DNA from: Opitutales bacterium
Lineage (GTDB): Bacteria; Verrucomicrobiota; Verrucomicrobiia; Opitutales; Seribacteraceae
DNA length: 64,000 nt
Direction of reading: 5' to 3'
Assembly (NCBI GenBank): GCA_029254745.1
Contig: JAQWWZ010000018.1
Location: forward strand, 29,397 to 93,396
Below, piece after piece: positions 1 to 64,000 of the stretch; position 1 is the first letter of the stretch, and each line of letters begins with the position of its first letter. Below the pieces are notes generated by a model that saw only the letters and a list, made by a program, of their open reading frames with translations, ran no database searches and was not told the origin of the DNA. Made by a program: the position numbers and the translations under genes.

Positions 1-525
1 ATAAGTTACGCTGATGGGCAAACAACCAATGTTCGAATTTTGGAATCAACGCCGGGAGCATCTTATTCTGTAGCCCAGATTAATGACTCCGACCACTGCG
101 TTGTGATAAGTTTAGATAGAAATGATATTTTTAACCGTGAGAAGTATACTTTTAGAAATAAATTAATCAAAATAGAGGGCTTTACTAATATACTTTTAAT
201 ATCGGCAGAAAATAATTCTACATCCACGACCATTAAAGATAACGCAAGCTTAAGCCTATTAACTCAATCACTCTATGCCGAAAAGTTCTTACCTTCCAAT
301 TTTGGTAGACTCGGTTTGTGGTACCAAGGAGATTGGAACCCATGGGATTGTAATCTTGTCTTTAGAGATGAAAATAACGAGACCGTAGACAAACTGTATA
401 TCAGTATTGATAAGGGGAATGGGCAGTGGTTTGGAGGATTGGAAAGCGAAAGCACTACTTTTACTCTTGGAAATGGATTTATTAACTTGGCAAGTCAATT
501 TTTGCCTACTTTATCAGGTCAATAA
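1..525 (+). CDS. Hypothetical protein, 3' portion; frame is open to the left edge so the gene probably begins upstream
   Basis: Frame 1 is open from base 1 (ISYADGQTTNVRILES...) to the stop at 523-525; the listed start at 40 is TTG. No family recognised. Confidence 0.5.
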   Translation: MSYADGQTTNVRILESTPGASYSVAQINDSDHCVVISLDRNDIFNREKYTFRNKLIKIEGFTNILLISAENNSTSTTIKDNASLSLLTQSLYAEKFLPSNFGRLGLWYQGDWNPWDCNLVFRDENNETVDKLYISIDKGNGQWFGGLESESTTFTLGNGFINLASQFLPTLSGQ

Positions 526-528
526 CCA

Positions 529-3138
529 TTGTGGTTTCGCACTTTTAGCATGAGACCACAGGATGCCTACTCTTCGATCAAAAAAGAAGGGAAATCGATT
601 TTCTTAGCCCTTGCATTAGGTCTTTTATTACAAATATCTGCTTTGCTTGTGCTGAATACTAATTTCTTTATCCATGATAAAATTAGTGCCGCTATCATTC
701 AATTATTTAAAGATGAAAATTTGGAAATTAAAATTCACGATTTGAAGCTTAGATTTCCAAATGACATAAAAGTAAGGCACATCGTTGCCACAACAATAGA
801 TGGCACCATTTATGACATCAGCAATTTAACCTTACAAGTTAATCCTATCAAATTCATCTATGACTGGAAGATGGCAATCCAAGATGTAACATGTAGGGAA
901 ATAAAGATATTTCATGACCAAAAACAATTGGATGCAGAAAACCTTTTTATTCGAAATTATAATTCGAAAATAACTACTCGCTGCAACTTCAACTTTGGAA
1001 ACAAGTCAGTGGCATGGTGCGGGGTAATAAATAAACAAGGCTTATTGAAAAATATTTTAGATTCCCCAAAAGGAAGAAGAGTCCCAAAAGGAAAAATATT
1101 GAATACTATTTCTGATTTGAAAGAAGGACTGAACCTACAAGCTTTTGCATCGTTCTCCGATCACCTCGAAATTCATGTAACTGAGAGAAAACAGAACCCA
1201 TTCTCAGAACTTAATGCCGAAATTGGAATTTCATTTGAGCACAATAGTTTTCTACTTCGCTCATCTATCTCTGGCAGAGACTTTCTCGCGGGAAATTCTA
1301 CGCAAAAAGTAAGTATTCGATCCTTTCTGATGGAGAACGAGATTTCATTAAATAGAAGTGATTGGATATATTCATTGGGGTCTATGGAGTTAAACACCAT
1401 ACATGTGGAGGGACTTCTCCAAGGTACTCTCCCGGACCTTAAGTTACAGTTTTTCCTTACCCCGGAAAAACAAGAAGTATTACTGTTAAACCATTCAGAT
1501 TATTCAGATGGCAAAATTTTTCTTTCTAATAAAAATGCACAAGAGCAAATTGAGGGTAATATTTTATTAAAGCCTGATCTCTGTAATCTTGTTCTGAACC
1601 GCCCCTCAGATTCTGCTAGGTTATTGGAAGGAAGTGGGGTTGATATTGATATCATCCCGTCTTATAATAGTCATAATCCTACCATTTTTTGCTTTAATGT
1701 GAATGCAGAAAGATTTTCTCTTCTAGAGTCACCACCAGGAGATTTCAAATTCGATGGTGAAGTGGATAAAGATTTTAATCTTTTTATCCTCAACGCATTC
1801 GGTGCTTTCGGCAGAAGTAAAGCCACGGGAAGTTTTTTCCAAAAATGGTCTCCTCTGGCTTATAAATTTGACATTGAAGGTGTATGTTATCCACAAGATT
1901 TAAATGCATGGATGCCTAATTGGTGGGATCGCATATGGCCAGACTTTGAATTCCCCGATGAGACTCCTACAGGCAAGTTTATAATTGAAGGAATTTGGGG
2001 GGGGGCACCCGGCAATTCAGTTACTCTTGGTTCTGTTGAGGCGACTAATTTCAAATTCAGAAATTTGCCAATAACAAGTTCATCCATCCTCGTTGAGGTA
2101 GATGGCAATGCAACGAATATCGCGGGGAAATCTATCAAACACAAAAATAATTCGATTACAGGAAACCTTAAATTCCCAAGACAATTATCAGACTCGCCTT
2201 ATTTCCTAGAATTCGACTTTGACGGAGAATTCCCCCTAAACCTAGGCAGGGATGTACTCGGACCAAAAATAAAGAACAAGCTTTCTGACATCAATGCTAC
2301 CAGCATTGAATGTAAAGCAGCAGGTAAAATATTTCGGCAAAATGAAGGGAAGCACGAAGCCCTCGTCCAGGTAGACATTCGAAATGCAGAAGAATTTGAA
2401 TTTCACAAGATACCCTTAGGCGACCTCAAAGGAACCCTGAATTACGAAAACAATATTTTGAGTGGAAAGTTTAACGGAGTAGAGATCGGGCAAGGCCGCT
2501 CCAATTTAATTTTTGAACTCAATCAAACTGAACAGACTGAAAATCTTATGCTCAATCTCAGTTTAAATGAAGTAAATACAGAAAAGTTCTTAGAATCAGT
2601 TTCCCATTTAATCAGTCTTGAATCCCCCTTATCACGAGACGCTAATTTTTCCGGAAGCAATTCCAATTCTGACCTAAAAGATAGCAGGTTTAATCTTTCC
2701 CTTCATGCACAAGGACCTCCAGTCAACTTTCTGCAATTTGAAGGAGCAGGAAACTTAGAGTTAAGGCATAAAAGTTTAAGCCAAATTAATATTCTTGGTG
2801 GTCTGTCCTCAGAGTTATCGAAGTTATCGCCTATACCCATAGCATCCCTTAATTTTAATAACCTAAGGACTGCTTTTGAATTAGAAAATGAAATCATTAC
2901 ATTCTCGCCCTTGGAAATCACAGGTTCACTTTCGAGTATCTTATCGGAAGGAAGCGTAAATTTAGCCAGCGGGGATATTGATCTTATTTCAAGGCTGAAA
3001 GTGGTAGGAAATATTCCAATTCCCGGTCTCAAACAGATTATGAATCTGGCAGACCCCTTATCTAAAATTGCCCAATTTAGGATTACGGGACCTTGGAGCG
3101 ACCCAGATTGGAAAGTTCAAATAAATCCTCAACCTTAA
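529..3138 (+). CDS. AsmA/TamB-like large envelope protein, N-terminal TM then long beta-rich region
   Basis: 869 aa; N-terminal hydrophobic segment; C-terminal pattern (GNLELRHKSLSQINILGGLSSELSKL...GSVNLASGDIDLISRLKVVGNIPIPGLKQIMNLADPLSKIAQFRITGPWSDPDWKV) typical of AsmA-like C-terminal regions. Start may be TTG 529 or ATG 550. Confidence 0.7.
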   Translation: MWFRTFSMRPQDAYSSIKKEGKSIFLALALGLLLQISALLVLNTNFFIHDKISAAIIQLFKDENLEIKIHDLKLRFPNDIKVRHIVATTIDGTIYDISNLTLQVNPIKFIYDWKMAIQDVTCREIKIFHDQKQLDAENLFIRNYNSKITTRCNFNFGNKSVAWCGVINKQGLLKNILDSPKGRRVPKGKILNTISDLKEGLNLQAFASFSDHLEIHVTERKQNPFSELNAEIGISFEHNSFLLRSSISGRDFLAGNSTQKVSIRSFLMENEISLNRSDWIYSLGSMELNTIHVEGLLQGTLPDLKLQFFLTPEKQEVLLLNHSDYSDGKIFLSNKNAQEQIEGNILLKPDLCNLVLNRPSDSARLLEGSGVDIDIIPSYNSHNPTIFCFNVNAERFSLLESPPGDFKFDGEVDKDFNLFILNAFGAFGRSKATGSFFQKWSPLAYKFDIEGVCYPQDLNAWMPNWWDRIWPDFEFPDETPTGKFIIEGIWGGAPGNSVTLGSVEATNFKFRNLPITSSSILVEVDGNATNIAGKSIKHKNNSITGNLKFPRQLSDSPYFLEFDFDGEFPLNLGRDVLGPKIKNKLSDINATSIECKAAGKIFRQNEGKHEALVQVDIRNAEEFEFHKIPLGDLKGTLNYENNILSGKFNGVEIGQGRSNLIFELNQTEQTENLMLNLSLNEVNTEKFLESVSHLISLESPLSRDANFSGSNSNSDLKDSRFNLSLHAQGPPVNFLQFEGAGNLELRHKSLSQINILGGLSSELSKLSPIPIASLNFNNLRTAFELENEIITFSPLEITGSLSSILSEGSVNLASGDIDLISRLKVVGNIPIPGLKQIMNLADPLSKIAQFRITGPWSDPDWKVQINPQP

Positions 3139-3221
3139 GTTTATCCTTTGCTAAAAATTTTAAATAAAGTATACATAGAAAATAATCGTTTATCATAACA
3201 ATCAAATGGAGGAAATTAACT

Positions 3222-3665
3222 TTGGACTTAAGCGAACTTAAAGGGATCATTTCCTTAATGCAAAAATCTGATCTCACCGACCTAGAGATCGAAACTCAGG
3301 ACCTTAAATTAAGGTTAGGAAGACCTGGAGCAGGAGGTGTTGTGTCACATGCTATCTTACCTCAAGCGGTACCGCAGCCTGGTGCTTTGCCCGCAGCCCA
3401 ACCCTCACCGGTTCAACCAAGTGCTGACTCTTCTAACAATTTTAAATCGCCAATGGTTGGCACCTTTTATCGTAAACCCTCTCCCGACGACGCTGCATTC
3501 GTACAAGTTGGTGATCAAGTAAACAAAGGTGATATCCTTTGCATTATTGAGGCAATGAAGGTGATGAACGAAATACAGGCAGATGTAAGTGGTGAAGTTA
3601 CAGAAATAATGGCAGATGACGGCGACAGCGTGGAATACGGCCAACCTCTTTTTTCGATCAAATAG
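3222..3665 (+). CDS. accB: Acetyl-CoA carboxylase biotin carboxyl carrier protein
   Basis: Biotinylation motif EAMKVMNEI, Pro/Ala linker, adjacent accC. Confidence 0.95.
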
Positions 3666-3679
3666 CCCATCCTTTATTT

Positions 3680-5059
3680 ATGATTCGCAAAATTCTCATA
3701 GCGAACCGAGGTGAAATCGCATTACGGATAGTTCGGGCTTGCCGTGAACTTGGAATAAGAACACTAGCGGTTTATTCAGAAGCCGACGAACAATCCTTAC
3801 ATGTACAGCTTGCTGATGAAGCTATTTGTATAGGGCCCGCACCCAGCAGTGAGAGTTATCTCCGAGCCGATCGTATCTTAAGTGCCGCAGAGCTAGCGGA
3901 TGTCGATGCCATCCATCCGGGTTATGGTTTCCTTTCTGAAAATGCCGAATTTGCTGAGCAATGTGAATCATGCGATATTACCTTCATCGGTCCTAAATCT
4001 GAAACTATCCGCCAAATGGGTCACAAGGCCCGAGCAAGAGAGACTGTTTCAAAGGCAGGTGTCCCCATTATTCCAGGAAGCGACGGCCCTGTTGACGATG
4101 AAAAAATAGCCGTCAAAACAGCGCAGAAAATTGGATTTCCAGTCATTATCAAAGCCGTGTCTGGTGGTGGTGGGCGTGGAATGAGAATTGCGCACAACGC
4201 CGCTACATTTGCCAAGGAATTTCAGTCAGCTCGCTTAGAAGCCGAAAAAGCTTTTGGGGATGGTTCACTTTATATAGAAAAATATTTGGAGGACCCGAGA
4301 CATATAGAATTTCAAATCTTAGCTGATCAACACGGAAATACCATTCACCTTGGGGAAAGAGATTGCTCAGTACAAAGAAGGCACCAAAAGGTAATTGAGG
4401 AATCCCCCTCCCCTTTTCTCGACAAAAGCCTGCGAAACAGGATGGGTAAGGCAGCCATCAAGGCTGCATTGGCCGCAGATTATGTAAACGCAGGAACCAT
4501 TGAATTTCTTGTTGATGCAAAAGGAAACTTCTACTTTATAGAAATGAACACCCGCATTCAAGTTGAACACGGAGTGACCGAAGAGGCAACCGGGATTGAC
4601 CTAATCAAGGAACAAATCCAAATAGCTTCAGGCAACCGCTTATCGTTTTCACAAAAAGACATTTCACTCACTAAACACGCTATTGAATGCCGAATCTGCG
4701 CTGAGAACCCTGCCAAGGGATTCATTCCATCCCCCGGCACCATCGACTTATACTACGCCCCTGGTGGTCACGGTGTTCGGGTTGATTCCCATGTTTATGG
4801 AGGCTACACCGTATCCCCTCATTATGATAGCATGATCTGTAAATTGATTACTTATGGACGAACCAGAAAAATTGCTTTAGATCGAATGTATCGAGCATTG
4901 AGTGAGTATTTGATAAGAGGGATTGATACAAATGTGGAGTTCGTAAAAGCGGTTATCCTCGACCCTGCCTTCAGGCAAGGAGAAGCGACAACCTCCTATG
5001 TAGAAGAATTTTTAGCACGCGCACCTAAAGAATTATTTGAAAAAAAACCGAAAGAGTAA
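3680..5059 (+). CDS. accC: Acetyl-CoA carboxylase biotin carboxylase subunit
   Basis: [47 protein letters not shown] motifs. Confidence 0.96.
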
Positions 5060-5063
5060 GCAA

Positions 5064-5513
5064 ATGAGTAACAAAAAAAAGGATGACAGTATTGAAGATT
5101 CAATCCCAACAATCTCTGGAGAATCAAGCGAACTTGGGTGCATTCGCATTAATCACAGTGTCGTTGCTGGAATTGTCCGCCTTGCCACTCAATCTGTTAC
5201 GGGCGTGGTCAATGTTGGAGGTGGTGGAGTAGTCGAAGGTTTAACTGACTTTTTCTCTAAAAAGGAATCCGAACGAGGCGTAAAAGTTGCTGAAGCAAAG
5301 GATGGAGGTTATGATATTGAGGTACGCGTGGTACTTGAGTTTGGTGTTGATTTGGCAAAAGTGGGCGTAGCCATACAGGAGGCGGTTCGGGATCAAATTT
5401 TGGCCATGACTGGAAATCATTCAAAAAACATTGATGTTGTGATCGATGACATCAAAATGGATTCTTCTGATAAAGATGATGACGAGATCCAGTGGGATGC
5501 AAAAACAGACTAG
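5064..5513 (+). CDS. Asp23/Gls24 family envelope stress response protein
   Basis: Motif pattern INHSVVAGIVRLATQSVTGVVNVGGG...VRVVLEFGVDLAKVGVAIQEAVRDQI. ATG at 5064 preferred over the track start 5037, which overlaps accC. Confidence 0.85.
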   Translation: MSNKKKDDSIEDSIPTISGESSELGCIRINHSVVAGIVRLATQSVTGVVNVGGGGVVEGLTDFFSKKESERGVKVAEAKDGGYDIEVRVVLEFGVDLAKVGVAIQEAVRDQILAMTGNHSKNIDVVIDDIKMDSSDKDDDEIQWDAKTD

Positions 5514-5530
5514 CCCTGCATGACTAATTT

Positions 5531-5968
5531 GTGATTTTTGAAAAAATAAAAAGTTTTCTTAATTGGTCTTATCCAGAAGCCATACAAAGCCCCTACTATT
5601 GGTACGTATTTGCTCTTTTTCTTGCCTTAGTTGTTACACTTTGGGTGCTTAGTAAAATGAAAACGGAATTGCTTCCTGTTTTTAAAGATGAAGAAGGAGT
5701 TGTTCAAATCACCCCCCACGCCCTTCATGAACTCGTAAAAAAGACCTGCGAAGATATGGCCGGTATCTACAGCCCAAATACCGGCATTAAAAAGAGAGGA
5801 AGCGCTATACGACTCGATGTACAATTGCGAATCCAAACTGACTGCAATGTACAGGAGACTAGACTAGAACTTAAGAGAAGGCTTGAAGAAGTGATGATTA
5901 AAAAGCTAAACTTCGATAATTTTGATGGCGTTGATATTCTCATCAAAGGATTTCAAACCAAAAAATAG
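5531..5968 (+). CDS. Membrane-anchored Asp23-like (AmaP-like) protein
   Basis: Single N-terminal TM (YYWYVFALFLALVVTLWVL) followed by an Asp23-like alpha/beta region (VVQITPHALHELVKKTCEDMAGIYS...DVQLRIQTDCNVQETRLELKRRLEEVM); directly downstream of Asp23. Confidence 0.6.
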   Translation: MIFEKIKSFLNWSYPEAIQSPYYWYVFALFLALVVTLWVLSKMKTELLPVFKDEEGVVQITPHALHELVKKTCEDMAGIYSPNTGIKKRGSAIRLDVQLRIQTDCNVQETRLELKRRLEEVMIKKLNFDNFDGVDILIKGFQTKK

Positions 5969-5972
5969 TTTT

Positions 5973-7067
5973 CTATTTTTTCTGTAGCTCTCGGAGAATA
6001 GGTGCACAGGTTGATATTTCAACCTCACTTCCCCGCACATCAGCAAAATAAGTATCTCCTTGTTTGGCACCTATCTTTGCGTTAATGAGCGCACTACCAA
6101 TGGGTTGCCCAGCGCAGGGTGAGTAGCCACCAGATAAAGTTTTGCCAACTTGTGTGTGACTATCTGAAATTATAGAGCCAGCCCGCGGAATTCTTCTTCC
6201 CTTCACACGGAAATATTTCACAAGTGGCTTCGTGGCATCATGGAACTGTTCGATTAATGCTTCTTTTCCTACAAAGTCTTTCTTACTCAAATCCACACTC
6301 CACTTTAGGCCAGCCTGCAGTGGTGATATTTCTTCCGATAATTCATGGCCGTAAAGAGGAAATCCAGCCTCAAGCCTTAAACTGTCTCGTGCCGCAAGCC
6401 CAGCCCATGATGCTCCTGTGGCAAAGCATAAGTTGTCAAGTGCCTCTGCGACAGGGAGTAGAGTATTCTGCTCACAATAAAGCTCATAGCCATCCTCTCC
6501 AGTATAGCCGGTCCTGGCCACAATTACTTCGGTTGAATTAAAGGTAAAACTACCGAAATCCATTTTTTGAAGAAGTGAGATTTTATCACCCAAAACAGCA
6601 CCAAGTATCTCCTGACTTCTAGGTCCTTGCACCGCAAGCTGTCCAAATTTATCAGATACATTAACCACCTGACACTCGAAATTATTGGAAATTTCCAAAA
6701 GATGCTGATAATCCTTTTCAGTATTGGATGCATTCACACAAAGGAAATAGTTTTCTTCATTAATCTTGTAACAAATAAGATCATCAATGGTTCCACCGAG
6801 ATGATTGCAAAGAGGTGAATAAATCCCTTTCCCCACAGAAAACTTCTTGATATTTTGGGTTAAAACAAACGATAAAAAGTCTGTGGCTTCCTTACCTTTT
6901 ACTTCAATTTCACCCATATGACTTACATCAAAGAATGTGGCTTTCTCCCTTGTGAGTAAATGCTCATCAATCGAACTTCCATAAGATATGGGCATTGCCC
7001 AACCTGCAAAGGTAGCAAACTTGGCACCTTTAGATTGGTGAAAAGAGTGTAACTGAAGAGTTTTCAT
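5973..7067 (-). CDS. gcvT: Glycine cleavage system aminomethyltransferase (T protein)
   Basis: SHMGEIEVKG, ARTGYTGEDGYELY, GLAARDSLRLEAGFPLYGHEL motifs. Confidence 0.95.
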   Translation of the reverse strand: MKTLQLHSFHQSKGAKFATFAGWAMPISYGSSIDEHLLTREKATFFDVSHMGEIEVKGKEATDFLSFVLTQNIKKFSVGKGIYSPLCNHLGGTIDDLICYKINEENYFLCVNASNTEKDYQHLLEISNNFECQVVNVSDKFGQLAVQGPRSQEILGAVLGDKISLLQKMDFGSFTFNSTEVIVARTGYTGEDGYELYCEQNTLLPVAEALDNLCFATGASWAGLAARDSLRLEAGFPLYGHELSEEISPLQAGLKWSVDLSKKDFVGKEALIEQFHDATKPLVKYFRVKGRRIPRAGSIISDSHTQVGKTLSGGYSPCAGQPIGSALINAKIGAKQGDTYFADVRGSEVEISTCAPILRELQKK

Positions 7068-7162
7068 AATGTTGGATTCTTACTTGCTTGCCTTATTTTT
7101 ACAGCAATATTTCATGGTTTTAATGTACCTAGGTTTTGTAAAGACCAACTAAGAAATATGCA

Positions 7163-8230
7163 ATGTCTTTGGAATTAGTCACTGCAGTATCCCTCACCAT
7201 CGGGATTTCTGCTCTATGCTCAACGCTAGAAGCGATGATTTTAAGTATAACCTCGGCTGAACTTGAAAATCTTAAAATTGCATCTCCTAGAAGAGGAAAC
7301 TTATTAGCAAAATTTAGAAATGAATTAGAGGAGACCAGTTCCGCTATCTTAAGTTTAAACACAATAGCCAATACGCTTGGTGCAACGCTGGTGGGAGGAA
7401 TTGCAGAAAAATCCCTTGGAGGTGATGGTAATAATTTGTTTATTTTCGCCATCGGCATGACACTTGGGATCCTGTTTTTTGCAGAGATTTTGCCGAAAAA
7501 CCTGACAGTATCTTATCGCTCTGAAATGATCGGTAATCTGGTTTACCCACTTTGGGCTGTGAGAATTATAATGACTCCATTTTCCAAAGTTTGTAAAGCT
7601 ACTGTACAGGCTTTCGTTCCTGCTAAAGAAAAAGATGATGAAAGTGATGCGCAGGAGATTATTCTCCTCGCCCGAAAAGGGGCAAAAGAAGGCACACTGA
7701 CCAGTCAGGAGAAGGACTGGATTACCAATGCACTGAAACTTGATAATATTGCTGTACATGAGATCATGACACCAAGAACTGTGATGTTTAGCCTGGATGA
7801 AGACTCAACAGTAAATGAAATATTCAAACGCCACCCCAATATTCCTTTTGCAAGAATTCCTGTATTTAAAGAATCGATTGATCACATTACTGGAGTCGTG
7901 AGAAGAAGGGACCTCCACAATTCAATTGTAGAAGAAAAAGCACACAAAACCCTGAAAGAAATTTCTTTAGAAGCTATCTTTATCCCTGAAAATGTATCTG
8001 CCGATAAAGCACTGCGCTTATTACTCACAGAGCATGTACAGTTATGCATAGTAGTCGATGAATTCGGGTCGGTTGTTGGGGTGCTTGCCATGGAAGACAT
8101 TATTGAAAGTATATTGGGTCAGGAAATTTTTGAACATGATGACATCGCGGTAGATATGAGAGAACTTGCAAAAAGAAAACACATGGAAAGATTAAGTTCC
8201 ACCAAACAAAACAGGGAGAACAGTATATAA
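7163..8230 (+). CDS. CNNM/CorC-family membrane protein with CBS domain pair
   Basis: N-terminal TM (CNNM) region, then HEIMTPRTVMFSLDED...PFARIPVFKESIDHITGVVRRRDL...VVDEFGSVVGVLAMEDIIESILG. Confidence 0.9.
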   Translation: MSLELVTAVSLTIGISALCSTLEAMILSITSAELENLKIASPRRGNLLAKFRNELEETSSAILSLNTIANTLGATLVGGIAEKSLGGDGNNLFIFAIGMTLGILFFAEILPKNLTVSYRSEMIGNLVYPLWAVRIIMTPFSKVCKATVQAFVPAKEKDDESDAQEIILLARKGAKEGTLTSQEKDWITNALKLDNIAVHEIMTPRTVMFSLDEDSTVNEIFKRHPNIPFARIPVFKESIDHITGVVRRRDLHNSIVEEKAHKTLKEISLEAIFIPENVSADKALRLLLTEHVQLCIVVDEFGSVVGVLAMEDIIESILGQEIFEHDDIAVDMRELAKRKHMERLSSTKQNRENSI

Positions 8231-9090
8231 TGTTTCTCGCTGATCAGATTTCGCATTGGAGTCATAACCTAAGTCCATTCCTTTGGAAATTTCCAGATTC
8301 GTGGGGAAGCTGGGGTCCTGGTGGCATCAGGTGGTATGGGATTTCTTATCTTTTGGGCTTCATCGCAGCTTACTTCCTTCTTTTTTTATATTTCAAAAGA
8401 AACAAGAGCCCTTATGACTCCGAACAAATAATGAACCTTATGACCTTCCAGGTTCTTGGTGTTCTCATCGGGGGACGGTTGGGATACATCCTTCTTTATC
8501 AGTGGGAAAGTTTGGTTACGGATCCTTTTATGATCCTTCGTGTATGGGAAGGTGGGATGGCAAGCCATGGAGGGTTTATTGGCGTGGCGGTTGCCACAAT
8601 CTGGTATGCCAAGCATTCGAGGCAAACTATTTTTCCCATTGCCGATCTTTTGGTAAGCGTGGTTCCCCCAGGTATTTTTTTTGGAAGAATAGCAAATTTT
8701 ATTAACGGAGAATTATGGGGTAAAACAACGGATGTTTCATGGGGGGTACTCTTCCCTAAAGCCCCAGATTTTGTACTGGGTGTAGCCAGGCATCCATCTC
8801 AAATATACGCTGCATTGCTAGAAGGTTTACTGCCCTTTTTGGTCGTTCAGTATCGATTTTGGAAAACAGATATTTCTACCAACTACCCGGGCAGACTTTC
8901 GGGCGAATTTCTTATTCTCTACGCTTGTGCAAGAATATTTGGTGAAAATTTCAGACAACCTGATGCATCACTAATATTAGGATTCAGTAGAGGTCAGTTT
9001 TATTCTTTTTTCCTTTGTCTTGGCGGTTTCGTATTAATTTTTCTAAGCAGAAGATACTCACCAGGATCGAGAAAATCATCAAATCGATGA
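8230..9090 (+). CDS. lgt: Prolipoprotein diacylglyceryl transferase
   Basis: RWYGISYLLGF, GGMASHGGFIGV, GRIANFINGELWGK, HPSQIYAALLEG motifs. Confidence 0.95.
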   Translation: MFLADQISHWSHNLSPFLWKFPDSWGSWGPGGIRWYGISYLLGFIAAYFLLFLYFKRNKSPYDSEQIMNLMTFQVLGVLIGGRLGYILLYQWESLVTDPFMILRVWEGGMASHGGFIGVAVATIWYAKHSRQTIFPIADLLVSVVPPGIFFGRIANFINGELWGKTTDVSWGVLFPKAPDFVLGVARHPSQIYAALLEGLLPFLVVQYRFWKTDISTNYPGRLSGEFLILYACARIFGENFRQPDASLILGFSRGQFYSFFLCLGGFVLIFLSRRYSPGSRKSSNR

Positions 9091-9187
9091 AATATTCCCA
9101 ATAAATCTTAAAAATTACCATAATGTGAGTTATTTGGCTTTGACTTAACTACGAAAAGAGAGAGAAATCATAAAGCTACAATTATAA

Positions 9188-10228
9188 ATGATAGGTAATT
9201 TTTTCGGATTTCTTTCCAATGACATTGGAATTGACCTTGGTACTGCCAATACTTTGGTGTTTGTTCGTGACCGAGGTATTGTACTTCGTGAACCCAGTGT
9301 GGTAGCTCGTTACAAAACGAGTAAGAAGGTTTGTGCCGTAGGTGCAGATGCCAAAAGGATGCTTGGGCGGACCCCTGGAACCATTGAGGCACTTCGCCCC
9401 ATGAAAGATGGCGTCATAGCAGACTTTGAAATTTCGGAAGCTATGCTTAGGTACTTTATTGAAAAAGTAGACAAAAGAAAATTGGTTCCGCCCCGTGTTG
9501 TTATTGCTGTTCCTTCAGGTATTACAGCCGTTGAAAAAAGGGCGGTTAAAGATTCTGCAATACGAGCGGGAGCAAGAGAAGTTCTTCTACTAGGTGAACC
9601 AATGGCAGCATCTATCGGGGCCGGTCTTCCAATTGACGAAGAATATGCTAATATGATCGTCGATATTGGGGGAGGTACCACCGAGGTCGCAATCATATCA
9701 ATTTCAGGAGTTTCATATCAAAGAAGCATACGAGTGGGGGGAGATGAATTGGATGAGTCCATCATTGCCTACATGAAAAGAGCATACGGTTTGTTAATCG
9801 GAGAACGAACAGCTGAAGAAATAAAGTTTACAGTCGGCTCTGCGGCTCCTTTAGACACGGGAGAAATGACCATGGATGTGAGAGGGAGAGATGCAACTGC
9901 GGGTCTTCCAAAAACAATCCATATCACTTCCCAAGAAATCCGAGAAGAAGCCTTAAAGGAAGTAGTAACACAAATCGTGGAGTTAGTTAAAAATGCTTTA
10001 GACAGGTGTCAGCCTGAACATTCTGCTGATCTGATTGATAGAGGTATTGTCTTAGCAGGTGGCGGTGCCCTGATCAGAGGACTTGACCAAGTGATTAGCG
10101 ATGCTACAGGACTTACTGTTATCCAGGCTGACGATCCTCTTTGCTGCGTTGCGAATGGTACGGGGAAGTTTCTCGATCTACTTGGCACACTTAGCCGTGA
10201 GCAAGTGGATCGATTGGTCACCCAGTAA
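9188..10228 (+). CDS. mreB: Rod shape-determining protein MreB
   Basis: DIGIDLGTANTLVFV, IVDIGGGTTEVAIISI, IVLAGGGALIRGLD. Confidence 0.98.
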   Translation: MIGNFFGFLSNDIGIDLGTANTLVFVRDRGIVLREPSVVARYKTSKKVCAVGADAKRMLGRTPGTIEALRPMKDGVIADFEISEAMLRYFIEKVDKRKLVPPRVVIAVPSGITAVEKRAVKDSAIRAGAREVLLLGEPMAASIGAGLPIDEEYANMIVDIGGGTTEVAIISISGVSYQRSIRVGGDELDESIIAYMKRAYGLLIGERTAEEIKFTVGSAAPLDTGEMTMDVRGRDATAGLPKTIHITSQEIREEALKEVVTQIVELVKNALDRCQPEHSADLIDRGIVLAGGGALIRGLDQVISDATGLTVIQADDPLCCVANGTGKFLDLLGTLSREQVDRLVTQ

Positions 10229-10237
10229 ATTTCGACA

Positions 10238-11095
10238 TTGGGAAAACTGAGCGAGAAATCCAAGAGTAAGCCATTTCTGTATCTCGGTTTTTTCTTCTTA
10301 TTATGGTGGGGATTGCCAGCCACAGTTAAGATTGTAATTAGCTCCAGCTTTGATGAATTTCATGCCCCTTTGTGGGATTTATCTACCCGCGTACAGGATC
10401 TCACCAATTATTGGGGCCACATGGCCGACTCCAAAAAAACTTTAATTGAAAAAGGGAAAAAACTCCAAAGAATTGGCCGGAATCGCAACTTGCAAATTCA
10501 AAACTTAGGCATACTGCAAAGCGAAGAAGAAAGACTACATCGCTTGCTAAACAATATTCATCATCTCCAGAACTCTTTGAACCTTGATGCAAAAGTTGCT
10601 TACTCTCCCCTTGTAGCGAGAATCTCCCGCAGGACTTTTTCCAGTTGGTGGCAAAGCATCGGTTTACGAAAGGGGAAAGACGCCTTACTTTATAAGGGTT
10701 TGGGAGTAATCTCTCACAATGGCGTTGTGGGACGAATTTCTTCAGTTGGATCCAGAATGAGTGAAGTAGAATTAATTACCAATACAAGTTTTCGGGTGGT
10801 TGCACACTTTGCCGGGGATAATAGACCCGTAACCTTTCAAGGAAATGGAATTCTTCCAGGTGGGATTCCCTCAGGTATTGTAATCGATGTCCCACAAGAT
10901 TTCACTGCGTCCCGAAGAGAACCTCTAACCTTAACTACTTCATCGCTTGGAGAGACATTCCCTAAAGGGCTAATCATTGGACAAGTCCAAGAATTAGAGG
11001 GAGGAGAAAACGGGCTTTTTAAAACAGGTCAAGTCATCCTCAGTAATGACCTCTGTCAACTCCAAGAAGTTACTCTTCTTTTACCTAGAGAATAA
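10238..11095 (+). CDS. mreC: Rod shape-determining protein MreC
   Basis: N-terminal TM plus coiled coil, then VVARISRRTFSSWWQS...GVVGRISSVGSRMSEVELITNTSFRVVA; follows mreB. Confidence 0.9.
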   Translation: MGKLSEKSKSKPFLYLGFFFLLWWGLPATVKIVISSSFDEFHAPLWDLSTRVQDLTNYWGHMADSKKTLIEKGKKLQRIGRNRNLQIQNLGILQSEEERLHRLLNNIHHLQNSLNLDAKVAYSPLVARISRRTFSSWWQSIGLRKGKDALLYKGLGVISHNGVVGRISSVGSRMSEVELITNTSFRVVAHFAGDNRPVTFQGNGILPGGIPSGIVIDVPQDFTASRREPLTLTTSSLGETFPKGLIIGQVQELEGGENGLFKTGQVILSNDLCQLQEVTLLLPRE

Positions 11096-11096
11096 A

Positions 11097-11630
11097 ATGC
11101 ACAGACCAAACCTTGCTGCCTTTATTCTACTTCTTGTAAATATCGTAACCATCCAGTTTCTCGGGGTAATTAATTCCACGCTTGGAAACTGGGGGTGCTT
11201 GCTTTATCTCCCTGCCCTTTTCTTTTTTACAGCAACAGTTCTCTTAGACCGAGTTAGAGTGATTTGTGTACTAGCCCTTACGGGATTTTCACTCGATAGC
11301 ATTTACAATACTCCGAGTGGGTTTCATACATTCGCTCTCATCAGTTGTTACCTGATTGCCAAAGATTGGTTGCACAGCGGCGAAAATGGTGAACTATTAC
11401 GACCCTATTTCTTGCAGGTTATTGCAAATTTGCTTATCTCTACTGGCCTCATTGTGGTCTTAAAATTTCACCGTGGTTTATTAGGTACTTGGGCAACACC
11501 CAATATTGTGGTCGATATTTTTGCATCCACGCTACTTTTTGCTTTAATCGCACCGTGGTACTCAGGATTATGCAAAGAATTATTGAAAGTAACTTATTCT
11601 TCTCAAGAAATAAATGGAGTTGAAGGTTGA
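11097..11630 (+). CDS. mreD: Rod shape-determining protein MreD
   Basis: Multi-TM ~178 aa protein between mreC and PBP2; ATG 11097 preferred because the track start 11046 lies inside mreC. Confidence 0.75.
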   Translation: MHRPNLAAFILLLVNIVTIQFLGVINSTLGNWGCLLYLPALFFFTATVLLDRVRVICVLALTGFSLDSIYNTPSGFHTFALISCYLIAKDWLHSGENGELLRPYFLQVIANLLISTGLIVVLKFHRGLLGTWATPNIVVDIFASTLLFALIAPWYSGLCKELLKVTYSSQEINGVEG

Positions 11631-14197
11631 AGGTACTTGAAAAATACCACCCTGAAGCGAGAAGGCTTTTTCTTTTTCGAATTATCTATGCCTTAATGCT
11701 TATCGTGCTCTGCTCTGTCCTGAGTTACAGGCAACTTTTTGAAGCTGACGAATATGAAACAAAAGAGAGGCAGCAAGGCCAACGAAGAATCATCAGACCA
11801 GGTGCACGTGGCGATGTACTAGATAGAGAGGGTAATTTACTAATTGGAAACCGGGCAAATTTCTCAGCCGTTTTACACATGGAACAGCTAAAAAGCGAAA
11901 TTTGGAGAAAAAAATTAGAGCTGCGGAATCTAGCTTATTCAACAAGGGAAGAATTTAACCAAGAATCTGTCTTGAAACTAGAATCCCTTATCCAAAGATG
12001 TTTAGAGATAGACCATGTGCAAAAAAGAGGAATTTTTCTGACTGGAAAATCTCTAGTTTCAAAAAAGATAAATGCAGGAACTAGAATCTTCAGTAACGGA
12101 AGCAGGCTACATGTTGAAAAGGATGTAAAGAAAGGTTGGAATTGTAGAATATGGGACAACAAAAGCCCTATTTCCAACCTGTATTTTTACAATGCCGGCG
12201 AAACAGTTCGACTCAATGCAGCAGGGCTATTCAAGATAATCTTTAACCTAAATCCTGAGGGCAAACCAATTGCAATCGAGAAAATACCCATTGGAAAGAA
12301 TGGCTTTATGAATTCGATATTAACAAGTAAAGATGACAGTTCTCATTTTTTTAATTTCAGTACAAGTGGCTACGACCTAGATTGGGAATCAAGATTCTCA
12401 ATTGTAAAAAAATATTTACAGATTGTGAATGAAATGACGGGGAGAAATAAGGTTTTGACGATGAAAGATATAAAAAAGCATTGGAATCAAAGGCTGGTCA
12501 TGCCCTTGGAAATATCTACTGATTTGCTTCCATCAGAGTATGCTGCATTAGTCGAAAAGCTTCCGCCTCAATCCCCGATTAAAGTACAAGCACAATCTGT
12601 ACGACACTACCCTCAAAAATCTCTCGCATCTCATATCCTTGGCTATGTGGGCAGTGGTTATGAAGCAAACCCAACGGGACTATCAGGGGGAGACCTAGCA
12701 ACTTTCGAGGTTCAAGGCAGAACAGGTAAAGCCGGAGTGGAAAAACAATTTGACCATATTCTTCGAGGTCAAGATGGTGGTGATATTTGGCGGGTTAATC
12801 CTATGGGTTATCGATTTGAAAGAATTGAGAAAAAGCCCTCCCAAAAAGGCGATCCTATTCAATTAACCATCGATAAGGACCTTCAATTAATTGCAGAAAA
12901 TTCACTCCAAAAAATGGTTCAAAAGGTTGCGAGCAATCGGATTCTTCCAGATAGGGACTGGCGCAAGACGATCGAAAGAAGAACCCGAAAAGCTCTTCAA
13001 GGCTCTCAGGAAACTGAGGTCCGTGCAGAGTTATTAATTTCTGCATTTGTAGATGCCCCCTTCCCTCTTAGCGGCGTGCAAGCTTCAACCGTTGCAGGAT
13101 TTAAGGGAACCCCGGAAGATGCGACCCGACTGCTTCGAAGACTTTACGCACAAGGGGTATTAGCCAAGCCAGACAAGTCTAGAGATGAATATGTACTGGC
13201 CCCTCCCATGCTTCCTCCTGCAGCGGCTGTATTATTGGATTTGGAAAATGAAGAGATACTAGCCCTTGCGAGTAAGCCTAACTATAACTTGGAGCAATTA
13301 ACGCCTTACATTTCACAAAATACATACGACGAAATCCAAAGACGCGAAGCCTGGCTTCCTCGGGCTTATCACCCGGGGTATGCCCCTGCATCCCCTTTTA
13401 AATTAGTTACAGCCTTAGCGGGAATTCGTTATACGGGTCTGGACCCGGATGAGCATTTACTGTGCGAAGGGATTTATCGGGGTATGGAATGCCATGTATA
13501 TCCGGGAAAACATGGGGAGCTCAGTTTAAGAGATGCTATATCACAAAGTTGTAATGTGTACTTTTTTAGGTGTGCAGAAAAAATTGGTCATGAAAACTTA
13601 ATCCGAGAAGCAAAAATGCTCGGATTCACAGAGAACCCGAACCTAGAACTTCCTTCCCTGCGAGATTCTCCTATCGTGCCTGACCCAACCTGGAAAAAAG
13701 ATGCCTTGGGTGTTAAATGGACTCTCGAGGATACTTTTAATATCTCAATTGGGCAGGGAGGTTTAAGGCAGAGTCCTCTGCAAATGGCATGCTTTGCCGC
13801 CAAAATGGCAAAAAATAAGTTTAAGTTTAAACCTACGATTTTAAAAAACCAAACTCCTCAAAAAAGTGAATATCATTTAGTGGATGGTAATACTTCAAAA
13901 TATCGTGCCATTATTGAAGGTATGCACCTTGCCACGACTAGAGGTACTGCAAGGAGGTGTAATATTGATGGTGTAGCTGTTGCCGGAAAGACCGGAACCG
14001 GGCAATGGCGAAACCGTAACATGGAGCTCAATCTTGCTTGGTTTATAGGCTTTGCTCCTGTTAAGGACCCAAAAGTAGCAATCGCGGTTTTAGTAGAGGG
14101 TGTTATCCCACAAGATCAAATCCAGGGAGGGCTTACCGCAACACCTGTCGCAAAAGATATTTTGTCAGCTTATTTTGCAAAATATAAAAAAAAGTAG
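11627..14197 (+). CDS. mrdA: Penicillin-binding protein 2 (peptidoglycan transpeptidase), with extra insertions
   Basis: Catalytic SxxK (ASPFK), SxN (SCN), KTG (AGKTGTGQ); PBP dimerisation-domain features; follows mreBCD. 856 aa. Confidence 0.92.
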   Translation: MKVLEKYHPEARRLFLFRIIYALMLIVLCSVLSYRQLFEADEYETKERQQGQRRIIRPGARGDVLDREGNLLIGNRANFSAVLHMEQLKSEIWRKKLELRNLAYSTREEFNQESVLKLESLIQRCLEIDHVQKRGIFLTGKSLVSKKINAGTRIFSNGSRLHVEKDVKKGWNCRIWDNKSPISNLYFYNAGETVRLNAAGLFKIIFNLNPEGKPIAIEKIPIGKNGFMNSILTSKDDSSHFFNFSTSGYDLDWESRFSIVKKYLQIVNEMTGRNKVLTMKDIKKHWNQRLVMPLEISTDLLPSEYAALVEKLPPQSPIKVQAQSVRHYPQKSLASHILGYVGSGYEANPTGLSGGDLATFEVQGRTGKAGVEKQFDHILRGQDGGDIWRVNPMGYRFERIEKKPSQKGDPIQLTIDKDLQLIAENSLQKMVQKVASNRILPDRDWRKTIERRTRKALQGSQETEVRAELLISAFVDAPFPLSGVQASTVAGFKGTPEDATRLLRRLYAQGVLAKPDKSRDEYVLAPPMLPPAAAVLLDLENEEILALASKPNYNLEQLTPYISQNTYDEIQRREAWLPRAYHPGYAPASPFKLVTALAGIRYTGLDPDEHLLCEGIYRGMECHVYPGKHGELSLRDAISQSCNVYFFRCAEKIGHENLIREAKMLGFTENPNLELPSLRDSPIVPDPTWKKDALGVKWTLEDTFNISIGQGGLRQSPLQMACFAAKMAKNKFKFKPTILKNQTPQKSEYHLVDGNTSKYRAIIEGMHLATTRGTARRCNIDGVAVAGKTGTGQWRNRNMELNLAWFIGFAPVKDPKVAIAVLVEGVIPQDQIQGGLTATPVAKDILSAYFAKYKKK

Positions 14198-14235
14198 CAT
14201 CTCTACCAAAAAATTAAATATCCAATAAGATTACC

Positions 14236-14820
14236 ATGGTTGCCACTTCTTCTACAATGATTCCCATCGGGTCCAAAGCACCCGACTTCTCCTTATTGGA
14301 CACTCGGTCTGACCAATTTTTTGATTTTTCAATAAAACAATCTTCGAAAGCGTACTTACTTTGTTTTATCTGCAATCACTGCCCGTATGTAATTCATTTA
14401 CTTGATCATCTCATAAAGCAATGTAATGAGTGGAACAAAAAAGAGATTTCAGTTCTCATGATCTCGTCAAATGATGAAGTCAAGTACCCCGCGGACAGCC
14501 CTAAAAAAATGAAAGAACTTTCTGAACGCAAAGGTTTTTCTTTTCCTTATCTATTTGATCATGACCAGAGCGTAGCCAAGAGCTATAAAGCCGCATGCAC
14601 TCCTGACTTCTTTTTGTTTGACCATAACAAAAAGCTTTTTTACCGGGGTCAGTATGATGGATCGAGACCAGGCCAATCGACTTCTGTCACAGGGGCAGAC
14701 TTAATTAACGCAATGGAACGGCTTTTGAACGGTCTTGTGCCCCCTCAAAAGCAAATCCCTAGCATAGGCTGTAACATTAAGTGGAAATACGGAAATGCCC
14801 CTGAATATTTCCCTAAATAA
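14236..14820 (+). CDS. Thioredoxin-fold / redoxin family protein
   Basis: GSKAPDFSLLDTRSDQ...YLLCFICNHCPYVIHLLDHL...CTPDFFLFDHNKKLFYRGQYD; CNHCPYV motif. Confidence 0.85.
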   Translation: MVATSSTMIPIGSKAPDFSLLDTRSDQFFDFSIKQSSKAYLLCFICNHCPYVIHLLDHLIKQCNEWNKKEISVLMISSNDEVKYPADSPKKMKELSERKGFSFPYLFDHDQSVAKSYKAACTPDFFLFDHNKKLFYRGQYDGSRPGQSTSVTGADLINAMERLLNGLVPPQKQIPSIGCNIKWKYGNAPEYFPK

Positions 14821-14844
14821 ATAAAATTGATAGCCTGAGCTAAT

Positions 14845-17800
14845 TTACTTGGTTGTCATTACATAAACCCCATCCCAGTCGGAACCAGGTGGGTTCTCTT
14901 TCATTACATTACAACGATCAATCAAAATCATAGACGGGTTGTCCTTCACGCCAGGAGTTACCCCTGGTTTGTTTGGCTCCATTTCTTTGGCTCTTTCAAA
15001 TAAATTCAATGCTCCATCCCAATCCTGGAGAAGGTATTTATCAATTCCTTGACGAAAGCAATCCAGGCAGTCTTGAGTTTCTTGGGAGAGCTCGGACATA
15101 AATCCCGTAGGTTCATACATGGCAACAGGCTGAGATCGCCCCTTTACCACAATTTTGTCCAAATACCGGAAAGCAATGTCATCTTTTGTACTCTCGGATG
15201 CCATTTTAGTTTCCTCGGTAATCATGATGTAAGCCCCATATGCTTTAGCCCCACTTTCGCAACGGGCAGCTAAATTAACCATATCGCCCATCATCGTATA
15301 ATTGAACCTATCTAAGGCCCCCATATTTCCAACCGTAGCGGTTCCAGTATTGCAACCAATCCGTGTTTGCATTTGAGAAACCAAGCCATGACATTTCCCC
15401 CATTTATCCGCTTCTTGCTTCCATTTGTCTCGTAACTCGATTTGCTTATTCTGCATCAGAATTGCGGTTCTTACAGATTGATAAGCATGATCTTGCATGG
15501 GTATTGGAGCACCATACATTGCCACAATTGCATCGCCTATATATTTATCTAAAGTTCCTCGTTCTTCCTGCAAAATATTTGTCATTGCAGTCAAGTATTC
15601 GTTCATTAAATCAACAAGTCCAGTTGGAGTTAATAACTCCGAGAAGCTTGAGAACGCCTGTACATCACTAAAAAACGCAGTGATCGAGGTCTCTTCTCCC
15701 CCTAGGCTCGGTTCTTCCCCTGAATCAACCATTTGCTCGACTAGATCAGAAGAGACATAACTCCCAAACATCCCTTTTAATTTCCCTTTTGCTTTTTGTT
15801 CAATCACAACCATGGCAGCAAGCCCTATAAAAGAGGTACTTAGCCCAGCAAAAGCCGGGGTTGTAATGGGCAAAAGGTAATGTGTATTCGTAAAAGTAAA
15901 CAACCCAAACACGACATAACCTACCAATACTAATATTCCTGTCGCCTGTACCAAGCTCGCTTTTTTACCTTGATACACAGATAAAAGTCCCATCACTAGG
16001 CAAACAAGAAAGGTAGCGATGTGATCCACATATTTATGTGGACGAGTGATGTACTTACCTGTTGTCATCGTTTTAATCAAATTGCCATGAACGCTTACCT
16101 TTGGGACAGAGGCTTTGTCTAAAGGTGTGGGTGCAAGGTCTTGAAAGGTTTTTTCCTCGGGCCCGAGAAGTACAATAGAATCTTTAAAACAAGAGAAAAA
16201 TGAATCAATGCGGTTCAGTTCCTTCCGTTGTTCCTCTAAGTTTTCGGTGTTTATTTCGATCGCATCCACGACTTGTTTTTTCTTCGCAAGAATAGATTCG
16301 TTACCTGGGTTAGCCTCTAGTGCAGTAAGAATTTTTCCCATAAAATTTGGTCCTTCAAGACTTACTATCTTATTTTCAAGTTCTTTAATTTTCGCGGTTA
16401 CTTGGTCCTGAAACTTGGCATTTTGCAAAACATCACGCATCCCACACATCGGGTTTGTTTTCGATTTTAAACTCGGGGGAATAAAATAATAAGCTATGGC
16501 TTCAACTACTTTCGTAAGATCTTCAAAGCCGGGAATATCAGAGGAACCCGATTCTAGGCCCAGTAAGTTTTCGGCCACCACGATGAGACTTGATTCTAGG
16601 TCTAAATCTTTTAAGGCTTCAATAATTTCTGTGGAATCAGTAACTGAAACCCCATCTACTCTGTTCAAGAATTTTTGGAGAACAGAAGGTACTAAACGAG
16701 TGTAAGTTGAAAAATCACCATCATTGTAAGCTTTCTTGGCATCTTTCATCATTCTTCTCTCTTCTAAATTCTCAGTCCATTGCGTGAACCAGTTAACTTC
16801 CAAAAACTGGTTTTCTTCCAGTTTACAACTGACCAAGATCTGATTATCTAATGATCTGATCTTAAAGGAGCCATCATTGTCAATGGTGACCGATTTTTCA
16901 TCAAGTCCGTAATAAGCGAGAAGACTCTCAACGCCGAGAGCATAAACATTGCGATCTCTACGAAGGGGTACTTCATTGGGAAGAGAGTCAACAAGCTTGG
17001 CTTCCTTTTCATCATCGGTGGTTTTGTAAACCAGGCGCAAGGTTTGACCACGCTCAATAAGCTCAGTTTCAGCTTTTCCTTTCAACCTCGATAGATCTCT
17101 TTGTACCAATGACACCTTTTTATTTAGCCCATCAATTCCTGACCTAATTTTCACCAAAGCACCTGCTCGTTTAGCCAAGTCTGAGGCTTTAGATGCAGCT
17201 TCTTTATTTTTTTGGGATAAATGAGTTACAAGATTACTCAATGCTTGGGTCTGTTGCTGATCATTCAGTTCAATACCAGACGTAGCAGAAGAGGTTACTA
17301 ATTTTTGGGTAAGTGCCTCTTTTTCCGACATTCTTTTTTCTAGTTGAGGCTTGATAATTTCAGCAATTGCTGGATTTGCAGACAAAGTAGATTGGAAATT
17401 CGAAATTTCTTGCTCCAACTGTACAATTCTAATTTCAGCCTCGCTAACTTCACTGGGTGACAAACCAAGGCTTACATTTAAGTCTGATAAAAAAACTGCC
17501 AGAATTCCATTCAGTTTTTTTACTCTTTGATTAATTTGGGGTGTAATAATTTTGGCTAGTGATTCGTTCTCTAGAAGAGTGTTTTGAAAAGCATCAATTT
17601 CTTTATTCAAACCCTCGGCAAAATTCTGCTGTTCTCTAAGCTCAGTAACCACAGCAATTATTTTTTCTTTTTCTGCTTGAAGCTTTGCTATCTCCTCCGA
17701 GGCTTCAGTGATTTTTTTTTCTTCGTGCTCTTTCTCCATAGTCAGCTTCTGTTGCTTAATCTCCAATTCATTAATTTGGACTCGGTTATCTTGAGGTAAT

Positions 17801-18579
17801 TCAAAATCTAACTTACTTTGCTTACCACCAAGTAAGTTATACGCATGAGCCTTGCCCATAGAAGGAAACCACAAAGGCACCCATCTTGGGATTTCATCAA
17901 CCGCACGGAAAGGGGGAACGGTAAAGGATCCAACCCTACCTAAATATTTTCCATTTTGATAGCTTAGTAAGGGATAAGTCGGAGACTCAGGGTAGTGGTA
18001 TTTTTTTGACCTTACGGATTCCTCCAAAGAAAACCCGTCATAGAAAAAGGGAGGAAATGCGCTAACTCCCGTCGGCTTAACAAATTGAGTGGGAACTCCT
18101 GAATATAGACAGCCAAGCACGACCCGGTCGGGGTATTTCTTCACAAGTCCCCCAATCGCATCATCGCTACGATAAGAATTTTCTCGAGGCACCATCTTTG
18201 ACATACTTTTCGGAGTAAAGCCAAAGTCGAAACCCAAGACTCGGGCCTTTCCTCGTTCAATCAAAGCAAGGGCTGTATCACGAAAGAATGCTCTATCCCA
18301 TGGTCTTTCCCCGACTCCATCCATTGCAAGAGTAGAGGCATCGAAATTAACATAGGTAACCTTCGGAATGCGTGGCAGAGATTTATTCTCATCCACTTGA
18401 ACCATGTCTCCTGCTGGACTATCAGCTTGCTGCTCAATTTCCCCCCGAAATTGAAGCCTCCAGTCAAGTGACTTCATTTTAAGAAAATCTATGTAACCAA
18501 AATGATTAAGGGCCACCCAGACGAAGGGGATAATCAGCAAAAATAAAAAAGTATTTTGGGATTCTTTGCTAAACTTCAT
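14845..18579 (-). CDS. CHASE2-sensor class III adenylate/guanylate cyclase with large coiled-coil insertion
   Basis: N-term TM; CHASE2-like VTYVNFDASTLAMDGVGERPWDRAFFRDTALALIERGKARVLGFDFGF; TM cluster; cyclase catalytic ITAFFSDVQAFSSFSE...GTLDKYIGDAIVAMYGAP...YTMMGDMVNLAARCE. Confidence 0.9.
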   Translation of the reverse strand: MKFSKESQNTFLFLLIIPFVWVALNHFGYIDFLKMKSLDWRLQFRGEIEQQADSPAGDMVQVDENKSLPRIPKVTYVNFDASTLAMDGVGERPWDRAFFRDTALALIERGKARVLGFDFGFTPKSMSKMVPRENSYRSDDAIGGLVKKYPDRVVLGCLYSGVPTQFVKPTGVSAFPPFFYDGFSLEESVRSKKYHYPESPTYPLLSYQNGKYLGRVGSFTVPPFRAVDEIPRWVPLWFPSMGKAHAYNLLGGKQSKLDFELPQDNRVQINELEIKQQKLTMEKEHEEKKITEASEEIAKLQAEKEKIIAVVTELREQQNFAEGLNKEIDAFQNTLLENESLAKIITPQINQRVKKLNGILAVFLSDLNVSLGLSPSEVSEAEIRIVQLEQEISNFQSTLSANPAIAEIIKPQLEKRMSEKEALTQKLVTSSATSGIELNDQQQTQALSNLVTHLSQKNKEAASKASDLAKRAGALVKIRSGIDGLNKKVSLVQRDLSRLKGKAETELIERGQTLRLVYKTTDDEKEAKLVDSLPNEVPLRRDRNVYALGVESLLAYYGLDEKSVTIDNDGSFKIRSLDNQILVSCKLEENQFLEVNWFTQWTENLEERRMMKDAKKAYNDGDFSTYTRLVPSVLQKFLNRVDGVSVTDSTEIIEALKDLDLESSLIVVAENLLGLESGSSDIPGFEDLTKVVEAIAYYFIPPSLKSKTNPMCGMRDVLQNAKFQDQVTAKIKELENKIVSLEGPNFMGKILTALEANPGNESILAKKKQVVDAIEINTENLEEQRKELNRIDSFFSCFKDSIVLLGPEEKTFQDLAPTPLDKASVPKVSVHGNLIKTMTTGKYITRPHKYVDHIATFLVCLVMGLLSVYQGKKASLVQATGILVLVGYVVFGLFTFTNTHYLLPITTPAFAGLSTSFIGLAAMVVIEQKAKGKLKGMFGSYVSSDLVEQMVDSGEEPSLGGEETSITAFFSDVQAFSSFSELLTPTGLVDLMNEYLTAMTNILQEERGTLDKYIGDAIVAMYGAPIPMQDHAYQSVRTAILMQNKQIELRDKWKQEADKWGKCHGLVSQMQTRIGCNTGTATVGNMGALDRFNYTMMGDMVNLAARCESGAKAYGAYIMITEETKMASESTKDDIAFRYLDKIVVKGRSQPVAMYEPTGFMSELSQETQDCLDCFRQGIDKYLLQDWDGALNLFERAKEMEPNKPGVTPGVKDNPSMILIDRCNVMKENPPGSDWDGVYVMTTK

Positions 18580-18731
18580 TCTATTTATTATTTTGTACTA
18601 TTAAAAGATAACACATTCAATCTACTTCATATAGTTATCGGCAAGAAGAAAAGTAACGGGATTTATTACATTCGGATTTATCTTGGACAAATCCTTTGAT
18701 TGTTTACGCTATATGTCCTGTTATTTAAATT

Positions 18732-19742
18732 ATGATCGATGAAAACATATCTACACCTCCTGCACCAGAAACTCAGGAAAAAATACGAAACGAAGCCGCT
18801 TGGGTCGATCTTCTACGGCAAGAGATTGGCAGAGTCATTATTGGTCAAAAATACCTAATAGACCGTTTAATTCTTGGTCTTCTCGCCAACGGCCATGTAC
18901 TGTTAGAAGGTGTACCTGGACTTGCTAAAACCCTAGCAGTAAAAACCCTATCTCAATGTATTCGGGCTGATTTTAAGCGCATACAATTTACCCCAGACCT
19001 TCTACCTGCTGATGTGGTGGGCACGCTAATCTACAGCCCCAATCAGGGAGAGTTCACAACTAAAAAAGGGCCTATTTTTACGAATCTTCTTTTGGCGGAT
19101 GAAATTAACCGTGCTCCCGCTAAGGTGCAAAGTGCTCTGCTGGAAGGTATGCAGGAAAGGCAGGTAACTATCGGTGATGAAACTTTCATGCTGCCCAAGC
19201 CCTTCCTGGTGCTGGCTACAGAAAACCCAATTGATCAAGAAGGTACCTACCCTCTACCTGAGGCTCAGATGGATCGCTTCATGTTTAAACTAGTTGTAGA
19301 CTATCCAAGCAAAGCTGAAGAATTAAAAATTCTAGAATCTAATGCAAATGTTTCCGTCCGTCATAATGTTAGTCCTGTTGTAGATGCAGAAACAATCTTT
19401 AATTCCCGTAAATCTGTTGATCAAATCTATCTTGATGACAAATTAAAGGGCTACCTAGTTGATGTAGTCCAGTCCACCCGAAACCCCGATCAATTTGGCG
19501 CATCCGAGTTGGGTGCGTTTATACGGTTTGGGGCATCTCCTCGGGCCACAATCAGCCTCGCACTTGCCTCCAAAGCCCATGCCTTTATGCAAGGAAGAAG
19601 TTTTGTCACACCTCAGGATATTAAAGACATTGGTTTCGATGTACTCCGACACCGCATTATTGTAAGCTATGAGGCCGAAGCGGAAGATATTTCAAGTGAT
19701 GATATCATAAAAAAAATCTTCGAAACAGTTCCTGTTCCCTGA
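18732..19742 (+). CDS. MoxR-family AAA+ ATPase
   Basis: LLEGVPGLAKTLAVKTLS, LLADEINRAPAKVQSALLEGMQERQVTIG, ATENPIDQEGTYPLPEAQMDRF. Confidence 0.95.
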   Translation: MIDENISTPPAPETQEKIRNEAAWVDLLRQEIGRVIIGQKYLIDRLILGLLANGHVLLEGVPGLAKTLAVKTLSQCIRADFKRIQFTPDLLPADVVGTLIYSPNQGEFTTKKGPIFTNLLLADEINRAPAKVQSALLEGMQERQVTIGDETFMLPKPFLVLATENPIDQEGTYPLPEAQMDRFMFKLVVDYPSKAEELKILESNANVSVRHNVSPVVDAETIFNSRKSVDQIYLDDKLKGYLVDVVQSTRNPDQFGASELGAFIRFGASPRATISLALASKAHAFMQGRSFVTPQDIKDIGFDVLRHRIIVSYEAEAEDISSDDIIKKIFETVPVP

Positions 19743-19777
19743 GCAAGCTCATTACCCTTTAGCGTAGGTCAAGACTT

Positions 19778-20710
19778 ATGGATGATTCGGATCAAGATTT
19801 CACCAGAAATATCCTGAAGCAAGTCAGGCAAATAGAAATTCGATCAAACCGACTTGTTTCAGAAGCCTTGGCAGGCTCTTACCACAGTGCATTTAAAGGG
19901 CAAGGGATTGATTTCGAAGAAGTTCGGGAATATCAACCGGGTGATGAAGTGAGATCGATTGATTGGAATGTTACTGCCAAAATGGGTGTTCCCTTTGTTA
20001 AGCAATTTCGGGAAGAAAGAGAACTTACGATTTTATTGGCGATTGATATCAGTGAAAGCGGATCCTTTGGATCGAAGAAAAGAAGCAAAAGAGAGAGACT
20101 TGCAGAACTGGGCGCGTTGCTTGCATTCGCGGCAAACCGGAACGGCGATAAAGTAAGCCTTCTTCTTTTCTCCAATGAGGTGGAGATTTACCTTCCACCT
20201 GCCAAGGGACAAAAGCATGTACTCCGTATCTTACGCGAGATCCTGTTTCACCAAAATAAAAATTTGGGCACCGATATCAATGGTGGGCTCAGGTTTATAA
20301 ACCATGTATTGCGCAGGCGAGCCGTTGTCTTCCTTCTCTCAGACTTTATCATTCCAGAATACCAAAATGGAAAACAACAGGCAGAAGATCTATTTTTCAA
20401 GGAAATTGCCTCTACTCGAAGAAAACACGATTTGATTTGTGGTCATGTGTTTGACCGTTTCGAAAAATCATTCCCTTCCCTTGGGATCATGCACCTAGAA
20501 GATGCCGAAACCGGAGAAACTATTTTGGTCGACACAAGCAGTGAAGGTTTCACCCAAGAATTCACAAAGTTATCCAGCGAAAGCCGAACCCGTTTTGAAC
20601 AGAGACTCAAAAGGCGTGGGATTGATATGTTCTCATTCTCTACTGAATCAGATTTCGTGAAAATTCTTAAAGAATTTTTTCAAATGAGAAAAAACAGGAG
20701 GAACCGATAA
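19778..20710 (+). CDS. DUF58 domain protein
   Basis: GSYHSAFKGQGIDFEEVREYQPGDEVRSIDWNVTAKMGVPFVKQFREERELTI; follows MoxR. Confidence 0.93.
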   Translation: MDDSDQDFTRNILKQVRQIEIRSNRLVSEALAGSYHSAFKGQGIDFEEVREYQPGDEVRSIDWNVTAKMGVPFVKQFREERELTILLAIDISESGSFGSKKRSKRERLAELGALLAFAANRNGDKVSLLLFSNEVEIYLPPAKGQKHVLRILREILFHQNKNLGTDINGGLRFINHVLRRRAVVFLLSDFIIPEYQNGKQQAEDLFFKEIASTRRKHDLICGHVFDRFEKSFPSLGIMHLEDAETGETILVDTSSEGFTQEFTKLSSESRTRFEQRLKRRGIDMFSFSTESDFVKILKEFFQMRKNRRNR

Positions 20711-21321
20711 TGTTGATTGCCTCCATTGCCCGAACCAGTGCAGATTATTTACTGGACGAAAACATTGAAAAAGATGCTCCGCTTCCGATTTTCAAGTCTT
20801 TTAATGAAATTTTTAAAGAAAACTTAATTTCTATCCTAGCAGTCTTTGCTGTAATTTTAGCGGGGTTTACAATATGGTATTTTTTAAAGAAGAAAAAAGA
20901 AAAAGTGGATGTAAAAGTAGAAGACGCCCCTTCGGACCCCTACGAAGATGCTATGCAAGCGATTGCTGACTTACAAAGAATGAATTCAATCGCCCCAAAA
21001 CCTCTGGTTTTTAGATTGTCTGAAATCCTGCGGATTTACGTAGAGAGGCTTTTTAATTTACCGGCTATGGAATTAACCGGGGAAGAATTTATGAAGGAGA
21101 TTGCAAGTCATTCCTTTTTTAAAAATAGGTATGAAGAAACACTGCAGGATTTCATTCATCAAGGGGACCAGATCAAATACTCAAAGAAACAGGTTACAGA
21201 TGAAACAACTAAGCAATTAGTTCAGGTGGCTCTCCATTTCGTAAAAGATACCAAGCAAAAGCTTGAAAAAGAAAAAAGAGATTCGGATTTAAAAAATAAG
21301 GTAAACCCTCAATCAAAATGA
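20710..21321 (+). CDS. Single-TM protein of Bat/MoxR operon, DUF4381-like
   Basis: Central TM (LISILAVFAVILAGFTIWYFL), operon position between DUF58 and VWA genes, C-terminal helical region. Confidence 0.55.
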   Translation: MLIASIARTSADYLLDENIEKDAPLPIFKSFNEIFKENLISILAVFAVILAGFTIWYFLKKKKEKVDVKVEDAPSDPYEDAMQAIADLQRMNSIAPKPLVFRLSEILRIYVERLFNLPAMELTGEEFMKEIASHSFFKNRYEETLQDFIHQGDQIKYSKKQVTDETTKQLVQVALHFVKDTKQKLEKEKRDSDLKNKVNPQSK

Positions 21322-22376
21322 TGTTTTCAGCGTTGCAAAACCTACACTTTGCTGAACCTTATTGGCTGTTTCTACTTTTGGTAATCCCAATCTTAATTTG
21401 GATTCGTAGTAAAAGAGGTCCGAACTCTCCAGCCATTCGTTTTTCCAGTCTTTCTAAAATTGAGTCAATCAAGCATGCAGGTAGAAAGCGATTTTTATGG
21501 ATACTAAAGTTCTTTCGCTACTCCTGTCTTTTTTTCCTGGTTCTTTCAATCGCTCGCCCTCAACTTGATCAGAGCACAGAGACAATTGAATCCAGTGGAG
21601 TTGATATTGTTCTAGCAGTCGATCTCTCGGCTTCTATGCTTGCCTTAGATATGAGCGATTCAGAAATCGGTGAAGTTACGCGCTTAGATGTAGTTAAAGG
21701 TGTGCTTCAAGACTTTATCAAAAAAAGAATATATGACCGCATTGGCGTTGTTGCTTTTTCTGTGAACCCTTATCTGGTCAGTGCATTAACTCTAGACAAA
21801 GAGCATTTACAAAAAAACCTCGCCCGTCTTAGGGTCGGATTAACCCACCAGACCGGTACGAATATAGGTTCAGCCCTCGCCGAGGGGATCAACCGCTTGA
21901 GACCCTTGGAATCAAAATCAAAAATCCTAATTCTGTTAACGGATGGAAAAGATGAGCCTGCACCACAACATAGTCCCCTTGTATTTGCAGAAGGAGCCCT
22001 GCAGGATGAAATCAAAATTTACACCATTGCCATTGGGACAAACAGTCGAACCAAAACTTACCTATTTGATCCATCCACAAAAGACCTAATGAGATACACT
22101 AATGGCAGACCGGTGGTGCAGGTCGCTGATTATCCTGTGGATAAAGAAATATTAAAAAAGATTTCATCCAAGACTGAAGCTCGCTACTTTGAAGCCAAGG
22201 ACAGGGAATCTCTTCGTTTGATTTATGACGAAATTGATAGGCTTGAAAAAACCGATGTTAAAATTCATGTGAACGCCCTTTTTGATGATCTTTTTCAGTG
22301 GCCTCTCGTACTTGCCATCCTCTTCCTTTTGATGGAATTCGTTTTGGCTAAAACCTTGCTAATGAAAATTCCGTAA
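21318..22376 (+). CDS. batA: BatA-like VWA domain membrane protein
   Basis: MIDAS AVDLSASM, LLTDGKDEPAP, N- and C-terminal TMs. Confidence 0.88.
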   Translation: MMFSALQNLHFAEPYWLFLLLVIPILIWIRSKRGPNSPAIRFSSLSKIESIKHAGRKRFLWILKFFRYSCLFFLVLSIARPQLDQSTETIESSGVDIVLAVDLSASMLALDMSDSEIGEVTRLDVVKGVLQDFIKKRIYDRIGVVAFSVNPYLVSALTLDKEHLQKNLARLRVGLTHQTGTNIGSALAEGINRLRPLESKSKILILLTDGKDEPAPQHSPLVFAEGALQDEIKIYTIAIGTNSRTKTYLFDPSTKDLMRYTNGRPVVQVADYPVDKEILKKISSKTEARYFEAKDRESLRLIYDEIDRLEKTDVKIHVNALFDDLFQWPLVLAILFLLMEFVLAKTLLMKIP

Positions 22377-22377
22377 A

Positions 22378-24774
22378 ATGTTGGCCGATAAAGAAATTCT
22401 TTATGTGGGAGCGGTTATCGTCTTGCTCGCTTTGCTCCTCTTTCGTTTTTCCGAAAGAGCAAAGCAGAAAAAACTTCAGACTCTTATCGCTCAAAATCAT
22501 TTAAAAAAACTAGTCCCTCTGTTGTCGCCCATACGACGCAATGTAAAGCTATTGTTTATTATGCTCGCTTTGGTATTTTCATTTATTGCTTTATCAAGAC
22601 CTCAGTGGGGAACAAAACAACGACTAGCGACACCACGCGGTATAGACATTTTGATTGCTGTGGATGTGTCTAAAAGTATGCTTTCGAGAGATGTTAAGCC
22701 AAATAGGCTCGAACGAGTTAAGCTTGGAATCCAGAACTTGTTAGAAAAAGTAAAAAGTGACAGGCTCGGACTTATTGCTTTTTCTGGATCATCTTTTTTA
22801 CAATGCCCTCTGACCCTAGATCACCAAGCTTTTCTCAAAACCTTAGAAGACCTTGACGCCGGTATTATCAAAACTCCTGGCACCAATTTAGCGTTACCCA
22901 TTGAAGAAGCCTCCAGATCATTTGCTACAGACGACAACGATCGATTCTTAATTCTTCTTTCAGATGGAGAAGACTTAGAAGGTGAAGGGTTAAAGAGGGC
23001 CAAAAAAGCACAAGCAGAAGGAATCAAAATTTACACCATTGGTGTGGGTTCACCCGAAGGTTCTTTTATCCCAACAGATCCATTCCATATGCCTGCTAAA
23101 AATTTCCTTAAAGATAGGAATGGGGAATTAATTGTTACAAAAATGGATCCTGGGTCCCTTCAAAAAATAGCGAAAGAAACCAATGGGAGATACTTTCATC
23201 TTGGCCCAACGGGAGAAGGTTTAGCCAAAGCTTTTGAAATTCTACAAAATATTGGCCAAAAGAGAAAAAAAGAACAATTATCAACAAACTTACCGATCGA
23301 AAGATTCCAACCTTTTATACTGCTTGTTCTTCTTTTGCTATTCTTAGAGACCCTTGTGCCTAACGCCAAAAAATATGGAAGCAGGTTAGCTTTGAAAGTT
23401 CTTCCTTTCTTTCTCTTCTTCGGTTGCTTCAAGAGGGACAATATTGAACGCGCTGAGGAAGAAATAAGGCAAGGGAATGCGGCCCAAGCGGCCCAGTTTT
23501 ATGAACTTGAAATTAATGCATCCACAAGCTCGGGTAAGGAAATTGATCCCAGGCTTTTTTTAAACACAGGCCTTGCTCACCTCGAAGGAGAGTCTTTGGA
23601 AATTGCCGAAAGGTTTCTCGAGGCTTCCTTGGACTCGTCGGTAGATGATCCAAGCCTTCAGTCAATCGCACTTAACTCACTAGGAAATATTTATTACGAA
23701 AAAACTAATTTTCATTTGGATCGACAAAATGTATCAGAAGCTAGAAAAGCTTGGGAAAAAGCCTTGGGCTTTTACGAGTCTGCCTATGAACTAAATGGGA
23801 ATGAAAAAGCGTCCTTAAATCTCATTTCGCTCAAGGAACAAATCGAAAAAAGAATCCAGGCGTTTGTTTGCTTAATCAAAGGCACAATGTGGAAGGATAT
23901 AAATGGGGATGGCATAATCCAAAAAAATGAGCCCGGGCTGAGAGGAATAATTTTTTGGGATAAAGATAACAATGGTGATCTAAATGCAACCACAGAACCT
24001 CAGATACCAACCGACCAAGAGGGAAACTTTGTATTTGAATGGATTTCTGGGATTTATCCCACAAATATCACGATTGCTTCAAAACTCTCAGACCAGAATC
24101 ATACTCAAAATAGCTTTTTGGTTCCTCTCTTCCCCGCTCCTCCGCCCCCGCTCAACTCATCAATGGTAAGAAACCATCTTTTGAATTTCGATAAAGCTGG
24201 ATCCTACTCTTTGCTAATTCCCTACCGTACTGCTCCCACCGTAAAAGGTGAAATTTGGGCGGATGAGAATGCTAATGGTCGCAAAGACGCCAATGAAAGT
24301 GGTTATTCTGCTGCTTCAGTTTTCCTTGATACTAATGGAAACTTTCAACTGGATGAAAATGAAACTACATTCAAACCTTCCCAAGATGGGAGGTTTCATG
24401 TTCCTGTACCTCCAGGTCAACATGCAGTACACATTTCGCTGGAAAACCCCGATGCCAATATAACATACCCTATCGAACAAAGAAAAGCTTACCTGACTTG
24501 GGTTGACTTTGGATCTCAGTCAGACGAACTCAACTTTGGAGTTTACGATAAATCAAATCAACAAGGTCAACCGCAAGCTGCTTCACAGGAACAAGCAGAC
24601 CCAGAGGCTCAAGATACGGAAGAAGATGAAGAAAGCGAGTCACAGATGGAGCAAGTGCCGCAAGAAATAAATGCCCTCTATGAAAGGCTTCTTCAAGAAA
24701 CTGAATCAAAAAGTGAGCCTCTTGAACAAACTTTACCCCCCGCTGGAATTTTGAAAAATGGGAGAGACTATTAG
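22378..24774 (+). CDS. BatB/BatC-like VWA + TPR protein with C-terminal SdrD-B-like acidic-loop domains
   Basis: MIDAS AVDVSKSM, LLSDGEDLEGEG; TPR-like stretch; then DINGDGIIQKNE, DKDNNGDLNATTE, DENANGRKDANE, DTNGNFQLDENE. Confidence 0.85.
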   Translation: MLADKEILYVGAVIVLLALLLFRFSERAKQKKLQTLIAQNHLKKLVPLLSPIRRNVKLLFIMLALVFSFIALSRPQWGTKQRLATPRGIDILIAVDVSKSMLSRDVKPNRLERVKLGIQNLLEKVKSDRLGLIAFSGSSFLQCPLTLDHQAFLKTLEDLDAGIIKTPGTNLALPIEEASRSFATDDNDRFLILLSDGEDLEGEGLKRAKKAQAEGIKIYTIGVGSPEGSFIPTDPFHMPAKNFLKDRNGELIVTKMDPGSLQKIAKETNGRYFHLGPTGEGLAKAFEILQNIGQKRKKEQLSTNLPIERFQPFILLVLLLLFLETLVPNAKKYGSRLALKVLPFFLFFGCFKRDNIERAEEEIRQGNAAQAAQFYELEINASTSSGKEIDPRLFLNTGLAHLEGESLEIAERFLEASLDSSVDDPSLQSIALNSLGNIYYEKTNFHLDRQNVSEARKAWEKALGFYESAYELNGNEKASLNLISLKEQIEKRIQAFVCLIKGTMWKDINGDGIIQKNEPGLRGIIFWDKDNNGDLNATTEPQIPTDQEGNFVFEWISGIYPTNITIASKLSDQNHTQNSFLVPLFPAPPPPLNSSMVRNHLLNFDKAGSYSLLIPYRTAPTVKGEIWADENANGRKDANESGYSAASVFLDTNGNFQLDENETTFKPSQDGRFHVPVPPGQHAVHISLENPDANITYPIEQRKAYLTWVDFGSQSDELNFGVYDKSNQQGQPQAASQEQADPEAQDTEEDEESESQMEQVPQEINALYERLLQETESKSEPLEQTLPPAGILKNGRDY

Positions 24775-26595
24775 ATGAATCTACTCCTCCGCTCTTTGTG
24801 CCGTAAGCCCCTCGTATACTGGATCTTTATGGTGAGCATGCATGCTTTATCCTTCGGGCAACAGCCAAAAGTTCAATTCGAATCATACTTTGAACCATCT
24901 GCGGTAACTTTGAGTAATAGTTGTGCCTACAAAGTTATTATCCAAGGTTCCCAAAACTCGCCCAAAGGATCTATCCCTAATGTTCCCGGTTTAGAGATTT
25001 CTAATAATCCAAAAACATTTCGTAAAGTAAGTCTCATTAATGGCGTTACGGCCATAAAGCTTGAGTTGATTTTCTCCACTCGGCCCACCCAAACAGGTAC
25101 ATTTACCATCCCTTCATGGCCGATTATAATCGATGGTAAAACCCACACTGTTCCAGCAGCTACGCTTAGAGTTCTTGCTCCAACCCAGCAAGATATCGTA
25201 AACCAACAGAAACAAATCCAACAACAAGAAGATCTCAAACAAGCTGCTTTCATCCAATTCTCCATGCCTCGAGATTACATTTATGAGGGTGAAACTGTTG
25301 TTTCTAATGTTGGTTTATTTCTTTGGGACCGCATGCCCTTCACCAGAATCGAAAACGCCCCCGTCAAACAAAGTGAAGCTTTTTCAGCCACTGAATTAGG
25401 CCAACCCACTGAAAAAAGAAATGTTGTAAAGTACGGCAAGAATTACACAACCTACTCCTGGAAAATTGGCCTGACCTCTACTACTTCAGGACGACACTCC
25501 TTGTCCTACCATTCCAATGTGCGTATAAGAACCAATAACAAAAGAAGCACTCCATTTAATAGCCCATTTTTCAACGACCCCTTTTTTGGGTTCGGTAGAG
25601 AAGAGTCCCTCAAAGTCTCTTCAGATAGTAAATCGATTGAAGTTCGCCCCTTACCTACACTTGGAAGACCACAACAATTCAGGGGGGCTATTGGTGCATT
25701 TAATGTAAGCTCTATGGTTGATCGTGACCATGTTTCTTTGGGTGATCCGGTAAGGTTGACATTTTCTATTTCAGGAAAAGGAAATTTCACATCTATGCCA
25801 GCTCCCTCATTTGAGAAAAATAAGGATTTCAAGATTGGTCCTCCTGCCTTTTCATTTGAGGGAAACATGCAAACCAAGTTCGAAGGTACGCAAAATTTTG
25901 AATATGTAATAACTCCGCTTAGTCCCGGACTTTTACAGGTTCCTCTACTGCACTTCTCATATTTCGATCCTGTGCTTGAAAACTACCAATCCATAAGCTC
26001 AGTTGAGCACCCCTTACGTGTAGACCCTGGAGAAAAATGGGTAGACCCAGGAGATACAACACCGGTAGATGAAGATGATTATTCCTCTCAAAGATATACA
26101 ACCAAAGATCTTTTTCAGACTGAAAGTGAACCAGGTGTTTGGAAAAAAACTTTTATTTCCCGTAGCTTGCTACAATCCTTTACCTTTTGGGTATTCCAAA
26201 TCATTCCCCTTTCTACATTTGGATTGCTTCTATTTATCGGATTTAAAAAAAGGTACAGGGGAGTAAAAAGTCATAAACAGCAAGAAGATGCATTGCTTAA
26301 GGATTTGAAAAAATATTTGTCATTTAACGACTCCAAAAAGTTCTTTCGCTGTTATCGTTCTATTATACAATTCAAAGTGGGTCTGCTCCAATCTCATCCC
26401 AACCCATACTCACTATCGAGTGAAGAACTGATAGGACTCCTGGAGAAAGTAAATAAAGAAAAAGATTTGATATCAACAATTAGGCTTTTACTGATTAAAT
26501 TCGACGATTATGAGTTTGCTGGGGTTGGCCAAAAAACTCTCAACCTTAAAGATGAATTCAGGCAGGCTTTGAAAATCATTAAGAAGTTAAAATGA
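24775..26595 (+). CDS. batD: BatD-like exported/membrane protein
   Basis: Signal peptide, repeated Ig-like beta regions (VQFESYFEPSAVTLSNSCAYKVIIQG...), C-terminal TM; Bat operon position. Confidence 0.8.
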   Translation: MNLLLRSLCRKPLVYWIFMVSMHALSFGQQPKVQFESYFEPSAVTLSNSCAYKVIIQGSQNSPKGSIPNVPGLEISNNPKTFRKVSLINGVTAIKLELIFSTRPTQTGTFTIPSWPIIIDGKTHTVPAATLRVLAPTQQDIVNQQKQIQQQEDLKQAAFIQFSMPRDYIYEGETVVSNVGLFLWDRMPFTRIENAPVKQSEAFSATELGQPTEKRNVVKYGKNYTTYSWKIGLTSTTSGRHSLSYHSNVRIRTNNKRSTPFNSPFFNDPFFGFGREESLKVSSDSKSIEVRPLPTLGRPQQFRGAIGAFNVSSMVDRDHVSLGDPVRLTFSISGKGNFTSMPAPSFEKNKDFKIGPPAFSFEGNMQTKFEGTQNFEYVITPLSPGLLQVPLLHFSYFDPVLENYQSISSVEHPLRVDPGEKWVDPGDTTPVDEDDYSSQRYTTKDLFQTESEPGVWKKTFISRSLLQSFTFWVFQIIPLSTFGLLLFIGFKKRYRGVKSHKQQEDALLKDLKKYLSFNDSKKFFRCYRSIIQFKVGLLQSHPNPYSLSSEELIGLLEKVNKEKDLISTIRLLLIKFDDYEFAGVGQKTLNLKDEFRQALKIIKKLK

Positions 26596-27404
26596 CACAT
26601 TTTTTTTTAACCCTAGTAATTATTTGTTCCGTTTTTCCCAAAAGTTTGATTTCTAGCTCAAAGGACAAGTTATTTTACGATGCAGTTCGGGCTGAGGCCA
26701 CAGGAGATTTACTAACCGCGATTGATCTCTATGAAGAGGCTTCCAAAATCAGTAAATCCTCCAACCTTCATGGAAATCTCGCTAACCTATATTTCAAAAC
26801 AGAGAAATATGGTAAAGCCGTACTTAATTACAGAAGAGCCTTACTGCTAGAGCCGAGTAATCGGGCGTTTAAGGAAAATCTGAATTTTGCACTGGAAACA
26901 GCAGGGGTAAGTCTACGAAAAACAGATTTTTCAACCTACCTAGGCTTTAGTTCGATTGATTTATGGATAATTTCACTTGCCACTTCTTTCTGGATAGGAG
27001 CCTTAGCCTTAGCCTTTTTATATTTTCAGGGGTGGAACCGAAAGAGGTTTATTTTTCCTATTTTTACTTGGTGCCTTCTTCTTTGTTTTTTACTTTGGGG
27101 GGTATACACATCGACAGAAAATAAACGATTACTTTCCAAGGAAGTAATCGTTATTGAAACTAATGAAAACGAAAACAATGCCACGCAAAACATTCCACTT
27201 CGCAGGTTTGCTGGCTCCGGAAGCTCAGCTAACACCTATGTCAATCCCGGAGAAAGCCTTTGGCTTAACCTTTCTAACCATTCATTTCTGCAGTCCCATA
27301 AAAGTTTAAGCGGACAAAAATGGTTTTTAGTTCAAAGCTTAGGCGATGATAAAAAAGGTTGGATCAAATCTGATGCAGTCTCATTTCTCACCCAAGCTGA
27401 ATGA
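26592..27404 (+). CDS. BatE-like TPR protein with C-terminal SH3-like region
   Basis: TPR NLANLYFKTEKYGKAVLNYRRALLLEPSNRAFKENLNFA; two TMs; C-term GQKWFLVQSLGDDKKGWIKSDAV. Confidence 0.78.
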   Translation: MTHFFLTLVIICSVFPKSLISSSKDKLFYDAVRAEATGDLLTAIDLYEEASKISKSSNLHGNLANLYFKTEKYGKAVLNYRRALLLEPSNRAFKENLNFALETAGVSLRKTDFSTYLGFSSIDLWIISLATSFWIGALALAFLYFQGWNRKRFIFPIFTWCLLLCFLLWGVYTSTENKRLLSKEVIVIETNENENNATQNIPLRRFAGSGSSANTYVNPGESLWLNLSNHSFLQSHKSLSGQKWFLVQSLGDDKKGWIKSDAVSFLTQAE

Positions 27405-27425
27405 GGTTTCTTTTAAAAATATAAT

Positions 27426-28946
27426 TTAAATTAAAAGATTTGGATCAATTTTTTCGATTGAAACAAAATCTGCGCGAAATTTATCTTTTAAAACTCGACG
27501 CACGCCATCAGGTAGAGCAGCAGTTCTTTCATCAATTAATTTTTGGTCTTTCACTCTCCTTTTTGACTCGGGTTCTTCTGCCTTGGCTGCCTCACTCGTT
27601 AGGTTATTCTCATTTGTAGGCTCAACCTTTTCCACCTCTTGCATTTCAACTTTCTCGGGTAACACCTGGGACTTCTTAGCGGGTTCCTCGACAACCAAGC
27701 CCTCTGGTTTTACATGATCAGAAGCGGTATCATAAACAGATCTGCTTACACTTTCTTCGGAAGCTTCATCCTTGGGAACAGAAGGCTTATTTGGAGATTG
27801 AACTGACTTTACCCTAGCTTGAGTACTTTTTTTTTTAATATCCTCAGAGGCAAGCCCAGAGATCTCCCGTATGACCCGGTCGATGGAACGTGACTTACCT
27901 GCTTCCACTGCTCGAAGTAAAGTTACTTCAAAATTTGTTTTTTCGGATAAACCAGAGCGTACCAGGGCTTCACCCGCTTTCAATGCATCCAACACGCGGA
28001 CTGCTTGCTCAGGATATGAACCTTTATCGGCTTTCATGCTTTCGACCAGAAATTCTCTTATATAATCAGCTAAGTCTAGCAACGCTCTGTAAAAATCAAC
28101 GCCTTCATGAGCAAAAGCATCCGCTTCTTCTAAAATTAAATCATATTTACCGTGCAGTATATGATCGCCCAGCTTTTCAATGCGGGAACGAGAAACAAGT
28201 CCATACACATCTAACACATTTGATTGCGATATTTGGGTACCACAAAAGGAAATCAACTGATCCAAAATACTTTGCGCATCTCGCATACCTCCTTGAGCCA
28301 TTCGGGCAACAGCCTGCAAAGCTTTTGGTTCAACTGTAATTTCCTCTTTATCACAAATCTCTTGGAGCTTACTTACAATTAAATCTACAGGTATAGAACG
28401 AAACTCAAAGCGCTGGCACCTCGAAACAATTGTGGGGAGAACTTTGTTAGCTTCCGTAGTTGCAAAAACAAATTTCACATGAGAGGGGGGTTCCTCAAGC
28501 GTTTTAAGTAAGGCATTGAAAGCCGCCTGGCTCAACATATGCACTTCATCAATAACATATATCTTAAATCGGCATTGAGCGGGTGCATACTGACACTCAT
28601 CTCGTAAATCACGCACCTGATCCACTGAGTTATTGGAAGCTCCATCAATTTCAATCACATCCAAGCATCTTCCCTCCATGATTGACTGACCAATTTCAGA
28701 ATCTGATGGCACATCCAAAGAGGGCCCATCTTCCCAGTTTAAAGACTTTGCAAAAAGGCGGGCTGATGTAGTTTTCCCCGTTCCCCTTGGTCCGACAAAA
28801 AGATATGCATGAGCGATACGGTCCATCTCAATTGCATTACCGAGAGTGCGTACCACATGGTCTTGCCCAACCAATTCAGAAAATTGTTTCGGTCTCCAAC
28901 GACGAGCTATTACTTGATATGATGACTTTGTCACTTCCATTATCAA
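27426..28946 (-). CDS. dnaX: DNA polymerase III subunit gamma/tau
   Basis: [66 protein letters not shown]. Confidence 0.96.
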
Positions 28947-29016
28947 TGTTTACTTACAGATACACAGGCAAGACAAAGAAGTAAAATTTGTACTTTTTGT
29001 AAGCAAACCAAAAAAA

Positions 29017-29112
29017 GGCCAGGCACCCCACAGCACACACTTCTCATAACTACCGCTGCTTCCTTCCGGACCTGACGGGGTTCGTTCGAGATGCGTCGCA
29101 TGGGACCCGACC
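29017..29112 (-). ncRNA. ffs: Small bacterial signal recognition particle RNA (4.5S-type)
   Basis: Reverse complement contains the conserved domain IV core GTCAGGTCCGGAAGGAAGCAGC; terminal arms GGTCGGG / CCTGGCC pair. End positions approximate. Confidence 0.93.
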
Positions 29113-29258
29113 TTAAGCCCTTCATGTTAGAAAACTTTTTACCTCTTGCAAATATATTCCACACGATTGTAAGCACAGGTAACAAAATGAAAAAAGAAGC
29201 CTCTATTCTGTGGGAAATTGTTTTGCCTTATTGAGCAGAATTTAAAATATTAATTTAG

Positions 29259-30350
29259 ATGGGTAATTCGTTTGGAAATTTGTTTAGAATATCTTCTTGG
29301 GGAGAAAGTCACGGAGGCGGCATAGGGGTGGTTGTCGATGGGTGCCCTCCCCGCCTGCCCCTATCGGAGTTAGATATTCAACCATTCCTTGATCGTCGCA
29401 AACCCGGACAAAGTAAACTTACCACACCACGAGACGAAGCTGATAAAATTGAAATTTTATCGGGCGTCTTCGAGGGAAAAACCTTAGGTACTCCTATTGC
29501 CATGCTTGTAAGGAACAAAGATGCACGCCCTCAAGCCTATGACGAAATGAAAGAAAAGTTTCGCCCCTCCCATGCAGACTTTACCTATCAAAAAAAGTTC
29601 GGCATCCGAAACCACGAAGGCGGAGGGCGCTCCTCAGCCCGTGAAACCATAGCCAGGGTCGCAGCCGGAGCCATTGCTCAAAAACTATTAACAGTCATGA
29701 ATGTTTCGATCTCTACTTATGTTGAACGAATTCATGACATCCAATGCCCACCACTTAATACACCGCCTAGTTTGGAAGATGTAGAAGCTTCCCCCACCCG
29801 ATGCCCTGATCCCGGAAGTGCCAAATTGATGGAAAGCCGAATTTTAGAAGTAAAGAAGGCGGGTGATTCGGTTGGCGGTTCAATCCGTTGCCGAGTAAAT
29901 GGGTTACCCGTTGGCTTAGGTGCACCTGTATTTGATCGGATTGAAGCGGATTTAGCCAAAGCAATGCTGTCCCTTCCTGCCACCAAAGCATTTGAAATAG
30001 GAAGTGGGTTTGAAGGAACTCTGCTCAAAGGCTCCGAGCACAACGACTTATTTGAAAGTCGAGATGGTCAAGTTTCCACGAAAACTAATAACTCTGGAGG
30101 GGTACAAGGTGGAATATCTAACGGAGAGGAACTTTTTTTCCGGGTTGCCTTTAAGCCCACAGCGACTGTCCTCCAAATGCAAAAGACCGTGGACCAAGAC
30201 GGCAATGAAACAGAATTAATGGGTAGGGGAAGGCATGATCCCTGTGTTTTGCCCAGAGCTGTCCCCATTATCGAAGCAATGACCGCCCTTGTGCTAATCG
30301 ATCATAAAATGCGTCATTCAGCACAGTGCGAATCTTTTAACGAGTTGTAA
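29259..30350 (+). CDS. aroC: Chorismate synthase
   Basis: [66 protein letters not shown]. Confidence 0.98.
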
Positions 30351-30357
30351 CCGGATC

Positions 30358-31023
30358 ATGGAAGGGCTGTTATATATAATTATCAAAACGCCAAACTCTG
30401 GTGTAGAAAACATTCTTTCGTTAGGTCTCAATAAAGATCAGGAAAATCAAGTCTCCCTCTGCTTATTACCCGGCAGTGAGCCCTCTTCCAATCTTCCATT
30501 TCTTACATGGTGCATGCAGGGTGAAGAAATTCAAATTGAAAACCCCAAACAATTAGTTGCACATGAATGGTTTCTTTTTTTATCCAATGAACTTGATCTT
30601 GCTGACCAAATCGAGGCTAGCCTTGCATTGTTGAATAAAAATCCACAACTCAATTTATGCAGGATATTATCCTTCATTGACTCCCATCTCATTGGACCGG
30701 ATAATTTTACTTCATGGATCGACGGGGCTGCTCATTTTTCAGACGCTATTTGTTTTTCCAACCGAACCAACAAAAATGGTGCCCTTGTTTCTCAGCTTAT
30801 TGAAAAGTACAAAACAATGCGCTACCCAATGGAAACCTATATTTTGAGTGCAAAAAAAGAGCCACCGATCAATCAAATCTTGGCTCACACTCCAAGACGG
30901 ATATCTCATGTTTTTGATCCTACTGAGTTGCTTGAGGAAGAAGACACACCCAAACAGGACTCATTTCTGGAAAGACAAGCGAATGGTAAACGAAATCGCT
31001 CCATTAGTAAATTATTCAGCTGA
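30358..31023 (+). CDS. Hypothetical protein
   Basis: 221 aa intact ORF 8 nt after aroC; no family recognised. Confidence 0.6.
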   Translation: MEGLLYIIIKTPNSGVENILSLGLNKDQENQVSLCLLPGSEPSSNLPFLTWCMQGEEIQIENPKQLVAHEWFLFLSNELDLADQIEASLALLNKNPQLNLCRILSFIDSHLIGPDNFTSWIDGAAHFSDAICFSNRTNKNGALVSQLIEKYKTMRYPMETYILSAKKEPPINQILAHTPRRISHVFDPTELLEEEDTPKQDSFLERQANGKRNRSISKLFS

Positions 31024-31071
31024 TTATTTACTCGCACTAATTTCTTTTATATAGTTTAAGGTTAATCGATC

Positions 31072-31158
31072 GCCGGGGTGGCGGAATTGGTAGACGCGCT
31101 AGACTCAGAATCTAGTATCTGCAAAGATGTGCGAGTTCAAATCTCGCCCTCGGCACCA
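31072..31158 (+). tRNA. tRNA-Leu (CAG), CCA encoded
   Basis: Acceptor GCCGGGG/CCTCGGC, anticodon stem-loop CTAGA-CTCAGAA-TCTAG, long variable arm, T-arm GCGAG-TTCAAAT-CTCGC, 3' ACCA. Confidence 0.97.
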
Positions 31159-31277
31159 CGAATATTTTAAAAACATCATACACTATTCTACTTCTATTTT
31201 TTGAATTCTAACAGAAAAAGCTTGTTGGAATTAAAATTTTTCATAGATTAAACGAACATTTTAGAAACAATCCTACC

Positions 31278-32951
31278 ATGAAATTCTCCAAATACTTAAT
31301 TACTACCCTATCATTGGTCCTCTCCAGCACTCTCATATTCGGCCAAGAGGGCGATGATGCAGCTGCTGCATCCTCAACTGGGTCTGTTTCAGCACCGAGC
31401 AAAGGAGCCCCAAAGTCTGCACAAGCTAATCACAAGCTTCGAGTATTACACATCGCAATTCACAAGCTCGGGTACACCCATGAGTCACTAAAAGCCTTGG
31501 ATGGCGGTCTTGATACATTGAAAGATAAATACACCGAGTCCCTTAAAAGTGGTGGAAGTATTAAAGATTTTAAAGAGCACCACGATTTATTAGTTACTGG
31601 GATTGGCATTCATGATGCCAAAGAGCACGGTGATTTACTCAGGAAGGGTCACTCTCTTGACGATGCAAAACTCTATGGTGATTTCCTCAGAGATCCTGAA
31701 CACGAAGGAAAATCACTAGAAGATACCTTAGCCGCCGCCAAAGCACAGCATGCTGACCAAGTTGCAGACCCATTGCTGCTCATTAAGGATGCTGAGTTAC
31801 TTGCCCTGTCAAGATATTCATCTACTTATTCTAAAGACTCCCAATTTACTAGTGCCCTCACTTTGGCATCCACGGTTCTGACTGACAGGGTCCTCACCAC
31901 CACATTGCCAGCATCAACTATTTCGGTAGCGAGCTTATCAGCAACTGGTTACAATACAGCATTCATTCGCTTACTCTCTGCATACGGTGCGTTAGGTTCG
32001 AATGGAGAAAACCTCGCCAGTAATGTCTTGGGGGCAAATTACTCCTACACGGGAGATTCTACACTATCATCACTAGTACAAAATTCAACAAGTGACTATC
32101 TCGGATTTCTTTCAACACTGACGGGCTCAAGATCATTCTCGACTGAAGACACCCCATCAAGCGTGCTCAATGTTCCTCTATCGAATGTAATGCTTAAGGC
32201 AGGTTCTACCCTAACTCTTGGTCAAGCAGGAAGCGAATCCACTATTGATGTGAGTAACGAACTTGGAAAAGCTGCATCCACTGCAGATCGTAAAGTGCTT
32301 GTTATAGGGGCCGCAAAAGATTTAAAATCTGCTGGAAACATCAAGTTTACTAACTCCAACACAGTTGAAGATCACGCCTTAGTCCTGGGTGCGGCAGATG
32401 ATGTTTTCATCGAAAACACCAACATTGAGTATACAGGATCAAATCTAGGAATTGGATCTGGCGACACAGGCAGCGATAGCATGTATCTTGTTAACACAAG
32501 CATTTCAACAGGTGGCAATCTTGCCGTTGGCTCTTTAGGTACAATGAACATAATTGGTGGATCGACATTCACCGTTGGAACTGCAAACGGTGCGAATTCT
32601 GACCCAGACAATGTTTACCTTTATGCAAATGAATTGATAAACATCGATCGGTTGAATTTTTCTGGAAGAATCGATGATATATACATGGAATCTAAAACTA
32701 TACATATTAAGAATACCTCCTTTCCTTCCACAGCTGATATAATGCTCAGAAGTCAAAATGGTGCTCTTTCCATTAATAATTCAGATAATAAATCTATCAC
32801 AAGTGGAGCAGTTAATTTTCACAATGTTAAGCATCTCGGTATAAGTAATGATGTCTTGACTCGTAATCAATTTAACGGAGTAGATGGGCACATCAACTCT
32901 GCCGCCACTTTGCCTAATGGTACACCTTTCATCAAGGTCAGAGGCCAATAA
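31278..32951 (+). CDS. Exported protein with N-terminal 16-residue helical repeats and C-terminal beta-helix-like (adhesin-like) region
   Basis: Signal peptide MKFSKYLITTLSLVLSSTLIFGQ; repeats GGSIKDFKEHHDLLVT/GIGIHDAKEHGDLLRK/GHSLDDAKLYGDFLRD; Asn/Thr/Ser/Gly-rich repetitive beta pattern. Function unknown. Confidence 0.7.
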   Translation: MKFSKYLITTLSLVLSSTLIFGQEGDDAAAASSTGSVSAPSKGAPKSAQANHKLRVLHIAIHKLGYTHESLKALDGGLDTLKDKYTESLKSGGSIKDFKEHHDLLVTGIGIHDAKEHGDLLRKGHSLDDAKLYGDFLRDPEHEGKSLEDTLAAAKAQHADQVADPLLLIKDAELLALSRYSSTYSKDSQFTSALTLASTVLTDRVLTTTLPASTISVASLSATGYNTAFIRLLSAYGALGSNGENLASNVLGANYSYTGDSTLSSLVQNSTSDYLGFLSTLTGSRSFSTEDTPSSVLNVPLSNVMLKAGSTLTLGQAGSESTIDVSNELGKAASTADRKVLVIGAAKDLKSAGNIKFTNSNTVEDHALVLGAADDVFIENTNIEYTGSNLGIGSGDTGSDSMYLVNTSISTGGNLAVGSLGTMNIIGGSTFTVGTANGANSDPDNVYLYANELINIDRLNFSGRIDDIYMESKTIHIKNTSFPSTADIMLRSQNGALSINNSDNKSITSGAVNFHNVKHLGISNDVLTRNQFNGVDGHINSAATLPNGTPFIKVRGQ

Positions 32952-32991
32952 TTAATCAATTTATTATAAATATAATTACAAACCAATCGTA

Positions 32992-34008
32992 ATGAACACT
33001 CATATTTCTATTTTACTTTTATCTGCTCTCGTTACATACGGCCAAACCCAGTCTCGTGTCGATTCAACCAGTAGATCTCTACCATCTCCAGTTGCTGAGT
33101 CTGCTCAAAAAAGCAGTAAAGGAACCAGCTCAGATGTTGAATCGTCCGATACAGGAGCTCAGCGACCATTGTTGCTCAAAAAATCTGGCTTTTCTGCTTC
33201 CTTCGGCTACGACAGTAACATAGCCTACAAACAAAATCCGCTTGGTGCCCCAGGTGTTTTAGACCAACAAGCAGACGCTGTTTGGGTAAATAAATTTCAT
33301 GGTATGGCCAAGCTTGGTGTTTATGATCTTGATTCATCTGTACTCACTCCTTTTGTCGGGGGTGCATGGGCGATGACAGATTACACCTACAAAAACTCTA
33401 ATGAAGCAATACCAGACTTAAGTGTGTTAAATCACAACACCACAACTGCATATTTACTATTCCTGCTACAACACGAGAGTGGTTGGGCCTTCCGAGCCGG
33501 AGTCATGTACTCAAATGACCGAAGTGTTGAAAGCGATACAGAGGAGTACAAGGAATTCTACCCTAGTGTTGGTGTAACAAAAGCCTACCCTTTGTCAGAT
33601 AATTTGCTTGGTGTATTAGATGCTTCTGTTGGTTCTCACTATGGCGATATAGAGGATGCAGACGGTCCAACCTCAAGCTCGCATACAGAAGATGAACTTG
33701 ATCACATAGATGCCACCCTTAGATATTCGATAATCTACTCATTAGAAACATTAACTATCACGCCAACATATTCAGTTTCATACCGAAAGTATGACAATGG
33801 TTTCAATTTTGACAGAACCGATGTTCTTCAGAATATCGGAGTAGTTATCCAATACCCTATCAGTGATTCATTTGAACTTTCTCTCAATTCTGATTACTCC
33901 AAAAGAGTTTCTGATGGAAATGACGAGGCTGGAGATTCTTACGATACACTGTACGATTTCAAGAAGTTTGATTTGGGTGCAGGCTTAAGCCTAACAGCTA
34001 GTTTCTAA
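32992..34008 (+). CDS. Putative outer-membrane beta-barrel protein
   Basis: Signal peptide; alternating amphipathic strands (SASFGYDSNIAYKQ, TITPTYSVSYRKYDNGF, ELSLNSDYSKRV); C-terminal ...DLGAGLSLTASF ending in Phe, typical of OMPs. Confidence 0.75.
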   Translation: MNTHISILLLSALVTYGQTQSRVDSTSRSLPSPVAESAQKSSKGTSSDVESSDTGAQRPLLLKKSGFSASFGYDSNIAYKQNPLGAPGVLDQQADAVWVNKFHGMAKLGVYDLDSSVLTPFVGGAWAMTDYTYKNSNEAIPDLSVLNHNTTTAYLLFLLQHESGWAFRAGVMYSNDRSVESDTEEYKEFYPSVGVTKAYPLSDNLLGVLDASVGSHYGDIEDADGPTSSSHTEDELDHIDATLRYSIIYSLETLTITPTYSVSYRKYDNGFNFDRTDVLQNIGVVIQYPISDSFELSLNSDYSKRVSDGNDEAGDSYDTLYDFKKFDLGAGLSLTASF

Positions 34009-34009
34009 A

Positions 34010-34801
34010 TTGATCTACATTAAAATTTCATTAATTGCCGCTGTTTCAACAGCGGCTTTTTTTTTATCAGCTTCATCGCCAAAAATCACTTATAAACATG
34101 GCCGCATAGATGCAGTTGATTTAAGCGACAAAGACAAATTTGATCCCTACCTTATTGATGTAAATACTAGTCTAACAAAAGATCTTCTCATTGCTACAGG
34201 TGTACAAGGAAGACTAGAATCAATAACACCCAAAAATTACTGGAGGCTTGGACGAGACAGCATGGGAACCTGGCGTTCTGATACAGATTTCTGGCTGCAC
34301 TCTGGAAGCTTACTTTTTTGTACTGAACATGCCCAAAGCATTAAATTTTCAACAAGAGAATCCAATGCAACTTTTAACGGTCGTGGCACCATTATCCTAG
34401 AAGCAACAAAAAATGGTGGGTTTAAATTTATCCCACTTGAAGGAAAAGGTACAATAACTACAGCTAAAGGTGGTACTAAAGAAATTATTGGAGGCCGCAT
34501 GCTGCTCGTTCTTGGAAAACCAACTTACTTTGGTGATGCTTACGATATTGATATTATGTTACTTTTGAAATCGAGCCGGCTTGTTAATTCTTACCCAACA
34601 TCTTTACCTACCTTTAAAAAGATGGGGTTAGCTATTTACATACAAGAATTGAAATTGAAAGGTAAGTATGATGCCCTGATTGGAGATGCCACAACAAATG
34701 AAAACTTAGAAATGTGGAGATTTGGCTCAGCCAAGAAAAGTGATGGTAAACCTGTTACCAATAAAAAAGGAATTTTCGGTCGTATTTTTAGCTCTGACTA
34801 A
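34010..34801 (+). CDS. Exported FecR-domain-like protein (tentative)
   Basis: TTG start 1 nt after the preceding stop; signal-like MIYIKISLIAAVSTAAFFLSASS; central WRLGRDSMGTWRSDTDFWLHSGSLLFCTEHAQSIKFSTRESNATFNGRGTIILE resembles FecR-type. Confidence 0.6.
   Translation: MIYIKISLIAAVSTAAFFLSASSPKITYKHGRIDAVDLSDKDKFDPYLIDVNTSLTKDLLIATGVQGRLESITPKNYWRLGRDSMGTWRSDTDFWLHSGSLLFCTEHAQSIKFSTRESNATFNGRGTIILEATKNGGFKFIPLEGKGTITTAKGGTKEIIGGRMLLVLGKPTYFGDAYDIDIMLLLKSSRLVNSYPTSLPTFKKMGLAIYIQELKLKGKYDALIGDATTNENLEMWRFGSAKKSDGKPVTNKKGIFGRIFSSD
34037..34065 (+). terminator. Intrinsic-terminator-like hairpin GCCGCTGT-TTCA-ACAGCGGC followed by T9, inside a CDS
   Basis: Perfect 8-bp stem (9 if the TT/AA pair closes), tetraloop, and nine consecutive T, 29 nt after the upstream stop codon. 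Confidence 0.75.
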
Positions 34802-35558
34802 ATCAAGTATACTTTGGGGGTGGCAACTTTTTGTTGCCACCCTTTACGGAAACAGTGAGAAAATTGAACTTGCAAGGCAGGGCGACATTGATGCCCAATT
34901 GTCTGTTGGATTTTCCTTATCTGTTGTCTCTCCCAACAAACGACAAGATGCCTTGTACTGGATGAAGAAAGCAGGTAATCAAGGTAATATCACAGCTTGT
35001 CAATACCTTGGTAATGTATACAAAAATGGAATTGGAACATCTATCAACTTAACCAAAGCTGAAAAATGGTATATTAAAGCCATAGCTTATGGGGGTGACC
35101 AAATCTTGCTTAATTTAGGTCGAGTCTACGAACAAGACGGTAAAATATTACTAGCTTTAGCTGCCTACAAATTATCTTCAGATAGAGGCCCTGATAAAGC
35201 CTCAACAGAAAGCTTTGAACGGCTCAAAAAGATGATACCGCAAGTAGTGGCACAAAACATTCCTGACACATTGAATGAATTAAAAAAAAGAATCTTAAGA
35301 ATACCAACTTTTGAATATAATCATCCAAAAAAACCAGTATCAAAATCCTCCACAGTTACCCTACAAGATGGGTCCACTTACAAGGGAAAAATACGCAATC
35401 ACATTCCCCATGGTTTCGGGCAAAGAATTAGCACCGATGGAACATCCTATCTTGGCAACTTCAACCTTGGCTTAGAGGATGGAATGGGTTCCTCGTTCTC
35501 ACGAGATGGTATCGTCACGTTTGAAGGTGTATGGAATCAGGGAAAACCTGTAAACTGA
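34743..35558 (+). CDS. Sel1-repeat plus MORN-repeat protein, probably exported
   Basis: Sel1-like (GDIDAQLSVGFSLS...DALYWMKKAGNQGNITACQYLGNVYKNGIGTSINLTKAEKWYIKAIAYGG) then MORN (LQDGSTYKGKIRNHIPHGFGQRISTDGTSYLGNFNLGLEDGMGSSFSRDG). Start uncertain (ATG 34722, ATG 34743 or CTG 34794). Confidence 0.75.
   Translation: MVNLLPIKKEFSVVFLALTKSSILWGWQLFVATLYGNSEKIELARQGDIDAQLSVGFSLSVVSPNKRQDALYWMKKAGNQGNITACQYLGNVYKNGIGTSINLTKAEKWYIKAIAYGGDQILLNLGRVYEQDGKILLALAAYKLSSDRGPDKASTESFERLKKMIPQVVAQNIPDTLNELKKRILRIPTFEYNHPKKPVSKSSTVTLQDGSTYKGKIRNHIPHGFGQRISTDGTSYLGNFNLGLEDGMGSSFSRDGIVTFEGVWNQGKPVN
34818..34845 (+). terminator. Perfect 10-bp hairpin GGGTGGCAAC-TTTTT-GTTGCCACCC-TTT overlapping the start region of the next CDS
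   Basis: Perfect inverted repeat 16 nt after the upstream stop; only a short T3 tail, so termination is uncertain. Confidence 0.5.
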
Positions 35559-35622
35559 CTCTCTGTTTGAGTTGTTTACCACGGGTGGACAATTCAAATT
35601 GGTGGCGAGTTGAAAAGATGGT

Positions 35623-35793
35623 TCAATCGCTGGATTGCCCGTCACTTTCACCTACTGGGTGCAGAACAGCATCCACATATATTTTGGAAGCTATAATACC
35701 GACTATTACAACCACGAACATGAGCACAGGTACTAAAAAAATCGGCAGTTTGTTTCTTTTATGACCAAATTGAGGATTATCAATAAATTCCAT
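35623..35793 (-). CDS. Single-TM microprotein (56 aa) downstream of korB; below the ORF-track cutoff
   Basis: My translation: MEFIDNPQFGHKRNKLPIFLVPVLMFVVVIVGIIASKIYVDAVLHPVGESDGQSSD*; AAGAGA just upstream of ATG; co-directional with korAB, 51 nt gap. Confidence 0.55.
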   Translation of the reverse strand: MEFIDNPQFGHKRNKLPIFLVPVLMFVVVIVGIIASKIYVDAVLHPVGESDGQSSD

Positions 35794-35844
35794 TCTCTTA
35801 TTTATAAGGTAAATATTTTGACAGTCAACTATTGGGAAAAATAA

Positions 35845-36876
35845 CTATTCAACCACCCAGGAATTTTTTCCAGTAAGTAATTCTTGCAATGACCCCTCCC
35901 CTTCGGATTGAGAAGCTTCAATCTGACCAACTACCGACTCCTCGTAAGTTTCCCTGCCCTCAAGTTGACGAAGTACGCCAAGAGGTGTTGGAAAGGTCGG
36001 GTAAGTCATCTGAGCTAACAAGGTAGGATAAGCAGCATTCGAGCTCTTTGGGTCGTGCACAAGGAGATCAGACTCATCTGCTTCACCATCATTTCCTATG
36101 GATACAATCTCTGGGTCGAGCCCATTCAGTCGAATGCCCTTATTTTGATCTTGCCCAAAAATGAGAGGCTTGCCCTCTTCAAGGTAAAGGATTTGATCGT
36201 TTTTCACATCACGACCAGTTACAGTCTCAAAAGTCTTGTTATTGAAAATAACACAGTTTTGAAAAACTTCTACAAAGGATGTACCTTTGTGAGCTTGGGC
36301 AGCCTTAAAGGTTTCAATCATGTGCTTTTGGTCTGTATCGGTTGTTCTCGCAATGAAGGTAGCTTCGCTCCCAAGAGCGAAAAGAAGAGGATTAACAGGA
36401 TAATCTACAGAACCAGCAGGTGTACTTTTTGTCTTCTTACCCACTTCAGATGTAGGGCTATATTGGCCTTTGGTTAAGCCGTAGATACGATTATTAAAAA
36501 GGAGAACATTGATATCTAGGTTTCGACGCAATAAATGGAGCAGGTGATTCCCCCCGATAGATAGACCATCCCCATCTCCGGTAATCATCCATACGGAGAG
36601 CTCGGGGTTAGCTACTTTAATACCAGTTGCTACAGACGGGGCACGACCATGAATTGTGTGGAATCCGTAAGTGTTCATATAATAAGGGAACCGGCTAGAA
36701 CAACCAATTCCACTCACGACTACAAATTTTTCTTTGGGTATTCCCAATTCTGGCATGGTTTTTTGCACCGCATTAAGAATGGCATAATCACCACATCCAG
36801 GGCACCACCTAACATCGTTTGGGGTAACAAAATCCTTTTTAGTTAAACTTCCTTCTTCAGTTGTTGACGGACTCAT
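35845..36876 (-). CDS. korB: 2-oxoacid (2-oxoglutarate):ferredoxin oxidoreductase beta subunit
   Basis: VRWCPGCGDYAILNAVQK, GIGCSSRFPYYMNTYGFHTIHGRAPSVATGIK, GDGDGLSIGGNHLLHLLRRN. Confidence 0.92.
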   Translation of the reverse strand: MSPSTTEEGSLTKKDFVTPNDVRWCPGCGDYAILNAVQKTMPELGIPKEKFVVVSGIGCSSRFPYYMNTYGFHTIHGRAPSVATGIKVANPELSVWMITGDGDGLSIGGNHLLHLLRRNLDINVLLFNNRIYGLTKGQYSPTSEVGKKTKSTPAGSVDYPVNPLLFALGSEATFIARTTDTDQKHMIETFKAAQAHKGTSFVEVFQNCVIFNNKTFETVTGRDVKNDQILYLEEGKPLIFGQDQNKGIRLNGLDPEIVSIGNDGEADESDLLVHDPKSSNAAYPTLLAQMTYPTFPTPLGVLRQLEGRETYEESVVGQIEASQSEGEGSLQELLTGKNSWVVE

Positions 36877-36893
36877 GATAAATAAATTTGAGA

Positions 36894-38735
36894 TTATGAA
36901 AGGTGTTTTGAAAACTCCTCACGAAGTTCTGCTACCTTAAAGGGTTTACCTTGTATTTTAGTAAAAGCAATAATGTCAGTGACATAAGCTGATCGCAAAA
37001 TGGTACTGAGTTGACCAAGATTTAACTCGGGTACAATCACTTTTTTGAAAGATTTAATAAGTGCACCGAGGTCGTTGGGGAGTGGATTCAGATGCCTCAG
37101 GTGTATACTGCTCACCGAAAACCCTTCATCCTGTAACATTTTAGTTGCGGAAGAAATCGCACCATATGTCCCACCCCAGCCAATAACAAGCAGATCACCC
37201 TGCGCTTCCCCTTGTACTGGAATCGGGTCATAACTTTTAGCAATACCATTAATCTTGTCTGCACGTAAGTGAGTCATATTCTCATGATTTTCAGGGTCAT
37301 AACTGACACCACCATCTTCAGCTTTCTCAAGACCTCCAATGCGATGCTCCATACCTGCTTGTCCTGGAATTGCTTGGGTTCGGGCCAAGGTTTTGGGATC
37401 TCTTCTGTAGACTACAAACTCTTCATCCGGGTTTGCGAATTTGTTTTCAATCAACGGTAATTCTCCAGCGTTTGGAACCTGCCAGGGCTCCGACCCGTTC
37501 GCGACATAAAGATCACTTAATAAAATAACGGGAGTCATGTAGGTAAGGGCAATCCTCGTGGCTTCAATCGCACAGTCAAAGCAATCTGAAGGTGAGTGAG
37601 CAGCTATCACAGGCAATGGGCAATCTCCGTGCCTTGCGTATAGGCTTTGCATGAGATCGCTTTGTTCGGTCTTCGTGGGAAGTCCGGTACTTGGTCCACC
37701 CCGTTGTACATTGACGATGACCACAGGAAGTTCAGTAATCGAAGCCAAACCGATGAATTCACTTTTAAGACATATCCCCGGGCCACTAGTTGCCACCACC
37801 GCAAGGTCACCTGCAAAGCTGGCACCAATTGCCATCCCCATTGCTGAAATCTCATCCTCAGCCTGTAAGGTTTTGACGCCAAATTTCTTTAGAGCCGAAA
37901 GTCCTTCAAGAATAGGAGAAGCGGGTGTGATCGGGTAACCAGCGTAGAGAAGTTCACGGTCTGCTTGCTTGGCACCCGCAACCAGCCCATATACCAATGC
38001 TTCATTACCGGAAATCTTACGATACAAACCGGCTTGCACCGGTGCTTTCGATACTTGATATCGATTACGGGCTGTTTCCATGGTATCACCGAGATTAAAG
38101 CCAGCTTTTAAGGCAACCGAGTTAGCTTCCGCGAGTTCGGGCAACCGCTTAGACCACTTATCACTGAAAAACTTTAAGGTTGGTTCCAAGGGACGCCCGT
38201 AAACATAGTACATAAAGCCCAGGGCAAAAAAGTTTTTACACCTTGCTTTATCTGATGGTTTTAGGGGGCTCTCTTTGAGGGCATCTTTGGTTAAACTTGT
38301 AAGATCGAGCTCAACTAAGTGATATTTTTTCCTAAAATCCTCATCCTCGAGAGGATTTGCTTCATACCCAGCTTTAGTTAGGTTCATTTTTTTAAATGAA
38401 TCAACATTAACCACAAGCATTCCGCCCTCGGGCAGATCATCCACATTAGTCTTGAGTGCTGCAGGGTTCATCGCCACTAGAGCATCAGGTTGATCACCAG
38501 GAGTAAGGATTTTTCTACTTCCAAATTGTAGCTGAAAACCAGAAACCCCGGCAAGGGTTCCTGCTGGGGCACGAATTTCAGCAGGGAAGTCTGGAAGGGT
38601 AGCAATGTCATTCCCTGCAAAAGCACTGGAATCAGTGAAACGTTCGCCAACCGTTTGCATGCCATCACCGGAATCTCCGGCAAATCGTACAACGGCTGAT
38701 TCTATCTCTTCAAAAGAATCGGTTGAAGGTGTCAT
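36894..38735 (-). CDS. korA: 2-oxoacid (2-oxoglutarate):ferredoxin oxidoreductase alpha subunit with fused gamma domain
   Basis: Gamma-like GDSGDGMQTVGERF at N-term; YAGYPITPASPILEGLS, EDEISAMGMAIGASFAG, QRGGPSTGLPTKTEQSDL. Confidence 0.92.
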   Translation of the reverse strand: MTPSTDSFEEIESAVVRFAGDSGDGMQTVGERFTDSSAFAGNDIATLPDFPAEIRAPAGTLAGVSGFQLQFGSRKILTPGDQPDALVAMNPAALKTNVDDLPEGGMLVVNVDSFKKMNLTKAGYEANPLEDEDFRKKYHLVELDLTSLTKDALKESPLKPSDKARCKNFFALGFMYYVYGRPLEPTLKFFSDKWSKRLPELAEANSVALKAGFNLGDTMETARNRYQVSKAPVQAGLYRKISGNEALVYGLVAGAKQADRELLYAGYPITPASPILEGLSALKKFGVKTLQAEDEISAMGMAIGASFAGDLAVVATSGPGICLKSEFIGLASITELPVVIVNVQRGGPSTGLPTKTEQSDLMQSLYARHGDCPLPVIAAHSPSDCFDCAIEATRIALTYMTPVILLSDLYVANGSEPWQVPNAGELPLIENKFANPDEEFVVYRRDPKTLARTQAIPGQAGMEHRIGGLEKAEDGGVSYDPENHENMTHLRADKINGIAKSYDPIPVQGEAQGDLLVIGWGGTYGAISSATKMLQDEGFSVSSIHLRHLNPLPNDLGALIKSFKKVIVPELNLGQLSTILRSAYVTDIIAFTKIQGKPFKVAELREEFSKHLS

Positions 38736-38876
38736 GAGGATATTTTGTTAGGCTTGTGAACCAAATATTAAACTTTATTGATGATAGTACTTTTCATGAA
38801 TCTCAACGTTAATCCATAAAAAAAGAAGTTAATTCTATTTAAAAATAAATGAAATCAAAATTATGGCGTAAATTCA

Positions 38877-39446
38877 TCATAAATCTTGATTTGGAAGAGG
38901 AAAAGGAAACAAATTAAATGCCAATGAGATTCTTTCATTGGAAGATTGATTTATGCGAACACCATGCTTTACATGGGGCGGAAATATAACAATTTTTCCG
39001 GGCTCTGGCACGACCTCAATATCATCACTTTTCTGAAAGTATAAATTTCCCGAGTAAGGATCTGCCTGGAGGTAAACAACAGCCGATAAAATAGACAAAT
39101 GTGCATGATCATGCAGTCCTGTTAATTCACCTGGTTTTGCGATATTAAACCAAAACGGTGGCAACTCACTACGACTTCTAGATAAGGGCTCAAATAATAA
39201 AACCGGTCTTATACCGAGCATCTCAATTCCGGCAGTTCGAGCAAACCTCATGGGAATACGAGCACTTGGAACGGAGTCGATATCTAAATAAGAGTTTTCC
39301 CATCTACCATTGACTTTATGTGAGCTCCTGCAATTTCTTCGATGGGTAAAAAACTCGTTCAGCAGTGGAACTAACCAAGATTCCAAATTAGGAACTTTTA
39401 AAATTAGAACACGATCTTGACCGAGATAAAATTCATTTTTGTCCAC
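38877..39446 (-). CDS. Putative 2OG-Fe(II) oxygenase-like cupin-fold protein
   Basis: LTGLHDHAHLSILSAVVYLQADPYSGNLYFQ...EPGKIVIFPPHVKHGV...RISLAFN: HxD/H..H..R spacing of the family. Confidence 0.6.
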   Translation of the reverse strand: MDKNEFYLGQDRVLILKVPNLESWLVPLLNEFFTHRRNCRSSHKVNGRWENSYLDIDSVPSARIPMRFARTAGIEMLGIRPVLLFEPLSRSRSELPPFWFNIAKPGELTGLHDHAHLSILSAVVYLQADPYSGNLYFQKSDDIEVVPEPGKIVIFPPHVKHGVRINQSSNERISLAFNLFPFPLPNQDL

Positions 39447-39529
39447 AACTAAGGTTTCAACGACTACAGATTACCACATTCTAAGTACTGTGGATTTAGG
39501 AATTGCCTCATTAAGAAACTAAAAAAGAG

Positions 39530-39607
39530 TGGTCGGGACGGAGAGATTCGAACTCTCGGCCTCCTGCTCCCAAAGCAGGCGCGCTAACCAGACTACGCTA
39601 CGTCCCG
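39530..39607 (-). tRNA. tRNA-Pro (UGG), CCA encoded
   Basis: Reverse complement CGGGACG...CCTGC-TTTGGGA-GCAGG...GAGAG-TTCGAAT-CTCTC-CGTCCCG-ACCA. Confidence 0.96.
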
Positions 39608-39713
39608 TACTAAAGCTCAATCTTATAGAGTTGAAATTGGATATTGGCAAAGAAAATTGTTTTAAAGTTTTATTACGGACTATTTATCCTTTTTCAGATT
39701 GCCCAAATCTCAC

Positions 39714-39737
39714 ATCAACATATCATGATATGTTGAT
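39714..39737. promoter_or_regulatory. Perfect 24-bp palindrome ATCAACATATCATGATATGTTGAT directly upstream of metH
   Basis: Exact self-reverse-complement ending 6 nt before the metH ATG at 39744. Confidence 0.7.
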
Positions 39738-39743
39738 ACGTAT

Positions 39744-42700
39744 ATGAAAGATTTTTCTATAAAAAGACCTACCGAAGAAGACTTAAAATCCTTACTCAAC
39801 GAAAGAATTTTAATTTTGGACGGGGCAATGGGCACCATGATCCAGCAAGAAAAACTCCAGGAAAATGACTTCCGTGGAGATCTCTTTAAAGATCACGCCA
39901 TGGAGTTAAAAGGTAATAATGATTTACTTAGTCTCACCAGACCAGATATCATTAGAAATATCCATAAATCATATTTTGATGCCGGAAGCGACTTAGTTGA
40001 AACTAATACTTTTAGTGCTACCAGCATCGCGATGGCTGACTACAATTTGGAAGAGATCGTAGAAGATGTAAATATTGCATCTGCAAAACTTGCCCGAGAA
40101 GCAGCGGATTACGCGATGAAAAAAGATCCTTCTCGACCAAGGTTCGTGGCCGGGGCCATCGGCCCAACAAATCGTACAGCATCCCTCTCTCCGGATGTAA
40201 ATGATCCTTCACTTCGGAATGTTACATTTGATGAGTTAGTAGAGGCATACTACAAACAAACCAAAGCATTAGTGGAAGGAGGCGTTGATATTTTAATGCC
40301 AGAAACCACCTTTGATACCCTGAATCTTAAGGCTGCAATCTTTGCCATAGAAAACTTTTTCGATGAGCTGGGAAAAAGGCTTCCTGTAATTATGTCGATT
40401 ACGATCACAGATGCGTCTGGTCGTACTCTTTCAGGTCAAACAACCGAAGCTTGCTGGAATTCCATCGCCCATGCAAACCCATTGGGAGTCGGATTAAATT
40501 GTGCACTCGGAGCCGATGCGATGCGTCCATACCTTCAGGCCTTAGCCAAAAATGCTGATTGCTTTGTACATTGCTACCCCAATGCAGGTCTGCCCAATCC
40601 ACTTGCGCCGACCGGGTACGATGAAAAACCGGAAGATACAGCTGGATCTCTTTTTACATTTGCGGACGAAAAGCTTTTAAACATGGCAGGAGGATGTTGC
40701 GGAACCACGCCAGACCATATCCATGCCATTGCAGAAAAGCTGGCCCAAGCAGAGCCTCGCAAGCCTGTGGTTATCGATCCTGCCCTACGACTTAGCGGAT
40801 TGGAACCCTTTGAATTAAAAGGTGATATTACCTCTCTTACCATGGTCGGAGAGAGAACCAATGTGACTGGTTCTCCTCGTTTTCGGAAACTTATTGAAAA
40901 TGAAGATTATGACTCTGCTTTGAAAGTTGCCAAGCAACAGGTGGAAAACGGAGCAAATATTCTCGATGTTAACTTTGATGCTGCCCTTCTCGACGGTGAA
41001 GCCTGCATGAATAAGTTTCTTAATCTTGTGGTTTCTGAACCTGATATTTCCCGTGTTCCTATCATGATTGACAGTTCTAAATGGTCGGTTATTGAAGCGG
41101 GCCTCAAGGTAATACAAGGGAAATGTATTATAAACTCCATCAGCCTTAAAGAAGGAGAAGAAAGCTTCAAAAAACATGCCAGGCTTGCCATGAGATACGG
41201 AGCGTCAGTGGTCGTTATGGCATTCGATGAAAAAGGACAAGCGGCTACCTTTGACGAAAAGGTACGTATTTGTGAACGTGCGTACAACCTACTGGTTAAA
41301 GAAATTGGTTTCCCCCCCGCAGACATTATTTTCGATCCCAATGTATTGACACTTGCCACGGGTATGGACGAGCACAATGCCTATGGTCTGGATTTTATCG
41401 ATGCAGTAAGGGAAATAAAAAAACGCTGCCCCCATGCCCGTACAAGTGGTGGCATAAGCAATGTATCTTTCTCCTTCCGAGGGAATAATCTAGTCCGAGA
41501 AGCCATGCATGCAAGCTTCCTCTACCATGCCTGCCAAGCTGGGCTCGATATGGGTATAGTAAATGCCGGAATGCTTGCAGTGTATGACGAAATCGAAGAC
41601 GAACTCCGGTCCCGAGTAGAAGCAGTCGTACTCAACAAAACCAAAAATGCGGGGGAAGACCTCTTAGCGTATGCTGAGAAAATAAAAGATAAAAATTCCA
41701 GTCGGACATCTGAAGGCCCCGACCTGTCCTGGAGGGATAAGCCTGTGGCCGAAAGACTAAGCTATTCTCTGGTTAAAGGCATTGGGGATTATGCCGAAGA
41801 AGATGCTGAAGAAGCCAGATCTCTCCTCGGGCGTCCTCTTGAAGTGATTGAAGGCCCGTTAATGGATGGAATGAAAGTTGTGGGCGGTCTCTTTGGAGAA
41901 GGTAAAATGTTTTTACCACAGGTAGTAAAAAGTGCTCGAGTGATGAAAAAGGCAGTGGCCTACCTCGAACCGTTCATGGAAGCCGAAAAAGGCGATTCCG
42001 GCTCAAACAAAAGAGGGACGATGGTCATTGCTACGGTTAAGGGTGATGTTCACGACATTGGCAAAAATATCGTAGGCGTAGTTCTGGCTTGTAACAACTG
42101 GGAAGTGATTGACTTGGGTGTTATGGTTTCCTGTGATAAAATCCTCGACGCTGTGCGAAAGCATAACGCAGACATTCTTGGATTAAGTGGGCTTATCACT
42201 CCATCCTTGGACGAAATGATCCACAACGCACAGGAAATGCAAAAAGGAGGCTTAACCATTCCCTTATTGATTGGTGGAGCCACCACTAGTCGTGCTCACA
42301 CCGCCATCAAAATTGCCCATCATTATGATAATGCCGTCGTGCAAGTCCCGGATGCTTCGCTCGTTGTCAATGTATGCAACGACTTAACTCAGAAAGATAA
42401 AAAGGTAGAATTTGTATCCAAGCTCAAGAAAGACCAAAAAAAGACCAAAGAGGAATATGAAAAACGGGGTGATAAGAAACTTGTTTCACTTCTTGATTCC
42501 CGCAAAAAAGGGCCAAATATAGATTGGGAAAACCAAGAGATTGCTCAGCCTTTCCCCGAAAAACTAGGCGTTCACAGCTTCACTGCCGAATTAGATGAAG
42601 TCTTGGAATATTTTGACTGGTCTCCATTTTTTTGGTCTTGGGAATTAAAAGGAAAATTTCCTGATATATTTGACCGGAAAGGTGTCGGTGAAGAAGCCAA

Positions 42701-43457
42701 AAACCTTTTTGAAAATGCCCAAGTCTTGCTCGAAAGAATCATCAAGGAAAAGACATTTCGATGCGAAGCTGTTGTGGGTCTCTGGCCAGCTCATGCCGTT
42801 CAAGATGATGTGGAAGTTTTTGGAGACTTAGAGAAATCAAAAAAATTGGGCACTTTTCACTTTCTTCGGAGACAGCAGGCGGTAGCCAAAAAATCTCATT
42901 TCTGTCTTTCCGATTTCATTGCCCCCCGAGACTCCACCAAAATTGATTACCTTGGAGCTTTTGCAGTTTGCGCAGGATCAGGGGTAGAAAAAATGGCCCA
43001 TGAATTCGAAGAACAGAATGATGATTATTCGTCGATTATGGTAAAGGCATTGGGTGATCGTTTTGCTGAAGCGATGGCTGAACTTGCTCACAAAAAAGTT
43101 CGAGAATGGTGGACCTACGGAATGAAGGAAAATCTCAGTAATGAAGCACTTATTAAAGAAGAATACCAAGGCATAAGGCCTGCTTCGGGATATCCTAGCC
43201 AGCCAGATCATACAGAAAAAGACATAATTTGGGAGCTTCTTTCCGTGGAGGAAAACATCGGGCTCAAGTTGACAGAGTCCCGTGCGATGAATCCAGGATG
43301 CTCAGTTTCCGGGCTCTATTTTTCAAACCCTCAATCTACTTATTTCAATGTTGGAAGCCTAGGCAAAGATCAAGTTGAGGATTATGCTGTCCGAAAAGGA
43401 TGGAGCAAAGAGGAAGCCATGAAGTGGCTACGGCCTAATTTAGGGTTCAAAGAATAA
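39744..43457 (+). CDS. metH: Cobalamin-dependent methionine synthase
   Basis: [82 protein letters not shown], activation domain at C-term. Confidence 0.98.
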
Positions 43458-43469
43458 GCTTTCCATCCT

Positions 43470-45353
43470 TTGGCATTGCAGGATGCCTTCGTCAAAAGTA
43501 AATATGGAAGTATGAAGGAAATGTGTCCCCTCGAGGAAATTCGTCACTCTGCTGCTCATGTGCTCGCAACCGCAGTCCTAAGGTTGTACCCAAATACCAA
43601 GCTTGATATCGGTCCGCCCACAGATTCTGGCTTCTACTATGACTTTGATTCCGATATCCCCTTCACTCCTGATATCATTGAAGAAATCGAGGCTGAAATG
43701 AAAAAGGTCATCAAAGAAAACCAACGTTTTGAGAGGTTGGAAGTTTCCAGGAAAGAAGCCGTTGCAATTATCGAAAGCATGGGACAGGAAACTTACAAAC
43801 TTGGCCGTTTGGATGACATCCCAGAAGGAGAGATAATCTCCTTTTACCAAAATGGTGAATTTAAAGATCTATGCGCAGGATCCCATGTTGGCTATACAAA
43901 GAAAATAAAAGCTTTCAAACTTTTAAATGTGGCAGGTTCTTACCACCGTGGAGATTCCGCGAACAAACAACTTCAACGAATTTATGGAACTGCCTTTGCC
44001 ACAAAGGATGAACTCAATGACTATTTAGTTCAACTCGAAGAAGCCAAAAAAAGGGATCACCGTAACCTTGGTCGTGATCTCGGTCTTTTTCATATCGATG
44101 AAATGGTTGGACAAGGTTTGGTATTATGGAAGCCAAATGGCGCTATCATCCGACAAGAACTGGAAGGTTTTATATCCAAGGAGCTTGCCAAACAGGGCTA
44201 CTCTCAAGTGTACACTCCGCATATTGGCAAACTCGATCTATACAGAACTTCCGGTCATTTCCCTTATTATCAAGACTCTCAATATCCCCCGATTATTCAT
44301 CGTGAATGCTTGAGTGAACTGGCATCGGAAGGATGTTCATGCTCTGATTTGGCCAACAAACTGGATGAAGGAGAAATTGAAGGCTATTTACTTAAGCCCA
44401 TGAATTGCCCGATGCACATTCGGATTTTCAGCTCAGAACAACGATCCTATCGGGACCTTCCGATTCGTTTGGCTGAATTTGGTACGGTTTACAGATGGGA
44501 ACAATCTGGTGAATTAAACGGAATGACCCGAGTGCGTGGGTTTACGCAAGATGATGCTCACCTGTTTATTAGGGAAGATCAACTTCAGGACGAAATCCAA
44601 GGGTGCCTGGGGCTTGTTAAGCTTGTATTCTCGATACTTGGGATGGAGAGCTACCGGGTCAGGGTCAGCCTGCGTGATCCCAATTCTGATAAATATGTCG
44701 GGAGCTCGGAGGCCTGGGATAAAGCAGAGTCAGCCCTGAGAGAAGCGGTTAAGACCCTGGGCGTAGACTATGAGGAAGAAATTGGAGAAGCGGCATTCTA
44801 TGGCCCAAAAATTGATTTTGTGGTTAAAGATGTCATTGGCCGCGAATGGCAACTTGGGACTGTTCAGGTTGATTATAATTTGCCGGAAAGGTTTAAGCTT
44901 TCCTATATAGGCTCAGATAACCAAGAGCATCGCCCTGTTATGATTCACCGGGCCCCTTTTGGCTCAATGGAAAGATTTTGCGGTGTTTTGATCGAACATT
45001 TTGCTGGTAACTTCCCCACCTGGCTCGCACCTGAACAGGTCAGGATTCTACCGATGAACGATGATTTACTTGATCACGCAGACCAGTGCTTATCCGAATT
45101 TAAAAAACTCGGAATCCGGACCACAGTTGACCGCCAATCAGGAAAGCTAGGTGCCAAAATCAGAAAAGCAGAAACAGACAAAATCCCTCACATGATCATT
45201 ATCGGAAAAAGGGAAGCCGAAGAGGGAAAAATCTCAGTCCGTTCGCGTAACAACCCTTCCATTGACGGTGTTTGTGATCTCAAGGATTGTATAAAAAATA
45301 TAAGTCTTGAAATCCAAGAGAAAGCCTTACCGGCTCAACGCGTAAAACAATAA
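43470..45353 (+). CDS. thrS: Threonyl-tRNA synthetase (apparently without TGS domain)
   Basis: HSAAHVLATAV, GSYHRGDSANKQLQRIYGTAF, KPMNCPMHIRIF, GMTRVRGFTQDDAHLF, GREWQLGTVQVDY, MIHRAPFGSMERF. Start may be TTG 43470 or ATG 43512. Confidence 0.95.
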   Translation: MALQDAFVKSKYGSMKEMCPLEEIRHSAAHVLATAVLRLYPNTKLDIGPPTDSGFYYDFDSDIPFTPDIIEEIEAEMKKVIKENQRFERLEVSRKEAVAIIESMGQETYKLGRLDDIPEGEIISFYQNGEFKDLCAGSHVGYTKKIKAFKLLNVAGSYHRGDSANKQLQRIYGTAFATKDELNDYLVQLEEAKKRDHRNLGRDLGLFHIDEMVGQGLVLWKPNGAIIRQELEGFISKELAKQGYSQVYTPHIGKLDLYRTSGHFPYYQDSQYPPIIHRECLSELASEGCSCSDLANKLDEGEIEGYLLKPMNCPMHIRIFSSEQRSYRDLPIRLAEFGTVYRWEQSGELNGMTRVRGFTQDDAHLFIREDQLQDEIQGCLGLVKLVFSILGMESYRVRVSLRDPNSDKYVGSSEAWDKAESALREAVKTLGVDYEEEIGEAAFYGPKIDFVVKDVIGREWQLGTVQVDYNLPERFKLSYIGSDNQEHRPVMIHRAPFGSMERFCGVLIEHFAGNFPTWLAPEQVRILPMNDDLLDHADQCLSEFKKLGIRTTVDRQSGKLGAKIRKAETDKIPHMIIIGKREAEEGKISVRSRNNPSIDGVCDLKDCIKNISLEIQEKALPAQRVKQ

Positions 45354-45423
45354 CAAGGGCGAGTACAGATTCCCTGCCCTTTGCACTTTTTGCCTCTAGC
45401 TCATAAATCGATAATTATAAGCT

Positions 45424-45723
45424 GTGGTTTCTCTCATCATACATTGGATTACGCTTCTACTAGCCCCTCCCTTTATCTGGATGATATGCCTGTATCAAAG
45501 AATTTCTCCCTTAAAGCAACTCTTGTTGGGCCCTTATGCAAGGTGCCGATTCCTGCCAACCTGCTCTGACTACTCCCTTGCATGCTTTAAGCACTTGCCC
45601 CTACATGTTGCTTTAAAAAAGTCCCTTTTTAGAATAGGTCGCTGTAATCCTATGCACCCCGGAGGTTTCGATCCTTTATTTCCTGATAAAAGTTCACCTT
45701 GCGAATGCCCTGAACAAGAATGA
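45424..45723 (+). CDS. yidD: Membrane protein insertion efficiency factor YidD
   Basis: GPYARCRFLPTCSDYSLACFK...LKKSLFRIGRCNPMHPGGFDPLFP. Confidence 0.9.
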   Translation: MVSLIIHWITLLLAPPFIWMICLYQRISPLKQLLLGPYARCRFLPTCSDYSLACFKHLPLHVALKKSLFRIGRCNPMHPGGFDPLFPDKSSPCECPEQE

Positions 45724-47162
45724 TCAAAGGATTACAAATTGCTCCGAATTCATGTGACGAAAATTCAGATTTTCGACCATTTATTACCGATGCCATTCAT
45801 CAAGTTAAGCAGTCAGGAAACTCAAGATACCTTTCCCTCACGATCGAAACAGGATACTCTGACCCCTTGGCAGTATTGGAGGAAAATCATATTGAAAACC
45901 AAGTAGTTTGTTACCTTGAACGCCCGTCCCAAGAATTCTCCATCGCTTGCGGAGAATTTTTAGTTCAAGCAGAATTCGAAGGTAAAGAACGATTTGAGAA
46001 AGCCCGTTGTTGGTCAAAAAAAATATTAGATCAAACCTTGGTGACCGGAGATAGTACTTTACCTGGGACTGGTCCCACCATGTTTTTAGCTGCCAATTTC
46101 GAATCCACTACAACTTGCTCAGCCACTCCCCCCCCCCTCCAGGTTTTCCTTCCCCGCTGGCAAATTATTCGCAAAGGAGGTTTTCACTACCTTATCATTA
46201 ACCTGCAAGTCACCCCCTCTTCATCCCCTGCTGATCTACTTAGTGACCTTACAAAAAGAATAAATAAGACCAAAGGAATGAGAGCTCATGCAGGTCACCC
46301 CGCTGGCATGAAAAAGTTTTCGTTGGGGAAACCACAGGAAAACTTCTCTTACGAGAGCGCGGTAGAAAAAGCACTGAGGCACATTGATGCAGGAGAGCTT
46401 TCAAAAGTTGTACTGGCTCGACAACTTACCTTTCAAACCGATGGTCCGATCCCTCCCTTTTCATTGGCCCATCTTCTCCGGGAAAAATTCCCGGATTGCT
46501 TCACCTTTTGCTTATCTACACCAAATGCTGGCATGATGGTAGGGGCAACACCCGAAACATTATTACGATCATCCGGACAATATCTCGAAACTGAAGCAGT
46601 AGCTGGATCTGCACCTCGAGGCCCTTCCGCAGGCAAAGACGCCCATTGGGGGAAAACATTACTGGCACGAAAAAAAGAAGTTCATGAGCACCGGGTGGTT
46701 ATAGACAGTATTCTGAGACGCTTACAGTCAATTGGTTTAACAGATTGCACCAAGGGTAAATCTCGCCTCCTTCGTCTGGCAAATCTCCAGCATATCCGCA
46801 CCCCACTGCGTGTAAAATCAGACGGTAAAACTCACCCTCTTGATGCGGTTGCAGCTCTCCACCCCACCCCTGCCATGGGTGGGTCTCCCAGAGAGGATGC
46901 TCTGCCTTTGGTTCGTGAACTAGAAAACGCGGATCGTGGTTGGTATTCCGGGGTCACAGGGTGGTTTGACCACCGTGGCAGGGGTGAGTTTGTTGTCCCC
47001 ATTCGTTGCGGAAAGATCTCTTCCTCTGAAGTCACTTTGTACGCAGGAGCGGGTGTGGTCGCTGGCTCCAGCCCGCAACAAGAGAAAATTGAAACGGATT
47101 GGAAGTTACAAGCTATGCTGGATGTCATAACTGGAGAATCTGACTTCCCTAGTACTGTATGA
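45720..47162 (+). CDS. menF: Isochorismate synthase
   Basis: Chorismate-binding fold: FSYESAVEKALRHIDAGELSKVVLARQLTF...GATPETLLRS...VAGSAPRG...HRVVIDSILRRL...HPTPAMGGSPR; followed by menD. Confidence 0.92.
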   Translation: MIKGLQIAPNSCDENSDFRPFITDAIHQVKQSGNSRYLSLTIETGYSDPLAVLEENHIENQVVCYLERPSQEFSIACGEFLVQAEFEGKERFEKARCWSKKILDQTLVTGDSTLPGTGPTMFLAANFESTTTCSATPPPLQVFLPRWQIIRKGGFHYLIINLQVTPSSSPADLLSDLTKRINKTKGMRAHAGHPAGMKKFSLGKPQENFSYESAVEKALRHIDAGELSKVVLARQLTFQTDGPIPPFSLAHLLREKFPDCFTFCLSTPNAGMMVGATPETLLRSSGQYLETEAVAGSAPRGPSAGKDAHWGKTLLARKKEVHEHRVVIDSILRRLQSIGLTDCTKGKSRLLRLANLQHIRTPLRVKSDGKTHPLDAVAALHPTPAMGGSPREDALPLVRELENADRGWYSGVTGWFDHRGRGEFVVPIRCGKISSSEVTLYAGAGVVAGSSPQQEKIETDWKLQAMLDVITGESDFPSTV

Positions 47163-48841
47163 AGCAAACGGGAAACCCGTCTGCATATAACAACCTCCTA
47201 TGGGGTGAAATGGTAGCAGATTTTTTTTATAAAAACAGGATTGAGCATGTTTTTTTCTCCCCTGGCTCTCGTTCCACTCCCCTAATTCTTGCCCTTGAAA
47301 GGAAAAAAGGCATTGAGTGCATTCCCATTCTTGATGAACGGACCGCATCATTCGCAGCGTTAGGCAGGAGTAAGCACAGCCAAAAACCTACCGCTTTACT
47401 TTGTACTTCTGGTTCAGCACCAACTCATTGGTTTCCTGCTGTGACTGAAGCACACTACTCCGGTATTCCTCTCTTCCTTTTGACCGCTGACCGTCCGCCT
47501 GAATTACAAAATTGCGGAGCGGGTCAAACCATTGACCAATGTAATCTTTTCGAAAAATTTGTCCGGGGATTTCATCAGTCCCCTTTGCCGGACCCGAGTA
47601 CTGAATCGATAAACAAACTGTCCACTCTCTTACAAACAGCTTACCAGCAGGCTTTGGGGGAGAACCCCGGGCCGGTACAAATAAATTTTCCCTTCCGCGA
47701 ACCATTATTCCCTGAAGGTTCCCCGACGGCTTGCTCAATCCCGGTATCTTCCTTTATTAAGTTACCAAAGCCAGTATTTAAAGATTCGATCGAATCAATT
47801 TCTGCCATCTCGAAAGGTTTTACAAAAGTACTCTTAATTGCAGGCGAATTCGCCCCTGCCCCTCCGATATTATCACTCCTCAGTAAATTCCCTGTTCCTA
47901 CAATTTGCGATGCCCTCAGCCCACTTCGAAACTGTTCAAGTGACACCACTATTCTGCGTTATGAACATCACCTGCGAAATTCATCCCTATCCGAGAAACT
48001 CAAGCCAGAACTGATCATTGTCTTGGGTCCATTGCCTACATCAAAAAAATTGCGATCCTGGGTAGATCAAACCTGTGCAAAGCGTATCATTATCGAACCC
48101 CGAGGAATAAAGGTGGACCCATTGACCTCTGAAAGCACAAGTTTTCAAACCGATTTCGGTACACTACAAAATCTAGAAGTTGGGAAACCAAATGCTGAAT
48201 GGGTACAATCATGGCTTGATGCTGAGCATTACATTGAAAACAAAATTCAAATACAGCTTGAAAGCGAAGACTCGATCCATGAAGCAAAATTAGCCCGCAC
48301 GCTCTCGTTAATTTTGCCCGATGATGCATTGCTACATGTAGCTAACAGTATGCCCATACGTGACCTTGAATGGTTTTGGAAAAAAGGGCCATCCACGCGT
48401 AAACTTTTTGGAAACCGGGGCGTCAATGGGATTGATGGCACCTTAGGTACAGCCCTCGGTCTTGCTCACCAATCTAAAAAACCTACTTTTTTACTCACAG
48501 GGGAATTAGCTTTTTTACACGACTCCAATGCTCTCTTGTTTTCAAATTATTTTTGTGGAAGCCTGACCGTAATACTGATTAATAATAATGGAGGAGCCAT
48601 ATTCCACCATCTCCCCATTTCCAAGCAGGACGAGTTTAAAAAGTGCTTTGTAACCCCTCAAAATTGTAATTTTGCTAAGTTATGCGATGCCCACGGAGTC
48701 GAACATTCCCTTGCTCAAACATGGGAGGAGATCATCCAAAGAATCAGCACTCCATTGGCTGATGGCATTCGGGTTATCGAAATTCCCGTTATCCCAGAAC
48801 ATTCAGTTCAACAAAGAAACAACGCCCTCAACATTCAATAG
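47159..48841 (+). CDS. menD: 2-succinyl-5-enolpyruvyl-6-hydroxy-3-cyclohexene-1-carboxylate synthase
   Basis: HVFFSPGSRSTPLILALE, LDERTASFAALGRSK, LLTADRPPELQNCGAGQTIDQ, GNRGVNGIDGTLGTALG. Confidence 0.96.
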   Translation: MKQTGNPSAYNNLLWGEMVADFFYKNRIEHVFFSPGSRSTPLILALERKKGIECIPILDERTASFAALGRSKHSQKPTALLCTSGSAPTHWFPAVTEAHYSGIPLFLLTADRPPELQNCGAGQTIDQCNLFEKFVRGFHQSPLPDPSTESINKLSTLLQTAYQQALGENPGPVQINFPFREPLFPEGSPTACSIPVSSFIKLPKPVFKDSIESISAISKGFTKVLLIAGEFAPAPPILSLLSKFPVPTICDALSPLRNCSSDTTILRYEHHLRNSSLSEKLKPELIIVLGPLPTSKKLRSWVDQTCAKRIIIEPRGIKVDPLTSESTSFQTDFGTLQNLEVGKPNAEWVQSWLDAEHYIENKIQIQLESEDSIHEAKLARTLSLILPDDALLHVANSMPIRDLEWFWKKGPSTRKLFGNRGVNGIDGTLGTALGLAHQSKKPTFLLTGELAFLHDSNALLFSNYFCGSLTVILINNNGGAIFHHLPISKQDEFKKCFVTPQNCNFAKLCDAHGVEHSLAQTWEEIIQRISTPLADGIRVIEIPVIPEHSVQQRNNALNIQ

Positions 48842-48844
48842 ACG

Positions 48845-49645
48845 ATGCCAGAACTAGCAGAAGTAGCTTTTGCCTGCTCCATTTGGAACTCTCATTTGAA
48901 TCAAAAAATTAAAAAGGTGGAAGTAAACAAAACTTCTCGAGTTTTTCGTAGTTGTGAGCCCGAGCTGGTTGAAGATGCATTGCCCCAGACAACCATTACA
49001 TCCTCAGCAACACACGGGAAGCAAATGTTATTCAAGTTTACCGGCGACAAATGGCTGGGTGTTCACCTGGGTATGACCGGGAGCATTTCCTTGGGAAAAG
49101 CAACCTACTCCGCTCAAAAGCATGATGCTCTTGTTCTTTACCAGAACTCAGCTGCCCTCATTTTCAAAGATCCTCGACAATTTGGTAAAGTGCGCTTGCA
49201 CATTGGTAAAACGGGTCCTCCTTGGTGGAATGATTTACCTGTATCAATGTTGGACAAAAAATTTGACCAACAAATAGTAAAAATGGCACTTAAAAGGCAT
49301 GCAAAACGCCCAATCAAGGCATTACTTTTGGATCAAAGATATTTTCAGGGTATGGGAAACTGGATGGCCGACGAAGTTCTATGGAGGGCGGGTATTCATC
49401 CCGCTTCGCCCTGTGGGGAAATAAAGGAAAAGGCTGCGACTCGTTTATTTAAACAAACCCTTTTTGTCGCCCGGGGTGCGATGAAATCAGTGGGTCAGAA
49501 TGGAGGAGACCCCCCCAAAGGTTGGCTTTTTCATACCCGATGGAAAGATGGTGGACTTTGCCCGAAGACAGGAAAAAAATTACGAAGAGAAAAAATTGGT
49601 GGGCGCACCAGTTGCTGGTCTCCACATATTCAGAAATTGATCTAG
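48845..49645 (+). CDS. Fpg/Nei family DNA glycosylase
   Basis: N-terminal MPELAEVAFA, LGVHLGMTGSI, DPRQFGKVRL, ALLLDQRYFQGMGNWMADEVLWRAGIHP. Confidence 0.92.
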   Translation: MPELAEVAFACSIWNSHLNQKIKKVEVNKTSRVFRSCEPELVEDALPQTTITSSATHGKQMLFKFTGDKWLGVHLGMTGSISLGKATYSAQKHDALVLYQNSAALIFKDPRQFGKVRLHIGKTGPPWWNDLPVSMLDKKFDQQIVKMALKRHAKRPIKALLLDQRYFQGMGNWMADEVLWRAGIHPASPCGEIKEKAATRLFKQTLFVARGAMKSVGQNGGDPPKGWLFHTRWKDGGLCPKTGKKLRREKIGGRTSCWSPHIQKLI

Positions 49646-50589
49646 TTGAGTGCTCTTACTTCTTCCGCAACTCGTTTATCTTTCGCAATTTGTTCCTTTA
49701 ACTGCTCCAAAGATTCAAACTTTTTTTCGGGGCGAATAAATGCCAAAAGCTTCATACAAATCTCAATCCCAGACCTCCACTTGGCTGGGTCCAATTGGTC
49801 CAAGGCATGGACCTCAAGTTTGGGGGTCAATGCTTTCGACTCCAAGGTTGGCCGTAATCCATAATTGGCGACAGCAAACAAAACTTGTTCTCCAGATTTC
49901 ACTATACCTGCGTACACCCCATAAGCGGGTTTAGCCTGAGGGTTCCAATCTACATTCAAGGTTGGAAAACCGATGGTTCGCCCCAATGCTTTGCCTGATT
50001 TCACAACTCCCGTAATTTCATAGGGATGGCCAAGCATTTGGTTCACCTCCTCAATATTTCCATCCATTAGAGCCAACCTTATCCTCGAACTACTCACCGG
50101 ATGCTCTCCTAGAATCTTGGACTCGATAATACGAACAGCTATCCCCCTGCGCTTTCCCTCTTCGAGTAAAAATTGACTATCCCCCACCCTTTTTTTCCCA
50201 AACCGAAAATTCTGCCCTACACAAATCCCAGCTAGCGAAGGGATACCATCGAGCAGAAAAGGGATAAAATCTTTTGCTTCTGTATTCGAAAGCTTTGCGT
50301 CAAAACTTCTGATAATTACAGCTTTCATTCCCCGGCGGAGTAAAGTGGCAGCCTTGTATTCTGCATCCATTAACAAAGGAGGTTCTTTTCCAGGTCTTAT
50401 AAATGATCCCGGGTGCTCAGGAAAAGTGAAGGCTACAGGACTGGCATTTTGTCGGACCGCTTCTTCAACCGTTTGTTGCAATACCACTTGGTGTCCGAGG
50501 TGCACACCATCAAACATCCCAATCGATAAAATGACTGGGGTTTCCTTCTGGGTTTCCCCAAATTCTTTGATGGTGGAGAAAACCTCCAT
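49642..50589 (-). CDS. ribF: Bifunctional riboflavin kinase/FAD synthetase
   Basis: LSIGMFDGVHLGHQVVLQQ, VGQNFRFGKKRVGD, VSSSRIRLALMDGNIEEVNQMLGHPYEITGVV, GRTIGFPTLNV. Confidence 0.95.
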   Translation of the reverse strand: MEVFSTIKEFGETQKETPVILSIGMFDGVHLGHQVVLQQTVEEAVRQNASPVAFTFPEHPGSFIRPGKEPPLLMDAEYKAATLLRRGMKAVIIRSFDAKLSNTEAKDFIPFLLDGIPSLAGICVGQNFRFGKKRVGDSQFLLEEGKRRGIAVRIIESKILGEHPVSSSRIRLALMDGNIEEVNQMLGHPYEITGVVKSGKALGRTIGFPTLNVDWNPQAKPAYGVYAGIVKSGEQVLFAVANYGLRPTLESKALTPKLEVHALDQLDPAKWRSGIEICMKLLAFIRPEKKFESLEQLKEQIAKDKRVAEEVRALN

Positions 50590-50595
50590 TATAAA

Positions 50596-51327
50596 TCAGA
50601 GAACATGGGAGGGAACTGCTTCACGGATGGGAATCAACCGCTTTTGGATATCGCTCAAGTTCATCTCTTCTATCTCATCCAGTGGTTTTGCCCCCTCAAT
50701 GGAAAACTGATCAATCTGTGTACGCCGTAAAGAACTCATGTGAGCACCACAGTTAATCTTCTGACCGAGATCATGCAAAACGGTGCGCACATAAGTACCT
50801 TTGCTACAAGCCATAAAAAAGCCCCCTGTGGGAGAATCCCAGTGAGTAAGCTTTAATTCATTAATACGAATAAATCTTGGCTCGCGTTCCACCGTTTTGC
50901 CTTTACGTGCCATCTTGTAAAGTGGCACACCATTGATTTTTTTCGCTGAGAACATAGGCGGTGTTTGATACTGGTCGCCCATAAAACCTTCCATTTCTTT
51001 CTCGATAAGCTCAGCAGTCAAATTGGCAGGAAGGGAAGATTCGTTCACCACTTCACCATCTGCATCCTGACTGTCAGTCTCAATGCCAAGAATAAATTCA
51101 CCTTCATAACTTTTATCCAAGCTTATCAAAAATTGAGATACTTTTGTAGCCTTCCCAATCAGCATAATCATCAAACCAGTTGCCAGAGGATCCAATGTTC
51201 CCGCATGCCCGATTTTCTTCATCTTTAATTTCCGTCGCAGTCGATCGACAATATCATGGGAGGTAATCCCGGATGGTTTGTCGACGAGAAGAATGCCCTC
51301 AAATGCGGGTTCTTGTATATTAGCCAT
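50596..51327 (-). CDS. truB: tRNA pseudouridine(55) synthase
   Basis: [49 protein letters not shown]. Confidence 0.96.
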
Positions 51328-51329
51328 TT

Positions 51330-52334
51330 TTAAAATCCCTTTCCGTTTACAACTTCAAGGTGAACACCGACGGCATTCACCAATTTTGGATAAAAATCAT
51401 CAAATGCAGAGTCTACATTAAAGCCTGCGGCACAAGCGTGCCCGCCCCCGTTAAATTCTTTAGCCAACAAGTCGACCCTGAATTTTTTATCTTTGGCCCG
51501 AAAACTGCCTTTTAATTTACCATTTCTATTTTCCACCAACACTCCAATCTCAACTCCCTCCAAGGAACGGGCATAATCTACAAAGTCCTCTGCATCCTCC
51601 GGCTTGGTTCCGGTTTCCTGGTAGAATTCTTCATGAATACACCCGATACATACTCGGTCCTGAAACTCCATCCGGAAACTCGCAAGAAAGCGCTGCAACA
51701 ATTGGATACGACCGGGTTTTTCTCTTTCGTACAGTTCATGAGAAACTGTAGAAGGGTTGCATCCTGCCTCACATAGCAATCGGCAAACTTCAAAAACCGA
51801 TGCATTGGTACCCGCGTAACAAAACTGACCAGTATCCGTACATATTCCAAGGTATAACGCTTCGGCGGTTGTCTTATCAACTTTGTAACCACAATCAAAA
51901 AAGAATTTAGCCAATATTTCACCTGTTGCAGAGGCATCGGATAGTACAAAGTTGTGTTCCGCAAACTTGGTATTGGAAACATGATGATCTATATTCAAGA
52001 AAACTTTAGGAAAACGATCTTTTAACTGCTCTCCAACCCTGGCATGGTCAGCGCAATCAACTGTTATAATAATGGCATCAGGATCATCAATGTCCCCGGG
52101 ACAAAGCAGTTCAGTATCACCCAGGAATTTTTTTAAAGTACGAGGAGAGGGATCAGCGTTCACTGCACGAGCATTTATACCAAGGCTTTGGAGGACCCGG
52201 GTCAGTGCTACCTGAGAACCAATACAATCACCGTCTGGTCTGCGGTGACCGAGCACGAAAACAGTTTCGCCTTTTAACTGGTCAAGCGTTTGAGAAAAAG
52301 TTGCGGATTCCGAAAGAAAGGAAGTCATTACCAT
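51330..52334 (-). CDS. DHH/DHHA1 phosphoesterase (NrnA-like)
   Basis: [58 protein letters not shown]. Confidence 0.92.
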
Positions 52335-52395
52335 AAATTTAAAATTAACTAACCTTTATAACAGAACGAGCAGAAAGGGAAAGCATGTAAAGACC

Positions 52396-54894
52396 CTAAA
52401 CAGGCTCAAGGAAACCTTCCTTATCCACCCCTTTTACCTCCTCTAGGATTTCCTCACAAAATACACCTTTTAAAAGAAAGCCCTCTTGAGTATTCTTATA
52501 TGAGCAACCAACCAGCATACGTCCGAAAGTCTTCAATTTCGATCCAGACTGTTCAATATCAGGTGACTCCACGCCATTGATAAATGGGGCCGGTCCATTG
52601 ATTGCAATTAATCCATTACTATGGGTGGCTAAACCACACGTCGTAGTGGCGGGTGGGTGCTCGATGTGCTCCAGGTTTTTTCCCATTATAATGCCTTCAT
52701 TATCATACCGTATGATACGGTTATCCAAAAGGGGAACCCAAGGGAACCATTGCTCAACCCAAGGTCCTTTACCTTTACCAACCAACAAGCTCGGACGATC
52801 CCACAAGTTCATTTCCTTGAGCCGGCACCAATTTACATAAATTATAGACGCAAGTTCAAGATCCCCATTTAAAAGCCTGTTCACTTGATTCACCCAGTTT
52901 TGGAGATGGACCGGTACATTTCTGCTTCCATCTTCAAGAAACTTCAAAAATTTCCCTTTGGTTATATATTCCCCTGGTATCGACTCGCAAAAAAGAGAAT
53001 CTTTGGAGCCATATATTTTTTTCTTTATCAATAAAAGGGCTGCATGCCTTGACTGTATACGCTCTCGAAAAGACAGCCTGCCAAGTTCCATAACTTCCGA
53101 TCTTACCCTTTCAACAGAAACTACAGAGGAATCCAAAGGTTCCCCTACTGACACCGTTATCTTGTAGGGAAAAGATAAAGGCCTTTTAGTGAAAAATTTT
53201 CCTCGCTCGGGACTAAAAACTGAGCCCCAGACCTTATCGATATGAACCGGAATAATGGGCACCCCTGCCTGCTGGGCAAGCAACATGGATCCGCGCATAA
53301 AGGGAAGCATTACCCCAAGCCTTGAAATGCCCCCTTCCGCAAATACACAAAGTGGTTTCCCTCGTTTTAGCTGCGTAACTGATTCCCTGATACTCTTCAA
53401 TGACCTTTCGGGCGAAATAGTAAGGGTCTTGGTAAGCTTAAAAACCGCTCTCATCATTCTGGATTGAGCAAGGCCGGAGTAAGCAAGGTACCGAATTTTT
53501 CGAGGAAAAGCTGCCCCAATAAAAACGGGGTCCGCATAGGATAAATGATTACTTACCAATAAACAGCCTCCCTTATCTGGGAAGTTCATCATCCCCGAAA
53601 ACTTTATACGGTAAAAGACCCGTAAAAAAACATGAAACCAAGCACGAAAAAAGTCCTCAAGTAAATACCACAAAGTGAAGCAACCGATCAATGTAGCAGG
53701 TACCAAGATAACCAGCAGCTCCTGCTTGGAACTTACCCTTTGAGAATGAGACAAAAAGGCATGCAATAAAACCATACCAATGCTAAAGAGTTGGGTCAGC
53801 AAGTTGGACGCAGATAATACCCGGCCCCGCTCGTCCTCATTAGCCTGATCTTGAAAGTGGCCGTTTAGAGGAACAAAAAATAAAGCTCCAAAAAAACCGA
53901 GACCGAAACAACAGAAATCAAATCTCACCCCCAAAGGCTCTGCAAAATAAAGACCCATAAATATCAGGGGCATACCCATGGCTCCAATTGCACTTAGTCC
54001 AAGCTCAATCCTACCGTGGTTTAAATAAGCAACAAATAAACTCCCGGACATGATACCAATTCCTAGCAATAAAAACCAATACCCATACAATGAGCCCATC
54101 CCGGTATCTCCCATAATCACTTCACCGGAAAGCTTGACTAATACTAAGTAGAAAAATCCTCCCACTCCCCAAAACCAGGCATCACCCAATGCTGGATAGC
54201 GGAGTTTGCGGGATTTTAAAAGATAAAATAAATCATGCACGTGGCTGGCGAGTACCCGGGGGTGAAAAGGTTTGGTACAGGCTGCGGGTGTCTCGGGGAT
54301 TGGCCATGAAAGTAACCATGAGATGAGCGCCAAAAATGAAACAAAGGAGCAAACTAAAACGGCCGCATCCCACCCCCCTTCTTCTTTCACCAAAAGATCA
54401 AATATTAAAGCCCCGGCAAAGGCTCCCCCAAGAATACCCACCATCGCAAGCATCTCCATAAAGCCAACCGCTTTGCCCAAACTGTTGCTTCCAACCAGTT
54501 CTTTCAAAATTCCCTTCTTGGCAGGAGAAAAGAAAGCCGATTGTACAGAAAGCAAAAAAAATCCTGCCATAGACAGCTCCAAGCTTTTAGAAACAAAAGC
54601 GTAGCCAAGGACAGCTAACCCTAGCAATTGTCCAAGAAGTGCATACCTGATCACCTTTTTCTTGGAAAACCGGTCGGTTATCCAACCCGCAAAGGGAGCA
54701 AAGAGCACGAAGGGCAATATAAGCAGAATGGAAACCTGTTGGTTGACTGTGTCCATTGATGCTTTCCCGAACTGGACGGCTGCCAACACCGGTAGCATTG
54801 CTTTCATTGCATTGTCATTGAAAGCACCAATTGTTTGTGACACCAAAAGTGGCCAAATCACTCCAAACGACTTTTTACTTTTCTCTTGGTTCAC
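52396..54894 (-). CDS. MFS transporter (LplT-like) fused to PlsC-type acyltransferase
   Basis: N-term MFS TM pattern (PFAGWITDRFSKKKVIRY); middle acyltransferase LLVSNHLSYADPVFIGAAFPRK...CVFAEGGISRLG; C-term ~200 aa extension. Confidence 0.88.
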   Translation of the reverse strand: MNQEKSKKSFGVIWPLLVSQTIGAFNDNAMKAMLPVLAAVQFGKASMDTVNQQVSILLILPFVLFAPFAGWITDRFSKKKVIRYALLGQLLGLAVLGYAFVSKSLELSMAGFFLLSVQSAFFSPAKKGILKELVGSNSLGKAVGFMEMLAMVGILGGAFAGALIFDLLVKEEGGWDAAVLVCSFVSFLALISWLLSWPIPETPAACTKPFHPRVLASHVHDLFYLLKSRKLRYPALGDAWFWGVGGFFYLVLVKLSGEVIMGDTGMGSLYGYWFLLLGIGIMSGSLFVAYLNHGRIELGLSAIGAMGMPLIFMGLYFAEPLGVRFDFCCFGLGFFGALFFVPLNGHFQDQANEDERGRVLSASNLLTQLFSIGMVLLHAFLSHSQRVSSKQELLVILVPATLIGCFTLWYLLEDFFRAWFHVFLRVFYRIKFSGMMNFPDKGGCLLVSNHLSYADPVFIGAAFPRKIRYLAYSGLAQSRMMRAVFKLTKTLTISPERSLKSIRESVTQLKRGKPLCVFAEGGISRLGVMLPFMRGSMLLAQQAGVPIIPVHIDKVWGSVFSPERGKFFTKRPLSFPYKITVSVGEPLDSSVVSVERVRSEVMELGRLSFRERIQSRHAALLLIKKKIYGSKDSLFCESIPGEYITKGKFLKFLEDGSRNVPVHLQNWVNQVNRLLNGDLELASIIYVNWCRLKEMNLWDRPSLLVGKGKGPWVEQWFPWVPLLDNRIIRYDNEGIIMGKNLEHIEHPPATTTCGLATHSNGLIAINGPAPFINGVESPDIEQSGSKLKTFGRMLVGCSYKNTQEGFLLKGVFCEEILEEVKGVDKEGFLEPV

Positions 54895-55253
54895 CTGCAG
54901 GATATAATCTCTTCACACATAACATTTCACACCCACTTTTATAATTGCCAAGGGAAATCGACAGGGGTTACTCGAACCCGCGTTCATGGTTTTGCATCCT
55001 CTTGAGATTCCTATCGGTACCAAACGCAACAAGCTCCACCGCCTTTAGATATGTTATGGATAGGGGTAAATAACTGCGAACAAGAAGCACAGTCATTACA
55101 CTCACATTACAGTGACATCACTGGTAGTAACCTACGACTCAACTGCAAAAAAGTCGCACAAGTAATGTAAAAAAGTGTCAGTGAGCTCAAGACATAAGTC
55201 TTATCCCCGAAATTTAGAATGCTCCCAGAAAGAGAGGAATGGCTGGTCTTTTT

Positions 55254-55538
55254 TCAGCTTAGCTTATCAATAGCACGGGCGAGTTCGAAGTCCCGAGCGG
55301 TAACTTTCCCACCAGCATCATGGGTTGCCGTGGAAATCTTCACCTGGTTGTAAGAATTATAAATCTCGGGGTGATGATCTCTCTGCTCGATCTCAAAAGA
55401 TAGTTTTATAAGAAATGACATGGCTTCACGGAAATCAGTAAAGGCTATGCTTTTATGAAGTTTATCATCTGCCCAACTCCAAGTGGGTAAATCCTTAATT
55501 TGAGATTGAATTTCGTTTTCTTCCATGGGTTTAATCAT
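55254..55538 (-). CDS. 4a-hydroxytetrahydrobiopterin dehydratase (pterin-4a-carbinolamine dehydratase)
   Basis: HKSIAFTDFREAMSFLIKLSFEIEQRDHHPEIYNSYNQVKISTATHDAGGKVTARDFELA. Confidence 0.92.
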   Translation of the reverse strand: MIKPMEENEIQSQIKDLPTWSWADDKLHKSIAFTDFREAMSFLIKLSFEIEQRDHHPEIYNSYNQVKISTATHDAGGKVTARDFELARAIDKLS

Positions 55539-55606
55539 GATTGGTTTCCTATTCTATGCTTTCCTCGTTGTCAATTTAGCCAGAAATGGTTGGTATGTGA
55601 TTTTCA

Positions 55607-56347
55607 ATGAACCCATTCACATCGGAAGAAAGTCAAAAGCTCCCTCATCATGTTGCCATCATCATGGATGGCAACGGTCGCTGGGCACAGTCACGGGGGA
55701 AACCCAGACTTTTTGGTCACCGTAATGGGGTAGAAAATGTCCGAAGTGTTGTAAATACTGCCCGTGAGCTCGGCATTCCTTACATTACTCTTTATGCCTT
55801 CAGTCAAGAAAACCAAAGTCGTCCTGTAGCTGAAAAATCAGGTTTAATGAAATTACTTGAAGAATTTCTTAAACTCGAACTTAGGTCTATGATGAAAGAT
55901 GGAATTCGATTACGAGCGATTGGTGACTTGGCAGGCCTACCTCCTTTTGCGCGAAAAGCAGTCGAAGAAACGATTGAACAGACCAAAGAAAATAAAGACT
56001 GGAATCTTACCCTGGCCCTTAATTACGGAAGCCGTCAGGAAGTAGTTGCTGCGGTAAAATCAATCCTCGAAAGCAATGATATTGATCCTAAATCAATGGA
56101 TTGGCAGAACTTCTCTGAACACCTCCAGACCAAGGATCTGCCAGACCCTGACTTGGTGATTCGAACATCTGGAGAATTTCGTTTAAGCAATTTCTTACTT
56201 TTACAGGCTGCCTATGCAGAAATTTTTGTCTCTCCTTTACACTGGCCAGAATTTGATCGTGGTGCGTTCATTGGATCATTAAAGGATTATATTCATCGGG
56301 AACGAAGATTTGGCAAGACTCGTGAACAAATCGTCTCCCTCACCTAA
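55607..56347 (+). CDS. uppS: Isoprenyl transferase / undecaprenyl diphosphate synthase
   Basis: HHVAIIMDGNGRWAQSRGKPRLFGHRNG, TLYAFSQENQSRP, PDPDLVIRTSGEFRLSNFLLLQAAYAE. Confidence 0.96.
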   Translation: MNPFTSEESQKLPHHVAIIMDGNGRWAQSRGKPRLFGHRNGVENVRSVVNTARELGIPYITLYAFSQENQSRPVAEKSGLMKLLEEFLKLELRSMMKDGIRLRAIGDLAGLPPFARKAVEETIEQTKENKDWNLTLALNYGSRQEVVAAVKSILESNDIDPKSMDWQNFSEHLQTKDLPDPDLVIRTSGEFRLSNFLLLQAAYAEIFVSPLHWPEFDRGAFIGSLKDYIHRERRFGKTREQIVSLT

Positions 56348-56358
56348 TCATTCACATT

Positions 56359-57219
56359 ATGATCATTCGTACCATTTCCACTATTTTCCTCTGGGCATTG
56401 ATGGGAGGCATAGTTTACACAAGCAAAGAAGCCGGGGCTATGTGGATTCTAAATCTCTGTGCCACCCTCACCCTTTTTGAAATCTACACAATTCTTGGCA
56501 GGTTGGGTTTTGCTGCTAATCGGATGTCTGGCATGATCACTGGAGGGTGTATGATACCCGTTGCCTTTTATTTTCCCAGTGCCGGAGTGGATGTGCTTGC
56601 GGTGGGTGCCCTGTTATCCTCTGCTGCCTGTGTCCTTTTCCCACAAGCCCAGCGAGGTATGTATGTGAAGCGTCTCCTTCCTACCTTCTTCGGTCTGCTC
56701 TTCGTAAGTTTTTTGCTCCATTATTTTGTTCGTATAATTCAAGTTTCCGGGGTTGAAAGTACGGATTCAAGCCTAGGCTTTGGGTTATTCTTTGCTCTCT
56801 GGGTGGTGGTGGTGGCCAAGTTTAGTGATATTGGGGCTTTGCTTGTGGGTAAAACCATTGGGCGGCATAAAATGGCTCCCTCTATTTCTCCTGGAAAAAC
56901 AATTGAGGGCCTCATTGGTGGATTGGGTGCCTCAGCTGGGATTGGGGCTCTTATTCCCTGGTTGATTTTAAACTATTCCCCCACTCTTGTTGAATTTGGA
57001 AACTTTGACTTCTCACCAGCTCAAGGGGCAATATGGGGACTTCTTATTGCCATTACATCGGTGATTGGGGACCTGATTGCTTCGGTCCTTAAAAGGCTGG
57101 CTGGCATGAAGGATTCCGGTGGATCAATCCCTGGAATTGGTGGACTCCTTGACTTAACTGACAGCTTGATTCTTGCCGCCCCAACAGGTTACTTCATTTT
57201 GCTTATCCTGCAATCGTGA
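56359..57219 (+). CDS. cdsA: Phosphatidate cytidylyltransferase
   Basis: Multi-TM; SDIGALLVGKTIGRHKMAPSISPGKTIEGLIGG, SVIGDLIASVLKRLAGMKDSGGSIPGIGGLLDLTDSL. Confidence 0.96.
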   Translation: MIIRTISTIFLWALMGGIVYTSKEAGAMWILNLCATLTLFEIYTILGRLGFAANRMSGMITGGCMIPVAFYFPSAGVDVLAVGALLSSAACVLFPQAQRGMYVKRLLPTFFGLLFVSFLLHYFVRIIQVSGVESTDSSLGFGLFFALWVVVVAKFSDIGALLVGKTIGRHKMAPSISPGKTIEGLIGGLGASAGIGALIPWLILNYSPTLVEFGNFDFSPAQGAIWGLLIAITSVIGDLIASVLKRLAGMKDSGGSIPGIGGLLDLTDSLILAAPTGYFILLILQS

Positions 57220-58370
57220 GCCGTCGGAAGAAGTTTGTCCTCCTTGGGGCTACCGGCTCCATTGGTGAAAGCACACTCAGAGTATTACGCAAGCATCCCG
57301 ATAAGCTTGAACTCCTGGGGGTCTCTGCAAATCAACAAGAAGAAAAGCTTTGTTCCATCGTTCATGAATTTCAGGTTCCCCATGCCCATCTTGGAACCTC
57401 ACCCAAAATGCCTGAAGCTTTTTCATCTGCCACCACCCTTAGTACGGGCAGTGCAGACTTACAAGCCCTGGCCTCCCACGATGATGCTGATGTAGTTGTG
57501 GTTGCCATTGTTGGCTCCGCTGGCCTACGGCCTACCCTTGCGGCGTTGGAGGCTGGGAAAGATGTGGTATTGGCAAATAAAGAAAGCTTGGTGGTTGGCG
57601 GGAAATTAGTCACAGAAGCAGCTCGTAAATCAGGTGCCCGGATTATCCCGGCTGATAGTGAGCATAATGCCATTCATCAATGCCTGTTGGGACAGGAAGA
57701 CCGGGCCTTAGATTCAATCATATTGACCGCATCTGGGGGTGCTTTCCGGGATCTGCCCATCCACAAACTTAAAGATGTAAGCCTTGAGCAAGCTCTGCAG
57801 CATCCCAATTGGTCGATGGGCCCAAAAGTAACCATCGACTCCGCCACCATGGCCAACAAGGGGCTGGAGTTAATTGAAGCTCATTGGTTATTTGGTTTAC
57901 CACCCGGGAAAATGGAAGTGGTCATTCATCCGTCCAGTATTGTACATGCCATGGTTCGCTTTATCGATGGTTGCTGCCTCGCCCAGCTTAGCCCTCCATC
58001 CATGACCTTTGCCTTACAAAATGCCTTACTCTTTCCGGAAAGACACCACGGAGTGGAAAAATCTCTCGATTTCTCCGCAAATTTAAACCTCTCTTTTACT
58101 CCCCCCTGTGAGCAAAGATACCCCTGTCTGCGCTTAGCCCAAGAATCGCTCGCTCAAGGAGGTTGCTTTCCCCTTGGTTTTAATGCCGCTAATGAAGTAG
58201 CCGTAGACGCTTTTCGAATGAATCGAATTGGCTTTGTCCAGATTTCGAACATAATAGACGCTACCTTGAATAAATTAAATGCCACCGAACCTTTAACCAT
58301 TGATGAATTACACCTACTCGACTCTCAAATTCGAGAAACTGCAGAAACTGTTGTTAACAGTTTAAACTAA
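57216..58370 (+). CDS. dxr: 1-deoxy-D-xylulose-5-phosphate reductoisomerase
   Basis: VLLGATGSIGESTLRVLRKHPD, LANKESLVVGGKLV, IIPADSEHNAIHQCL, TIDSATMANKGLELIEAHWLF. Confidence 0.97.
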   Translation: MSRRKKFVLLGATGSIGESTLRVLRKHPDKLELLGVSANQQEEKLCSIVHEFQVPHAHLGTSPKMPEAFSSATTLSTGSADLQALASHDDADVVVVAIVGSAGLRPTLAALEAGKDVVLANKESLVVGGKLVTEAARKSGARIIPADSEHNAIHQCLLGQEDRALDSIILTASGGAFRDLPIHKLKDVSLEQALQHPNWSMGPKVTIDSATMANKGLELIEAHWLFGLPPGKMEVVIHPSSIVHAMVRFIDGCCLAQLSPPSMTFALQNALLFPERHHGVEKSLDFSANLNLSFTPPCEQRYPCLRLAQESLAQGGCFPLGFNAANEVAVDAFRMNRIGFVQISNIIDATLNKLNATEPLTIDELHLLDSQIRETAETVVNSLN

Positions 58371-58371
58371 G

Positions 58372-59838
58372 ATGTCCACCGTCCTCGACCTAGCCTTTAT
58401 CTTTGTCGCCTTGTTTGCTCTTGGCTTCACCATATTCATTCATGAACTCGGCCATTTTCTAGCGGCTCGCCGCCGAGGTCTGGTAATCACCCGTTTTTCA
58501 ATAGGTTTTGGACCCAAAATATTTGGCTGGACCCGCAATGGGGTTGAGTACCGCTTATCGGCTATTCCATTCGGTGGATATGTGGCCCTTCCTCAACTTG
58601 TGGATATGGGCCGGCTGGAAGGAAAAGAGGAACAGCAGGGTGCAGAAGAAAAGAAACCATTCACATCCTGGGATGAAGAGGATGAAGAGGAAGAAAAAGC
58701 TAAACCGCTCCCCAAAATAACCTATGCGGACAAAATGATTGTTTCGGTAATGGGTGCCGTCTTCAATGTACTGCTTGCCTTTTCCCTCGCCTGTATACTT
58801 TCTGTCTTTGGCTATGATGTAGCGGACTCACAACTTACGACTAAAGTCGGTTATGTTGCGGACACAGTGGAACGATGGAACCCACTTGTTGAAGAGGGCG
58901 AGGAAGTCACTGGCCCGGCTCACAAAGCAGGGTTATTAGTTGGGGATGAAATTTTGCAAGTCGATGGAGCTTCTGTGGAAAACTTCATGGATATCCAAAA
59001 CCGAATCGTCACCGGTAAGCAACAAACTGCTCAGGGAAGAAGGCTTGTCCACCTGACCATTCTTCGTAGCGGTGCTGAGAAGAAGATTGAGGTTTACCCA
59101 GAAGTTGTGGGGAATGAGGAGATCCGCATCATCGGAATTGGGCCCGAGGAATCTTTTTTCATTGAATCCTTGCAGCCTGACATGCCCGCGATTCAGGCAG
59201 GCTTGGAAGTGGGCGACCAACCTGTTCAGATTGACGGGCAAAAGATTCATTCTTTTTCCCAACTCGTTACTTACCTTTCCAATATCGACGCAAACAAAAG
59301 CGTGGCCTTTACAGTGCTTAAAGGTGGAGAAAAAGGAAGGGAGCAAACCTACGATCTATCTCCGGTAGAGAAAGAAATGGTTATGGGTACTACCACGGTT
59401 ACTCGCAAGCTCATCGGCTTTCGCCCCAAGGCTAAAATTACTACCACCTACCCCAATCCATTCGTCTTAATCATACGGAGAGTTAAAGACATGTATCTCA
59501 CCCTAAGCGGATTAGTCAGCCCTCAATCCGATGTAAAACTTCGCAACATGAGTGGCCCAGTGGGGATCGTTAACCACCTCAGCTTATTTGCCAAAATTGG
59601 TTTCAAGAAACTCCTCTGGTTTGTTGTTTTTATCAATGTAAACCTCGCCATTCTTAATTTACTACCCATTCCTGTCCTGGACGGGGGCCACATGTTATTT
59701 GCCACTATTGAAAAGGTGCGAGGCCGCCCCCTGCCCCTTGCTTTTCTTGAGAGAGCTCAAAGTCTTTTTGTATTACTGCTTTTCTCCTTCATGTTGTATG
59801 TCACCTTTTTTGATGTGCAGAGAATCGTGCCCTTCTGA
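58372..59838 (+). CDS. rseP: RIP site-2 metalloprotease RseP-like
   Basis: IFIHELGHFLAARRRG, two PDZ-like regions, NLLPIPVLDGGHMLF. Confidence 0.93.
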   Translation: MSTVLDLAFIFVALFALGFTIFIHELGHFLAARRRGLVITRFSIGFGPKIFGWTRNGVEYRLSAIPFGGYVALPQLVDMGRLEGKEEQQGAEEKKPFTSWDEEDEEEEKAKPLPKITYADKMIVSVMGAVFNVLLAFSLACILSVFGYDVADSQLTTKVGYVADTVERWNPLVEEGEEVTGPAHKAGLLVGDEILQVDGASVENFMDIQNRIVTGKQQTAQGRRLVHLTILRSGAEKKIEVYPEVVGNEEIRIIGIGPEESFFIESLQPDMPAIQAGLEVGDQPVQIDGQKIHSFSQLVTYLSNIDANKSVAFTVLKGGEKGREQTYDLSPVEKEMVMGTTTVTRKLIGFRPKAKITTTYPNPFVLIIRRVKDMYLTLSGLVSPQSDVKLRNMSGPVGIVNHLSLFAKIGFKKLLWFVVFINVNLAILNLLPIPVLDGGHMLFATIEKVRGRPLPLAFLERAQSLFVLLLFSFMLYVTFFDVQRIVPF

Positions 59839-59850
59839 TAACTGATCAAA

Positions 59851-61875
59851 ATGGGAAAACTTCTCCCTTACTGCGATTCTCGATTTGGATCCGTTCGCCG
59901 AAAATCCCAAGTTGTTCAAGTTGGAGATTTATCGATTGGTGGGACCCATCCAGTACGGGTCCAATCGATGACCACAACCAATACCCTCGACATCGAGGCG
60001 ACGGTCAAGCAGACCATCGAATTGGCAGAAGCTGGCTGTGAAGTGGTTCGCATAACCGCTCCGAATGTAAGAGCTGCTGAAGCCCTCGGTGAGATTTCAA
60101 AACATGTAAGAGCCGCGAAAATATCCACCCCTTTGGTTGCAGACATTCACTTCCTCCCCAATGCGGCCATGGAAGCCGCCAAACATGTAGAAAAGGTAAG
60201 GATTAATCCTGGAAACTATGCGGATCGCAAAAAATTTCAGATTCGTGAATACACCGACTCTCAATACCAGGAAGAATTGGAACGACTTCATCAGGAGTTC
60301 TCCCCTCTAGTCTCAAGGTGTAAAGAATTGGGCCGATCGATGAGGATTGGCACAAACCATGGCTCTCTTTCCGACCGTATCATGAACCGTTTCGGGGATA
60401 GCCCCCGGGGGATGGCGGAGTCTGCCCTTGAATTCCTTCGGGTTGCCCGATCTCATGACTATCATCAGATCATTCTTTCCATGAAAGCTAGCAACCCCAA
60501 GGTTATGATCCAGGCCTACCGCCTGGTCGTCTCCTTGATGAAAGCGGAAGGTATGAACTACCCTCTCCACCTTGGAGTAACCGAAGCGGGTGATGGAGAA
60601 GATGCCCGGATTAAAAGTGCCATCGGAATTGGCTCCCTTTTATCGGATGGTCTGGGAGATACGATTCGGGTTTCCCTCACGGAGGACCCAGTCGCCGAAA
60701 TTCCTGTGGCCCAAGATTTGGTAAAACGGGCTCATACTTGGTGGACACAAGAACCATCGCCCATGCCAGATGGGACCGGCCAAGAAAACCTCGATCCTTA
60801 CACTTTTGAAAGAAGGAGTACTCCGAATATCAAAATAGGTCAGCCCACTTGCTCCCTGGGCGGGAAAAACCCGCCCCTGGTTATCTCTGCAAGCACTCAT
60901 TCCCTTAATGATCCGGGTGCCATAATCCAGGAGGTGGCCAAGACCCAAGTGCAAGCCAAAGATGCCCCTGTGGAAGCTCTTTTAGTCGAGCTTTGCAACA
61001 CTTCAGAAATTGAGGGTCTTCAAACTTTGGCCCGTTCATTGATCAAGGCGGTACCCTTTATTATTGTGGAAGATAAACGCCCGGATGATGAAATCCCTCC
61101 GGCATCTCCCGGTGTCACTCCTTTGGTGTGGTTACCGACAAGAGCATTTACTGAAGAAGCCGAACTTGCACGTTTCCTTGCTCTTTGCGAGCAGGCAGGT
61201 CACCACCCAGCACTCTCTCTTCACCCCACCGAAATCACAGAAGGCATGCACTCCCTTCTCTCCTTTTCCCCCAAGGCACCCATTATTACACTTGCTCCAG
61301 ATGCAAAGAGCCACCCCATTGGGGATTATCGCCGCCTTACCTCCAATCTTGACATTGCCGGGCTCGCACTTCCGCTTTGGATTCGTAACCAAGAAACCGT
61401 ACGACTTTCCAGCGAAAATCTTTTCTCCGGCCGGCTGTTAGATTCCTCTATTTTATCAGGCTCTTTACTTTGTGATGGCTTGGGCGATTTGATCTCGGTA
61501 GAAAACCTCGATTCCCTGGACCGCAACCGGGCCATGGCCTATAATATTTTACAAGGTGCACGGGCTCGGATTTCGAAAACAGAATTTGTGGCATGTCCTA
61601 GTTGCGGCCGGACATTATTTGACCTTCAAAGCACCACCCAAAAAGTAAAAACTGCTACTGGTCACCTTAAAGGTGTAACCATAGCAGTCATGGGATGTAT
61701 CGTAAATGGTCCCGGAGAAATGGCAGATGCTGACTTTGGCTATGTGGGTTCGGGCCCGGGGAAAATCGATCTCTATGTTGGGAAAAATAGAGTAAAATCT
61801 GCGATTCCCGAAACTGATGCGGTTGACCGATTGGTAAATCTCATACAAGAAGAAGGTAAATGGATCGATCCGTAA
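59851..61875 (+). CDS. ispG: (E)-4-hydroxy-3-methylbut-2-enyl-diphosphate synthase, long three-domain type
   Basis: VRVQSMTTTNTLDIEATVKQTIELAEAGCEVVRITAP, ISLSMKASNP-like, C-term FVACPSCGRTLFDLQ...MGCIVNGPGEMADADFGYVG; 674 aa. Confidence 0.96.
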   Translation: MGKLLPYCDSRFGSVRRKSQVVQVGDLSIGGTHPVRVQSMTTTNTLDIEATVKQTIELAEAGCEVVRITAPNVRAAEALGEISKHVRAAKISTPLVADIHFLPNAAMEAAKHVEKVRINPGNYADRKKFQIREYTDSQYQEELERLHQEFSPLVSRCKELGRSMRIGTNHGSLSDRIMNRFGDSPRGMAESALEFLRVARSHDYHQIILSMKASNPKVMIQAYRLVVSLMKAEGMNYPLHLGVTEAGDGEDARIKSAIGIGSLLSDGLGDTIRVSLTEDPVAEIPVAQDLVKRAHTWWTQEPSPMPDGTGQENLDPYTFERRSTPNIKIGQPTCSLGGKNPPLVISASTHSLNDPGAIIQEVAKTQVQAKDAPVEALLVELCNTSEIEGLQTLARSLIKAVPFIIVEDKRPDDEIPPASPGVTPLVWLPTRAFTEEAELARFLALCEQAGHHPALSLHPTEITEGMHSLLSFSPKAPIITLAPDAKSHPIGDYRRLTSNLDIAGLALPLWIRNQETVRLSSENLFSGRLLDSSILSGSLLCDGLGDLISVENLDSLDRNRAMAYNILQGARARISKTEFVACPSCGRTLFDLQSTTQKVKTATGHLKGVTIAVMGCIVNGPGEMADADFGYVGSGPGKIDLYVGKNRVKSAIPETDAVDRLVNLIQEEGKWIDP

Positions 61876-62711
61876 GCAACCAAACCCCCGACATTTCCCA
61901 TGCCGACCCTGCCCTGCAAGAAAGAATTCTCGCTGGGCACAATGCGGTCCTTGCCCAAGTCGAATATTTTCGGGCAAACTTTGGAACTACAGAAAGCCGA
62001 TGGAAAAAAGACGGCACCCGGGTAACCGATGTGGACGAGACTATCTCTCATGAACTTTTCACCGAATTATCTGCAAGTTTCCCTCTAGATGACTACTGCT
62101 CCGAAGAATCAGCAGAAACTCCGGAACCTGTTCCCTTAAGCGGAGAATTTGCCTGGATTTTGGATCCAGTGGATGGCACCAATAATTATGCAGTGGGTGT
62201 ACCGGAGTGCGGAATATCCCTCGGGCTCCTTCGTCATGGCATCCCAGTTTACGGATTTATCTACGATTTTGGCCGGGATAATTTACTTCAAGGAGGAAAA
62301 TCATTTGGTTCCATTGAAGGTACCACACCCGTCGTGGCCTCCGCTGCACTTGTAAACGAAAAGCTTACCTTCTGCATGCATTTCCCCATTCCGCCAGAGC
62401 AATTAGATGCCCTGCGGGATGCTTTACAGGAATGGCGTATCCGCTGCCCAGGGTCTGCAGCTGTTGGCCTTGCCAATGTGGCCACGGGACGACTCGATGG
62501 CTGCCTGGAGTATCGTGCCAAGCCATGGGACTGTGCAGCGGGCTACCCAATCTGCGAAGGAGCAGGTGCATCCTTTCATTTTCTCTATGAGCCTGCTTTT
62601 CCTATGAAAAAATTTAGCTCTTCCATGGGTGCTTGCCCATTTCGGGTTGGTTCCGAGCTCTTCCACCAAAAAGTCTGCCACGCACTAAATCTACCCACCC
62701 TCTCTGCTTAA
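61860..62711 (+). CDS. Inositol monophosphatase/FBPase-like sugar phosphatase
   Basis: DDYCSEESAE, WILDPVDGTNNYAVGVPECGISLGLL, PWDCAAGYPICEGAG. Confidence 0.9.
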   Translation: MDRSVSNQTPDISHADPALQERILAGHNAVLAQVEYFRANFGTTESRWKKDGTRVTDVDETISHELFTELSASFPLDDYCSEESAETPEPVPLSGEFAWILDPVDGTNNYAVGVPECGISLGLLRHGIPVYGFIYDFGRDNLLQGGKSFGSIEGTTPVVASAALVNEKLTFCMHFPIPPEQLDALRDALQEWRIRCPGSAAVGLANVATGRLDGCLEYRAKPWDCAAGYPICEGAGASFHFLYEPAFPMKKFSSSMGACPFRVGSELFHQKVCHALNLPTLSA

Positions 62712-62759
62712 TTCACCTTGACCATTTTCCGTCTCTTAGCATATAAAGATACTATTGAT

Positions 62760-62833
62760 GCGGGCATAGTTTAGGGGTAAAACCCCAGCCTTCCAAGCTG
62801 GTGTCCTCGGTTCGATTCCGAGTGCCCGCACCA
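62760..62833 (+). tRNA. tRNA-Gly (UCC), CCA encoded
   Basis: GCGGGCA...CCAGC-CTTCCAA-GCTGG...CTCGG-TTCGATT-CCGAG-TGCCCGC-ACCA. Confidence 0.97.
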
Positions 62834-62933
62834 TTTCACCTTTTCAAAAGTACAGGGTCGTTTTCAACGGATGAAACTGCAAAGGCTGAAATAGATACTT
62901 TTTCAGTACTCCCACTGTAATTTCTTTTTGTCT

Positions 62934-62945
62934 GAACATATGTTC
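62934..62945. promoter_or_regulatory. Palindrome GAACATATGTTC (GAAC-N4-GTTC) upstream of a TATAAT at 62965-62970
   Basis: Exact palindrome matching the Gram-positive-type LexA box core; -10-like hexamer 19 nt later on + strand. Confidence 0.4.
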
Positions 62946-63632
62946 GGCAATGAGCAAAAAAATGTATAATTTTTCCAGCACCGATTAGTAGACCACTCAT
63001 AAAAACATCTGATCAGGGTAATATCATTTTTCAAATATAGAAAACCATTCCCCCGTATCTTACTTTCTGTTGTAGCACTTCCTTGTAAGTGATCTGCTCA
63101 ATCCTAAGTCATGGGAATCTGATATGGTTACTTACCCGTGAGAAAGCAAATGATACACTCTGGATCTCCGCAGAACCAATCCTTACGCATCGCGTAGGTG
63201 TTTCAAAACGCCTTTTCTTACATCATTCTTCTGATGGAGTGTATCAGTGTAGTTTAAGAACCACGCAAGAATACCAGCTATGCTCTCTTGGTTGGGGCTT
63301 TGATCATGGTTATAATCCACTCACGACAGACCTGTGTGTAAGCGACAGACGGGTCCGAATATTTATGTATCAGACCGACTCGGCAATCCATCCGTACCCC
63401 AGAAAAGACATCCAGACCATGTGCATCACATCCGGTTCTCTGTCGATCACCAGGGGCTTTCAGCCCACGCTATCACTATTTGTGTGATAAAATAATCTAG
63501 GATGCGAACTTACGCCGGGGCTCCGCGTGCCTGGCCAGGCCCTTTTGGGCTACCGCCCCTTTGGTCCAGGCCCGTCCCGCTCCGCCTCTCCTTTCCGCCA
63601 TGTCCGTCATCCTTCCGTACCTAGCTCCCTTG

Positions 63633-64000
63633 CTACTGCTTTTGGAAACCGACACGGAAGCCAAGGATGTGGAAGCGGTTGCTGGGGCCGAGGCTGAGGC
63701 GCTCAGCAGAACGCAGGTCCGCTCCGTCGTGGCTCCAGGAACCACCCCGAGCGACCCGATTCGAGCCCGAAGCCGGTCCTGTGGGATCCACCACTGGGTT
63801 GCCGCTGGGATAGGCCGCCTCGTACCAGTCTGCGGTCCACTCCCACACATTTCCATGCATATCAAAAAAGCCCCACGGGTTAGCCGCATATTGCCCCACA
63901 TCGCGAGTTTGTTTAAAATCGTTACCATCATTAGCACCGCCGTCCCAGTTGTAATTGGCACGGGAGGAATTTATGTCATCCCCCCATGAGTATGCCGTGG
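63633..64000 (-). CDS. Formylglycine-generating enzyme/SUMF1-family (C-type-lectin-fold) protein, C-terminal part; continues past window end
   Basis: My minus-strand reading is open to the window edge: [121 protein letters not shown]. Confidence 0.9.

Follow-up and report, generated by a model that had tools for sequence, protein, structure and literature searches.

Can one short sequence end the mRNA of one gene and, at the same time, encode the export signal of the protein made from the next? This question is raised by the junction of two genes in the 2.45 Mb genome of a marine Verrucomicrobiota bacterium, located within the 64,000-nt stretch of DNA analysed here (hereafter, the window). 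Here, we describe the junction, trace it in related loci and weigh the explanations for it.

Gene order and a terminator hairpin at the junction

The features of the locus are collected in Table 1. The upstream protein (OMP) has a weak, sub-threshold Pfam match to OMP_b-brl_2 (E 0.01), and in related loci the hairpin is likewise preceded by OMP homologues. The third gene probably starts at CTG 34794, overlapping the stop codon of the FecR-like gene, as judged from its open frame and start region. On the other side of the locus, a tRNA-Leu (CAG) gene at approximately 31072-31158 is located just 5' of a gene for a 557-aa secreted protein, which precedes the OMP gene. The tRNA (31072-31155) was the sole match in an Rfam scan of the region, and the hairpin matched no Rfam family.

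Table 1. Coordinates of the features at the OMP/FecR-like junction (positions in the window)
Feature	Position	Strand	Basis or remark
Upstream gene, secreted outer-membrane beta-barrel-like protein (OMP), 338 aa	32992-34008	+	ORF, ATG start
OMP stop codon, TAA	34006-34008	+	ORF end; protein C-terminus ...GLSLTASF*
Start codon of the downstream gene, TTG	34010-34012	+	Separated from the OMP stop by one A
Downstream gene, predicted exported protein with FecR-like beta fold, 263 aa	34010-34801	+	ORF, fold match
Predicted signal-peptide codons, MIYIKISLIAAVSTAAFFLSAS	34010-34075	+	Cleavage at about residues 20-22, judged by eye
Terminator hairpin, encoding AAVSTA(A)	34037-34056	+	Folding, covariation, synonymous recoding
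U-tract, T9, codons for (A)FF(L)	34057-34065	+	Sequence; synonymous bias toward T
Third gene, Sel1/MORN repeat protein	34794-35558	+	Pfam Sel1 E 1e-7, MORN 6e-4

The stem-loop, GCCGCTGT-TTCA-ACAGCGGC, consists of eight base pairs, six of them GC (arms 34037-34044 and 34049-34056), and a four-nucleotide loop, TTCA. It starts 28 nt past the OMP stop and 27 nt within the ORF opened by the TTG. With a GC-rich stem of at least 5 bp, a short loop and a U-tract directly 3' of the stem, the element has the hallmarks of an intrinsic terminator. The original prediction, which placed such a terminator inside the early codons of a gene whose TTG follows the OMP stop by 1 nt, was correct to the base.

The local fold has a free energy of -15.2 kcal/mol (z -2.8), equalled by only 2 of 200 shuffled sequences, and a terminator scan returned this hairpin as the top-scoring terminator-like site within 10 kb. 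On both strands of 697 kb of the source genome (the window together with portions of 40 other contigs), we identified 64 compact canonical terminator-like sites, two of which fall within the first 30 codons of a gene. Of these two, the site at 34037 is by far the stronger (-13.5 versus -10.1 kcal/mol), and it alone is preceded by a stop codon, 28 nt away. Given only two such sites in the 697 kb, we rejected the possibility that terminators in early codons are a general habit of this genome.

The hairpin encodes the core of a predicted signal peptide

Read as codons, the hairpin and the U-tract (GCC GCT GTT TCA ACA GCG GCT TTT TTT TTA) encode AAVSTAAFFL. By inspection, the N-terminus of the downstream protein comprises an n-region with K, an h-region, IAAVSTAAFFL, and a c-region of small residues; the N-termini of the homologues, also by inspection, share this layout, with basic or polar residues in the n-region and small residues in the c-region. 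In the predicted structure, a helix spans residues 4-19. From these features, we infer a Sec signal peptide that would direct the export of the downstream protein. Among the three possible phases, only the one in use encodes a hydrophobic core, the others being rich in R, Q and C or containing stops, and pair-preserving substitutions (A to V together with A to T) leave the core hydrophobic.

In every locus, no stop codon interrupts the frame between the start codon and the conserved domain, the hairpin included. The source ORF contains no further in-frame ATG, GTG or TTG before codon 85, and in the homologous loci L001, L002 and L033 the next such codon is at position 85 or 106, deep within the conserved domain. 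A start 3' of the hairpin was therefore rejected for L001, L002 and L033. Homologues starting downstream of the hairpin, which, as the original prediction pointed out, would make it an ordinary intergenic terminator, were not encountered.

Conservation in marine Opitutales

Among marine Opitutales (Verrucomicrobiota), we identified 19 homologous loci that carry a terminator at the matching place and in the matching codon phase. These loci form group A (L001, L002, L004-L013, L015, L031, L033 and L139) and group B (L018, L020 and L048); they are related homologues, and counts across them do not represent independent events. Homologues were detected by protein searches in most genomes of the source family. 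The core stem-loop is 20 nt long in most loci and 23 nt in L031, L139 and group B, a difference that corresponds to whole-codon indels. The stem exists in several variants, namely GCCGCTG/CAGCGGC, GCCGTTGT/ACAACGGC, GCCACTG/CAGTGGC, GCCGCAA/TTGCGGC and GCCGTT/AACGGC, with GCTCCC/GGGAGC in group B. The geometry of the junction and the conservation of the hairpin, the U-tract, the phase and the weak start are direct observations. Joint conservation of hairpin and reading frame had been put forward as a check on the proposed dual use, and both the check and the proposal held up, with phase, frame, stem pairing and U-tract retained together in the 19 loci. The comparative data thus strongly support the dual use, which is not a coincidence of one genome.

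In two loci of the more distant genus g3 (L021 and L022), the corresponding position and codon phase are occupied by far stronger hairpins (-24 to -27 kcal/mol), followed by weaker U-tracts. These hairpins may share ancestry with those of groups A and B or be the result of convergence. Genus g4 (L014, L016, L032 and L034) keeps the gene pair and lacks the embedded hairpin, indicating that the hairpin is not essential to the family. Locus L139 (G239:C157), 77% to L031, is closely homologous and has the hairpin and a CTG start; its genome is assigned to a different family of the order, which points to either a transfer or a mis-binned contig. The OMP frame is broken near its usual end in L018 (premature stop) and L048 (apparent frameshift), through either assembly error or decay; both loci still retain the terminator and the FecR-like gene.

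Additional pairs of OMP and FecR-fold genes (250-350 aa, some with apparently TPR-like N-termini) were observed at L045-L084 and in contigs C40, C9 and C38 of genome G000, and these may reflect an expansion of surface-sensing pairs that is specific to this lineage. No embedded terminator was found in the paralogue pairs of the groups examined (L045-L084).

At the following junction, between the FecR-like and Sel1 genes, a perfect 10-bp hairpin, GGGTGGCAAC-TTTTT-GTTGCCACCC, is located at 34818-34842, within codons of the third gene that probably encode its signal peptide. It is followed by a poor U-tract (TTTACGG); a weak version is present in the 97%-identical L002 and none in the other homologues. 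We therefore rejected this window-only hairpin, which lacks a proper U-tract and is not kept in relatives, as a second conserved case.

Selection on the stem and the U-tract

In the 13 group A sequences that share the same length, 95% of the cells at paired columns can pair, and five of the eight core pairs are changed on both sides. None of 500 shuffles of these sequences matched the observed number of paired cells, the number of double changes or the covariation score, and the pairing signal was lost when the partner was slid by 1-3 columns. A free RNAalifold prediction recovered the same stem, with nine pairs, six of which show compensatory double changes. In a tree of the mature proteins, the stem variants fall in separate clades, so that the stem changes recur.

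We then compared the real hairpins with synonymous recodings in 19 loci (17 of groups A and B and two of g3), holding the peptide fixed. This comparison matters because peptide composition alone often gives a weaker hairpin: 3-21% of the recodings reached -8 kcal/mol or better beside a U-rich tail. Nevertheless, the real hairpin was better than the recodings in all 19 loci (P 0.0007-0.05), with 0.07-5% of the recodings per locus equalling it.

Codon usage in the U-tract, assessed in 17 loci, is similarly skewed. Phenylalanine is encoded by TTT in 31 of 31 cases, compared to 148 of 213 (69%) in gene bodies and 14 of 29 in the codons just upstream, and leucine by TTA or TTG in 16 of 17 cases, compared to 182 of 432 in gene bodies (Fisher P 3e-5 and 1.5e-5, respectively, in statistics that ignore the relatedness of the loci). 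This synonymous bias implies that a terminator, and not just any hairpin, is selected. Together with the recoding test, it led us to discard a chance hairpin arising from codon composition. By these comparative tests, both the stem and the U-tract are under selection.

A weak start codon at the OMP stop

The start codon of the downstream gene is TTG in 17 of the 19 loci and CTG in the other two. In loci with an intact OMP end, it is positioned from -4 (overlapping TGA) to about +6 nt relative to the OMP stop, that is, in groups A and B the start of the downstream gene either overlaps the OMP stop or lies right next to it. The longer annotated stop-start distances in L018 and L048 reflect the interrupted OMP frame. 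The OMP homologues begin with ATG, and hence the weak start is specific to the OMP/FecR-like junction; the third gene, too, often starts with ATG.

No Shine-Dalgarno match was found upstream of TTG 34010. In G000, Shine-Dalgarno-like 4-mers precede 40 of 275 first-ATG genes, compared to 11% in the control, under a crude assignment of starts, which suggests that Shine-Dalgarno-independent initiation is common in this lineage. Because the motifs are near background genome-wide, we dropped the missing Shine-Dalgarno sequence as evidence of coupling.

Identity of the downstream protein

None of the 16 family members examined matched any Pfam family at E 0.1, searches of NCBIfam gave only stray matches, and no sequence match was found in the PDB. 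The predicted structure (mean pLDDT 72, confident over residues 21-180) gave as its best solved folds the FecR-family anti-sigma domains 6ovk and 4m0h (probability 1.0, E 2-3e-3, TM 0.38-0.47). The N-terminus of the protein corresponds to the predicted signal peptide and not to an anti-sigma or transmembrane part, and no sigma-like gene was apparent among the neighbouring ORFs that we inspected. Hence, the 'FecR-like' label of the original prediction is weaker than stated there, with support from the fold match and none from sequence. The description 'FecR-fold, exported' is a fair one for the modelled structure, and identity as FecR is not established.

A proposed terminator with a small leak

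The explanation that we favour, with a probability of roughly 0.68, is a strong OMP terminator that passes a small leak of transcription to the FecR-fold gene, the start of which is kept weak. One 29-nt sequence would be read twice, as an intrinsic terminator in the RNA and as the core of a signal peptide in the codons. The terminator would set the 3' end of the OMP mRNA, with most transcripts stopping there, and would be far enough past the OMP stop that a ribosome parked at the stop could not block the hairpin. Polymerases that leak through would yield a small share of bicistronic mRNA, and from this the FecR-fold protein would be translated, starting at the weak TTG or CTG and probably by re-initiation. 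The outcome would be a fixed ratio of high OMP to low FecR-like protein. On the terminated mRNA, ribosomes starting at the TTG would run off a stop-less end, which would account for the persistently weak start. Termination in vivo, the level of read-through, re-initiation and export are steps that we infer from the conserved arrangement. The OMP gene may also contain a separate promoter, although a consensus scan revealed no convincing one.

The spacing of the element can be compared with position data from Escherichia coli, a yardstick that may fail in Opitutales. In E. coli, ribosomes repress a terminator only near the stop codon, and termination reaches its maximum (~0.9) beyond ~27-30 nt (Li et al., PMC4824070). 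Here, the core hairpin begins 23-39 nt past the OMP stop, in loci with intact OMP ends, and 27-36 nt past the start; by the E. coli yardstick, the terminator should therefore be fully active for OMP transcripts. Furthermore, when a terminator was placed 30 bp into a second ORF in E. coli, translation of that ORF reduced the termination efficiency by only ~10%, and upstream expression was halved, which was attributed to non-stop mRNA and trans-translation (PMC4824070). By this measure, re-initiating ribosomes would not reach the hairpin in time, and OMP expression would suffer from a strong start. A tmRNA gene was found in the source genome, and the E. coli position data together with this gene favour a constitutive leak with a weak start. 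In a treatment of runaway transcription (PMC13323073), the phenomenon is discussed for many bacteria, with Verrucomicrobiota named only in a figure legend.

The original prediction went further and proposed translation-coupled attenuation, in which ribosomes finishing the OMP re-initiate at the TTG, cover the hairpin and permit read-through. Under this model, the ribosomes would closely trail the polymerase and occlude the 5' arm of the stem, so that the more the OMP is translated, the more the downstream gene is opened. The re-initiation step needs a start at the OMP stop, and a TTG or CTG only a few nt away is indeed conserved. There is also precedent: trailing ribosomes can block coding-region terminators in a pyrL reporter (PMC5021804), and in the E. 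coli gal operon, failure to start the next gene leads to Rho-dependent termination at the cistron junction (PMC9239205). The masking step, however, is disfavoured by the geometry, given that the hairpin is only 27-36 nt from the start and that, in E. coli, terminators less than 100 bp into an ORF are efficient because the first ribosome cannot catch up (PMC4824070). A strongly coupled switch would also be expected to prefer a strong start over TTG. No conserved antiterminator or competing fold was detected in the 120 nt upstream, and the pairing probability of the terminator stem is 1.0 in 14 loci. We thus consider coupling less likely than a fixed leak, and a translation-sensing attenuator inside a secretion signal, in which re-initiation at the weak TTG or CTG sets the amount of the partner protein, is a doubtful reading of the locus. 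On that reading, signal-peptide cores with alanine before phenylalanine or leucine would, more generally, be predisposed to accommodate a GC stem followed by a U-tract.

The remaining explanations dispense with one of the two functions or with termination itself. It is very unlikely that the element is a terminator only, with the region 5' of the FecR fold untranslated and the resemblance to a signal peptide a by-product of alanine, phenylalanine and leucine codons: any frame of a U-run gives Phe or Leu, and the start is weak and lacks a Shine-Dalgarno match (motifs that are rare genome-wide), but all 19 loci share one of three phases, indels comprise whole codons, the frame is open, the basic n-regions and small c-regions are in place, and L001, L002 and L033 offer no other start. 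The converse, a signal peptide with a hairpin that is a chance product of Ala, Phe and Leu codons, draws on the 3-21% of recodings that give a hairpin of the -8 kcal/mol grade beside a U-rich tail. We give it almost no credence, considering that all 19 tested loci beat at least 95% of their recodings, the stem covaries, the T bias is limited to the tract, and the next operon junction has signal-peptide codons and no conserved hairpin. An RNA-stability or pausing element that blocks 3' exonucleases, with the OMP mRNA end made otherwise, would resemble the galE E-hairpin of E. coli, where a hairpin past the upstream stop sets the mRNA 3' end (PMC9239205). Such an element is highly improbable here, given that a U-tract under selection immediately after the stem is a hallmark of terminators and would not be needed by an exonuclease block.

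Relation to known systems

Leaky terminators between operon genes set expression ratios, high upstream and low downstream, and this is the outcome proposed here for the strong terminator with a small leak. In the rph-pyrE attenuator of E. coli, a terminator close past the upstream stop gives graded read-through to the downstream gene; that terminator, however, is intercistronic and outside the downstream coding sequence. To our knowledge, the ratio-setting leaky terminators described so far are located in non-coding gaps, whereas here the gap is coding.

Three E. coli arrangements come close in other respects. The galE-galT E-hairpin likewise sets the upstream mRNA 3' end past the upstream stop, with an outcome linked to the translation start of the next gene, but it depends on Rho and exonuclease trimming, is located ~130 nt past the stop without a U-tract, and its codons are ordinary galT codons and not a signal peptide (PMC9239205). 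In the pyrBI leader attenuator, an ORF reads through an intrinsic terminator and ribosome position can control the outcome, by a switch that consists of a short leader peptide and UTP-dependent pausing (PMC4824070, PMC5021804). At the present locus, too, the ORF runs through the terminator, but it is predicted to encode the secreted protein itself, and we found no antiterminator. The synthetic construct W48 of Li et al. has the same succession of stop, start and terminator ~30 nt into the next ORF, and differs in being engineered, with a short and accidental second ORF (PMC4824070). The element described here is a variant on known attenuator-like and intragenic 3'-end hairpins. In the open-access literature, with subscription journals incompletely covered, we found no earlier description of a terminator inside signal-peptide codons.

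Implications

At junctions of this kind, gene callers and terminator callers will suppress each other's calls. The locus also makes two questions testable, namely what fraction of polymerases passes the terminator, and whether the weak TTG or CTG persists because it spares the upstream mRNA from non-stop ribosomes. The geometry built synthetically in E. coli, with a terminator ~30 nt inside an ORF, is natural and conserved in these bacteria. Thus, the OMP/FecR-like junction of marine Opitutales provides a natural case in which selection would hold one sequence both as an mRNA-end signal and as the export tag on the product of the following gene; the compensatory changes meet the demands of base pairing and hydrophobicity at once.
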